This document shows, one piece after another, positions 1 to 48,859 of a DNA stretch of 48,859 bases. This stretch comes from an uncultured Neisseriaceae bacterium (lineage in GTDB: Bacteria; Pseudomonadota; Gammaproteobacteria; Burkholderiales; Neisseriaceae). The stretch covers positions 1-48,859 of the forward strand of contig CAMLPN010000013.1 in NCBI GenBank assembly GCA_946481965.1, given 5' to 3'. Every line of letters begins with the position of its first letter. Position 1 is the first letter of the stretch. The notes below the pieces were generated by a model. That model saw only the letters and a program-made list of their open reading frames with translations. It was not told the DNA's origin and did not search any database. The translations under genes were made by a program, and so were the position numbers.

Positions 1-664
1 AATATCATAGAGAATTTTCTACTTTCTTGCTGTACTATTTTAGGGGATATTTACAAATGCAATCCACTTAAAAGAATAGTTTTATTTATTTTATTTTTTA
101 AAGAATTTAGTTAAGACTTAAAATATATTTTGCAATATCTTTGATCTTTAATCACCAACAAAATACGATCTTTAGTAATTAAGCCAAATTTGCGCCACTA
201 CTCCCACTAACGCGAATTAACATTATTATCAACCAAAATAAAACCAGAATAAGACATTACGAAAAATAACGTAACGTATTTATTCTGGTTGATGGATGAT
301 AATTGATAGCTATGCTATCAATGCGATTCTTTATCACTTCTCTTTATATATCTGTCTTTCCAAACCGCTACAATATTCTATACCCGAATGGACTTTTCCT
401 GTTAAATTTTAAAATCAATATTAAATTAAAGATTATTTATACCGATTTAATAACTTGTTTTGATATATCATTTCTTGCTTTACATCAAACTAGCTAAATA
501 TCAGCTTTACAGACACATTATGCTGAAAAATCTATATAAACAATTCAAGCACAGTTACCTTTTTAGACCTAGTCATTTTCTAATCGTAAACATTTATCAA
601 TAATTATGTAACAGCAGCATTAACCAGTTTTAAGTGATAGACTTCACTTTCCAATTTTAATTGC
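1..664. other. AT-rich intergenic stretch with one two-tier inverted repeat
   Basis: No convincing gene is seen; the short open frame near 303-497 has no homology I recognise and has AT-rich, non-coding composition. The only structure is an inverted repeat whose outer arms are AACCAGAATAA (242-252) and its complement (280-290). A small inner TTACG/CGTAA pair sits between them. It could be a terminator for a gene to the left of the window, but there is no T-run. Confidence 0.5.
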
Positions 665-1189
665 CTAATGCAGTATAACTTCATCAGGCAATTCATTCAC
701 ACCAGATAACTGACGCGGAAAATAATCAGCCATAAGAACGGTTAATTCTTCCAGTCCTTCACTTAATCCTTGAATATATTGATCATGTTCAAATGCAGTA
801 ACCATTTTTGCGCAAATTTGCTGCCATTTTTCTGTCGAAACACAAGCATTAATACCACGATCAGCAATAATTTCCACAGCATGATCGGCAAACAGCACAT
901 AAACAAGAATCCCGTTTCGCTGCTCAGTATCCCACACGCCTAAATGAGCAAACCAATACTGTGCACGTTGTCGTGCTGTTAAATGATGACACAGATCTGA
1001 GGTCGATAAATTTGATTCAATGACAAACCGCACTTGTCCATTATACTGCTGTTCCGAAAGACCAATTTGATCAGTAAGCTGACGCAAAGCCAGAGTGGGC
1101 AGATGACGCTTAACCCGCATACGCGGATGCAGCCAATGTCGCCAGATACGATTCCATAAATTCATATTTGGTTTTGCTGCGCTCATCAT
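665..1189 (-). CDS. TPM-domain protein (TPM_phosphatase family), cytoplasmic-type
   Basis: A 174-residue protein that matches the TPM domain family (YgcG/Psb32-like). Seen: the core around residues 85-150 with a 'GILVYVLFADHAVEIIADRG' stretch, typical of the TPM fold, in which acidic residues bind metal. There is no signal peptide; a basic N-terminus with Trp and Arg residues precedes the domain. It is last in a minus-strand run behind the secreted TPM protein (2279-3148) and the DjlA-like gene (1265-2161). GAGGA lies six bases before the first of two consecutive ATG codons. TPM proteins are linked to membrane-protein quality control and photosystem repair in other organisms; the exact role here is unknown. 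Confidence 0.8.
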   Translation of the reverse strand: MMSAAKPNMNLWNRIWRHWLHPRMRVKRHLPTLALRQLTDQIGLSEQQYNGQVRFVIESNLSTSDLCHHLTARQRAQYWFAHLGVWDTEQRNGILVYVLFADHAVEIIADRGINACVSTEKWQQICAKMVTAFEHDQYIQGLSEGLEELTVLMADYFPRQLSGVNELPDEVILH

Positions 1190-1264
1190 CTTTAATCCTC
1201 TGTTAAATGGAAACTAATAAAGTATCAATATAAACAGTTATTTAAATTTCAGCTTATTTTTTAC

Positions 1265-2161
1265 CTAAACAAAACCACGTAACTGTTTCAAATAGGCATA
1301 AGCACCCTGAATATTTTGTGCTCGTTTAGTAGCCTTTTCCAATTCAAATTTAGACAAATTTTGCTGAATGAGTTTATCGGGATGATATTTATTCATTAAT
1401 TTACGGTAAGCCTGTTTAATTTCCTGCTCCGTGGCCGTTGTTTCAATTCCCAATACTTGATAAGCATCAATAGCGTCATCCTGTTGATGCTGTGGTTTAC
1501 GATAGTGACTTTGATTTTGTTGTTGATTTTGTTGACGATACTGACGTTGCTGTTGTTGGTAACGCCGCTGTTCAGCTTGCTGAAAACTATAAAAATCGCT
1601 TTGTTGTACCTGAATTTTTTTAGCAATTTTCAGCATTTCACGATATGAAATACCAAATTCTCTGGCAACTGTTTTCAGAATACGCTCTTCATTAGAATGT
1701 AAACGACCATCTATCATGGCAATATTAAGCAATTGCTTACAAAATAGCATGAGACCGCGCTTATTATGGCGATAACGACGATAGAGAGTTTGCAATCGCA
1801 TTCGTAGTGGATAATCAGGCGTCATCCCCATATTGAAGGCATATTGTGCTAAAACCTGTAATTCACTATTAATCCCAATTTTTTGGATGACAAAGCGAAT
1901 ATAGGCACGGTCAGCATCACTTACATAGCCTTTTGCTGCACTCATGTGTCCACTGACCTCAAATAATACAGCTATAAACAAGTTTTTATCATGACTAATC
2001 TGATCAGCTACTCCCCTGTCTATCTCGTTATGAATACGCAATAAAACTATCCAGATGATGGTCCCCACCAGACAAACCAGTTTACCAAACGGGGTGAAAT
2101 GTGTACCAATGAAACCCAAAAAAACTAAACAAAAGAACCAAAGCCAGAGATTTTTAGTCAT
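1265..2161 (-). CDS. djlA: DjlA-like membrane-anchored DnaJ co-chaperone
   Basis: A 298-residue J-domain protein with the DjlA layout. N-terminal hydrophobic segments (residues about 5-41) anchor it in the inner membrane. A TerB-like helical domain follows (about 60-180), then a Gln-rich linker (about 195-228), then a C-terminal J domain (about 232-298) that contains the diagnostic HPD in 'NKYHPDKL'. J proteins stimulate ATP hydrolysis by DnaK. The length is close to that of E. coli DjlA. It lies between two TPM-domain genes on the same strand, which suggests a shared envelope-quality function, but operon structure is inferred only from spacing (about 75 and 117 bp gaps). Confidence 0.85.
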   Translation of the reverse strand: MTKNLWLWFFCLVFLGFIGTHFTPFGKLVCLVGTIIWIVLLRIHNEIDRGVADQISHDKNLFIAVLFEVSGHMSAAKGYVSDADRAYIRFVIQKIGINSELQVLAQYAFNMGMTPDYPLRMRLQTLYRRYRHNKRGLMLFCKQLLNIAMIDGRLHSNEERILKTVAREFGISYREMLKIAKKIQVQQSDFYSFQQAEQRRYQQQQRQYRQQNQQQNQSHYRKPQHQQDDAIDAYQVLGIETTATEQEIKQAYRKLMNKYHPDKLIQQNLSKFELEKATKRAQNIQGAYAYLKQLRGFV

Positions 2162-2278
2162 AATTAATTTTTAAAAATAGATTATTGTTCACTACTATTC
2201 AGAAGTTGTTTCAAGCTGGCCGTGAATTTATGAGGCTATTCATTATTTAAACATAATCCACAAATTTATAGCAACTTA

Positions 2279-3148
2279 TCACCAGCTCCCTGATGCACCA
2301 CCGCCACCATAATCACCGCCACCACCACTAAATCCCCCACCGAAGCCACCAGATCGCCCCCCGCCAAAACCTCCACCAGAGCCTCCTATGAAAACACTAC
2401 CGGCAAAAACCAATGTGATAATAAAAGCCACAATAGCCAGAATGATATCCAAAAATAAATTCCACCCTGCGTACCAGCCCATCGCAAAAATCAGCAAAGC
2501 GACAATAATACTGCCTAAGAAGCTACCAAACATATTTTTAAAAAACGCACCAGCAATAAAAATAAGAATAAGCATTATTGGTAGCTGATCACTAAAACTA
2601 CTGTCATGCTGCTGATCTTGCTGTAACGGAGGCAATTTATCACCTTCAATTAGTTTTTCAAGAAGAATAACCGTATTATTAATACCTTCATCAACCATGC
2701 CGGCTTTCAATTTTGGACTCAAAACATCATCAAGTAATCGCTTCGCATAAACATCAGGAATTGCGCCTTCCAGACCCCGGCCAGTAGCCAAAAAACTTTT
2801 GTGTTCATCACGTACTAAAAGTAATAGCACGCCATCACCAATTCCTTTGCGTCCCGGTTTCCAGCTATCCATTACACGAGTGGCATAATCAAAAGTTGTT
2901 TCAGGTACAATAGTGGGTACAGTTAAAACGACAATTTGACTGCCATGTTGCTGACTGAATTTTAATAACTGCTGATTTAATTGCTGCCGTCCATCAGCAC
3001 TCATCATATTTGCAGTATCCATTACCGGAGCGCTTAATGTAGGTATTGGCACCAATTGATTGGCTGCCGGCACCAAAAAGGCAAAAATACAGCCCAGAAA
3101 AAAGATCAGTAATTTATGGGCAGATATACGTAAGATATTCATCATCAT
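2279..3148 (-). CDS. Secreted/membrane TPM-domain protein, YgcG family
   Basis: About 289 residues with the classic YgcG architecture. An N-terminal signal/anchor segment is followed by a TPM domain (about residues 35-165, including 'RDEHKSFLATGRGLEGAIPD'). Then come two or three hydrophobic helices (about 190-255) and a Gly/Ser-rich tail ending in SGSW. The start is ambiguous: a GTG at 3151 is followed by ATG at 3148, 3145 and 3142, and AGAGG upstream could serve any of the first ones. In many bacteria YgcG-type proteins sit beside LemA, as here, although a hairpin terminator and about 420 bp separate it from lemA. The family's biochemical activity is not settled. Confidence 0.85.
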   Translation of the reverse strand: MMMNILRISAHKLLIFFLGCIFAFLVPAANQLVPIPTLSAPVMDTANMMSADGRQQLNQQLLKFSQQHGSQIVVLTVPTIVPETTFDYATRVMDSWKPGRKGIGDGVLLLLVRDEHKSFLATGRGLEGAIPDVYAKRLLDDVLSPKLKAGMVDEGINNTVILLEKLIEGDKLPPLQQDQQHDSSFSDQLPIMLILIFIAGAFFKNMFGSFLGSIIVALLIFAMGWYAGWNLFLDIILAIVAFIITLVFAGSVFIGGSGGGFGGGRSGGFGGGFSGGGGDYGGGGASGSW

Positions 3149-3568
3149 CACCTTGATGCCTCTTCAGAACCAGATCCGGTTAACAGAAATATTCTGTCAA
3201 CATGAGTTATTAATATAAATGAGTATAACTATCCACTTTGCCTTAGCTCTAAGGACAAACTCATTTATGTTAGCTGAGCCAATTTTACTCATATACTCTG
3301 CACCCTCGACTCTAGCCAACTAAATGTCTGTGTTTACCCACTTACAAAACTGTTTAAATACAAAGATTAGCAAAAAATTTTTCAACTTTATCAACATTTG
3401 AATCTAACCAAAATTCAAACAAAAAGAAAAATTTCATAACTACTTTAATATTGTTTACTGACAATGTATCTTGATAGAGTGCATAGATACTTTCAGTACT
3501 CGCTTAAACAAAAATAGCCAGTACATTTCGACTGGCCATCTCAGAAACATACACAAAATTACATTCAA
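3149..3568. other. Intergenic region between lemA and the TPM gene
   Basis: About 420 bases with no gene. The lemA-proximal end holds the hairpin at 3510-3538. The rest is AT-rich and presumably carries the promoter for the TPM/DjlA run, but I cannot single out a convincing -35/-10 pair. Confidence 0.5.
3510..3538 (-). terminator. Terminator after lemA
   Basis: On the minus strand a TGGCCAGT arm, an eight-base loop and an ACTGGCTA arm are followed by TTTTTG. It lies about 30 bp after the lemA stop codon, so lemA is probably transcribed separately from the TPM/DjlA genes. Confidence 0.75.
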
Positions 3569-4159
3569 TCAAAACTGTACTTGCGGGGCTTGTTTCACAG
3601 CTGCTTCATTTTCCGGCACAAAATTAGGACGGATGTGCATACCAAAAATCTTAGCGGTTATATTGTTAGGAAATGAACGCATGGTAGTGTTATATATCTG
3701 TACAGTCTGAATATAACGATTTCGGGCTAAAGCAATACGATTTTCCGTACCCTCCAGCTGCGCCTGTAAATCACGGAAACTCTGATCTGCTTTCAAATTC
3801 GGATAGTTTTCACTTACCACCAGCAACCGACTGAGCGCATTACTTAAATCACCCTGAGCCTGAGAAAATTGTTTCATCTTATTTTCATCTCCTGCATCAT
3901 TAGCAGTCATATTCAGACTACCGACACGAGCTCGAGCATTAGTAACATCGGTCAGCACTTGTTGTTCATGCTTGGCATAGCCTTTAACCGTATTAACCAG
4001 ATTGGGTACCAGATCAGCACGACGTTGATATTGGTTTAGTACTTCAGACCAAGCTGCATTGGCTGCTTCATCCTGCGATTGTAAAGTATTATAGCCACAT
4101 CCGCTCAAACCTAATACCAACATAATAGCTATGATCCAGCCTCTGAAAAGTCTAAACAT
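3569..4159 (-). CDS. lemA: LemA family lipoprotein
   Basis: A 196-residue LemA-family protein. The N-terminus is a lipoprotein signal with lipobox LSGC near residues 18-21. Then comes the conserved coiled-coil region with the family signature 'RRADLVPNLVNTVKGYA' (about 47-63) and 'NRYIQTVQIYNTTMRSFPNN' (about 147-166). LemA is membrane-anchored and largely helical; its function is poorly defined, though it often neighbours TPM/YgcG or HtpX genes. The start ATG is preceded by AGGAG at good spacing. It is divergent from ydcH. Confidence 0.9.
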   Translation of the reverse strand: MFRLFRGWIIAIMLVLGLSGCGYNTLQSQDEAANAAWSEVLNQYQRRADLVPNLVNTVKGYAKHEQQVLTDVTNARARVGSLNMTANDAGDENKMKQFSQAQGDLSNALSRLLVVSENYPNLKADQSFRDLQAQLEGTENRIALARNRYIQTVQIYNTTMRSFPNNITAKIFGMHIRPNFVPENEAAVKQAPQVQF

Positions 4160-4302
4160 TACTTACTCCTGTGTGTATTTTGTATCAGTTTAACGTGCAA
4201 TGATATCTTTTTACGCCATAGACACCACTTTCGTATATACCTTAAGACATAATTAATGCAAAATAATAAAAAACATTTTAACCAAACTGTAAAGGATTTT
4301 AT

Positions 4303-4524
4303 ATGTTTCCGGAATATCGTGACCTTATAGCCAAGCTCAAAGCGGAAAACAACCATTTTGCCAATTTGTTTGCCGAGCATAACCGTCTGGACGACAAGAT
4401 TACCGGTCTGACCAATAATCCGGTAACCAGTGGATTGGATAATATTGAAGATCTGAAACGGGAAAAACTACGTTTGAAAGATGAAATCTACGCTATGCTG
4501 CGTGCAGCAGATGGTAAGGCCTGA
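4303..4524 (+). CDS. YdcH/DUF465 family small coiled-coil protein
   Basis: A 73-residue protein of the DUF465 (YdcH/SlyX-like) family. It starts with 'MFPEYRDLIAKLKAENNHF' and is helical throughout, with the typical 'LKREKLRLKDEIYAML' C-terminal heptads. An AAAGGA ribosome site lies upstream of the ATG. The family is widespread in proteobacteria and without an assigned function. A strong inverted repeat follows and separates it from the convergent thioesterase gene. Confidence 0.85.
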   Translation: MFPEYRDLIAKLKAENNHFANLFAEHNRLDDKITGLTNNPVTSGLDNIEDLKREKLRLKDEIYAMLRAADGKA

Positions 4525-4545
4525 TAGATTTCTTGTCGAAACAAT

Positions 4546-4591
4546 CAATCTCGTCATCACTTCCATTTGTTCAGATATGATGACGAGATTG
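4546..4591. terminator. Bidirectional terminator-like hairpin
   Basis: A perfect 14-bp inverted repeat: CAATCTCGTCATCA at 4546-4559 and its complement at 4578-4591, with an 18-base loop. It lies exactly between the converging ydcH and thioesterase genes. There is no strong T-run, so termination is inferred from position and stem strength. Confidence 0.6.
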
Positions 4592-4595
4592 CCAG

Positions 4596-5027
4596 CTATG
4601 TACTGGCTAACAAAGTCTGCATTTTTTTCATTAACAAAGAAGGAAATGCTATGGCTTTCTTGGTTTGCTGGTCAAAACCAGTAAACGCTACTGTAGCATC
4701 GGCTATTACCTGAGCAGTATTTTTTAAAGTAATAATTTGTCTGAGTTCAGCTTTGCGTGACTGTAACTTACTAAAAAAAGTTGTAATCACCAAATCATCA
4801 CCGAAATAAGCACTTTTTCGATAACTAATATTAATATTAATAACCGCCATGGCACACTGGGCAGCCGTAAATACTGAGGTCAACTGCATCTCATCAAAAA
4901 AATGCCATCGGGCATCTTCAAGAAATTCCAGATAACGTGCATTATTCACATGCTGATAAACGTCAACATGAAAACCACGTACTCGCACATCCGATTCATG
5001 CATCAGCGCTTGCTTTTTTGCCTCCAT
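4596..5027 (-). CDS. Acyl-CoA thioesterase, hotdog fold (YbgC/FadM-like)
   Basis: A 4-hydroxybenzoyl-CoA thioesterase-like hotdog protein of 143 residues. The family signature 'VDVYQHVNNARYLEFLEDAR' (about residues 18-37) contains the catalytic Asp and the HVNN helix start. The likely start is the ATG at 5027, whose A overlaps the last base of the pyrC TAA stop (TAATG), with GGTGG just upstream. A longer frame begins at an ATG at 5045 inside pyrC. This arrangement implies translational coupling to pyrC. The substrate cannot be told from sequence; these enzymes cleave various acyl-CoAs. Confidence 0.85.
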   Translation of the reverse strand: MEAKKQALMHESDVRVRGFHVDVYQHVNNARYLEFLEDARWHFFDEMQLTSVFTAAQCAMAVININISYRKSAYFGDDLVITTFFSKLQSRKAELRQIITLKNTAQVIADATVAFTGFDQQTKKAIAFPSLLMKKMQTLLAST

Positions 5028-6067
5028 TAATCCACCATTGTCCATGCAATCGTTTCCTCAGCGCGCAAGGGGATCAACTGCTTATCACCATAATTAAAAC
5101 TAGTTGGTACTTTACGCACACATTTTTTCAAAGTGATATGGTCAGAATTCTGCGGTAAACCGTAAAATTTAGGACCATTTTCCGCTGCAAATGCCTGTAA
5201 TTTATCCAAAGCATTAATTTGCTCAAAAGCCTCTGCATACAATTCAATGGCAGCAAATGCACTGAAAATACCAGCACAGCCGCAGGCGCACTCTTTGCTG
5301 TCCTGAGCATGGGGGGCACTATCTGTACCCAGAAAAAATTTATGTGCATGGACTCCACTCACCGCTTGCAATAAAGCTTCACGATGTAATTCACGCTTTA
5401 AAACCGGCAAGCAATAATAATGTGGCCGAATTCCACCAACTAAAATAGCATTGCGATTATAAAGCAGATGTTGCGGGGTGATGGTGGCAGCAACATTATT
5501 TCCAGCTTCCGCTACCAACTGAGCAGCTTCTGCCGTAGTAATATGTTCAAATACCAGTTTTAAATCAGGTAAGCGTTGTAACAATGGCCACAAAACCGAT
5601 TCGATAAACTTAGCCTCACGATCAAAGATATCAATATCAGGGTTGGTTACCTCGCCATGCACGAGTAACGGTAAGCCAACTTCTGCCATCGTTTCCAAAA
5701 CCGGTAACAATGCCCATAAATCACTGACGCCAGAATCGGAATTGGTGGTCGCTCCGGCAGGATATAGCTTACAGGCAATAATACCTGCTGCTTTAGCTGC
5801 CCTGATCAACTCAGGTGTCGCTCGATCGGTCAGATATAAAGTCATTAACGGTTCAAAATGACTTCCTGCTGGTACGGCTGCCAGAATACGTTCACGATAA
5901 GCCAGTGCCTGAGCAATGGTTACCACCGGCGGTTTTAAATTCGGCATAATCACCGCACGCCCCATTTGTCGTGCACTAAATGGCACCACAGCTTGCAATG
6001 CAGCACCGTCACGCACATGCAAATGCCAGTCATCCGGTCGGGTTATGGTCAGAGTTTGTGTTTGCAT
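5027..6067 (-). CDS. pyrC: Dihydroorotase (class II, PyrC)
   Basis: A 346-residue dihydroorotase, which cyclises carbamoyl-aspartate to dihydroorotate in pyrimidine synthesis. Seen: the metal-binding HxH in '[10 protein letters not shown]' (residues 12-21); the lysine that becomes carbamylated in '[14 protein letters not shown]' (about 96-109); further metal histidines in 'LLVHGEV' and 'LVFEHITT'; and the catalytic Asp in 'LGTDSAPH'. The length fits the E. coli-type enzyme. The downstream thioesterase is translationally coupled through a TAATG overlap. Confidence 0.97.
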
Positions 6068-6213
6068 AGAGACAATTTACATAAAAGATGTACAGAATAG
6101 ATGACTGGTAAATCGCAATTTCTAGAATTTGATTATTCAGTCAGATAACTAATACAGAAATAATAGACTATCAGCGTTATCACGAACAGCAAAAGATCTA
6201 CTCTTTTAAATTT

Positions 6214-6453
6214 TTAGCGATGTCTGAGTACAATTTCCAAAATACCATCATCTCTGCTGAGTAATTGTACTAATTCATGCCCAGTCTGGCGACAAAATGC
6301 AGTAAAATCTTCAGGTGCACTTTTATCTGTAGCCAGTAGCTGCAATGTCTGCCCTGTCTCCATCCTTGCCAGAGCTTTTTTGGCTCGCAAAATCGGTAAT
6401 GGACAATTCATTCCTGTCACATCCAAAGTCACATCATATTGCTGTGTATTCAT
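6214..6453 (-). CDS. tusA: TusA-family sulfurtransferase
   Basis: A 79-residue TusA/SirA-like protein. The hallmark 'LDVTGMNCPLPILRAKKAL' (about residues 10-28) carries the CPxP motif with the sulfur-accepting Cys. TusA relays sulfur from the cysteine desulfurase IscS to tRNA thiolation and molybdopterin synthesis. It is a monocistronic-looking minus-strand gene in a 550-bp gap. It could equally be a paralogue in the broader SirA family, so the symbol is tentative. Confidence 0.85.
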   Translation of the reverse strand: MNTQQYDVTLDVTGMNCPLPILRAKKALARMETGQTLQLLATDKSAPEDFTAFCRQTGHELVQLLSRDDGILEIVLRHR

Positions 6454-6861
6454 AGTTTGCCATTACAGAAAATTAATTAAACTATTATACCGCGCCATCA
6501 TTCCAGGCTAAAATAACATTCTTACATTTAGCAAATATTAATCAATATCTATTAAAAAACAATTAATTATCATCATATGTTTAATACAACATATTGCTTT
6601 AGCCAACATCAAAAACATTTAAATCATTTTTAAAAATTTTTAAAAATTTTTAAACTTGAATTAATAGGCCTGATAAATTCACTGCCCCATTTTATGCATA
6701 ATATTTATCTTGATTTAGTAACTTTTTATATCAATAAAATTACTGATCAACACTAAAATAAATATTTGATGTTTAGATAAAAATCTTTAAAAAAATAAAT
6801 TAAATTTTTTTCGATCCCATCATTAATTTATTTAAATAAAATCCCAGAAAACATCTATCAT
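6454..6861. other. Very AT-rich spacer with T5/A5 repeats
   Basis: No gene is seen. At 6626-6654 alternating TTTTTAAAAA units repeat with a 10-base period, close to one DNA helical turn. The rest is low-complexity A/T and lies between the end of recN and the promoter side of the tusA-like gene. Confidence 0.5.
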
Positions 6862-8523
6862 TTACTGCTGAGCTAACGCCAGCATTTCTCTGGCATGTTC
6901 ACGAGTAGTTTCAGTAATGGTCTCTCCACCAAGCATACGGGCAATTTCATCAATACGTTCTTGAGGCTGTAGAACTTTAATCTCACTAATCGTCTGACCT
7001 TTATGGGTAAACTTTCGTACTTGCCAGTGCTGTTCACCGCAACAAGCTACCTGTGGCAAATGCGTTATGGCCAGTACTTGGCGGTTTTTACCTAAATCAC
7101 GTAATGCATGACCAACCACATCGGCAACTGCACCACCAATACCTGTATCAACTTCATCAAATATCAGCGTTGGTACAGAATTATACTGACTGGTTACCAT
7201 TTGCAAGGCCAAACTGATACGCGCTAACTCACCGCCAGAGGCCACTTTATTCATAGCGCGCAAAGTTGATCCCTGATTAGCCGAAACCTGATATTGCACC
7301 TGTTCTAATCCATGAGAAGATGGCGAACAAGCCATCAATTCAATCTGAAAACGTGCTCCTTTCATGGCCAGATTTTGCATATGTTCAGTCGTCTGTTTTG
7401 CCAACTTGCTGGCTGCCCTACTCCGCTTGATAGTTAATTGTTGTGCTACTTCCCTATATTGTATTTCCCGCTCTTGTACCTTTTGTTGCAAAGCTTGTAG
7501 ATCAGTGGCTGCATTCAGTTCATGCAAAGCTGTTTCAGTTTTGAGCAGCTCAGCTGGTAATTGTTCCGGCTCCAACCGATATTTTCGTGCCATACTCATT
7601 AATTCTTGCATGCGCTGTCCCTGTTGCGCTAACAGGCCTTCATCAGTTTCAACGCTGGCACTTGCCTCTCGCAAATAAGCACTCACCTCACTGAGCTCAG
7701 CTTCAACAGATTGCAGTAACACCACACTGTCAGCAAAAGGAGGCGCTGCTTTTGCCAATGCATCCAATTGTTGACGACAATGATATAACCGACTAACCAG
7801 ACCATCATCACCATTAAGCTCTTGTTCAACTGTCTCAGCGGTGCGCAAAATATCAGCAGCATGCATTAATTTGTCATGACTTTGACTTAAATTTTCCCAC
7901 TCATTTTCCTGAGGATTTAACCCAGCCAGTTCATCAAAGCGCCATTGCAAGCGCTCTCTTTCAATAGCTATGGTTTCCACTTGTTGCTGAGCCTGCTTTA
8001 GATCGTGTTTGGCTTCCTGCCAGCGTTTATAAGTTTGCTCTACCGTCCTCACCAGTGACTCTGCGCCGGCAAAAGCATCAAGTAAATCGCGTTGTGCCGC
8101 TTCGTTATTTAAAGAATGATGAGCATTCTGACCATGAATATCAACCAGCAATTCTCCAATCTGGCGTAACTGACTCAGAGTAACTGCCTGATTATTCATA
8201 AAGCTACGACTTTTACCTTTTACATCAATGATACGTCTGATACTTAATTCATATTCCTGTTCAGCCAGTATGCCCTGCTCAACCAATAATTTGTGTGCTT
8301 GCGAAGTATCACTGATATCAAACAAGGCTGATAATTGCGCTTCTTTGGCTCCTTGACGTATTTGATGATAATCAGCTTTATCTCCAAGCAATAAGCCCAG
8401 CGCATCCAGAGTAATTGATTTACCCGCACCCGTTTCTCCAGTCAGCACAGTAAAGCCACTTTGAAAACTTAGATTCAGTTCGTCTACAATTACAAAATCA
8501 CGCAAAGACAAAGCCAAAAGCAT
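6862..8523 (-). CDS. recN: DNA repair protein RecN (SMC-like ATPase)
   Basis: A 553-residue RecN, which acts in double-strand-break repair. Walker A 'GETGAGKS' lies at residues 29-36. A long central coiled coil (about 150-370) carries a helical hinge. The ABC signature region is 'ASGGELARISLALQM' and Walker B is 'LIFDEVDTGIGG', followed by the D-loop and 'AITHLPQVA'. The full family length is kept. The start ATG at 8523 gives the canonical 'MLLALSLRDFVIVDEL' N-terminus. nadK lies upstream on the same strand but nearly 500 bp away. Confidence 0.97.
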   Translation of the reverse strand: MLLALSLRDFVIVDELNLSFQSGFTVLTGETGAGKSITLDALGLLLGDKADYHQIRQGAKEAQLSALFDISDTSQAHKLLVEQGILAEQEYELSIRRIIDVKGKSRSFMNNQAVTLSQLRQIGELLVDIHGQNAHHSLNNEAAQRDLLDAFAGAESLVRTVEQTYKRWQEAKHDLKQAQQQVETIAIERERLQWRFDELAGLNPQENEWENLSQSHDKLMHAADILRTAETVEQELNGDDGLVSRLYHCRQQLDALAKAAPPFADSVVLLQSVEAELSEVSAYLREASASVETDEGLLAQQGQRMQELMSMARKYRLEPEQLPAELLKTETALHELNAATDLQALQQKVQEREIQYREVAQQLTIKRSRAASKLAKQTTEHMQNLAMKGARFQIELMACSPSSHGLEQVQYQVSANQGSTLRAMNKVASGGELARISLALQMVTSQYNSVPTLIFDEVDTGIGGAVADVVGHALRDLGKNRQVLAITHLPQVACCGEQHWQVRKFTHKGQTISEIKVLQPQERIDEIARMLGGETITETTREHAREMLALAQQ

Positions 8524-9005
8524 ATATCGCCTTTATTAAAGAAAATATCATAATTAACCGTAATTTTAGTATTATTTAGGTAATCAGAAAACCAAAATTT
8601 AGGAAAAACTAAATTTATTTAGATAAATTTCGTTTTTATTAAATAATTCACCATTCAATCTCGATACTCCTACTCTGGCCGAATTAAAATTTCAGTTCAA
8701 ATCCAAGACTAAATCAGCCAATATAAAACATCTGTCATGATTTATTCAATTCTGGTAATTAATACAGAAAAAAATCGAATTTGCATAGCTGCATATTGCC
8801 ATGTAAATGGTTATGAATTACGCGATTTTCATTAATCAATGATAGCCAGTTATTTTCACAATCTGATCATTAGATTATTCTTTGTTGTCCGAAACTTTCT
8901 AACTTCTTACTTTAATAAGCTTAACAACACAGCCAAACTCTTTGCTTAACGAAGACAAAATCATAATGATATAAAAATAAATAATGTAAGAATGATGACT
9001 ACCCA
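8524..9005. other. Intergenic region between nadK and recN
   Basis: About 480 AT-rich bases without a recognisable gene or RNA. It presumably holds the recN promoter; no LexA-type operator was recognised by eye. Confidence 0.4.
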
Positions 9006-9899
9006 CTACACCAGCTGGTCGCCCCAATGAAGCTTTTGCCGTAAAGTCTTATAATACTGATAATCAACTGGATGTAGAATCTGTAAAGAATGCCGATAGC
9101 GCTGAATCCGAATTCGATCCATATTTTCCAGATCATAAAAAGTTTGTCCGTCAAAATGGACGCGCACATCATTACCTTTAGTCATCATAATTTCAATTTC
9201 ACTGGTATCACAGACTGCAATAGGACGATTGGACATAGATTGCGGACAAATTGGTACCAGACTAAAAGCGCGTAAAGTAGACTGTAAAATTGGTCCACCG
9301 GCTGCCAATGCATATGCAGTAGATCCGGTTGGCGTGGAGACAATTAAACCGTCAGATCGCTGAGAGTAAACAAATTCACCGTTGATAAATACTTCGAATT
9401 CAACCATTTGCCCCAAACCGCCACGACTAAGTACCACATCATTCAAGGCCAGAGAATGTGCTGTTTGCTGACCAGAACGCAAAACAGTGGCTTCCAGCAT
9501 AATGCGTTCTTCAGGCGTATATTTCCCTCTCAGCATACCCGCCAGTTGCTGCACCATTTCTGCACGCGGTACCTGTGTCAGAAAACCGAGATGCCCCTGA
9601 TGTACTCCAATCAGAGGAATCCGATACGGAGCTAGCTCACGCGCTACTGATAATAAAGTACCATCTCCACCCAGCACAATTACCAAATCACAGAGCTGTC
9701 CCATTTTTTCTTTACTGACTAGACGACACTGTTTGGGATTCTTTAACTGTGTGCTGACAAAATCAGATGTCGCTTTAACATCTATATAAACATTCAAACC
9801 CTCAGTAATCAGAAAATTAATCAACTCTTTTACAACAGACTCCATCTTCGGTGTCTGCGGTCTGGTGACGATACCGATATCATTAAATTGACTATTCAT
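9006..9899 (-). CDS. nadK: NAD kinase
   Basis: A 297-residue NAD kinase (PpnK), which phosphorylates NAD+ to NADP+. The catalytic 'GGDGT' motif is at residues 77-81 in 'VIVLGGDGTLLSVAREL'. The NAD-binding 'DGLIVSTPTGSTAYALAAGG' follows about 100 residues later, and 'HFDGQ' is near the C-terminus. The length is typical. It is divergent from miaA, with a 176-bp spacer. Confidence 0.97.
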   Translation of the reverse strand: MNSQFNDIGIVTRPQTPKMESVVKELINFLITEGLNVYIDVKATSDFVSTQLKNPKQCRLVSKEKMGQLCDLVIVLGGDGTLLSVARELAPYRIPLIGVHQGHLGFLTQVPRAEMVQQLAGMLRGKYTPEERIMLEATVLRSGQQTAHSLALNDVVLSRGGLGQMVEFEVFINGEFVYSQRSDGLIVSTPTGSTAYALAAGGPILQSTLRAFSLVPICPQSMSNRPIAVCDTSEIEIMMTKGNDVRVHFDGQTFYDLENMDRIRIQRYRHSLQILHPVDYQYYKTLRQKLHWGDQLV

Positions 9900-10075
9900 G
9901 AAGCAAAGAATCCTGATTGTTTATTGGCACACAATAAAGTGACTGGGAAGTTAATAAAACGAGGGAAACACCTATTCGATCATTCATCATTATAAAGCCT
10001 TTTACTGCTCCACGTGCATCTCGCCCTAATTAAGAGATAAAGTTACAATAACACTTTAAATAGTGTCTTATTGTT

Positions 10076-11020
10076 ATGACTTCTCTCTTGCCTAAGGTTT
10101 TTGCTCTTCTTGGTCCCACAGCTGCTGGCAAAACCAGTTTGGCACTTGCTTTGGCTGAAAAATACCCTATTGAAATCATCAGCCTAGACTCTGCTTTGGT
10201 TTATCAGGATATGGATATTGGCACAGCCAAGCCTAATGCTAAAGAATTAGCCACCGTACCCCATCACCTAATCAGTATCATTTCACCACTGCAAAGCTAT
10301 AATGCAGCACAGTTTGTCAGTGATTGCCTTAGACTGATAAAAGAAATTCATGCCCGTTCCCATTTACCGGTAATTGTGGGCGGTACGATGATGTACTACC
10401 ACGCCCTAACACAAGGTTTGAATAATCTGCCTGAAGCCGATACAGCCATTCGCAACAAATTAAATCAATTAAAACAGCAAAATGGTTCAAATTATTTGTA
10501 TACCTTATTACAACAGCTGGATCCTGTTAGTGCTCAGCGCTTAGCGGCTGGCGACAGCCAGCGCATTGAACGCGCTTTAGAGGTATATTACATCACTGGT
10601 AAGCCAATGAGCAGCCAGCTTGATAATCGTCAGACTTTACAACCACAACTGGATATTTTCAGCTTAGCATTGCTACCCGAAAACCGCGCGCAACTTCACC
10701 AGCAAATTGCCAAGCGTTTTCAAACCATGCTGTCCTCAGGATTTATAGAGGAAGTTGTAGCATTGAAACAAAAATATCCAACTTTGCATCCCGATCTGCC
10801 ATCGATACGCTGTGTAGGTTATCGGCAAGCATGGGACTATCTGGCCGGTACTATCGACCAGCCCCAATTTATAGAACGCAGCATCGTAGCCACACGCCAA
10901 TTAGCCAAACGACAACTTACTTGGTTACGTAAAGTTCAGCCACATTTAAGTATAGATCCCTTCACTTCCCCAAACCTATTAGATCAGGCTGATGCAGCCT
11001 TTAAAACATTTTTTGCTTAG
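10076..11020 (+). CDS. miaA: tRNA dimethylallyltransferase
   Basis: A 314-residue MiaA, which adds the isopentenyl group to A37 of UNN-reading tRNAs. P-loop 'GPTAAGKT' is at residues 13-20. The substrate-binding 'SLDSALVYQDMDIGTAKP' region is at about 36-53, and 'GGTMMYY' and 'IRCVGYRQAWDYL' are family signatures. The length matches the family. It is followed by a 12-bp hairpin at 11036-11064. Confidence 0.97.
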   Translation: MTSLLPKVFALLGPTAAGKTSLALALAEKYPIEIISLDSALVYQDMDIGTAKPNAKELATVPHHLISIISPLQSYNAAQFVSDCLRLIKEIHARSHLPVIVGGTMMYYHALTQGLNNLPEADTAIRNKLNQLKQQNGSNYLYTLLQQLDPVSAQRLAAGDSQRIERALEVYYITGKPMSSQLDNRQTLQPQLDIFSLALLPENRAQLHQQIAKRFQTMLSSGFIEEVVALKQKYPTLHPDLPSIRCVGYRQAWDYLAGTIDQPQFIERSIVATRQLAKRQLTWLRKVQPHLSIDPFTSPNLLDQADAAFKTFFA

Positions 11021-11035
11021 TCACTCACCTGAAAA

Positions 11036-11064
11036 ATTCTGTGAATAGAAATTATTCACAGAAT
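11036..11064 (+). terminator. Terminator-like hairpin after miaA
   Basis: A perfect 12-bp stem, ATTCTGTGAATA at 11036-11047 and its complement at 11053-11064, with a GAAAT loop, sixteen bases after the miaA stop. No T-run follows, so it may act as a Rho-assisted or processing structure. Confidence 0.55.
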
Positions 11065-11371
11065 AGAAAGTCAGCATCGACACTAACAAAATAGATTGGA
11101 TCTTCTAGATAACTTAATACATTGTATTATATTAACAAATTCCACCTTTTAAATAATCCACTCAAGATTTAAACTGCGCACAAAAAATAAATCCGGCGAT
11201 AATTAAAGCCAAACCAGACTGTTTACAGTAAAATACCGCCCGTTGTGCCTATTTTAAATACAGCCATACTTATTATTTATTGCATGAATATCACCGAGTA
11301 TGTAACAGCACATCTTAACGCTTCCTACTGACCAGAGGTCAGAAAATTTCGATTTCATTTGGAGAAAAACG
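11065..11371. other. Upstream region of the CoA-transferase gene
   Basis: About 300 bases with no gene seen. It should contain the promoter of the CoA-transferase; the gene's GGAG ribosome site sits directly before 11372. Confidence 0.4.
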
Positions 11372-12949
11372 ATGTCCGCACAAGATCGTATTCGTAACTC
11401 ATCACTTCACTCTCGCCTTATGTCAGCTGCTGAGGCTGCATCCCTGATTTCTCATGACGCCATTGTGGGTATGAGTGGTTTTACCGGAGCCGGTTACCCC
11501 AAAGAATTACCCAAAGCCATAGCAGAACTGGCTGCTCACGAACACAGTGCCGGCCGACCATATAAAATTAATCTGTGGACAGGTGCTTCTACTGCACCTG
11601 ATTGTGATGGTGTACTGGCCGAGGCACATGCCATTAACCAGCGTTTGCCATTTAACAGCGATCGTGATGTTCGTCAGGAAATCAATAATGGCGAAATTAA
11701 TTTTATCGATATTCATCTGTCTAGCGTTGCTCAGCTAGCCCAGTTTGGCTTCTTAGGCCATATGGACGTAGCTATTATAGAAATTCTTGGTATTACCGAA
11801 GATGGTTTGCTGATTCCTTCGACTGCGGTAGGCAATAATCAAACTTGGCTGGATATTGCAGACAAAGTCATTCTGGAAGTAAACACTGGTTTACCACTAC
11901 AAATGGAAGGCATGCATGACATCTATCTGGATGATGCTATCCCTCCGCATCGTACTCCGATTAATATTAATCGTGCCGATGACCGCATTGGTATACCTCA
12001 TCTGAAAGTCGATTTAGACAAAGTTGTTGCGATTGTCGAAGCAAATGCCCCTGATCGTGATAACGTTTTCAGCGAACCCGATGAAAAATCAAAACAAATC
12101 GCCGAATACATCGTTGACTTCCTGACTCATGAAATCAAACAGGGTCGAATGCCCAAAGAAATGTTACCTATTCAATCTGGTGTGGGTAATGTCGCCAATG
12201 CCGTACTGGCCGGATTATTAACTGGTCCGTTTGAAAACCTGTATGGCTATACCGAAGTATTACAGGACGGCATGCTGGATCTGATTCGTGAAGGTAAAAT
12301 GTTAACAGCATCTGCAACCGCTATTTCACTATCTGCTAAAGCATTTAAAGATTTTATTGATAATATCGATTTTTATCGCGAACGCATCATCCTGCGCTCT
12401 CAAGATATCTCTAATCATCCTGAGCTGATTCGCCGACTTGGTATTATCGGTATGAATTCAATGATTGAGGCCGACATATACGGTAATATCAATTCTACTC
12501 ATGTTATGGGTACTGGCATGATGAATGGTATTGGCGGTTCTGGTGACTTTGCCCGCAATTGTTATCTGAACTTCTTTGTGACACCATCTACTGCCAAAGA
12601 TGATAAAATCTCCTGTATCGTACCGATGGTATCCCATGTAGATCATACAGAACACGATACCCAGATTATTGTGACCGAACAAGGTCTGGCCGATTTACGT
12701 GGTTTAGCTCCTCGTCAGCGTGCCAAAGTAATGATAGAAAAATGTGCTCATCCAGACTTCCGTGATCAATTACAAGATTATTACGATCGTGCTCTGAAAA
12801 CAGCTAAAGGCATTCATACGCCACATATATTGACCGAAGCATTAGGCTGGCACCAACAATTCATCGAAACTGGTAGCATGAAACTGCAATCGCAAAGCAA
12901 AGAAAATAAAAGCCAAGCAAAAAAAGCAAAAAAAAGCAAAGCACCGTGA
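11372..12949 (+). CDS. Acetyl-CoA hydrolase/transferase family; probable succinyl-CoA:acetate CoA-transferase
   Basis: A 525-residue class I CoA-transferase of the acetyl-CoA hydrolase family. Seen: N-terminal 'VGMSGFTGAGYPKELPKAI' (about 31-50); the region 'LYGYTEVLQDGMLDLI' (about 290-305), whose Glu corresponds to the catalytic glutamate that forms the CoA thioester; and 'GIGGSGDFARN' (about 387-397). These match AarC/YgfH-type enzymes that exchange CoA between succinyl-CoA and acetate or propionate. Such an enzyme can close a TCA cycle without succinyl-CoA synthetase. The C-terminus has an extra Lys/Ser/Gln-rich tail of about 20 residues. A strong GGAGAAAAAC site precedes the ATG. Which carboxylate is the acceptor is inference. 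Confidence 0.9.
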   Translation: MSAQDRIRNSSLHSRLMSAAEAASLISHDAIVGMSGFTGAGYPKELPKAIAELAAHEHSAGRPYKINLWTGASTAPDCDGVLAEAHAINQRLPFNSDRDVRQEINNGEINFIDIHLSSVAQLAQFGFLGHMDVAIIEILGITEDGLLIPSTAVGNNQTWLDIADKVILEVNTGLPLQMEGMHDIYLDDAIPPHRTPININRADDRIGIPHLKVDLDKVVAIVEANAPDRDNVFSEPDEKSKQIAEYIVDFLTHEIKQGRMPKEMLPIQSGVGNVANAVLAGLLTGPFENLYGYTEVLQDGMLDLIREGKMLTASATAISLSAKAFKDFIDNIDFYRERIILRSQDISNHPELIRRLGIIGMNSMIEADIYGNINSTHVMGTGMMNGIGGSGDFARNCYLNFFVTPSTAKDDKISCIVPMVSHVDHTEHDTQIIVTEQGLADLRGLAPRQRAKVMIEKCAHPDFRDQLQDYYDRALKTAKGIHTPHILTEALGWHQQFIETGSMKLQSQSKENKSQAKKAKKSKAP

Positions 12950-12993
12950 TTATGAACTGATCCCAAAAGATCACGCATAAGATTATTTTAAAC

Positions 12994-13027
12994 AATAGAA
13001 GAGAAAATCAACTATTTCTCTTCTATT
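12994..13027 (+). terminator. Terminator after CoA-transferase
   Basis: A 13-bp inverted repeat: AATAGAAGAGAAA at 12994-13006 and its complement at 13015-13027, followed by a T-rich stretch. It lies about 45 bp after the stop codon. Confidence 0.75.
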
Positions 13028-13083
13028 TATTTATAATAAATTCATTAATCATTATACCAGTTAGATTCGGACTTGGAGGCTTT

Positions 13084-13578
13084 ATGTCGCGAAAGAGGCA
13101 GGTTTATAAAATTCTAAAAGATATGCATATACGGTACTCTGTAGTGGGTCATCCAGCAGCGTTAACGACACAAAAAGCGGATGGTTATATTGCACGCAAA
13201 AAGGCAGTGCGTACTAAAACGCTATTTTTAACTAATCGCAACAATACCATTTTTTATTTGTTAGTAATGGATGCTGCTAAATGTATGAATTTTAAGAAAT
13301 TAGCCAAACTACTTGGGGATAAACGCATACGTTTTGCTTCCGACGATGAGCTAAAGGAGAAAATGCGATTACCTCCCGGCGTAGTCTCTATCTTCGGTTT
13401 GCTAAACAACCCTGAAAAAGATATCAGACTCTATCTTGATATAGATCTACTGGAGGAAAAGATCATCACATTTCACCCTAACGATAAGACTAAAACGATT
13501 TTTATATCCACGGAAGATATGATCCAGTTTACCATCAACATAGGTTATAACTATGGAGTGATCAATATCCCTTGCTAG
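13084..13578 (+). CDS. YbaK/ProX-type aminoacyl-tRNA deacylase
   Basis: A 164-residue free-standing editing-domain protein of the YbaK/ProRS-associated family. Features match the ProXp (PrdX/ProX) branch: 'KTLFLTNRNNTIFYLLVMDA' (about 40-59), 'RFASDDELKEKMRLPPGVVS' (about 82-101), and 'IDLLEEKIITFHPNDKTKTI' near the end. The family hydrolyses mischarged Ala- or Cys-tRNA(Pro), protecting proline codons. GGAGG five bases before the ATG supports the start. It stands alone between a terminator and a long spacer. Substrate specificity cannot be read reliably from sequence. Confidence 0.85.
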   Translation: MSRKRQVYKILKDMHIRYSVVGHPAALTTQKADGYIARKKAVRTKTLFLTNRNNTIFYLLVMDAAKCMNFKKLAKLLGDKRIRFASDDELKEKMRLPPGVVSIFGLLNNPEKDIRLYLDIDLLEEKIITFHPNDKTKTIFISTEDMIQFTINIGYNYGVINIPC

Positions 13579-14237
13579 CTTTGTAAACTTTTTTAACGCA
13601 ATGAATGATGGTTCTTAACCATATACTCATTCTCTTTTCCTGCAAAAATTATAAAGTGAATCAGGTGCCCTGTACGGACTGAATTTTATATTGAACAGAA
13701 CGCAGTTTTTTAAGTTCTTTTATCCTGATACAACAGAAATAAAAATCAATCCTCCCCCCCTCATACTCGCTTCTGCTTGCACGCCACTAAAATAATTTAA
13801 TTAAATTCAAATTAAAAAGTTGAGCTTGAGTAACAAATAATGGTAAAAAGATCTAACTTCCTATACTCCTGTCAGTACCGAAAATATAAATCGTATCATT
13901 AGTATCAAAGTACCTTCCATTTTTAAATATGTAGAACAACATAGCTAAATATCAGCATAATGGTAATATTCTGATCTATCCACATAATAAAATATAAAAA
14001 AATTTTTGGATCACTTTGTTCACAGCAGGAATATTTAAAATAGATTAAACTTTTTAACTTACATCAAATACTATAAACTTGATATAATTTATCATACAAT
14101 TACAATTGTATTGAACTATACCTTTTTTATATACCTTATTTCTCGTCACATCCATTTAATAATGATTAATGTTAAAAAGTACTGCCTAGTAGCAAAAGAC
14201 CAGTTTATTATCATTGAATAAATACAGAGATAACATA
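13579..14237. other. Long AT-rich region upstream of the PilC/PilY1 gene
   Basis: About 660 bases with no supported gene. A run of seven C residues lies at 13754-13760, too far from the adhesin start to alter its frame. Part of the stretch near 13660-13740 may be an old coding relic, but no family is recognisable. Confidence 0.4.
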
Positions 14238-17200
14238 ATGCAGAACAAAATCAATTACAAACTATTAACTTTCTTGTTATTGTTAAATCAACCATTTACA
14301 TATGCAGTCAATCAGAAATTTGCAGATATACCACTGAATTTACAAAATGAATCTACAGTTACTATTTCTTCTGATGCAAAGATTCCGCTCAAACCCAATG
14401 TCACATTTTTCATTAATAATACGGGTAGCATGAGTGTGATTAATACAACTACTGGAGCAGGCCCTAAGAGCAAAGACGTTGCGAACGCACTTTATCACAT
14501 TCGAGATAACTATTGGGAGGATTTCAATTTTAGTGTGAAACCTTTGAACGGTTATGCTAGGAGTTTTTTGGGAGATGGTACTTACTATTCGCAATTTATG
14601 GGATTCTCAAGTAGCAGCAGAAACACCCACCAAAATAATGATAATCTTACTCACTTCAATAGTGCCATTTCTACTATAGGTGATAAATATCATAATATGC
14701 TTTATACATATGACTATGGCTACTTTCCGGCGCGTTTATTCGCCATCGCCAGAAATACAGTGATGAATCAATTACAATATCGCTGTCAAAAATCATATTT
14801 AATCATACTAGCTTCAGCAAATGACAGTCCTAGAAAATGGCGTCTACCAGCAACAGATATCCATTGGAATTTGTGGCCACCAAAAGAAGAATCGCCTGCA
14901 AAAGATGGCTATTTTGATGGAGTAATTTATGAAGGACAATTTCAACCAATTCAAAAGAAAGGAATAACTTATCGTCATAGAGATGACGATTATTTGAAGA
15001 GTGAGGGTGGATTGCATCTGATGCAGTATTATACTGATACCCTTCGAACCAAAAGTTTTGGCAAATATATTTATGACCAAGATGTTGTTGATGAGAGTGG
15101 AACTGCTTGGACTCGTAAAACAAATAGAAGAACAGGTGATAAAGCTAGTCTACCGTGGGATGGCCCCGATCCATTGGCACATTTACCAGGTCATTCGCCA
15201 ACTTATACCCAGACTGCAACCACATTTACTATTGGTTGGAATATGTTTGAATATTATCCACTATCATCTCCTGTAAATGATCAGCTGAAATTGGCAGCTT
15301 CGCCCAGGCCTGATTACGATCCTGCTACCAATCCAAATAGTCGGTATGCTTATTTTCCCAATACTGCTCAAGAGTTGGTGAAAGCCTTTGACGATATAGC
15401 TCAAGAAATTAAAAGACTGCAAAAATCTGAAGCTAGGCAAAATGAGGAAGTAGTGGTTACTGGGCCAGCATTAGGAGAAGCTAGGGCTGAAACAAATACC
15501 AAATTACAAAACTTATTGGTTAAAAATAGAATTGAAACCGCTAACTGGAGCAGTCAGTTGTGTTTTCACAATCTGAATGAATCAGCTGAAGATTTAAAAT
15601 CCTGTCATAAACAACCTTCTTTCAACAATCGTCAACTGGTCTTAAATGATGGGCAAAATTCATATTTGTATACAAACACTTTGCAAGGTCTAAATAATCA
15701 AACATTTAAAATTCCTAACAATAGAGATTTGAACCAAAATGAATGGCTTGAAGGTTTATTAAATTGGTTTAGTCGTCATTCAAATCAAAACATTAAGCAA
15801 GAAAATTTTGTACTTGATTACCGACAAAGAAATGATAAAGCTAACCATGGTTCTACCAGAAATATGGGAGATATCATCAATAATCCTATCGAAACCATTG
15901 GCGATAACGAATTTAATAAACAAAAATATCTAATTACCTCTGCCAATGATGGCATGGTATATGTATTCAGAGCGACCAATAACGATAATAATCCTTATGA
16001 TCTTAAATTTAACTATATGCCTATGGCGATTGAACGTGATAGTACCGATGGTAGTGATCTGGTCAGCCATTATTATAAAGATCTGACTAGTAATAATTAT
16101 GGAAAAGATCCTGCTCATCCACACAGATATTTGTTGAATGGTGGATTTACTGTTGTTCAAACTCCTGCTTTACCTAACAAACCGAAACAAATTTTTATGG
16201 TGTCCAATATGGGCCAGGCAGGCCGTGGTGCTTTTGCCATAAATGTTGGTGGTAAAGATTTAGTGTCAGGTTTACCTATCGCTGCCGAAAATATCAACAA
16301 CGCAGGCTGGTATAAAGACTTGTTTTTATTCCAAACACCAACTGGTGCTGACAACCATTTTGGCTACACCATTGGCACTCCAAAAATAGCTATTACACGC
16401 GTAAACCGTGATCAGAATGCTTCTAATACTAGCTATAATGATCATTTACGTGAAGCAACATTCATCAATAATGGTTTCAACTACCCAGGAATAGATAGTG
16501 ACAATAACGAATCAGCCTTATATATTTATGATGTACTGGGAGTAGATGTTGGAAATACCACCTTTCAGCGTATTGGCGATGCTAAAGGTACGCTCATTAG
16601 AAAACTTACAGCACCTGATGGCAAGGGTGGCTTAGCGACACCAACTATTTATGATATTAACGATGATGGTGTTGCAGATCTGGTTTATGCAGGCGATTAT
16701 CATGGTAATTTGTATCGCTTTGATATCCGCGATCCCAATCCTGGTAAATGGAAAGTTAAGAAAATTTTTACAGCTACTGGCCCGATCACAGCCCCTCCGG
16801 CATTATTTAAACCAGATTATGATGCTAATGATCCACGTATTGATCACAAAGTGATTGTGGTATTTGGCACTGGTAGTGATATTTATCAAAATGATCTGAC
16901 TAAAAAAGATCAACAAGCTATCTATGGCATCTACGACGATCATGATGATGATAGTAGTACGGTTATCAATAAAGGCCAGTTATTACAACAAACCATGACT
17001 TACAGTGCAGACGGCAAATTCGGTCAATTATCGAACAAGCCATTTTCATCCTCACAATTTAAAGGTTGGTATTTTAATCTGCATACTGATGGTGAGCGTG
17101 TAGTGACTTCATTTGACCAATTACTAACAACTGGCATAATTATTACCAGAGCATATAATGTTAATGTTAACATTACTAAAGAAACGACTACTCGTGATGA

Positions 17201-17672
17201 CAAACCTATCCACATTGATGGAATACTTGGAGGAGTACCAGTTGTTTCAAATGGCAAGAATGGTAATAAAATATATGATCCGTGTGTAGATTACAAAACA
17301 ACTGCAGCAACAACTGCTACTGAATCACTTTCTCGTTTGACGCAGTTTGATGCTCGTAACGGTGGTGCACTAGGCTCTAATAGTCCGCGCATCAAACTTA
17401 AAAATGAAGATAATTTTTACCACAGTGTACGTATGAGTGGACTAATTGGTCTGAGAATATCAACCGATATTCAATACAATAATTTCAAAGCTGGTGTTTC
17501 TGGTAATCAGAAGATACCGGGTTCAGCTCCTACAGCAAAACACTGCTTACATGAATTGCCGCATGGTTCGCTCTCCAATGATCAAGCAATTGATTTTGAA
17601 AACATTCCATTATGTGGAATAAATTTCAAACGACTAAGTTGGCAGGAAATAAAAACCGGTTATTTCGATTAA
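14238..17672 (+). CDS. pilC: PilC/PilY1-type type IV pilus tip adhesin
   Basis: About 1144 residues with the PilC/PilY1 layout. A signal peptide (about 1-24) is followed by an N-terminal von Willebrand A-like region and a C-terminal beta-propeller (about 520-1140) of the PilY1 family. The propeller includes a calcium-loop-like 'YDINDDGVADLVYAGDYHGN' near residues 805-825. In relatives this protein caps the pilus, promotes pilus assembly and mediates adhesion and twitching. The MIDAS-like site reads 'FFINNTGSMS' (about 57-66) rather than the usual DxSxS. The ATG at 14238 is chosen over a TTG at 14214 because it directly precedes the signal peptide. No poly-G phase-variation tract is seen inside the gene. 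Confidence 0.92.
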   Translation: MQNKINYKLLTFLLLLNQPFTYAVNQKFADIPLNLQNESTVTISSDAKIPLKPNVTFFINNTGSMSVINTTTGAGPKSKDVANALYHIRDNYWEDFNFSVKPLNGYARSFLGDGTYYSQFMGFSSSSRNTHQNNDNLTHFNSAISTIGDKYHNMLYTYDYGYFPARLFAIARNTVMNQLQYRCQKSYLIILASANDSPRKWRLPATDIHWNLWPPKEESPAKDGYFDGVIYEGQFQPIQKKGITYRHRDDDYLKSEGGLHLMQYYTDTLRTKSFGKYIYDQDVVDESGTAWTRKTNRRTGDKASLPWDGPDPLAHLPGHSPTYTQTATTFTIGWNMFEYYPLSSPVNDQLKLAASPRPDYDPATNPNSRYAYFPNTAQELVKAFDDIAQEIKRLQKSEARQNEEVVVTGPALGEARAETNTKLQNLLVKNRIETANWSSQLCFHNLNESAEDLKSCHKQPSFNNRQLVLNDGQNSYLYTNTLQGLNNQTFKIPNNRDLNQNEWLEGLLNWFSRHSNQNIKQENFVLDYRQRNDKANHGSTRNMGDIINNPIETIGDNEFNKQKYLITSANDGMVYVFRATNNDNNPYDLKFNYMPMAIERDSTDGSDLVSHYYKDLTSNNYGKDPAHPHRYLLNGGFTVVQTPALPNKPKQIFMVSNMGQAGRGAFAINVGGKDLVSGLPIAAENINNAGWYKDLFLFQTPTGADNHFGYTIGTPKIAITRVNRDQNASNTSYNDHLREATFINNGFNYPGIDSDNNESALYIYDVLGVDVGNTTFQRIGDAKGTLIRKLTAPDGKGGLATPTIYDINDDGVADLVYAGDYHGNLYRFDIRDPNPGKWKVKKIFTATGPITAPPALFKPDYDANDPRIDHKVIVVFGTGSDIYQNDLTKKDQQAIYGIYDDHDDDSSTVINKGQLLQQTMTYSADGKFGQLSNKPFSSSQFKGWYFNLHTDGERVVTSFDQLLTTGIIITRAYNVNVNITKETTTRDDKPIHIDGILGGVPVVSNGKNGNKIYDPCVDYKTTAATTATESLSRLTQFDARNGGALGSNSPRIKLKNEDNFYHSVRMSGLIGLRISTDIQYNNFKAGVSGNQKIPGSAPTAKHCLHELPHGSLSNDQAIDFENIPLCGINFKRLSWQEIKTGYFD

Positions 17673-17694
17673 AAACCGAAATTTATAAGGATTT

Positions 17695-17727
17695 ACTATG
17701 GTCAGATATCTATCTGACCATAGTTTT
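17695..17727 (+). terminator. Terminator after the PilC/PilY1 gene
   Basis: A near-perfect palindrome: ACTATGGTCAGATA at 17695-17708 and its complement at 17711-17724, then TTT. It lies about 20 bp after the stop codon. Confidence 0.75.
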
Positions 17728-18237
17728 ATTAATCAACTATGTTTAAATAAATAAAATCAATTAATAAAGGGATTCGCCAACAAAAACAGCAAGCATAATA
17801 AGCTGCATTAATAATTACTCTTTAATTTTACTGAAAGGTTATTCGTTTTATAAATATCTGTTTAACGGTAATTATGTTAATCATTCGCGGAATTTAATTA
17901 TATTATTTACTATTTAGTAAAAAATTCTACTACTCAACATAATTTGTCTCTTATAGTTAAAACTATATCTTAAAAATTTTTTCAGGCTGAGCAATAATAA
18001 ATAAATATATATATTTTCGTATACGGTATAACTGATAGTTGTTAACACTATGTCTGCGTTAATGCATTAAGGTGATTAACCAACTTGAATCAAAACCGAA
18101 TACAATTTTATTAATAGCAGTTAACAAATTCAGCCACATCGGCAGCACTATCGGCTAAAATATCTTTAACGGTAAATTTACCTATCATTATTATTTCTCT
18201 ACACTTTTTCAATTTCCATCTTAAAGGAATCAAGATT
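17728..18237. other. Spacer upstream of glyA
   Basis: About 500 AT-rich bases. No riboswitch fold was recognised. A 25-codon minus-strand frame at 18111-18188 is open and has an AGAG site before its ATG, but nothing else supports it as a gene. Confidence 0.4.
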
Positions 18238-19488
18238 ATGTTTTCTAAAGAATTGACTATCGAAAAATTTGACCCTGAATTGGCCAAAGCCATAGCACAG
18301 GAAGACCAACGCCAACAGGATCATGTTGAGCTGATTGCCTCAGAAAATTATGTCAGCTATGCAGTAATGGAAGCTCAGGGCAGCCAGCTAACCAATAAAT
18401 ATGCCGAAGGCTATCCGGGTAAACGTTATTATGGTGGCTGTGAATATGTTGATATTGTCGAAGAATTGGCCATTAACCGTCTGAAAGAGTTATTTGGTGC
18501 TACCTATGTCAATGTACAACCCCATTCTGGATCTCAGGCCAATCAAGCTGTTTATGCCAGCGTACTCAAGCCCGGTGACACCATTTTAGGTATGTCTCTG
18601 GCACATGGTGGACACCTTACTCATGGTGCCAGCGTAAATATTTCCGGTCGTTTATATAATGTTATTGCTTACGGGCTGGACGAAAATGAAGTATTGAATT
18701 ACAACGAAGTAGAAAAACTGGCTCTCGAACACAAGCCGAAAATGATTGTTGCAGGTGCTTCTGCCTACGCTCTAGAAATTGACTGGGCTCGTTTCCGTGC
18801 TATCGCGGATAAGGTAGGCGCTTATTTATTTGTAGACATGGCTCATTATGCCGGCTTGGTGGCTGCTAACGAATATCCCAATCCAGTTCCTTATGCCGAT
18901 TTCGTCACCACCACAACCCATAAAACGCTGCGCGGACCACGCGGAGGTGTCATTCTTTCTCGCAGTGACGAACATGCTAAGGCACTTAATTCTGCCATTT
19001 TCCCTTGCCTTCAGGGTGGTCCATTAATGCATGTTATTGCTGCCAAAGCCGTAGCCTTCAAAGAAGCACTACAACCAGAATTTACTCAATATGCTAAACA
19101 GGTTAAGGCCAACGCTAAAGTTTTAGCAGAAACCTTGATTGAACGAGGTTTACGCATTGTTTCTGGTAAAACAGAAAGCCATATGTTCCTTGTTGATCTG
19201 CGCCCTAAAAAAATTACCGGTAAAACTGCTGAAGCGGTATTGGGGAAAGCCAATATTACCGTCAACAAAAATGCCATACCTAATGATCCTGAAAAACCTT
19301 TTGTTACTTCTGGTATTCGGTTGGGTACAGCAGCTATTACTACGCGTGGTTTTAAAGAAAACGATACCCGTGAACTGGCTCATCTGATAGCAGATGCATT
19401 TGAAAATGCTGAAAACGAACAGATGATTGCAGAAATTGGAAATAAGGTAAAAAATATTTGCAATCGCTTACCGGTTTATAGCAAATAA
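18238..19488 (+). CDS. glyA: Serine hydroxymethyltransferase
   Basis: A 416-residue SHMT, the PLP enzyme that converts serine and tetrahydrofolate to glycine and methylene-THF. Seen: '[20 protein letters not shown]' (about 27-46), '[14 protein letters not shown]' (59-72), and the PLP-lysine motif '[15 protein letters not shown]' (about 223-237). It has the full family length. AAGGA lies nine bases before the ATG. It appears monocistronic, with its own hairpin terminator downstream. Confidence 0.98.
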
Positions 19489-19550
19489 CATATATCATTA
19501 ATTAGTTAATGATATTAAATTGCTACTGCTTATAAATATAGCTATACTGA

Positions 19551-19598
19551 AAACAGATTAGAGTGTTATGAATATGATAGCACTTTAGTCTGTTTTTT
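19551..19598 (+). terminator. Terminator after glyA
   Basis: A 15-bp stem including two G:U pairs, AAACAGATTAGAGTG at 19551-19565 against 19581-19595, ending in TTTTTT. It lies about 60 bp after the glyA stop. Confidence 0.75.
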
Positions 19599-19612
19599 GA
19601 TGGAGTTACGTT

Positions 19613-19652
19613 TTATTTGGTTTCCTAGGATGCAACTTATTTGGTTTCCTAG
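19613..19652. repeat. Two direct copies of a 16-bp word
   Basis: TTATTTGGTTTCCTAG occurs at 19613-19628 and again at 19637-19652, a period of 24 bases, upstream of the small secreted-protein gene. It could be a paired binding site or a local slip duplication. Confidence 0.6.
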
Positions 19653-19790
19653 TAAGAAACTAAGATTTGATCTTTTAAGCCTGAATGAATATTCAATAAG
19701 GTATTAATATATTGTTAAGGTAAATGATGAATTAAACATTGTGTCTGATTCAGTATTTACTCTAATAATAAATATACGAAAGGAAACAAA

Positions 19791-20018
19791 ATGAAGAAAA
19801 TAGCTTCTGTATTTTTATTAGCAGCTTCTTTATGTATGACAGCCGGTGTAGCGATGGCAAACGCAGAAAATGATGATACTGATATCAATAATTTCACTCA
19901 ATCCACTGCTCAGAATGGTCAGAATAGCCTTAATAGTCAGAATACTGATCATGTTTATGGTAATTCTTCCAGTGGCGCTGCCTACCATGATTTAAATGAA
20001 TATCGAGGTGATCACTAA
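19791..20018 (+). CDS. Small secreted protein of unknown function
   Basis: A 75-residue protein with a clear Sec signal peptide: 'MKKIASVFLLAASLCMTAG' followed by a predicted cleavage after AMA near residue 23. The mature part is short, polar and rich in Asn, Gln, Ser and Asp, ending in 'AAYHDLNEYRGDH', with no cysteines. AAAGGAAACAAA precedes the ATG, and a textbook terminator follows, so this small gene is likely real and expressed. No family is recognised. It resembles small periplasmic stress-type proteins only in general composition. Confidence 0.75.
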   Translation: MKKIASVFLLAASLCMTAGVAMANAENDDTDINNFTQSTAQNGQNSLNSQNTDHVYGNSSSGAAYHDLNEYRGDH

Positions 20019-20032
20019 TCCGGTCAGAATTC

Positions 20033-20063
20033 AAAAGCACAGCTTTTAGCTGTGCTTTTTTTT
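20033..20063 (+). terminator. Strong intrinsic terminator
   Basis: AAAGCACAGC arm, TTTTA loop, GCTGTGC arm and eight T residues, about 20 bp after the stop of the small secreted protein. Confidence 0.9.
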
Positions 20064-20133
20064 GCAAGACAAGAAACATCTGGTTAGTTATAAAAATGAA
20101 TTACTCGCTGGCTTATCCATTTAATCGGCTATG

Positions 20134-20280
20134 TTATTCCATAAAATGGATAATTTCTGGCTCAATGACTTCAAGTTTAATGTCAAAATCTGCAAAATAT
20201 CTGTAAGCTGCAACATTACAAAAATACTGAAAAAATATACTCAGCTGCGCAATTAATTTACATAAATATCTTACTTTCAA
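20134..20280 (-). pseudogene. Possible coding relic (48 codons)
   Basis: An open minus-strand frame from a TTG at 20280 to a TAA at 20134. It has no ATG start and no ribosome site, but its C-terminus 'YRYFADFDIKLEVIEPEIIH' looks protein-like. It may be the tail of a decayed gene; no family is recognised. Confidence 0.3.
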
Positions 20281-20328
20281 TCACTTAGCAGTATTAAGAT
20301 TAAATCTCTAACATACAAGGAGTATATT

Positions 20329-20580
20329 ATGGGCTTTATCTGGACAATTATAGTCGGCTTTATCATTGGTGTTCTTGCCAAATTAATTTATCCGGGCAAA
20401 GATAATTTGGGCATTGTGATGACTACTCTGTTAGGTATAGGTGGTTCATTAGTTGCTGGTTATGTTGGACAGTTATTTGGCTGGTATAATGCCGGCGAAA
20501 AGGCTGGTTTGATTGCATCAGTAGTATTTGCCTGTCTTATTTTATTCCTGTATGGAAAATTCAAAAACAGACAATATTAA
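20329..20580 (+). CDS. GlsB/YeaQ/YmgE family membrane protein
   Basis: An 83-residue transglycosylase-associated (YeaQ/YmgE/GlsB) protein. Three hydrophobic segments are visible (about 1-15, 29-50, 60-77). The family features 'GFIIGVLAKLIYPG' and the Gly-rich 'TTLLGIGGSLVAGYVGQLFG' are present. These small inner-membrane proteins are linked to general stress, but their activity is unproven. AAGGAG precedes the ATG. The gene ends against a bidirectional terminator shared with mlaC. Confidence 0.92.
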   Translation: MGFIWTIIVGFIIGVLAKLIYPGKDNLGIVMTTLLGIGGSLVAGYVGQLFGWYNAGEKAGLIASVVFACLILFLYGKFKNRQY

Positions 20581-20583
20581 TAA

Positions 20584-20612
20584 AAAAGGTGATGGAAAAC
20601 CCATCACCTTTT
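20584..20612. terminator. Bidirectional terminator between glsB-like gene and mlaC
   Basis: A perfect 12-bp stem, AAAAGGTGATGG at 20584-20595 and its complement at 20601-20612. It has A-runs on one side and T-runs on the other, so it can terminate transcription from both converging genes. Confidence 0.9.
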
Positions 20613-20648
20613 ATATAATTCATCTGTACATTGCTTCATTTTAAACAA

Positions 20649-21269
20649 CTATTTAACTGCCTGTACTTTACCAAAACCTCGCTCGCGCAATTGTGCAATA
20701 GTGCCATCAATACCCTTTTCTTTGATGGACTGATCAAATTGGGTACGATACACCGTTACCAAACTGGTACCATTCACGCGGAAATTATAAATTTTAAAAA
20801 CACCGCCAGAAAAATACATCTGATAACCAACAGTATAGCGCTTATTATTAGTACTGACTATTTCGGTAAAAGTTTCCAGCTTGTTATTACCCTGATTCAC
20901 AACTTTGGGTAAAACTTTCACTTGAGCATTTGAAGCACCCAACAGGGCTGAATGTGCATAAATACGAACAATCATATTTTTAAAAGCTGCTTTGAAATCC
21001 TGCTTTTGCTGTGGGGTAAATTGCCTCCATGGCAAGCCCACCGCTAATGCAGAAATTCGTTCATAGTCCAGATATTGATCAGCATAACGTTCAATCTGAC
21101 TGATTCGCTGCTGCTCATTCAGACTTTTATCTTTAGCGACAGATAACACCATCTGAACATTTTGTTGTAACTGCTGCTGTGCTAATTGTTCCTGAGTAGC
21201 TGCATATACCCACACAGAACACAACAACGTCCACACTGCTAAACAACTTTTTAAGTACTTCTGCATCAT
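20649..21269 (-). CDS. mlaC: MlaC-type periplasmic phospholipid-binding protein
   Basis: A 206-residue MlaC/Ttg2D-family protein. A signal peptide (about 1-23) is followed by the characteristic helical lipid-binding domain: 'LDYERISALAVGLPWRQFTP' (about 72-91) and 'YQMYFSGGVFKIYNFRVNGT' (about 149-168). MlaC shuttles phospholipids between the outer-membrane MlaA complex and the inner-membrane MlaFEDB transporter. Here it stands without mlaFEDB neighbours; the rest must lie elsewhere, or this is a solitary paralogue. AGGAGAGGA precedes two ATG codons. It lies just downstream of alaS on the same strand. Confidence 0.88.
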   Translation of the reverse strand: MMQKYLKSCLAVWTLLCSVWVYAATQEQLAQQQLQQNVQMVLSVAKDKSLNEQQRISQIERYADQYLDYERISALAVGLPWRQFTPQQKQDFKAAFKNMIVRIYAHSALLGASNAQVKVLPKVVNQGNNKLETFTEIVSTNNKRYTVGYQMYFSGGVFKIYNFRVNGTSLVTVYRTQFDQSIKEKGIDGTIAQLRERGFGKVQAVK

Positions 21270-21349
21270 TCCTCTCCTGTATGGAAATCAAACCAGAGGT
21301 TGACAACTATCTCCTCAAAAATAACGTCTGATTTTTCATCTGTAAAACT

Positions 21350-23977
21350 TCATACTGCTTTGGCCTTCAACCAATTGGCTACACTGGATAATGCAGTTGC
21401 TAACTGATCGACATCCTGACCACCGGCTTGAGCCAGATCAGGACGGCCACCGCCTTTACCGCCTACCTGAGTCGCAACAAAGTTAACTAATTCCCCTGCT
21501 TTGACTGTTTTACTTAATTCTTTGGATACACCAGCAGTAATGGCTATTTTACCTTCATTCACGGCGGCCAACAAAACAACAATATTATTACCCTTGGCGG
21601 TTAATGAGGTAGTGATCTCACGTAAAGCATTACTATCAGCCTCAATCTGACTAACAACTAAACGAACAGTTCCGAGCTGCTGAGCCTGTTGCAGTAAAGT
21701 CATACCAGCCTGTTTAGCCAGTTCTCCTTTTGCCTGCAACAGAGATTTTTCCAATTGTTTTGCCTGTGATTGTATAGACTGGATTTTAGGTAATAAATCC
21801 TCAACAGTTTGAGCTTTCACTTCAGATACAGCGTCTTTTAATAGCTCTTCTTGTTGTTGCACATAGTGCAAGGAAACCATACCGGTAACTGCCTCAATGC
21901 GACGAACACCGGCAGCAATACCACCTTCAGAAATAATTTTAAACAGCCCGATATCTCCGGTGCGTGCAACGTGAGTACCACCACACAATTCAGCAGAGAA
22001 GTCACCCATACTCAGCATACGCACCTGATCACCGTATTTCTCACCAAACAGTGCCATCGCACCGGCTGAAATAGCTTCATCAAACGTCATCTGCTGAGCA
22101 CAAACAGGAACATTAGCTAATATGGCCAGATTAACTCGCCGTTCTACCTCCGCTAATTGAACAGCTGTTAGTGGTTGCGAATGAGAGAAATCAAAGCGGG
22201 TGCGTTCCGGTGTGACCAGCGATCCTTTTTGTTCAACATGCGTACCCAATACATCACGCAGAGCACGATGCATCAAATGGGTAGCACTGTGATTACGCAT
22301 ACAGGCATCACGTATTTCATTATCAACCTGAGCAGTAACCGCATCACCCACTTTTACGGTACCAGCCAGCATTTCACCAAACTGGGCAAAGACACTGGCT
22401 TTGATTTTTTGGGTATCCAGCACCTGAAAACGGTTTTCACCGGAAAAAATATAGCCGACATCGCCAACCTGCCCGCCGGATTCAGCATAAAATGGGGTGA
22501 AATCGATTACTATAGCTCCTGATTCACCGGCACTTAACTGCTGTACCGCTTCACCATCTTTATATAGTGCCAGAACTGTACTTTCACTCTGCCGTACTGT
22601 ATAGCCATGAAATTCAGTATCTTTACCTTCATAGCTTAGTTGAGTATTAGCTTTAAAATTCTGTGCCGCGCGTGCACGGGCACGCTGTGCGGCCATTTCT
22701 CGTTCAAAGCCTTCTTCATCCAGACTAATATTGCGTTCACGTGCAATATCCGCGGTCAGATCGTAAGGGAAACCATAGGTATCATATAATTTAAAAATAA
22801 CCTCACCAGATAACCGCTCAGCATCTTTTTGCAGTGCATTCTCCAGTAAAGCCATGCCGGTTTCTAGCGTTTGCGCGAAGCGACTTTCTTCCTGCTGCAA
22901 AATTTCACTGATCTGTGCCTGTTTTTCAATCAGTTGCGGATAAGCAGCTCCCATTTCCTTAGCCAAATCAGCTACCAGCAGATGGAAAAAAGCCTGTTTA
23001 CAACCAAGCTTATAACCGTGACGCACGGCACGACGAATAATGCGACGCAGCACATAACCCCGTCCCTCATTGCTTGGTAAAACTCCGTCTGCAATCAGAA
23101 ATGCACATGAACGGATGTGGTCTGCAATCACTTTCAAACTAGGCATTTGCTGTGTATAAGGCACACCTACTACACGGGCTACAGCATGTAACAGGTTAAC
23201 AAACAAATCAATTTCATAGTTACTGTGCACATGCTGCAAAACGGCAGAGACACGTTCCAGCCCCATACCGGTATCTACCGATGGACGTGGCAGTTTATTC
23301 ATCGTACCGTTTTCATCACGGTTATACTGCATAAACACACAGTTCCAGATTTCAATAAAACGGTCACCATCTTCTTCGGCACTACCCGGAGGTCCGCCCC
23401 AGATATCTTCGCCATGATCATAAAAAATTTCTGAGCATGGACCACAGGGACCGGTATCCCCCATTTGCCAGAAATTATCTGATGCATAACGTGACCCTTT
23501 ATTGTCACCGATACGAATGATTTTTTCCGGTGGCAAACCGATTTCATTCAGCCAGATATCATAAGCTTCATCATCTTCAGCATAAACAGTTGCCAGTAAT
23601 TTTTCTTTTGGCAAATTTAGCCATTGTGGACTGGTCAAAAACTCCCATGCGAAAAGTAACGCATCGCGTTTGAAATAATCACCAAAACTGAAATTACCCA
23701 GCATTTCAAAAAAAGTGTGATGGCGAGCTGTGTAGCCGACATTTTCTAAGTCATTGTGCTTACCACCAGCACGCACACACTTTTGTGCAGTTGTGGCACG
23801 GTTATAAGGGCGCTTATCAAAACCCAGAAAGACATCTTTAAACTGGTTCATACCGGCATTGGTAAACAACAAGGTTTTATCATCCTGTGGCGGTACCAGT
23901 GAAGAAGAAGATACAATCTGATGATTTTTACTTTCAAAAAATTGTAGAAATTTACTTCGTAGTTCTGCTGTTTTCAT
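21350..23977 (-). CDS. alaS: Alanyl-tRNA synthetase
   Basis: An 875-residue AlaRS of normal length. The class II motif 2 region reads '[20 protein letters not shown]' (about 57-76). The editing domain zinc ligands lie in '[11 protein letters not shown]' and '[14 protein letters not shown]'. The C-terminal Gly-rich '[16 protein letters not shown]' is the DHHA1 signature. The start codon has a weak ribosome site. An inverted repeat resembling paired DNA uptake sequences lies upstream at 24008-24047. Confidence 0.98.
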
Positions 23978-24007
23978 GTTTGTGTCAGTTTATATGGGCA
24001 AATAATC

Positions 24008-24047
24008 GTTTTCAGGCAGTCTGCATGATCACAGACTGCCTGAAAAC
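24008..24047. repeat. DUS-like inverted repeat
   Basis: A perfect 16-bp inverted repeat: GTTTTCAGGCAGTCTG at 24008-24023 and its complement at 24032-24047, with an eight-base loop. Each arm contains AGACTGCCTGAA, one base different from the Simonsiella-type DNA uptake word AGGCTGCCTGAA. Paired uptake words commonly double as terminators in Neisseriaceae. Here the pair sits between the divergent alaS and potF-like genes. Confidence 0.7.
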
Positions 24048-24308
24048 ATTAACCAGAAACAGGGCTTTATTTGTCACCCATCCAGCTTATCGCCTTTGTT
24101 AAAATCATGCGCTTATCTTACCGTAGTTTTTGCCATACGCCTACCTGCAACTATATTTTTCCGTCACATAATGACAATTCCAACAACACAATTACATTAT
24201 TTCAGTTGAGTTATCCCATATCAACCCGAAATAATGGTACAAAGATAGTAGAATTAAATTCCGCACCAGCAAAATCATGACTGATGCATATTTATTTAAA
24301 GGACAAAC

Positions 24309-25472
24309 ATGAAAAAAACAGCCCGCCTGAGTTTAGCCGGTTTGATTTTATGTACCTTGGTTGCTTGTGGTGGTTCGCAAGACACTAACACAACCAAGTC
24401 AGCCTCTGCTGCAAAAGCGATACAACCAGAAAAGCTGAGCGATACCAAAGTATTAAAAATATACAATTGGTCTGATTATGTTGATCCCAAAACCATCAGC
24501 GAATTTGAAAAAAAATACAGCGTTCAGATTACTTACAATTACTATGACAGCGATGAAACACTGGAAAGTAAAGTACTTACCGGACAGTCTGGCTATGATA
24601 TTGTTGGACCATCTAATTCCTTTTTGGCACGGCAGATAAAAGCCGGAGCCTACCAACCACTTAATAAAGAGTTATTACCAAATTGGAAATACATCAACCC
24701 AAAATTGCTGCAATTATTACAAGATGTTGATCCAGATAATCAGTATGCCATTCCAAACTATTGGGGAATGAATACCATTGCTATTAATCGTGACAAAGTC
24801 AAGGCAGCATTAGGTGACACGCCGATACCTAAAAATGAGTGGGATCTAGTATTTAATCCAGATTATACCGATAAGCTCAAAAGCTGTGGTATTAGTTACA
24901 TGGATAGCCCGGTAGAAATGATGCCTTTGGCTTTGCATTACATCGGCAAAGACCCAAACAGTCAGAGTAAAAATGACATTGATCTGGCTGCCAACGTACT
25001 TAAAATTAACCACAATAATGTATTGCGTTATTCATCCTCCGGCTACATCGACGATCTAGCTAGAGGTGACGTATGTGTAGTTATCGGCTTTGGTGGCGAT
25101 TTGAATATTGCCAAACGTCGACGGCAGGAAGCAACCGGCAAAGATGATATCGATGTGTTAGTACCATCCGAAGGTGTTTCTCTCTGGATAGACACCTTAA
25201 CCATTCCAAAAGATGCTAGCAATATTAAAAATGCTTATCGATATTTAAACTGGTTACTGGAACCTAATATTGCAGCCAGAAATGCCAACTTTGTAACATT
25301 TGCCCCCGCTAGTTTACCTGCTAAGGAACTGATGAAAAAAGAATATCAGCAAAATAGCAGCATTTTCCCGACCGAAGAGTTATTGGCAAAAAGTTTTCTT
25401 GTCTTACCGGCTAAAAGTGAAACCTTAAAATACGAATTACGCTTGTGGCAAAATCTTAAAGCAGGTAAATAA
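24309..25472 (+). CDS. Polyamine (spermidine/putrescine) ABC substrate-binding lipoprotein, PotD/PotF type
   Basis: A 387-residue periplasmic binding protein. A lipobox LVAC lies at about residues 17-20, so it is membrane-tethered. The family signature 'VLKIYNWSDYVDPKTISEFE' (about 48-67), the ligand-contact 'NYWGMNTIAINRDK' (about 150-163) and 'SEGVSLWIDTLTIPKDA' match PotD/PotF. It would capture spermidine or putrescine for an ABC importer, but no permease or ATPase gene is adjacent. AAAGGA precedes the ATG, and a strong terminator follows. Confidence 0.93.
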   Translation: MKKTARLSLAGLILCTLVACGGSQDTNTTKSASAAKAIQPEKLSDTKVLKIYNWSDYVDPKTISEFEKKYSVQITYNYYDSDETLESKVLTGQSGYDIVGPSNSFLARQIKAGAYQPLNKELLPNWKYINPKLLQLLQDVDPDNQYAIPNYWGMNTIAINRDKVKAALGDTPIPKNEWDLVFNPDYTDKLKSCGISYMDSPVEMMPLALHYIGKDPNSQSKNDIDLAANVLKINHNNVLRYSSSGYIDDLARGDVCVVIGFGGDLNIAKRRRQEATGKDDIDVLVPSEGVSLWIDTLTIPKDASNIKNAYRYLNWLLEPNIAARNANFVTFAPASLPAKELMKKEYQQNSSIFPTEELLAKSFLVLPAKSETLKYELRLWQNLKAGK

Positions 25473-25490
25473 TCATTTTCTGAAATCCAT

Positions 25491-25516
25491 ACCCTTCACT
25501 GCCGTGAAGGGTTTTT
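25491..25516 (+). terminator. Terminator after the polyamine-binding gene
   Basis: ACCCTTCAC arm, TGCC loop and GTGAAGGGT arm, then a T-run, about 20 bp after the stop. Confidence 0.9.
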
Positions 25517-25555
25517 CCATCTTTGCTTTGTAATCATCCTGTCAAAATCACTGAC

Positions 25556-26026
25556 TTAGCTGCAAAGCTTGGGAAACTGTTGCCACGCTTTAGAAATTAC
25601 CATTCCATTATCATAAAGATTAATAATACTATGATTAGGACCAGCTTTCACAATATCTATCTGCAATCCTTCCAGCTTAGTAAACGGGTTAACCAGCGCT
25701 AAAGTCTGACTACCATTAGTATAAACCGTTACTTTATAAAATTCAGATGGAAGCTTAAAACGTGATTGCATATTGCTGTGCAGACAATTCCCGATTTCAG
25801 TCACTGATTTGTCAACTGATAAAGTCACTAACGGAGCAGAATTGCGTTCAGGCATCAGCACAGGGGCATCTATTTTCTTGGTAATGCATTGGCCTTTAAC
25901 ATCCTGATTTTCGAGAACATTAGCTCCAGCCACTTCACAATTTTGCTGAGGTGCAGTAAGGTCCTTACATCCTGCTAAAAGACATAGACAAAAACCAGAC
26001 CAAAATAATATTTTTTTCCACTGCAT
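25556..26026 (-). CDS. Small lipoprotein of unknown function
   Basis: 156 residues. The N-terminal lipoprotein signal has lipobox LAGC at about residues 17-20. The mature part has two pairs of cysteines (for example in 'QQNCEVAGANVLENQDVKGQ', and one near the C-terminal end) and is a mixed alpha/beta domain with no family I recognise. It is convergent with the polyamine-binding gene and divergent from ubiX. Confidence 0.7.
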   Translation of the reverse strand: MQWKKILFWSGFCLCLLAGCKDLTAPQQNCEVAGANVLENQDVKGQCITKKIDAPVLMPERNSAPLVTLSVDKSVTEIGNCLHSNMQSRFKLPSEFYKVTVYTNGSQTLALVNPFTKLEGLQIDIVKAGPNHSIINLYDNGMVISKAWQQFPKLCS

Positions 26027-26242
26027 TATTAAATTTCCATTTTAAATTTATTTTTTATAAATAGTGTTATCGCCAGCGCACATCACTCAACAAATCAAGT
26101 CTATTAAGCAATGTATTCTTAATTTATTTTTTGCGTACATCAAGTATGGCTATCCCATATTGATACCGCTAAATACACCACACAATACACAAACCAAACC
26201 AGCTATAATATCAATCCAACTTTTCGTTACAACAATTCTGTC

Positions 26243-26878
26243 ATGATTTATCCTGAGACAAACAGCATTAAAACCATCACTCTGGCATTAACTGGTGCGT
26301 CAGGTATGCCTTATGCTAGACGATTACTATCGTGTCTGATTCAGGCGAAAATCAAAGTTTGGTTACTTTACTCTCAAGCTGCTCAAATTGTTGCAAAGCA
26401 AGAACTAAACTGGCTTCTTCCAGCAAACACCAAACAATGTACCGCAACTTTATGTGAAGAATTCTCCATTGATGAGAGCATGCTAACTGTGTTTGGTCGG
26501 GATGAATGGTTTGCTCCGCCTGCTTCCGGTTCAAATCCAGCAGATGCTATGATTATCTGTCCAGCCAGTATGGGTTGTATTGCCGCTATCGCCAATGGTA
26601 CATCTGACCATCTGCTGGAACGAGCTGCCGATGTCTGCATTAAAGAAAATCGTCAACTTATTGTCGTGCCACGCGAAAGCCCGTTTTCAGCCATACATCT
26701 GGAAAATATGCTTAAACTAGCCCGATTAGGTGTTTGTATTTTACCACCATCGCCTGGCTTCTATCTTCAACCAACCAGCATGGCCGATCTGATTGATTTC
26801 GTTGTGGCCAGAATCCTTGACCAATTACATATTCCCCATCAGCTCTGCCAACGCTGGGGCGATAAGCCAGCTATTTAA
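26243..26878 (+). CDS. ubiX: Flavin prenyltransferase UbiX
   Basis: A 211-residue UbiX/Pad1 protein, which prenylates FMN to make the cofactor used by UbiD decarboxylase in ubiquinone synthesis. 'LTGASGMPYARRLL' (about 16-29) is the flavin-binding loop. 'CPASMGCIAAIANGTSDHLL' (about 111-130) and 'VVPRESPFSAIHLENMLKL' (about 146-164) are canonical active-site segments. It has full length. An aromatic attenuator begins about 60 bp after its stop. Confidence 0.96.
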   Translation: MIYPETNSIKTITLALTGASGMPYARRLLSCLIQAKIKVWLLYSQAAQIVAKQELNWLLPANTKQCTATLCEEFSIDESMLTVFGRDEWFAPPASGSNPADAMIICPASMGCIAAIANGTSDHLLERAADVCIKENRQLIVVPRESPFSAIHLENMLKLARLGVCILPPSPGFYLQPTSMADLIDFVVARILDQLHIPHQLCQRWGDKPAI

Positions 26879-26936
26879 TATAGGCAAACTAACCAATTGC
26901 AATAGCACAGTAGTGAAATTACTACAAATATACTGC

Positions 26937-26966
26937 TTGACAAGCATTCATATAGTCATGTATGGT
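26937..26966 (+). promoter_or_regulatory. Putative promoter of the aromatic leader
   Basis: A perfect -35 hexamer TTGACA at 26937-26942 and a -10-like TATGGT at 26961-26966, spaced 18 bp. The predicted start of transcription falls within a few bases of the leader ATG at 26974, which would make the leader message nearly leaderless. This is a by-eye match and not proven. Confidence 0.5.
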
Positions 26967-26973
26967 AATAAAC

Positions 26974-27051
26974 ATGAAAACTAATACCCACTTCTTTTTT
27001 GCTTATTATTGGTATCACACTTCGGTGCGGTACCTGTTTGCGTTTATTTAA
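26974..27051 (+). CDS. Leader peptide rich in Phe, Tyr and Trp (attenuator)
   Basis: A 25-codon open frame too short for routine gene finding. Residues 7-9 are Phe-Phe-Phe and residues 11-14 are Tyr-Tyr-Trp-Tyr. Later come Tyr20, Phe22 and Phe24. In all, four Tyr, five Phe and one Trp make up 10 of 25 residues, far above chance. It is followed by a hairpin with a UUCG loop overlapping its second half and by an intrinsic terminator. This is the classic layout of phe/trp leader peptides, here covering all three aromatic amino acids. Confidence 0.85.
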   Translation: MKTNTHFFFAYYWYHTSVRYLFAFI

Positions 27052-27084
27052 ATTAAATTTAGTCAAGCAAAAAAGGTAAACCGC
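27011..27084 (+). promoter_or_regulatory. Pause hairpin and alternative antiterminator of the aromatic attenuator
   Basis: Hairpin 1:2 spans 27011-27034: GGTATCACAC, loop TTCG, and a complementary arm ending GCGGTACC (one mismatch, one G:U pair). The 3' arm (27027-27034, GCGGTACC) can instead pair with GGTA (27075-27078) plus CCGC (27081-27084), giving eight base pairs around a two-base bulge. That alternative pairing would occupy the 5' arm of the terminator. A ribosome stalled on the Phe or Tyr/Trp codons would block hairpin 1:2 and favour read-through. Confidence 0.75.
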
Positions 27085-27108
27085 CCGGAGCAACCGAGGC
27101 GGTTTTTT
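27079..27108 (+). terminator. Attenuator terminator
   Basis: AACCGCC plus CGG arm, AGCAA loop, CCG plus GGCGGTT arm with one bulged A, then a U-run. It lies 28 bases after the leader stop and 42 bases before the next gene. Confidence 0.9.
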
Positions 27109-27149
27109 AGTGCCTAAACTGCCTCACGATAATAAAGAAAGACATAGAT

Positions 27150-27731
27150 ATGAAAACAAATCTAAGTGAGAAAAAAATGACTGCCATACGCAACAAGCAC
27201 CAGCAGCACCAAGACATCGCGCCAGTACAGCAATTACAACGCTGGTCTATGATTGTAGACGGTAATCAGCATCATCAGCTTTCGTACTTGTCTCCATCTG
27301 AGTGTACGCATGAATTCATGCTTAGTGAAGCACTAATTCCACAATTACGTTTAATGGCTATACTAATTGCTGCACAAAGACTAAATGATCAACAACCTAC
27401 CCCAGCCATCATCAGCGATGAAGCTGATTGGTTTGCTGCACGCATATTGGTAATGGGAATAAGGGTTTTTCATTTAGATATCACCCTAATTCCCATGTTA
27501 AAAACAGCCAATCTGCGCGCTCGAAAATTTGCTCAACAACACCAACTCGCTTTTACACCCGCACAGATGCGCATGAGCCTGCATGCCGGACGACCGGAAC
27601 GCTTGCTGATTGTGGAAACATCTACGCTAATTAAGTCAGATCTTGGCATAATTCAAAATAGTCTAAACTTCGCTAAATCTGCTTGTTTATCAGAAAGTGA
27701 AATAATCAAACTAACCGCAAATAATACTTAA
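27150..27731 (+). CDS. Unknown protein downstream of the aromatic attenuator
   Basis: 193 residues, with an alternative ATG at 27177 that has GTGAG upstream. I do not recognise a family. The protein has no signal peptide and looks mainly helical, with two amphipathic/hydrophobic stretches: 'SEALIPQLRLMAILIAAQRL' (about 54-73) and 'AARILVMGIRVFHLDITLIP' (about 91-110). A charged region with 'LHAGRPERLLIVE' follows (about 143-155). It is not chorismate mutase, prephenate dehydratase, DAHP synthase or anthranilate synthase by visible motifs. Its position right behind the attenuator implies that its expression responds to aromatic amino acid supply. An 11-bp hairpin follows at 27793-27840. Confidence 0.75.
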   Translation: MKTNLSEKKMTAIRNKHQQHQDIAPVQQLQRWSMIVDGNQHHQLSYLSPSECTHEFMLSEALIPQLRLMAILIAAQRLNDQQPTPAIISDEADWFAARILVMGIRVFHLDITLIPMLKTANLRARKFAQQHQLAFTPAQMRMSLHAGRPERLLIVETSTLIKSDLGIIQNSLNFAKSACLSESEIIKLTANNT

Positions 27732-29506
27732 CTATTGTTTGGTATATAAATTTTAGATTGGCGTTCTAAACATCTGGCTAAATTCATTCAATAAGAGCTT
27801 CTAAAAGAACCGCACTTAAGCTGTTATTATAGAAGCTCTTGGTTTATGCATAAAATTTTCATCGATAGACACAGCTAACTATTTTTATTAAAACTATTAT
27901 TTTTTTTATCTATTTACAGCAGATTTCTCAGACGATAATCCACCTGATCCAACTAAAACCAACTTACGTTATAAATTTTGAAACACCCTTGTGTAAAATA
28001 CCCGATCTATCAAAAGCTCGATTTTGTCCATAGCCATATCTCGTTTACTAATGTGCAAAAAAACTAAATGGATGTTTTGGCAAGATTGAACTGATATTTA
28101 TCAGTTCATAAAGATTAGACTCATAAAATACAAAAAATGATTATTTCATAAAATTTTTTATCCCTTAAAGTAAGCACTAACAAATCATTTATGATTGACT
28201 GAACAAGTGAATATACTAGAGCTACTAAATCTTCTCTAAAATAAATAGAGTTGATCTAAAAAATCTTATCAAAAGTTGCTGGAGCAAAAGAGATAGTTTT
28301 GCCATCATATAGATTAAATTTTGCCAGCCTTGCAGCACAATAAACTTACTTAATCTTCATCAATTCCGAATACATCGTTTCGATTTTCCAAACAGCTATA
28401 GTGAATGTACTTAACTAATGAAAAAAGATTAGCCTGATTCTCGGCACTACCCTGTACCAGCTTAATATCGCTTCTTTAAGTTCAATATCGAGCCTAAATT
28501 GCATCTAACCCTAAAACCAAATGGATCATACTTACGGTCTACCCATATTGATTCAATCGACATTTATCGGACAAGGTTATTGAGTGGTCACATCACGCAA
28601 CTTTTTTCATCACTCATCTATTTATTTACCTTTATCCCATATTCAAAATAGTTCGTAGATGTGTGATTTTTCATAAACTAGATTAGTTAATGAATCTATT
28701 TCATCCTGTAACATTTGGTCTGATTTTGCCAAATTTTTATCTGTATTTTTATTTTAGCGGCGATTTATATGCCTTATTTACCCTTCCACCTCTGTTACGA
28801 TTAATTCTGTAATATGCCAGTGCGTCATTTAACTGTCTGGCATTCATTCGTGTACCTGGGTGTTTGCGACGATCAATTTTTTCCCTGCTCTGTTTCACCA
28901 ACTATCAACGGATAATCTATGGGCACAAACATATCTCTAATGTAAGACAGCGCATAGGTGTGTCGACTCTACCACACGATGGGCAACTGAACTTAGTAAT
29001 CAACCTATTCTCATTGATGAAGCCCACACCACACGTGACTTAAACTTTAACGCACAAAATATCTCAGCCAATCAAATATATAATAGTTTTCTAGCTGCCT
29101 TAATAGCATTTGCTGAAATAATAAGCATTGAGTATTTCATTAGCATTATCCATAATTTCTAAATCAAAACCTTCAATCAATTGTTAACTGATATTTTTGC
29201 TAAGCAGAAGGCAACTACTTATACAGGCAAATAAAATCAATTTATCATTATTTATATTTTCATTGTGCAAGCTTTATTTGTATCAGATTACAGTTATTAC
29301 CATTTATTTTATGACGCATATTCCCATCTCAGATTGCATTCGCATATTGAGCCACTTAGTCACCTGCAAATTCAACAACATTGACGCTATCCAAGATTAT
29401 AATTGCCAGTATAGTTAAAATTAATTGTATAATTGACCCGTATTTTCTATCTTTTCACCTTTTTTCAAATTACCCACACTTCCTCCAAACTCTATTCTTA
29501 GACTTT
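27732..29506. other. Degraded 1.8-kb stretch between the attenuator-controlled gene and pckA
   Basis: No intact gene. An 11-bp inverted repeat (AAGAGCTTCTA at 27793-27803, complement at 27830-27840) closes the upstream unit. On the minus strand between about 28350 and 28960 several short segments still read like protein, for example 'VKYIHYSCLENRNDVFGIDE' and 'KHPGTRMNARQLNDALAYYR', separated by stops and frame changes. The identity of these relics is unknown. Confidence 0.5.
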
Positions 29507-31099
29507 ATGAACAACTTAAACCAAGCATTGGCAGATTTAGGTATAGTCGGCATTCAGGAAATATTGCGAAATCCAACCCTGGAACAGCTTTATCAGGCGG
29601 AATTAGATCCGGCTAATGAAGGATTCGAAAAAGGGATCTTAACCAAATCTGGCGCAGTAGCCGTCAAAACTGGTATTTTTACCGGTCGTTCACCTAAAGA
29701 CAGATATATTGTCGAAGATGATATCAGCAGAGACACCATCTGGTGGGATGGTAAGGTTAACCAACCTACTACCCCGGAAATATTCAACGACCTGAAACAA
29801 AAGGTTGTTAAGCATCTTTCCAATAAAAAATTATATGTAGTAGATGCTTATTGTGGCACCAATAAAGATACCAGATTAAAAGTTCGCTTTATCATGGAGG
29901 TGGCATGGCAAGCACATTTTGTGACCAATATGTTCATTCGTCCAACTGGCCATGAATTAGAAAATTTTGGTGAACCTGATTTCACTGTCATCAATGCTTC
30001 TAAATTTACCAATCCCGATTGGCGACAACAGAAACTTAATTCTGAAAATTTTGTCGTTTTCAACTTAACAGACAGAATTCAAATTATCGGTGGCACCTGG
30101 TATGGTGGCGAGATGAAAAAGGGTATGTTTTCCATGATGAACTACTACCTGCCACTTAAAAATATGCCATCAATGCATTGTTCAGCGAACGTCGGTGAAG
30201 ATGGTGACGTCGCTATTTATTTTGGTCTTTCTGGTACTGGTAAAACCACTTTATCTGCTGACCCAAAACGTTATTTGATTGGCGACGACGAACACGGCTG
30301 GGACGATAACGGAATCTTTAATTTTGAGGGTGGTTGCTATGCCAAAGTAATTGACCTTTCTGAAGAAAAAGAACCGGATATCTGGAAAGCAATTCGGCGG
30401 GATGCTTTACTGGAAAACGTGGTTGTCAACGAAGAAGGAGAAATTGACTTCGAGGATAAGTCAATTACTGAAAACACTCGTGTTTCTTATCCGATTTATC
30501 ACATTAATAAAATTGTACTGCCTTCCAAAGCGGGGCATGCGAAAAAAATCATTTATCTATCTGCTGATGCATTCGGTGTATTACCGCCGGTGTCACTACT
30601 AGACGATAATCAGGCGCAATACTATTTCCTCTGTGGCTATACCTCTAAGTTAGCCGGAACAGAACGAGGTATAACAGAACCGCAACCCTCATTCTCTCCT
30701 GCATTTGGTGAAGCGTTTTTAACCTTGCATCCGACCATTTATTCTCGAAACCTGGTTAACAAGATGAAAAAACATCATACCAAAGCCTATTTGGTAAACA
30801 CTGGCTGGAATGGTACCGGCAAACGGATTTCGCTGAAAGATACCCGCGCTATCATCGACGCTATTATTAATGGGTCAATCGAAAATGCACCCGTCGATAA
30901 AATTCCTTACCTTAACTTAACCTTCCCTAAACACCTGCCGGAAGTAGCAGATATTTTGGACCCGAGGACTACTTATACTGATGCGCAGGAATGGGAACGA
31001 AAAGCCAAAGATCTTGCTTCAAAATACATAAAATATTTTGAGCAGTTTACGGATACTGAAGAAGGAAAAAAACTGGTTGCTTCAGGACCACAATTATAA
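29507..31099 (+). CDS. pckA: Phosphoenolpyruvate carboxykinase (ATP)
   Basis: A 530-residue ATP-type PEPCK, the gluconeogenic enzyme that converts oxaloacetate to PEP. Seen: '[12 protein letters not shown]' near the N-terminus, the kinase-1a P-loop '[18 protein letters not shown]' (about 240-257), '[20 protein letters not shown]' with the metal-binding Asp residues, and '[20 protein letters not shown]' toward the end. The open frame extends upstream, but the ATG at 29507 gives the family's normal N-terminus; the ribosome site is weak. It is distinct from the GTP-type enzyme. Confidence 0.97.
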
Positions 31100-31106
31100 A
31101 AAAACA

Positions 31107-31138
31107 AAAACTTCTAATTTCGATTAGAAGTTTTTTTT
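31107..31138 (+). terminator. Terminator after pckA
   Basis: AAAACTTCTAAT arm, TTCG tetraloop and ATTAGAAGTTTT arm, continuing into a T-run. It is very regular and lies a few bases after the stop. Confidence 0.95.
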
Positions 31139-31660
31139 ATTCAGGATTACCGCAAGGAAAAGCGCAGAATTTTCTGCCTAAGTTAATTTCTCTATTCATT
31201 CTTTTAAAATCTATTTTTTTGATAATATTAAAATATTTCTGGGATCAATTTTTATTTTTACGGAATTCAAAAAATTATTTCAAATAATAGATAAATAATC
31301 ATTGTTTGGAAACCTAGGATTTAAAATCGTATTACTTAACATTGATTTATAATTTGACCTTTAATAGGTACGGTCACATTTTCTTTTTCGTATACTTATA
31401 GACTACACACTTTTATCATTCAACTTTCTAAGCGCGAACACAATTATTATTAGAATTGTTTTTAAATTTTATAATCAAGTGGATATTTTACTATAAACTT
31501 TAATGAAATGATTGTAGATTGCCTATTTTTCATTCCTGCATAAATAATAATTCAAACGTTTTCAATAATTAATACATCGCTTAAATACTCTAAATTTTTA
31601 TTGTTTAAATCAAACTTAAATAGTGTAAACAATAAAATCATTTCCTCACTTCATTGCACA
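31139..31660. other. AT-rich spacer between pckA and nlpD
   Basis: About 520 bases, very A/T-rich, with no gene or RNA recognised. The genes on either side converge on it. Confidence 0.5.
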
Positions 31661-31701
31661 AAAAATGACTGATTTTCTAAATATAGAAATCAGTCATTTT
31701 T
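31661..31701 (-). terminator. Terminator of nlpD
   Basis: AAAAATGACTGATTT at 31661-31675 pairs with its complement ending at 31701, with a one-base bulge and an AT-rich loop. A and T runs flank both sides. It lies about 70 bp downstream of the nlpD stop on the minus strand. Confidence 0.8.
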
Positions 31702-31769
31702 AATATTGGCCATTACATAATTGTATTATATACTTTTTTACTTGATTACTTCACCAAAACTGAATTAAA

Positions 31770-32654
31770 TCATAATGGTAAAAATTTTGTTGGGTCTTGA
31801 GGTTGTCCATTTTGACGCAATTCAAAGTGCAATTGTGTCCGTTTGGCATCGGTATTACCCATAGTAGCAATCTGCTGCCCTCGTTTAATTTGCTGCCCTA
31901 CCTTAACCATTATTTTTTGATTATTACCATAGGCAGTTAAATACACCTGATTGTGCTGAATAATAATCAAATTACCATAGCCGCGTAAGCCATTACCGGC
32001 ATAAACAACTTTACCAGCTGCTGCTGCTACAACTGGTTGCCCCATACTACCACCAAAATCAATACCTTTACTGCCACCGCCAAAACCTTGCAGAATAGAA
32101 CCCGCAGTTGGCCGTACCCAATCAATACCACTGCTATTTTTCACAGTTCCAGTAGTAGTTGGTTTTGTTGTTGTAGTTGTCACCGTTGTGGTAGTGGTCG
32201 TTTTGGGTGGAGTAACAGTAGTTGTAGCAGTATCATTAGTACCAACGTAACCGGTAGGTTTTACGCGTAACACTTGTCCCAGTTTAATATTATCATCGAC
32301 AAGATTATTCCAGCTGCGTAGATTATCCTGCGTAATCTGATAACGTTTGGAAATGTTATAGATAGTATCACCTCGTTGGACAGTATGATTAGTAGCATTA
32401 ATATCAACAGGTGAATAATTTGGTACATAGCCAGTTGAAACAGGAGCCGATACTGTGGTACCACCATCTACATTAGTAGATGGTGGTGGAGTATAAGGAG
32501 CTGAGCCATATGGATTATCTGCATTAGTAGCAGCAGGAGTATCTGTATTGCCACCCGTTTCTATAGGTGCTGCCGGCTGTTTCAGACCAGTACAGGCAGC
32601 AAGTGTCAATATCAGCACACACCAGCCAGAACGAATTGCGGTTTTTTTCAACAT
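31770..32654 (-). CDS. nlpD: NlpD-like lipoprotein: LysM plus degenerate LytM domain
   Basis: A 294-residue outer-membrane lipoprotein. Lipobox LAAC is at residues 18-21. A Pro/Thr/Asn-rich linker leads to a LysM domain (about 90-133, 'HTVQRGDTIYNISKRYQ') that binds peptidoglycan. A Thr-rich linker and a C-terminal LytM/M23 domain (about 185-294) follow. The LytM zinc ligands are incomplete: 'SKGIDFGGS' replaces the HxGxD-type motif and 'YLTAYGNN' replaces the HxH region, while 'LHFELR' is kept. This matches E. coli NlpD, a non-catalytic activator of the amidase AmiC in daughter-cell separation. Confidence 0.92.
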   Translation of the reverse strand: MLKKTAIRSGWCVLILTLAACTGLKQPAAPIETGGNTDTPAATNADNPYGSAPYTPPPSTNVDGGTTVSAPVSTGYVPNYSPVDINATNHTVQRGDTIYNISKRYQITQDNLRSWNNLVDDNIKLGQVLRVKPTGYVGTNDTATTTVTPPKTTTTTTVTTTTTKPTTTGTVKNSSGIDWVRPTAGSILQGFGGGSKGIDFGGSMGQPVVAAAAGKVVYAGNGLRGYGNLIIIQHNQVYLTAYGNNQKIMVKVGQQIKRGQQIATMGNTDAKRTQLHFELRQNGQPQDPTKFLPL

Positions 32655-32811
32655 AATGGTTCACCTTAAATTATTTCGATATTTTAGATGGGTGCCAACG
32701 CTGAAGCGACGGCAACAGCCAATTTAGAACGTATCATAAACAAAGCTAAACATTATGTACAATACAATAAAACATAAATAGCACTGACACCAGTGTAAAA
32801 TTACATTTATT

Positions 32812-33684
32812 TTATTGTTTTTTATTCATAATTACCCAGTCATATAAAGCTTTCTTACTGTCACCAGATATTTGTGCTGCCAGTGATGCGGCCTGTTTAG
32901 TAGATAACTCTTGTGCCAAGATCCGCATGATACGCATTGATTCTATACTTAATTCTGTTTGTTTTTCTTTTACGGCTGGATGTAAAACCAGTACCATCTC
33001 ACCACGACTCTGATTTGCATCATTCTGGACAATTGACTGAACTTCAGCAACACTAGCACTTATATAAGTTTCATGAGCTTTACTAATCTCCCGTGCCAGC
33101 ATCAATTGTCGTTGTGGATACAGCGCCTTCATCTGCGTCAGTGTTGCTGCTATACGATGCGGTGTTTCAAACATTATCACAGGGAATTCGCTATCCAACC
33201 ATTGTCGCAAACGTTGTTCGCGCTCACCTTTTTTAGCTGGCAAAAAACCAGCAAAATAAAAATCAGACTCAGTCACCCCAGCCACACTCAGTGCAGCCAT
33301 GACTGCACTTGGTCCAGCTACAGGCAAAACTTTGTATCCAGCTTCTCGCACGCGTACTGCCAATCGTGCACCAGGATCGCACACTGCTGGTGTTCCAGCA
33401 TCAGAAACCTGTGCTACCACTTCTCCGGCTGCCAAGGCAGTAATCACTCGTTCAGCCATACTTTGCTCATTTTGTTCTCGGACACTGATTAATCGGGCAC
33501 TTAAACCGTATGCACGCAATAACTGCTGGGTGACACGCGTATCTTCAGCACAAATCAAATCTGCTTTTGCTAATACAGCCAAAGCATGAATGCTTAAATC
33601 GGTCAAGTTACCAATCGGGGTAGCCACGACATAAAGAGTTTGCGGTACAATGTTGGCAACAGCTTTCTGGTAATGAATTTGCAT
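32812..33684 (-). CDS. rsmI: 16S rRNA (cytidine1402-2'-O)-methyltransferase
   Basis: A 290-residue RsmI of the tetrapyrrole-methylase fold. 'LYVVATPIGNLTDLS' (about 17-31), 'LICAEDTRVTQQLL' (about 43-56) and 'VSDAGTPAVCDPGARLA' (about 95-111) are the family's SAM-binding and signature segments. It modifies C1402 in the ribosomal decoding centre. It is divergent from the DiaA-like gene, echoing the rsmI (yraL)...diaA-dolP neighbourhood of E. coli and Neisseria. Confidence 0.96.
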   Translation of the reverse strand: MQIHYQKAVANIVPQTLYVVATPIGNLTDLSIHALAVLAKADLICAEDTRVTQQLLRAYGLSARLISVREQNEQSMAERVITALAAGEVVAQVSDAGTPAVCDPGARLAVRVREAGYKVLPVAGPSAVMAALSVAGVTESDFYFAGFLPAKKGEREQRLRQWLDSEFPVIMFETPHRIAATLTQMKALYPQRQLMLAREISKAHETYISASVAEVQSIVQNDANQSRGEMVLVLHPAVKEKQTELSIESMRIMRILAQELSTKQAASLAAQISGDSKKALYDWVIMNKKQ

Positions 33685-34006
33685 TAAGGTCTATCCGTAT
33701 TCAGTTCTGGTCAGTAATTTGCAACAACAGTCTGTATCACTGATCAAAATATTTAAGGTAGATACTATAACACGATGTTAGTCATCGAAAGAGTGATACA
33801 CCCTTACTATACACAGGCAAATATAATTTGTTTTCGATTTCAAATATCTTTGAGATAATTTTCTGGTTGAGCAGATAAAAAAACGCTTATCATATGCTGT
33901 CTATTCCGCATTCACCTACCAAGCTGCTATCATTAAGGCTTATTCAGCAAAATTACGAATATCATAAAAAGTACATGGACTATTTTTAGATAACATTGTT
34001 TTCAAT
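33685..34006. other. Divergent promoter region of rsmI and the DiaA-like gene
   Basis: About 320 AT-rich bases with no gene. It must carry promoters in both directions; none is clear enough to call. Confidence 0.4.
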
Positions 34007-34594
34007 ATGACAGAATATCCTGCTATCCGGCAACACTTCTCCGACAGCGCGCAGCTACTTAATGAATGCGCTGATTTACTGGCTGAACCACTTGAACATG
34101 CCGCTCAAGGCATACTTATGGCACTGATGAGTGATGGTAAACTCATGATTGCCGGTAATGGTATTTATGCATCTATGGCCAATGTTATGGCAGCGTATTT
34201 AGTGACCAGATTACAACAAGACAGAATGGCATTGGCAGCATTATCCTTATGCAATAATCCAGCAGTTCTTAGTTCTCTTACCAACAGCCTCTCGGATGAT
34301 TTATTCGCTCGTCAGATTCATGCTCTGGGCAAGCAGCATGATATGCTTTGTGTGATTTCTACCGACGGTCAATGCACCAACTTATGTCAGGCAATTAAAA
34401 CCGCTCATGAGCGAGATATGCCTGTTTTGGCTATCACTGGAGGCAGCGGTGGAGAAATCGCGGCATTATTACGTGATGATGATTTCTGGCTCAATATTCC
34501 TGGCGATGATGCCCTGCGTGTTCTGGAAGCACAACAAGTGACTATCCATGCATTGTGTGCCCATATAGACCAGTTATTATTAGGCGGTTTATAA
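34007..34594 (+). CDS. diaA: DiaA-like SIS-domain protein (GmhA family)
   Basis: A 195-residue single SIS domain. The sugar-phosphate loop that reads like GNGGSAA in GmhA is 'GNGIYAS' here (about 49-55). The second loop, STSGNS in GmhA, is 'STDGQC' (about 118-123). These changes argue against heptose isomerase activity and fit DiaA, which binds DnaA without catalysis. Gene context supports DiaA: rsmI is divergent, and a DolP-like lipoprotein lies 33 bp downstream. The 3' half of the gene is duplicated almost identically at 35444-35851. Confidence 0.8.
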   Translation: MTEYPAIRQHFSDSAQLLNECADLLAEPLEHAAQGILMALMSDGKLMIAGNGIYASMANVMAAYLVTRLQQDRMALAALSLCNNPAVLSSLTNSLSDDLFARQIHALGKQHDMLCVISTDGQCTNLCQAIKTAHERDMPVLAITGGSGGEIAALLRDDDFWLNIPGDDALRVLEAQQVTIHALCAHIDQLLLGGL

Positions 34595-35443
34595 CCATTA
34601 GCATATATACAAGAATAAATTAAATACATGAAAAAATATTTATCTACCCTTCTCATTATTCTATGTATGACCGTGACTTTGACTGGTTGTCCGTCATTCC
34701 CAAGTAGGGGAGGCACCGCAGACACACTTGATCGTCGTAGCACTGGAGCCCAATTAGATGACAAAGTGATGGAAGTCAAAATTCATGATGAGGCTATGAA
34801 TTATTTGAACAACCATAGTTCAGATAAACAATTTGAACCAACAATATTCGTAATCAGTTACAACCGTCAAATACTTCTATTAGGCCTTGTCGCCAGTGAA
34901 AGCGATAAAAATATGGTTGAACGAGTTGCTCGCGCCCAGCCAGCAGCGCAAAATGTTTATAATTATGTTGATATATCCAGTAAGAACAATACATCTAGAC
35001 CAAGAATTTATAGTTATAATATTTTGGTAAATGTCAGAGGTGTATCACCAACCTACACTAAAGTAGTTTCTTATGGGCGCATCGCCTATGTAATGGGCAT
35101 TCTTACGCCAGAAGAACAGCAATCGGCAACCAATAAAATCGGCGCGGTGGATAGTGTGGGAAAAGTCATTCCCTTATATCAGACCTTTAATCCAGTATCC
35201 GCCAATAAAGGCACTAACAGTCCTAATTCTTAAATAAAAAAGCTGCAATCAGAATATCATTACTTCTGTTCGTAGTAAGCTATTGCTGGGTTTATCGAAA
35301 TCCAATCTGAATTTGCATATAATGGACAACTATTCGTAAATACTTCCTTTGAGGAAAAAACTTATAATGAGCAAGAAATCAGTTGCACCAAGCAGTAAAA
35401 ACAAAAAACGCTCAGGAAAAACCGTTCTGAGTACCTACATCAA
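34185..35443. repeat. Tandem duplication, unit 1
   Basis: A 1259-base unit running from the middle of the DiaA-like gene, through dolP copy 1, to codon 26 of a truncated membrane-protein gene. It repeats immediately as 35444-36729. Parts are almost identical and other parts clearly diverged. Confidence 0.92.
34628..35233 (+). CDS. DolP/YraP-like BON-domain lipoprotein, diverged copy
   Basis: A 201-residue lipoprotein with lipobox LTGC at residues 18-21 and two BON-like regions. It is the upstream copy of a tandem pair. Relative to the copy at 35885-36520 it lacks ten residues: three after the lipobox and seven in the second BON domain. There the conserved 'DDSWITSKIRTNLL' of the other copy is replaced by unrelated residues. 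DolP acts at the outer membrane in envelope integrity. The loss of the second BON signature suggests that this copy is drifting and may be non-functional or specialised. Confidence 0.85.
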   Translation: MKKYLSTLLIILCMTVTLTGCPSFPSRGGTADTLDRRSTGAQLDDKVMEVKIHDEAMNYLNNHSSDKQFEPTIFVISYNRQILLLGLVASESDKNMVERVARAQPAAQNVYNYVDISSKNNTSRPRIYSYNILVNVRGVSPTYTKVVSYGRIAYVMGILTPEEQQSATNKIGAVDSVGKVIPLYQTFNPVSANKGTNSPNS

Positions 35444-35483
35444 TTATGGCAGCGTATTTAGTGATCAGATTACAATAAGGTAG
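35367..35483 (+). pseudogene. Chimeric ORF: truncated membrane-protein gene fused to SIS sequence
   Basis: A 38-codon frame whose first 26 codons repeat the N-terminus of the gene at 36653 ('VAPSSKNKKRSGK'). At the duplication junction 35443/35444 it runs out of frame into the middle of the SIS gene and stops at 35481-35483. The hydrophobic membrane segment is missing. Its upstream region, including TATAAT and the ribosome site, is retained. Confidence 0.85.
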
Positions 35484-35851
35484 AATGGCACTGGCAATAT
35501 TATCGTGGTGCAATAATCCAGCAGTTCTTAGTTCTCTTACCAACACCCTTGGATGGTTTGTTCACTCATCAGCTTCCTGCTCTGGGCCAAAAGCATGATA
35601 TGCTTTGTGTGATTTCTACCGACGGTCAATGCACCAACTTATGTCAGGCAATTAAAACCGCTCATGAGCGAGATATGCCTGTTTTGGCTATCACTGGAGG
35701 CAGCGGTGGAGAAATCGCGGCATTATTACGTGATGATGATTTCTGGCTCAATATTCCTGGCGATGATGCCCTGCGTGTTCTGGAAGCACAACAAGTGACT
35801 ATCCATGCATTATGCGCCCAGATAGACCAGTTATTATTAGGCGGTTTATAA
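35444..35851 (+). pseudogene. Partial DiaA-like gene (3' two-thirds), inactivated
   Basis: A second copy of the SIS gene lacking its first third. The first 150 bases are diverged and broken by stops and indels. From 35594 to the stop at 35851 the DNA is nearly identical to 34337-34594, with only a handful of differences. An open frame from 35549 could make about 100 residues, but it lacks the first sugar-phosphate loop and has no clear ribosome site. Confidence 0.85.
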
Positions 35852-35884
35852 CCATTAGCATATATACAACAATAGGTTAAACAC

Positions 35885-36520
35885 ATGAAAAAATATTTAT
35901 CTACCCTTCTCATTGCTCTATGTATCACCGTGACTTTGACCGGTTGTCCCGCATTCCTAATTGGTGGAGGCACGGTAGCCACACTCGCCGTGACAGATCG
36001 TCGTAGCACTGGAGCCCAAACAGATGACAAAGTGATGGAGGTCAAAATTCTTGATGGGGCTATGAATTATTTGAACAACCATAGTTCAGATAAACAATTT
36101 AAACCAACACTATCCGTAATCAGTTACAACCGTCAAATACTTCTATTAGGTCTAGTCGCCAGTGAAAGCGATAAAAATCTGGTTGAACGGGTTGCACGCG
36201 CCCAGCCGGCCGCACAAAAAGTTTATAACTATGTTGATGTATCCAGTCAGAACCGAACATTAAGCCATGTAAAAGACGACTCTTGGATTACATCAAAAAT
36301 TCGTACTAATTTATTAAATGTCAAAGGTGTATCACCAACTCACATTAAAGTAGTTACTTATAATGGCATAACCTATGTAATGGGTATTCTCACGCCAGAT
36401 GAACAACAATCGGCAACCAATACCATCAGTACTACAGCAGGAGTGCAAAAAGTCATTACCTTATATCAGACCTTTAATCCAGTACCCGCTAATAAAGGCA
36501 CCAACAGTACTAATTCTTAA
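35885..36520 (+). CDS. dolP: DolP (YraP)-like BON-domain lipoprotein
   Basis: A 211-residue lipoprotein. Lipobox LTGC is at residues 18-21, followed by a Gly-rich 'LIGGGTVATLAVTDRRSTG' (about 25-43) as in YraP/DolP proteins. It has two BON domains (about 50-115 and 125-195), the second with 'KDDSWITSKIRTNLL'. DolP binds anionic phospholipid and supports outer-membrane integrity and BAM function. This downstream copy of the tandem pair keeps the family consensus and is likely the working gene. It follows the truncated SIS copy by 33 bp. Confidence 0.88.
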   Translation: MKKYLSTLLIALCITVTLTGCPAFLIGGGTVATLAVTDRRSTGAQTDDKVMEVKILDGAMNYLNNHSSDKQFKPTLSVISYNRQILLLGLVASESDKNLVERVARAQPAAQKVYNYVDVSSQNRTLSHVKDDSWITSKIRTNLLNVKGVSPTHIKVVTYNGITYVMGILTPDEQQSATNTISTTAGVQKVITLYQTFNPVPANKGTNSTNS

Positions 36521-36604
36521 ATAAAAAAACTGCGATCAGAATATCATTGTTTCTGTTCGCAGTAACTTATTGCTGGATTTACCCAAATCCAATTTGAATT
36601 TGCA

Positions 36605-36610
36605 TATAAT
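36605..36610 (+). promoter_or_regulatory. Possible -10 element TATAAT
   Basis: A perfect TATAAT lies 43 bp before the membrane-protein ATG at 36653 and is conserved in the duplicated upstream copy near 35320. No matching -35 is obvious. Confidence 0.4.
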
Positions 36611-36652
36611 GTATAACTATTCGTAATTACTTCCTTTAAGGAAATACCTATA

Positions 36653-37162
36653 ATGAGCAATAAACCAGTTGCACCAAGCAGTAAAAACAAAAAACGCTCG
36701 GGCAAAACCGGTCTGAGCACCTTCACCAAAGTAATATTAACCCTATTATTGATATTGGCTCTTTGTGTTGCCGGTTTTATATTCCATGCATGGCGAGTTA
36801 TAAATAAACCTATTGAAAAAGAAACCACCACACAGGCAGCCAGCATTGAGGTTTTAACACCTACAGGCGCACCAATAAATCCCAATGCACCTACAACCTA
36901 CGTACCCAATCCACCAGTGGCGGTGGCGGCCTCAGATCAGATAATAGCTGTTTCTGCTAGCGATACAGTACAAATAGCTACCACACCGGATAAGCCTGCA
37001 GCCAAACCACAGGCAACACCAGATGATCCAGATATGACACCTATCTTACCCACCAATGTGCCGACTGCCACCGTTAAAACCAAGAATTCAGACAATCTAG
37101 CCACAAAGAAACCTAAACGCACAAACACCACATCTAATAAGCAACTAGATCATCTGTTTTAA
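36653..37162 (+). CDS. Bitopic membrane protein with Pro/Thr-rich periplasmic tail
   Basis: 169 residues. A basic cytoplasmic N-terminus (about 1-24) is followed by one membrane helix ('VILTLLLILALCVAGFIFHA', about 27-46). A low-complexity Pro/Ala/Thr-rich periplasmic region runs to the short acidic C-terminal end 'QLDHLF'. No family is recognised; the topology resembles small divisome or wall-spanning proteins, but no SPOR domain is visible. AAGGAAATACC precedes the ATG. A 5'-truncated-in-reverse duplicate of its first 26 codons lies at 35367. A 21-bp perfect terminator follows. Confidence 0.8.
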   Translation: MSNKPVAPSSKNKKRSGKTGLSTFTKVILTLLLILALCVAGFIFHAWRVINKPIEKETTTQAASIEVLTPTGAPINPNAPTTYVPNPPVAVAASDQIIAVSASDTVQIATTPDKPAAKPQATPDDPDMTPILPTNVPTATVKTKNSDNLATKKPKRTNTTSNKQLDHLF

Positions 37163-37165
37163 ACT

Positions 37166-37211
37166 TTTTAATTAAATAAGCCCATCCTAAGATGGGCTTA
37201 TTTAATTAAAA
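37166..37211. terminator. Very long bidirectional terminator
   Basis: A perfect 21-bp inverted repeat (37166-37186 and 37191-37211) with a four-base CTAA loop. The GC core is GCCCATC and A/T tails lie on both sides. Confidence 0.92.
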
Positions 37212-37803
37212 TGAGCATCCTAAAATACAAGACTTAACTAACAAACATACTAATTATATCCTGTTGAAGATCAAGTTTTTTTTGCTGGTAAATATATTAC
37301 TATGATTTTAGAAAAAAAGTTTTACTATCTAGTTTGAAACGATCACAACTTTATAAATCATCTCAAGAGCCAAAATTCCTACCTTTATAAAATGTTAAAT
37401 TTTCTAGGCAAATTTTCCATTGTCATATCATTTATTCAAGCTTAAATTTATGCTGATCAAGTTTCAAAACAACAGATTATTTAAGAAGTACACAAATATC
37501 ATTGCTACCATTTTATCAAATAGTGCCAATAAAACTGTCACTAGCAATAGACAAAATAGACAGAAAATTTGTTTACTACAAAACGAATTATAAAATTTAA
37601 ATTATTTCTAGTTTGAAACCTGTAACAGGTCATACAGTAATTAAAGATCAATAAAATTCGTCAGATATCCATGATGCAGCGTTAGATAATACAGCTAACC
37701 GTACAGTCCATTAAAATTATTCAGCTGCAAACCAGCAATAAACTAAGCCTTTAACTCATTAAAATCAGCTTAGATGAATCAGTGGTACAAATCGACAAAA
37801 TAC
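37212..37803. other. AT-rich spacer
   Basis: About 590 bases without a recognisable gene, RNA or repeat. Confidence 0.5.
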
Positions 37804-38025
37804 TTAATTTTGCTGGTAGGGATTCTTCACAGCTGCCATCAACTCATTCAAATAATTACGCAACTGCGTTTCCTGACATCCCATCAGTAAACCATCTTCA
37901 AACGCTTCCTGTGCCAATTCATAAATTTCCTGCATATTTTGCTGCATAACTTTAATTTTTTCAGTACAGGAAACCACATTACCTTCGTCATCTCGCCAAA
38001 CAGGCATTTTAGGCATCGATTTCAT
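37804..38025 (-). CDS. Small protein coupled to the NlpC/P60 hydrolase
   Basis: 73 residues from the ATG at 38025, whose A is shared with the hydrolase stop (TGATG overlap), so translation is probably coupled. An upstream TTG at 38028 could add one residue. The protein is soluble, helical and acidic, with 'MPVWRDDEGNVVSCTEKIKV' at the N-terminus and two cysteines in all. No family is recognised by function. The tight overlap suggests a partner or regulator of the wall hydrolase. Confidence 0.75.
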   Translation of the reverse strand: MKSMPKMPVWRDDEGNVVSCTEKIKVMQQNMQEIYELAQEAFEDGLLMGCQETQLRNYLNELMAAVKNPYQQN

Positions 38026-38561
38026 CAACGTTTCACTCTTCGCGCAGTCACAAAAGCACGGGCCCAGTAGCCCTGTTCGATACTGGTAATCTCAATATTT
38101 TTACCGGTTCGGGGTGCGTGAATCATTTTACCATTACCGATATACATACCAACATGAGAAATACCGCCACCTTGAGGATTGAAAAACACCAGATCGCCCG
38201 GTTGCATATTACTTCGACTGACCGCTTCACCTACTGTCGCCATCTGACGTGAATTACGAGGCAACGTGATACCCATACTTTGCCGAAAAATATATTGCAT
38301 AAAACCGCTACAATCTAGACCTTTAGTAGGCGAATTACCACCGAAGTGATAGGCAACACCCAAAAGTCCCATAGCATTCATGATTAAATCACTAGCATCA
38401 TTACCGGTACGAACCATTGGCTTATTGGTATGCTCCCGAATCAACCGATCTAGACCTTCAGTATCCATTCCTTCTGGTGCTGCCATTACCGGAATACTAC
38501 AAATAAAATTGGCACATAAACATGCTGTGGCCAACTTCATTATTTTTTTCATCCATTTCAT
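38025..38561 (-). CDS. NlpC/P60-family cell wall endopeptidase
   Basis: A 178-residue secreted hydrolase. A signal peptide (about 1-27) is followed by an NlpC/P60 domain (about 62-175) with catalytic Cys in 'GLDCSGFMQYIF' (Cys about 84), His in 'GISHVGMYIGNGKMIHAPR' and a third polar residue in the second His segment. The family cuts D-Glu-gamma-diamino-acid bonds in peptidoglycan stem peptides (compare Spr/MepS and NlpC). The downstream small gene overlaps by one base. A second in-frame ATG three codons later is equally possible. Confidence 0.92.
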   Translation of the reverse strand: MKWMKKIMKLATACLCANFICSIPVMAAPEGMDTEGLDRLIREHTNKPMVRTGNDASDLIMNAMGLLGVAYHFGGNSPTKGLDCSGFMQYIFRQSMGITLPRNSRQMATVGEAVSRSNMQPGDLVFFNPQGGGISHVGMYIGNGKMIHAPRTGKNIEITSIEQGYWARAFVTARRVKR

Positions 38562-39656
38562 TCAATAGAATTCCATTTTTTTTTGACCATTATGCTTTTA
38601 GCAGCAGCAAACGATCGTAATTTCCTTATCTTTAGCACACTAATGAACTTTAATCATAAAGAGTGCTTCTTCTTAATTCATCAACTAATCGAATTTAATT
38701 GCAGAGTACATGTGCCGCACCCATATTTACTTCAATTAGAAAAAAACCATCCACACAAAACTATCGTTACTAGCCAACAATTTTGAAAAACTTCCGATAC
38801 TTTAGTCTCGCGTCACTGAAACTGTTTGCACTTAGTGTAGACCTGCTTCAATTTTTCTAAAGCAAATATCATCTACAACAAAATCAGCGAATTTCTAAAC
38901 CGAGCATGAGAATTTGCTTAGCACTAAACTTCCTATTTTAAACTACATTGTCGTCATGATCGAATCTGAAAACATAAAAATCCAGTCGACAAAACAACAA
39001 AAATCAAATTTAAATGGTAAGAAAATCTATCTTTTAACCATTTACATAACGCTTCATGTAGTAAAAAGATTATAATTTACAATAAATAACAACCACCAAC
39101 ATTTAAAACAATGAAATTATTATCCAAACATAATCAAATCAACAAAAATATAAATTCACCATAATTTACTTTTGCTAATCTTAAATTATATCAGTGCGCA
39201 GAAAACTTTCTCAAATGACCAGAATATTAACCATCAAATAGCCACATATTAGTTATATACTGGATAAGCAATTCTGTGCACAAAGTTTACTATCGAATAG
39301 TAATAAACCTTGACCAAAGTGTAGATTAAGCCATTTTGATATAGCCAATTTCACATTTAAAAATCATTTCTGCTGGAATCTGATTGCAAAACTCAATAAT
39401 TAGACTTTTACATACTTATTTTTTTATGATTAAGATCTAAAAATTTTATATTATACTAACCATAAACTTATAAAAATTATGAAGTTTTAACAGCATAAAT
39501 TCTTTAGCAGTGTTCGAAATAATGCATTAATCTTTTCCCAATTTGTTTGGGAGCTTTTATAAAAGAATATAAAATAATATTTGTACAACTATATCTGATT
39601 TTTCATAGACATCGTTTAATTTTTCTTTATAATAAATTTTTTTGTACTCAAGCCAT
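38562..39656. other. 1.1-kb AT-rich spacer
   Basis: No supported gene. The open frames in it are short, rich in Ile, Phe and Asn, and lack ribosome sites. No repeat or RNA fold was recognised. Confidence 0.5.
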
Positions 39657-40769
39657 ATGCGCCCAATTATCAACTGGACAGAACAAAATCAAACCATGCA
39701 AGCCGAATGGGGAGGGGATGATCGCCATCCTGTTCCAGATCATATCGAAGTCATAAACCAGATTAGTGCTGACCAAGCATTGCGACAATTTTATCAAAAT
39801 ACTTCACTATTATGGCGCGGTGACTATCATCAGGGTAAACAGCTATTGGCAGCCATAAAAAAACGCGTTCATAGCAAAGCTAAATTGCATAAAGATTTTC
39901 ATAAGCACCGCCTCCAGCAAGCCCAACATAGTCGATTATTTCAACGCCTGTTGATTGAAGTCCTGCCTGATGGACATATCAGTAACTCGCGTGCCCCCAA
40001 CGTCAATATGGCGCTAAAAGATGTTTTCGGCTTAGCCAACAAGCAACCATTACTTATACCTTTGCATCTGCTACAGGGCTATCTCAGTGCACATGAATGG
40101 CATAAAACCGGCGTAATCATTCCTGCATTAAACCAGCAAAAAATACATGTTCCTTATGGCGTATTTTCCCCGGTTCGTGGTGAATATTTACAGCTAGTAG
40201 AACAGACTCCCTTACCGGCTTCATGCCAGCTTGCCTGGGATATCGGTACTGGTAGTGGCGTACTGGCAGCTATTTTAGCCCAACGTGGTGTACCGCATAT
40301 TATCGCTACTGACAACAATCCTCGTGCCATTTGCTGTGCACAGAACAATATTGAGCGTTTGGGTCTTAAAAAGCAGATCCAAATACAGCAAACCAATCTT
40401 TTTCCTGATGGTCATGCTGATCTGATTATCTGCAATCCGCCATGGCTACCTGCCAAACCCAGCAGCAGCATCGAAACCGCTCTTTACGATCCTGATCATC
40501 AGATGTTAAAAAACTTTCTCAACAACGCCAAGAACCACCTCAATCCGCACGGACAAATATGGCTGATCATGTCGAATATTGCCGAACATTTAGGCTTACG
40601 TTCACCACAGGCACTTATCCAATGGATAGAAGCTGCAGGATTAGCGCTGGTACGTAAAAATGATATTCAGCCACAACATCCTAAAGCACAGCAACAACAT
40701 AACCCTCTAGCGTACGCTCGCAATCAGGAAATTACCTTCTTATGGCAATTAACCGACCATAGCAAATAA
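39657..40769 (+). CDS. Class I SAM-dependent methyltransferase
   Basis: About 370 residues from the ATG at 39657; an upstream TTG at 39642 is less likely. The C-terminal half holds a Rossmann methyltransferase fold: motif I 'AWDIGTGSGVLAAILAQRG' (about 192-210), acidic 'IIATDNNPRAI', and the NPPW catalytic motif in 'IICNPPWLPAKP' (about 257-268). NPPY/W enzymes methylate nitrogens in glutamine or nucleobases (PrmC, RsmC, RlmG types). The N-terminal half is a helical domain without a family I know, so the substrate (protein or rRNA) remains open. Confidence 0.88.
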   Translation: MRPIINWTEQNQTMQAEWGGDDRHPVPDHIEVINQISADQALRQFYQNTSLLWRGDYHQGKQLLAAIKKRVHSKAKLHKDFHKHRLQQAQHSRLFQRLLIEVLPDGHISNSRAPNVNMALKDVFGLANKQPLLIPLHLLQGYLSAHEWHKTGVIIPALNQQKIHVPYGVFSPVRGEYLQLVEQTPLPASCQLAWDIGTGSGVLAAILAQRGVPHIIATDNNPRAICCAQNNIERLGLKKQIQIQQTNLFPDGHADLIICNPPWLPAKPSSSIETALYDPDHQMLKNFLNNAKNHLNPHGQIWLIMSNIAEHLGLRSPQALIQWIEAAGLALVRKNDIQPQHPKAQQQHNPLAYARNQEITFLWQLTDHSK

Positions 40770-41009
40770 ACAACTTTAATACCTCATTTAGATTTTTTCT
40801 TAATGTGGACAGTTGATATTCATTAGCATGATTTATCGTTTAACAGCTATTTTATGATTTAAACACCTAAAACCATATTCATGATTTTCAGCAAGATTAA
40901 CCGCTATCATGATTGCTCTTAATATCAAAGACTAACCAAAAAGCTTGCATTTAATAACCCTTTAGTTTACGTTATCCATAATCACATAGTTAATTTTTGG
41001 GGTTGAAGG

Positions 41010-42083
41010 ATGGATAAAACATCTTCTCATATAGAAGAACTGGAAGCATTATTTGAACTATTAGAAAAAGGGGCTATCTCTAAAGACGAATATGAGGCGC
41101 AAAAAAAAATCTTACTGTCATCGCATATCAAACAAGAACAAATTGAAACTGAAAATGCTGCGTCCGAGCAAATAGATTTAGCAGAAAAAATCGACGATGA
41201 ACCAACCCCATACCATCATCTGCCATCTGAACAAAACCGTCAGATTATCATAGCGAAAAGAGTACAACCAGCATTGCAGCAAAATGATAAATCAAACAGC
41301 AATTCTGTCAAAATCATATTAATCATTGTTGTCGGTCTTATCATATTGGCGGCTATGTACTTTGTATTTATTTCAGGTAGTCAATCCGCATCACAGCAGG
41401 AACAAGCAACAACAGCATCTGCAGCCAGCATGGCCAGCAGCGTTATCACTACTCAGCCACAACAAGCAAGTAGCCCTGCCAGTGAAACCGCAACAGTTGA
41501 AGAAGATAACGATGTTACTGGACTGGAACTAAACAAACGAACCCCGGCAGAATTAATCACATTATTAACCAAATACCAGCAGGAACGGATCAAAGCGGAA
41601 GCTAAACTGCGTAAAGTATGGACAAATCTTGATGCAGATTTTAAAAGTAGTATCTTTGATGAACAAAAAAAATGGGACAGTACCGCATTGTTAGAAACTT
41701 GTTCATTAACTGGCTATAAAACCGTTGAAGCACAGCAAGTGGCTAATCTTTACTGTGAATCCAATGTCTTAGATAATCGCGCAGATGAGCTGCTGCAACG
41801 CGAAAAAGAAGAGGTTATCAGAATTAAAGAAGAGAAAGCCGATAATAGCGAGAAAATGGCTGCCGACGCTTTACAGAGATTAGAACTAACTTGGTCTACC
41901 ATTCCTGAGGATATCCAAAAAAATCTGGATCAAACCTATCCGCAATGGTATTCAGAGACTAGTGAATACTGTCTGTCTAGGCCAACCGCTAATACCGTTA
42001 TGGAAACGAAAATAAATTTTAATAACTGTATGATTAAAAAATCAGAAGACAAAATCAAAGAATTAAATGGATATAAAATCTAA
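41010..42083 (+). CDS. SHOCT-domain membrane protein with two LprI/DUF1311-like repeats
   Basis: 357 residues. An N-terminal SHOCT domain lies at about 6-37 ('LEALFELLEKGAISKDEYEA'). An acidic linker leads to one membrane helix (about 98-120, 'IILIIVVGLIILAAMYFVFI'), then an Ala/Ser/Gln-rich linker. The C-terminal region holds two related helical repeats (about 205-265 and 292-350). Each has W at the start, a second W about 20 residues on, and two spaced cysteines, as in LprI/DUF1311 proteins such as lysozyme-inhibitor relatives. The function is unknown; an envelope role is inferred from topology. Confidence 0.8.
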   Translation: MDKTSSHIEELEALFELLEKGAISKDEYEAQKKILLSSHIKQEQIETENAASEQIDLAEKIDDEPTPYHHLPSEQNRQIIIAKRVQPALQQNDKSNSNSVKIILIIVVGLIILAAMYFVFISGSQSASQQEQATTASAASMASSVITTQPQQASSPASETATVEEDNDVTGLELNKRTPAELITLLTKYQQERIKAEAKLRKVWTNLDADFKSSIFDEQKKWDSTALLETCSLTGYKTVEAQQVANLYCESNVLDNRADELLQREKEEVIRIKEEKADNSEKMAADALQRLELTWSTIPEDIQKNLDQTYPQWYSETSEYCLSRPTANTVMETKINFNNCMIKKSEDKIKELNGYKI

Positions 42084-42105
42084 ATTACATTGATTAAACT
42101 AATCG

Positions 42106-42137
42106 AGCCCAATGATTGATTGTCATTGGGCTTTTTT
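42106..42137 (+). terminator. Terminator after the SHOCT-domain gene
   Basis: AGCCCAATGA arm, seven-base loop and TCATTGGGCT arm, followed by a T-run. It lies about 23 bp after the stop. Confidence 0.92.
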
Positions 42138-42328
42138 GTAATAGGCAATAACACTCCATGAATAATTAATACATCAACTAAACATCATCAATATATTTTT
42201 GAATTGGTAATATTGCTATCAAAACGACAAAATATCGTTAGATTTTTACCTAGCTGCATAGCAATTTTTTTATTATCGAAACTTAACATCAATAGCAATC
42301 ATTATCTAATCAGACTAAGTAACTAATT

Positions 42329-43558
42329 CTACTGTAAATTAGTTTGTTTGGTTTCCTTGCCTAATAACAAAATAGCTACGATAGCAATAGCAAGAGACAA
42401 ACTGAATAATCCAAAAATTACATTCACGCTAACCGCATTTGCTACCAGCAATCCAACCATTAACGGTCCTAAAATTCCACCAATTCTGCCGACAGATGCA
42501 GCCATACCTGCGCCAGTGGCACGAATATTGGTTGTATATTGTTCCGGTGTATAAGCATACATCGCTCCCCACGCACCCAGATTAAAAAATGACAGTAAAG
42601 CGCCATATAAAAGTAATTGATTTGCTGACTCAGCAACACCAAATAGATAGGCACTCAATAAAGTACCTAATAGATAAGTTACTAATACCCATTTACGACC
42701 TACCCGCTCTATTAACCAAGCTACTGTAAAATAGCCAGGAAGCTGGGCAAAAGTCATGATCAAAATATATTCAAAGCTTTTAACCATATTAAAGCCCTTC
42801 ATCATCATGACATTCGGTAACCATAAAAACATACCATAATAAGAAAACACAACACAAAACCATACCACCCATAACATTACAGTTTGCCGGCAAAATTCTC
42901 TTGATAACAGCGATTGAATTTTTGTCAAAACAGATTCTTTTCTGGCATCAGTATTCAGATTAATATAGGTAGGTGAATCATCTAGATTAAAGCGCAAATA
43001 AAGAGCATAAAATGCAGGGATAGCACAGATTATCATGGCACCACGCCAGCCCACAGCAGGCAGTGGAATTAAAAAATAAGCTATTAAAGCAGCTAAAATC
43101 CAGCCCACAGCCCAGAAACTTTCCAGCAATACCACAATTCGTCCGCGAATTTCAGGTGCCACACTCTCACTGACCAGCGTAGACGCAACAGGAAGCTCAC
43201 CGCCTAAACCCATACCGATAAAAAATCGTAAGATAAGCAAACTACCAAGCCCCCATGCAAAAGCACTTAAGCCACTGGCAATACTAAACATCAGTAAAGT
43301 AAATAAAAAAGCTGATTTGCGCCCTTTTTTATCAGCATAAATGCCAAAAATAAAAGCACCAATAGCCATACCAATTGAATTAACACTTCCTATCCAGCCC
43401 AGTTGCGATGGCGAAAGACCCCAGTCTTGTTTTAAGGCTGCTAAAATAAAAGAAAGAAGCCCAACATCCATGGCATCGAAAAGCCAGCCAGTACCAGCGA
43501 TTAGAAGTAATTTATTAGTAGAATTAATAGACCGAGTAGTTGCGACTGATATTTGCAT
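42329..43558 (-). CDS. MFS transporter, NiaP-like metabolite:H+ symporter
   Basis: About 409 residues from the ATG at 43558; a TTG three codons upstream is less likely. Twelve membrane helices are visible. 'GTGWLFDAMDVGLLSFILAA' (about 23-42) and 'SINSIGMAIG'-type helix 2, with the MFS loop 'GIYADKKGRKSAF' (about 71-83), resemble the NiaP/YceI group that imports nicotinate, and the wider aromatic-acid/sugar symporter family. The substrate is therefore uncertain. 'RFFIGMGLGGELPVASTLVSE' includes the conserved helix-4 segment. It appears monocistronic. Confidence 0.85.
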   Translation of the reverse strand: MQISVATTRSINSTNKLLLIAGTGWLFDAMDVGLLSFILAALKQDWGLSPSQLGWIGSVNSIGMAIGAFIFGIYADKKGRKSAFLFTLLMFSIASGLSAFAWGLGSLLILRFFIGMGLGGELPVASTLVSESVAPEIRGRIVVLLESFWAVGWILAALIAYFLIPLPAVGWRGAMIICAIPAFYALYLRFNLDDSPTYINLNTDARKESVLTKIQSLLSREFCRQTVMLWVVWFCVVFSYYGMFLWLPNVMMMKGFNMVKSFEYILIMTFAQLPGYFTVAWLIERVGRKWVLVTYLLGTLLSAYLFGVAESANQLLLYGALLSFFNLGAWGAMYAYTPEQYTTNIRATGAGMAASVGRIGGILGPLMVGLLVANAVSVNVIFGLFSLSLAIAIVAILLLGKETKQTNLQ

Positions 43559-43749
43559 AATTAACAATCACCTAAATTAATATGAAAAAAGAAATGAACG
43601 ACTGCTAACTTTAAAAAAAATACATCAATACATTCGTATTATTAACCAACATCAATCTGAATATTGTTCACTTAGTAATCGTACTCAAAATAAATTAAAT
43701 TTTAGCGGAAATTATTATATTTTATTTTCATCATCATTCCTTACTCTAC

Positions 43750-44211
43750 TCACTCTTTATCTAGTTTTAAAAAATAGTAAACCAAATGATCATCAATTTT
43801 ATCATTTAACTTTTCATACAGAGCTCTCGCTTTGTGGTTTTCGGCTGACGTGCATAATGTAATTCCACATTATATGCAGAATTTTCAGCGAAACTCTTTA
43901 GTTTTTCCATTAATTGAGTTGCAACACCATAGCCTCTGTGGCTCTTAAAAATATTTAAGTCATTCAAAATTATAGTAGGAGATATAGATAAAGAAGATTA
44001 GGTAAAATATAGCGGTAAGAAACTACATGCTTCTTTATTATCATTGGCAAGAAAAATTATTGAATCTTTGTTGATCAATCTTCTTTAATGAATTTTTAGA
44101 TTCACAATTACAATCCTTAATGCCATAAAATTCTCGATATTCGGAAAAAAGGAATGATATATCATCAAATTTGTTTAATGTTCTTGGTACTATATCAAAT
44201 GAAATAGTCAT
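43750..44211 (-). pseudogene. GNAT-family N-acetyltransferase pseudogene
   Basis: The minus strand encodes a recognisable GNAT acetyltransferase in several frames. The N-terminus starts at 44211, with 'FLFSEYREFYGIKDC'-type sequence stopping after about 56 codons. A second frame follows with 'IIFLANDNKEACSFLPLYFT', an internal stop, and the acetyl-CoA loop 'SHRGYGVATQLMEKLK'. The C-terminus 'AENHKARALYEKLNDKIDDH' ends at 43750 in a third frame. At least two frameshifts and one stop make it inactive. Confidence 0.88.
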
Positions 44212-44593
44212 ATGTTTATTATTCCTAATAACGATACATAAATAATAAAGATTATGATAATAAACTGATTATCTTTATTTTTCAATTTTTAATTATTAAT
44301 AACATATATTAATATTTTGAAAGTGCATTTTTAGATTTTTATAGCCATATTCGATCCATTATGCATTTAACAGAAATCATTCTACCAACAGAAATTATTG
44401 CAGATATTATATAAACCACCCATACGATAAATATTAATTCAAATTTTCGACCTAGCACTAACCTATGGAAGATAAATTATCCTGTATCAATAAAAATTTC
44501 ATTATATTTTAGTATAATATGATATTTATCGTGATTATATTTATCAGGTAGCAGAAATTTATTCATATAAATACTGTTAAGCTAAACTCAGTA

Positions 44594-45541
44594 TTAAGCA
44601 AAAGTTTTACGCCATGTATTAGGACTAACCTGATAACGCTTTTTAAAATATTGCCTGAATGAAGTAGTATTTTTAAAACCGCACAACTCAGCAATCTGTT
44701 CTATAGATAAAGAAGATTCTTCCAACAGATCTTTACTATATAGCAAACGTTCATTAATTAGCCAGTTAATCAAAGTCATACCAGTCTCTTTTTTAAAATG
44801 GCGTGTAAACGTACTTCTGCTCATAGAAATTTTTTTGGCAAGCTTATCAATGCTATGAGATTCTGCCAGATTTTCACGTAGATAATTTAAAACAGAATTT
44901 ATCTGACGATTATGGCACCCTGATATCATTGTATATTCGATATATTGCGCCTGCCCTCCTTCTCGGTGCGGAGGAGCAACCATAATACGTGCTATCTTAT
45001 TCGCTATTTTATTACTATAAAACTTACGCACTATATGCAAGCAGCAATCCAGACTAGCAGCAGTACCTGCTGAAGTAATAATATTACCGTCCTCAACATA
45101 CAAGGCATTATTATCCAATATTATATTGGGAAAACGTTGTTTGAAATCAGATTCAGCCATCCAGTGGGTAGAGGCTTTCTTTCCTTCCAGAATTCCCGTA
45201 TAGGCCAGTACATAAGTGCCATAGCAAAGACCAACTACGAGAGCGCCGCGTCTGTATGCATGATAAACAGCATTCATCAGTTCTGGAGAGGGGGCTGTGG
45301 CAATATCATGCCATCCGGGAACAATAACAATATCTGCATGTTCTAATAGATCCAAACCACCATCAGATTTAACTACCATTATCTCATCGGATTGCTGCCA
45401 ATCTTTTATTATTGATATAGTTTTTAAATCAAATAATTTACCTTCCCCAATATCAATATTGAATATCATATAAGGAATAGAAAAGTGAAAAGGACTCATA
45501 TGCGGATAAATAATCAATCCTATCCGAGGTACTTTTATCAT
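44594..45541 (-). CDS. GlxA-family transcriptional regulator (DJ-1/PfpI plus AraC HTH)
   Basis: 315 residues. The N-terminal DJ-1/PfpI-like domain (about 1-195) has 'GLCYGTYVLAYTG' with the nucleophile-position Cys106. The C-terminal AraC-type double helix-turn-helix domain (about 215-315) ends in 'LCGFKNTTSFRQYFKKRYQV'. GlxA-type regulators sense small metabolites through the amidase-like domain and activate nearby catabolic genes. It is divergent from the metallo-hydrolase at 45677, with 135 bp between, so that gene is the likely target. Confidence 0.93.
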   Translation of the reverse strand: MIKVPRIGLIIYPHMSPFHFSIPYMIFNIDIGEGKLFDLKTISIIKDWQQSDEIMVVKSDGGLDLLEHADIVIVPGWHDIATAPSPELMNAVYHAYRRGALVVGLCYGTYVLAYTGILEGKKASTHWMAESDFKQRFPNIILDNNALYVEDGNIITSAGTAASLDCCLHIVRKFYSNKIANKIARIMVAPPHREGGQAQYIEYTMISGCHNRQINSVLNYLRENLAESHSIDKLAKKISMSRSTFTRHFKKETGMTLINWLINERLLYSKDLLEESSLSIEQIAELCGFKNTTSFRQYFKKRYQVSPNTWRKTFA

Positions 45542-45676
45542 GTGATCAGATATCCATAGCTAGAATTTGTAAATTGACCCGATTGTTTCGATTGTTGGTA
45601 AAAATGTCAATGTTCACCTGATTAAAATAACTTAATAATAAATTCTTCGAAATTAATATCAATAGAGAATAGCTAA

Positions 45677-46537
45677 ATGAGCACACAAGCCAATAATTCC
45701 TCATCATTACCACAAAGCAAATATCTTTTATGCACCAAACAAAATCCTGGCAAAATTATTATTCAGCAAATCAGAAATGCAACACTAAAAATTAACTATG
45801 CAGGTATGACCTTTTTAATAGACCCTCTACTGGCTGCGAAAGGAAGCTATCCGGGCTTTGAAGGAACTGCTCGCAGTCAATTGCGTAATCCTTTAGTAGA
45901 GCTGCCTGTATCCATCCCAGACATACTCAGCGGAGTAGATGCCATTATTGTTACCCACACCCATCTTGATCACTGGGATAATGCTGCCCAAAAATATATT
46001 CCCAAACATCTACCAGTATTCGGACAAAATCATCAAGATGTGGAGTTGATCCGCTCACAAGGATTCACAAATGTACAAATAATGGATAAAAATAGTTTAT
46101 TTCACAATATCTGCTTATCACCGATTGTTGGTCAGCATGGCACAGAAAGCATGTATGCAAATACTGAACTGGCCAAGCGACTTGATCAGACCATAGGCGT
46201 TGTTTTTCAGGCAGAAAACAGCAAAACCCTTTATATTGCGGGTGACACAATCTGGTGTGATGCAGTGACACAAGCTATTCAAGATTATCAAGCAGATATC
46301 ATTATTTTAAATACAGGCTATGCACAAATAAATAATTTTGCTGGTTCAATAATCATGGGTAAGGATGATGTTAAACGAGCTTGCCAATTAACAACCAGTG
46401 CCACAGTTGTAGCCACGCATATGGAAGCAGTTAATCATGCCCTGTTAACTCGCGCTGAACTCAGAGCATTTACCGAACAGGAAAAAATTAATGAACGGGT
46501 ATTTATACCGGAAGACGGAGAAATCATCATTATTTGA
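45677..46537 (+). CDS. MBL-fold metal-dependent hydrolase, UlaG-like
   Basis: A 286-residue metallo-beta-lactamase-fold protein. The metal motif 'VTHTHLDHWD' gives His94, His96, Asp98 and His99. A later 'AGDTIWCD' supplies the bridging Asp and 'VATHMEAVNHALLTR' the final His. The UlaG/YtnP branch hydrolyses lactones or phosphoesters; the substrate here is unknown. A divergent GlxA-like regulator suggests inducible control. Several AT-rich half-sites lie in the intergenic region, but no operator could be assigned. Confidence 0.9.
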   Translation: MSTQANNSSSLPQSKYLLCTKQNPGKIIIQQIRNATLKINYAGMTFLIDPLLAAKGSYPGFEGTARSQLRNPLVELPVSIPDILSGVDAIIVTHTHLDHWDNAAQKYIPKHLPVFGQNHQDVELIRSQGFTNVQIMDKNSLFHNICLSPIVGQHGTESMYANTELAKRLDQTIGVVFQAENSKTLYIAGDTIWCDAVTQAIQDYQADIIILNTGYAQINNFAGSIIMGKDDVKRACQLTTSATVVATHMEAVNHALLTRAELRAFTEQEKINERVFIPEDGEIIII

Positions 46538-46705
46538 AAACAACCGACTAAACAGAATAATTGCCTTATTGTACACTAGAGCAATTTATCAGATGCTCTC
46601 ATTTTAGAGCATAAAATATGATAAGAGGATATTATAAAAACCAATTCCTTTGTTAACAACTCATACTTGTTAATTTTCTGGCATAATTAATTTCTGTGAC
46701 ACGAT

Positions 46706-46733
46706 AAAAAGTCTATGCATGCATAGGCTTTTT
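46706..46733. terminator. Palindromic terminator-like element
   Basis: AAAAAGTCTAT, GCATGC and ATAGGCTTTTT form a 28-base near-palindrome with one G:U pair and T-rich ends on both strands. Confidence 0.6.
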
Positions 46734-46798
46734 ATTAAAATGACCTATTGATTAGTCCATATTCTTATAGGAAAACTCACAGCTGAACAAAATTTTGG

Positions 46799-46936
46799 CT
46801 ATTTTTCTCCATAGCAAACCGGATTAGCTTCAGCTTCTATTTTTATTGATTCTCTAGCAACCTTAGAAGCAAAAAAAAGCTCAATCATCTTATGACAAGT
46901 TTTATCGCCATAGGCATCATTTGCCCGAGCTAATAA
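46799..46936 (-). pseudogene. C-terminal remnant of an unknown protein
   Basis: 45 open codons on the minus strand with no start codon, ending 'IKIEAEANPVCYGEK' before a TAG. The even polar composition and 'ARANDAYGDKTCHKMIELFF' look like real protein. It lies just downstream of the secreted gene at 47014-47946 and may be its broken neighbour. No family is recognised. Confidence 0.4.
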
Positions 46937-47013
46937 TCAATTAAAAAAATTGTGTAAATACCCCTTTAATTGTTCAGTAATTCATAAAAACAATTATCTA
47001 GATAAAAACTCAT

Positions 47014-47946
47014 TCAATGCCGATTATCACATTTTATTCTTATACTTTTATAAGATGAATCAATAAAATCTATCTTTGGACAGCCAAATACGACGGTATA
47101 AAAGCCAAATACAGCTAACGGTTTATCTTTAAACAATTTTCCAGACCATTGATTTTTATAGTCAACTTCGTCATCTTTTTTATCATTTAAGGGCTTTGCA
47201 TGTACGTCCCCATCTAGATAATTATGATTAAATAAAATTTTATTATCTTTATTCTTAACCACTAATCTCCCACAAGCAGGAGAAGCATAATAAAAACATT
47301 CTGTTACATAGTAACTCAATCCATAAGCTTGAGCTAAATAATCATAATTTTTATCATTAATTTTTTGCCAGTTTAATAAAGTAAGCTGTTGTTGAGCAAA
47401 AGGATTATTTTTCCCAATATAAACAAACGTAGTATAATCAGGATCATAATCTGGAGGTAGCTGGTTAAGCGTTAATGCAAATCCAAATTGAAACTCAGTC
47501 TCATCTATTCCAACACCATAATCATCTTTTATAGCAAATGCTTCTAATTGACTAATAGGAAAACTATACAATTTATTATGTACATAATTATATATGAATA
47601 AAGTATCTGTTTCTGATATTTTACTTGCAGCTAAAAAACGTTGTCGATAAGTTTTTGTTAACAGATACTTCTCTTTTTTGTAATTATCAGTTGGGTCTGG
47701 GACAAAAATGTTAGTTTTTCTTTTACCCCTTTTGTCATATGGATTGAAAGTAACTTTCTCTGATACGGATGTAAAATAGAATTTTGGTCCCATATGTTCA
47801 ATCCGACGAAGTTCAAATATATCTAATTGTTGGATATTCTTACTCAACGTATGTCTTTTATTATTGGCAACCTGTTTTGCATGAATTCCACAACTTAATA
47901 TCAGTAATAAACAAATTGGCACTATTTTTTTTAACACTTCTTTCAT
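47014..47946 (-). CDS. Secreted protein of unknown function
   Basis: 310 residues from the ATG at 47946, which has AGGAAT upstream; an upstream in-frame start at 47976 is less likely. A signal peptide 'VPICLLLILSCGIHAK' occupies the first 24 residues. The mature protein is polar, Lys/Asp/Tyr-rich, with several cysteines in the C-terminal half (for example 'TECFYYASPACGRLVV'). It may be a periplasmic or surface protein. No family is recognised. GC is lower than in the core genes, which suggests accessory DNA near the Rhs fragment. Confidence 0.7.
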   Translation of the reverse strand: MKEVLKKIVPICLLLILSCGIHAKQVANNKRHTLSKNIQQLDIFELRRIEHMGPKFYFTSVSEKVTFNPYDKRGKRKTNIFVPDPTDNYKKEKYLLTKTYRQRFLAASKISETDTLFIYNYVHNKLYSFPISQLEAFAIKDDYGVGIDETEFQFGFALTLNQLPPDYDPDYTTFVYIGKNNPFAQQQLTLLNWQKINDKNYDYLAQAYGLSYYVTECFYYASPACGRLVVKNKDNKILFNHNYLDGDVHAKPLNDKKDDEVDYKNQWSGKLFKDKPLAVFGFYTVVFGCPKIDFIDSSYKSIRIKCDNRH

Positions 47947-48649
47947 TATTAATTCCTGAGTTGTTCTTATTACCATACGATTTTGTAACCAAATACCGGC
48001 TCGAAAATCTCAAAAAATGAGTGGTATTTTATCAATAGTGAATTCGCTATCTTAAACTTTATATACCGTTTTACCAATAATATATTGACCTAAACTGTCA
48101 TGGCAATCAACATAGCTTATGAGTTAACTATTGGCATCATTCAATTTTATAGTTCATAAATATTTAACTTTGACAATTTTTTCAAATTTATCAAAAGTCT
48201 TTTACAGGTTTTCCGATAGCTAAATTATAACCAATGCTAAAGTCAGCACAGCTTATCAAGTAAACACTCCTATTTACAACTTTTATCCTCACCTTTATCC
48301 TTAGAACCAGATATTCAAATATCCCACCTAAGTTAGATTCCTGCCCAGCCAGATTTCAATCACAGCCAATACGTTTTGAGATTCAATATTGATTGAATGG
48401 GCAATACGCGTTAAGCATCGGTCAACGGTTATTTATGTATATGGCCTACTAAAATAAAAGTTAAGTAAAGTGTGCTCTAATTGTTCAAAATATGCCATTT
48501 TATTGAAAAAATAAATACTTTATTTAACTAATTGTTCTCTATAAGGTTACTAGATATCAGATAGCTATCATAACGCCTATCCCAAAATTATAGTATATCT
48601 TTTAGACGAGCATTTTGCAGATCATTAATATCTTCACCTCAGCTCTGCC
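47947..48649. other. AT-rich spacer between Rhs fragment and secreted gene
   Basis: About 700 bases with no intact gene. A minus-strand segment near 48340-48425 still reads like protein ('VDRCLTRIAHSINIESQN') and may be another relic. Confidence 0.4.
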
Positions 48650-48859
48650 CTATTTACCGCGTAGCAAAGTATGTTTCGATCTGGTAAATTTACAACTCCA
48701 ACTCCACAGATCAATGCAAGTCAATCCATTAGGCGCATACTGATAAAGATTAATGCCACCCAGCAATCCAATCGGATCCGGCTGGGTAAAGCGACCTATA
48801 TCCAGATCGTAGTTATTATGTAATCACAGCTCTCTATCTAAACACCGTGGACTGTAACT
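48650..48859 (-). pseudogene. Rhs-family core fragment, broken, runs off the window
   Basis: The minus strand reads through the diagnostic Rhs-associated core end: 'YDLDIGRFTQPDPIGLLGG' followed by 'INLYQYAPNGL'. The upstream 'LDREL' segment, equivalent to the usual LDRETGLHYN, is interrupted by an in-frame TGA near 48827. After the core only about 20 residues follow before a TAG at 48650-48652, so no toxin domain is encoded. The 5' part lies outside the window. This is a dead Rhs/polymorphic-toxin relic or displaced core cassette. Confidence 0.88.

Follow-up and report, generated by a model that had tools for sequence, protein, structure and literature searches.

The analyzed stretch of DNA (48,859 nt, hereafter the window) encodes, on the forward strand, a ubiX-type flavin prenyltransferase (26243-26878; TIGR00421, 2.6e-55), followed by a leader region and a gene for a protein of 193 amino acids (27150-27731). 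We identified a sigma-70-type promoter (26937-26966, forward strand) in which TTGACA (26937-26942) and TATGGT (26961-26966) are separated by an 18-nt spacer and followed, after 7 nt, by the ATG of a leader peptide ORF; the transcription start is predicted. The ORF (26974-27051, forward strand) has 25 codons (MKTNTHFFFAYYWYHTSVRYLFAFI) and ends with TAA. Its frame is common to 38 aligned leaders, and its Tyr-Trp-Tyr is shared by nearly all of them. Within it lies a pause hairpin, P1 (segments 1:2, 27011-27034), with arms at 27011-27020 and 27025-27034, a UUCG loop and a predicted energy of -10.7 kcal/mol; the 5' arm starts inside the Trp codon. Segment 2 may pair instead with segment 3 in an antiterminator (27027-27084). 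Its core joins GCGGT (27027-27031) to ACCGC (27080-27084), is extended in the window by 27032-27034 with 27075-27077, and the arm2:arm3 duplex is valued at -8.9 kcal/mol. Segments 3 and 4 form an intrinsic terminator with six T (27080-27108, -14.8 kcal/mol). A candidate enclosing helix, P0 (26993-27076), would pair the Phe-Phe-Phe-Ala-Tyr-Tyr codons (26993-27008) with the spacer just 5' of the terminator (27060-27076). The P0 coordinates were derived by hand from a duplex calculation, and similar pairing is present in the minimum free energy (MFE) fold.

The 193-aa gene is followed by about 1.65 kb (27732-29380) without a listed ORF of at least 80 aa, up to a PEP-carboxykinase-like ORF (named by eye). 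At another locus (L034), two ORFs of 143 and 181 aa lie downstream of the copy of this gene.

A first-pass annotation of this DNA had proposed an attenuator made up of the TTGACA element, the 25-codon leader, a UUCG hairpin overlapping the Trp codon and a U-run terminator, and we found all of these parts at or adjoining the positions it gave. Folding of the region, which it had suggested as a check, showed that 26960-27115 folds better than 200 of 200 dinucleotide shuffles (z -3.44). No Rfam leader family matched the window above its curated gathering score. Promoter-like sites in the scan numbered 4 (3.0 expected) and terminator-like sites 1 (0.9 expected). Since both are near chance taken alone, the case for an attenuator rests on comparison and conservation.

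Orthologs of the 193-aa gene are present in 79 of the 83 genomes of the Neisseria family. When the window's own genome and relatives were considered (61 genomes), the gene was found in 34, all in one family. Among 399 sampled genomes of the order it occurs in 23, of which 11 belong to the Neisseria family and 12 to a second family, f28. The latter is presumably the Chromobacterium family, as the named relatives outside the Neisseriaceae are two Chromobacterium. The window belongs to a Snodgrassella-like genome; the closest named locus is that of Snodgrassella alvi, whose protein is 94% identical to that of the window.

All 48 loci that were read have an aromatic-rich short ORF upstream of the gene. 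Leader ORFs were picked by the motifs YWY, YWC, YWH, YWR or YYR, which found 47 of the 48; L026 was added by hand. After picking, L053, L054, L060, L066 and L067 were set aside (L053 and L054 have YYYRW in place of YW, and L060 is without a recognised terminator), leaving 43, and removal of five near-identical rows (L007, L008, L009, L011 and L022) gave the alignment of 38 leaders. A covariance model (R1) built on these, used with a cut-off of E up to 0.001, has matches in 77 of the 83 family genomes. As the training set comprises 38 leaders, at least 39 of the 77 matched genomes were new to the model. Each of the 77 has an R1 match on the strand of the gene, at a distance of 33-139 nt before the gene segment that was matched. 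Of the 79 genomes with the gene, 77 thus have the leader directly in front of it; a search for the leader in relatives had been proposed in the first-pass annotation. The two gene-bearing genomes that were missed (G104 and G106) are taken to be those of L053 and L054, whose leader is divergent (FFYYYRWC). No R1 match at E up to 0.001 occurs in the four family genomes that lack the gene, of which one is 81% complete.

The neighbors are more variable. A ubiX-like ORF lies upstream in at least 6 of the 12 loci for which neighbors were listed (names by eye), and bacterioferritin-like (L043), helix-turn-helix-like (L058) and ETF-dehydrogenase-like (L066) ORFs (also by eye) occupy this position elsewhere. 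Downstream ORFs differ among the same 12 loci. As leader and gene form a constant pair while neighbors vary, the target of the attenuator, judged from this linkage, is the 193-aa gene and not ubiX. The idea that the region holds only the ubiX terminator beside a chance aromatic ORF draws on the promoter- and terminator-like sites, whose numbers, taken by themselves, are close to those in shuffles, but it is refuted by the 77 of 79 linkage, which also holds where ubiX is not the neighbor.

The Tyr-Trp-Tyr control codons are near-invariant. Numbering from the codon where the hairpin starts (codon 0), we found Trp at codon 0 in 38 of 38 leaders, Tyr at codon -1 in 37 (31 TAT and 6 TAC) and Tyr at codon +1 in 33. 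Codon -2 is Tyr, Phe or Trp in 32 of 38 and codon -3 is Tyr or Phe in 22. The picking motifs lean the Y-W count upward, although the only locus lost through them is L026, which was restored. A short leader ORF with control codons, kept through the synonymous exchange of TAT and TAC, is therefore a regular part of the locus as judged from sequence alone. Leaders in f28 are again aromatic (11 loci read): seven have YW, as in FNAYFYWYRSSRRLQG, and four (L120-L123) read HAYYYGYRTS, without Trp. As these Trp-less leaders keep Tyr, Tyr is the most constant signal.

The first-pass annotation had read the leader as a sensor of Phe, Tyr and Trp together. The Tyr and Trp part of this claim is borne out by the near-invariance of Tyr-Trp-Tyr (37, 38 and 33 of 38), but Phe codons vary, being found at codons -4, -5, -6 and -7 in 13, 17, 11 and 10 of 38 leaders. 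Joint sensing of Phe, Tyr and Trp is possible; the pattern of conservation speaks for Tyr and Trp. The annotation had also held that known leaders usually respond to one amino acid. Leaders for several amino acids, such as thrL and ilvL, are not exceptional.

The paired elements are likewise kept. Across the 38 leaders, 86.8% of P1 cells and 89.5% of terminator cells are paired. For P1 and terminator combined, 88.0% are standard pairs versus 30-59% in slid controls and 84.9% in shuffles, and cells changed on both sides number 27 versus 10.7 in shuffles. Pairs changed on both sides (4 versus 3.9 shuffled) and pair types (17 versus 17.4) show no excess over letter shuffles. One pair of the terminator occurs as A-U (20 of the 38 leaders) or as G-C (17). 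Thus, of the conserved aromatic codons and covarying stems anticipated in the first-pass annotation, the stems and the Tyr and Trp codons are kept, but the number of pairs changed on both sides is no higher than in shuffles. For the five-pair antiterminator core, the paired share is 95.3%, versus 30-64% in slid controls and 93.6% in shuffles, in agreement with the earlier claim that the hairpin's 3' arm has an alternative partner in the terminator's 5' arm. The antiterminator hardly varies, so covariation provides no further test of it. Alignment pairing and folding both indicate that 1:2, 2:3 and 3:4 are mutually exclusive. The diverged version in f28 has the same plan in other sequence (FNAYFYWYRSSRR), with an alternative pairing of GGCGGC with GCCGCC.

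In 17 of the 38 leaders, at least five T follow hairpin 1 (as in TACTTTTTTGCG), and these also read Phe-Phe. Hairpin 1, with such a T run within the leader ORF, may serve as a first terminator or pause.

We modelled a ribosome on 19 leaders, with an assumed footprint that extends from 15 nt on the 5' side to 12 nt on the 3' side of the first nucleotide of the A-site codon. When the A site holds codon -1 or codon 0, all 19 leaders have a predicted arm2:arm3 pairing of at least 0.86 (codon 0 of L120 is Gly); for codon +1 this level is reached in 18 of 19, the exception being L028. A ribosome that covers arm 2 gives a value of 0, which follows from the set-up of the model. With no ribosome, pairing is at most 0.1 in 13 of 19. 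Two leaders have 0.40-0.48, and another four, in which folding does not discriminate, have 0.80-0.99; the window's leader, at 0.91, is one of these four. A ribosome at the stop codon leaves arm2:arm3 pairing of at least 0.5 in 5 of 19. In transcripts that stop 12 nt past arm 2, at which point arm 3 does not yet exist, stalls at codons -1 and 0 both reduce the pairing of arm 2 with upstream sequence to at most 0.20 in only 8 of 19 leaders, and in the window it stays at 0.80. Equilibrium folding with a stalled ribosome therefore supports attenuation in most of the modelled leaders, although not for the window's own copy, for which hairpin 1:2 must be assumed to form first.

P0 bears on the role of the Phe codons. 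The FFF run of the window (26992-27000) ends 10 nt before the hairpin, and could thus act only through this probable enclosing helix. The leader would be a true three-amino-acid sensor if stalling at Phe codons also caused antitermination, the Phe codons being the 5' strand of a P0 that holds 1:2 in place. We give this close to, but below, an even chance. The P0 duplex has a z of -3.29 in the window and a mean of -1.70 over the 38 leaders, with values below -2 in 17 and below -1 in 25, and in L004, L005, L013 and L017 a stall at upstream Phe codons raises the predicted arm2:arm3 pairing to 0.94-0.97, versus 0-0.02 without a ribosome. However, a stall at the two early Phe codons of L003 gives 0.01, and in L027 the first Phe gives 0.00 and the second 0.63. 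Moreover, 13 of the 38 leaders have z above -1, four of them positive, P0 was chosen post hoc from the MFE fold of the window and compared with single-base shuffles only, and each of codons -7 to -4 is Phe in only 10-17 of 38 leaders.

The promoter geometry points to a probable leaderless start, a feature absent from the first-pass annotation. Of 54 loci from two families, 35 have an exact TTGACA at a distance of 35-39 nt on the 5' side of the leader ATG; among 4469 control ATGs of the same loci, 0.85% have an exact TTGACA at 30-45 nt. The count of 54 includes near-identical loci, leaves out L060 and L114 and excludes L119, L121, L122 and L124, the last of which was not recovered by a picking motif. 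The hexamer most like a -10 box in the 35 loci, which frequently carries 2-3 mismatches, ends 6-11 nt before the ATG (7 in the window), so the predicted transcription start coincides with the AUG or is only a few nt away from it. An attenuator RNA that starts at the trpL ATG is described for Sinorhizobium meliloti (PMC7298713).

It is also conceivable, although unlikely, that transcription starts further upstream, giving a normal 5' UTR with a ribosome-binding site. In 15 loci examined further, an exact TTGACA is found 66-88 nt before the ATG in 11, TTGACT in one and neither in three. Lineages thus differ in having a 5' UTR, and versions of this kind probably exist in some of them. The -10 boxes on which the leaderless reading depends are also best-match picks, many with 2-3 mismatches. 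Against a general 5' UTR stand the exact near-position TTGACA in 35 of 54 loci of two families and, in the window, the absence of an AGGA- or GGAG-like site just 5' of the ATG (by eye).

A short RNA that opens with a leaderless ORF is reminiscent of rnTrpL of Sinorhizobium (PMC7298713). By analogy with peTrpL/rnTrpL, the leader peptide or the terminated RNA could act in trans, with attenuation secondary, and the peptide is well conserved. We consider this quite improbable, as the hairpin encoded by the codons past the control codons can account for their conservation, and the peptides SYWYRTSRAGLMCAW, YYWHSPRAVRF and YYYGYRTSLAAPG differ past the control codons.

The function of the target protein is less clear than its regulation. 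No Pfam or NCBIfam family matches it, and a sequence search of the PDB returned no relative below E 0.08 (best E 0.084); thus, membership in a known family was rejected. In a library of viral structures, the best match to its model has an E of 0.36. AlphaFold models were made for the window protein (pLDDT 83.4) and for an f28 ortholog (L113, pLDDT 80.6; 27% identical to the window protein); the two share most alignment rows and are not fully independent. Among the Foldseek PDB matches listed, tryptophanyl-tRNA synthetase (TrpRS) accounts for 48 of 50 and 49 of 50 for the two models, the exceptions being a designed esterase. Best E values are 4.7e-3 (window) and 6.6e-4 (L113), with TM-scores by query of 0.32-0.37 and 0.33-0.54, mostly below 0.5. 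Many L113 alignments to TrpRS are at 16-19 A rmsd, and a few are at 4.5-5.4 A over 130-155 columns.

Profile comparison by hhalign gave no significant homology to either TrpRS or TyrRS: P values against TrpRS were 0.017 and 0.019 (probability 2.6 and 2.5%), confined to one helix-strand-helix segment in register with AADIL...VPVG.DQ of TrpRS, and P was 0.035 against TyrRS and 0.49 against UbiC (4 sequences). Residues invariant in 37 members are E63, P67, R70, A73, A77, R80, D97, A100, A101, R102 and R127 (L113 numbering). Neither HIGH nor KMSKS was found in the 37, except for KMSA at two N-termini. In a comparison set of 17 TrpRS, itself picked by a KMSK/A motif, HIGH-like sequences are present in 16 and KMSKS in 17. 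From the models, the target likely has a core resembling the Rossmann core of TrpRS but without catalysis, and may be a repurposed synthetase.

A role as a replacement for chorismate lyase (UbiC) beside ubiX was also considered. UbiC (PF04345) is found in 32 of the 61 genomes, and 10 of the family's 12 genera have it, so this was rejected as a general role. In the window's genus (g1), a UbiC match was found in only 2 of 14 genomes, and UbiC there is divergent or missing.

Taken together, we interpret the locus as a ribosome-mediated transcription attenuator sensing charged tRNA-Tyr and tRNA-Trp, and possibly tRNA-Phe, to which we assign a probability of roughly 0.84. Transcription would begin at the leader AUG or beside it, with ribosomes loading on the 5' end. 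With aromatic tRNAs charged, the ribosome would pass YYWY and arm 2, and arm 2 would either be covered or return to the re-formed 1:2 hairpin. The 3:4 terminator would then form, and only an RNA of about 135 nt would be made. If Tyr or Trp were short, a ribosome stalled on Tyr-Tyr-Trp-Tyr would cover arm 1 and free arm 2 for pairing with segment 3, the terminator's 5' arm, and the polymerase would continue into the 193-aa gene.

The first-pass annotation had suggested a sensor of the common aromatic pathway or of general aromatic supply; the target is instead a conserved gene whose modelled fold is TrpRS-like. Its probably non-catalytic product may act when charging of aromatic tRNAs fails. 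More tentatively, and at less than even odds, we suggest a Neisseriales-wide stress switch, in which a mostly leaderless Tyr/Trp/Phe attenuator controls a single-copy, catalytically dead relative of TrpRS. This protein would have a regulatory or sensory role, directed at tRNA, TrpRS or aromatic supply, and would not be an enzyme of amino acid synthesis. Attenuators of the ribosome-mediated kind usually precede genes of obvious role. Here, a leader and a gene without a Pfam or NCBIfam name are kept together in 77 of 83 Neisseria-family genomes despite changes of neighbor. Because the leader codons show what the gene probably answers to, a shortage of Tyr or Trp, its function is directly testable.

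Related leaders precede other genes in the family. Away from the 193-aa gene, three R1 matches have E up to 0.001: two lie before trpB and one (G063) is not a leader. A Trp leader (MNTQNFFWRNWQLHFGAAHDCAVC) with hairpin and terminator precedes trpB (by eye) in two g10 genomes (L172 in G099 and L173 in G065). Eleven matches with E above 0.001 were read, and those in G055, G039 and G018 look real while the other eight look like chance. Two further weak matches are in G027, before trpS, and in G033, without a synthetase ORF. The leader in G018 (L155, MNLPAPLFTFARWQGLHL) also precedes trpS, its relative in G027 is L169, both genomes are of genus g6, and TTGACA is close 5' of the ATG; the R1 scores of the trpS cases are weak (E 0.07 and 0.21). 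These trpB and trpS leaders share arm 2 GTGCGG, terminator arm ACCGC and a similar layout with the leaders described above, but have Trp codons without the Tyr cluster. Codon content thus follows the target.

Two of the weaker matches lie before biosynthetic genes named by eye. In G055 (L156), a leader (MTNRLFSAYWRWHLP) and terminator precede a trpD-like gene of the trp operon. In G039 (L157), a multi-aromatic leader (MTSVIAHSFYAFFGFFAWYWQAAEEGCA) and terminator precede a DAHP-synthase-like gene, for the first enzyme of the common pathway.

In E. coli trpL, control codons lie at the start of segment 1, the 1:2, 2:3 and 3:4 pairings are mutually exclusive, and the terminator ends in a U run. 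The leader described here shares all of these features, but has Tyr-Trp-Tyr instead of Trp-Trp, a non-biosynthetic target and no Rfam match, and its probable leaderless start and candidate enclosing helix P0 are departures from this textbook case. E. coli pheM is a Phe leader before pheST, which encodes active synthetases. Both systems have an aromatic leader controlling a gene of the tRNA-charging type; unlike PheST, the product here is without HIGH or KMSKS. We found no account of this leader or its gene in the accessible parts of the literature (including PMC2965389, PMC8632094, PMC7298713, PMC4176332 and PMC4423775), subscription papers being mostly outside the search. The trpL/rnTrpL RNA of Sinorhizobium meliloti shares the start at the leader ATG, but its target is trpE(G) and its peptide has 14 aa (PMC7298713). 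The uORFC-13-1 motif, likened here by its description only (PMC8632094), also has a Phe-coding uORF next to a terminator, but precedes the DAHP synthase gene aroF. The class to which the leader belongs, ribosome-mediated attenuation, is known. What sets this member apart is its Tyr-Trp-Tyr code, together with a probable leaderless start, a candidate additional helix and a target with a predicted TrpRS fold.
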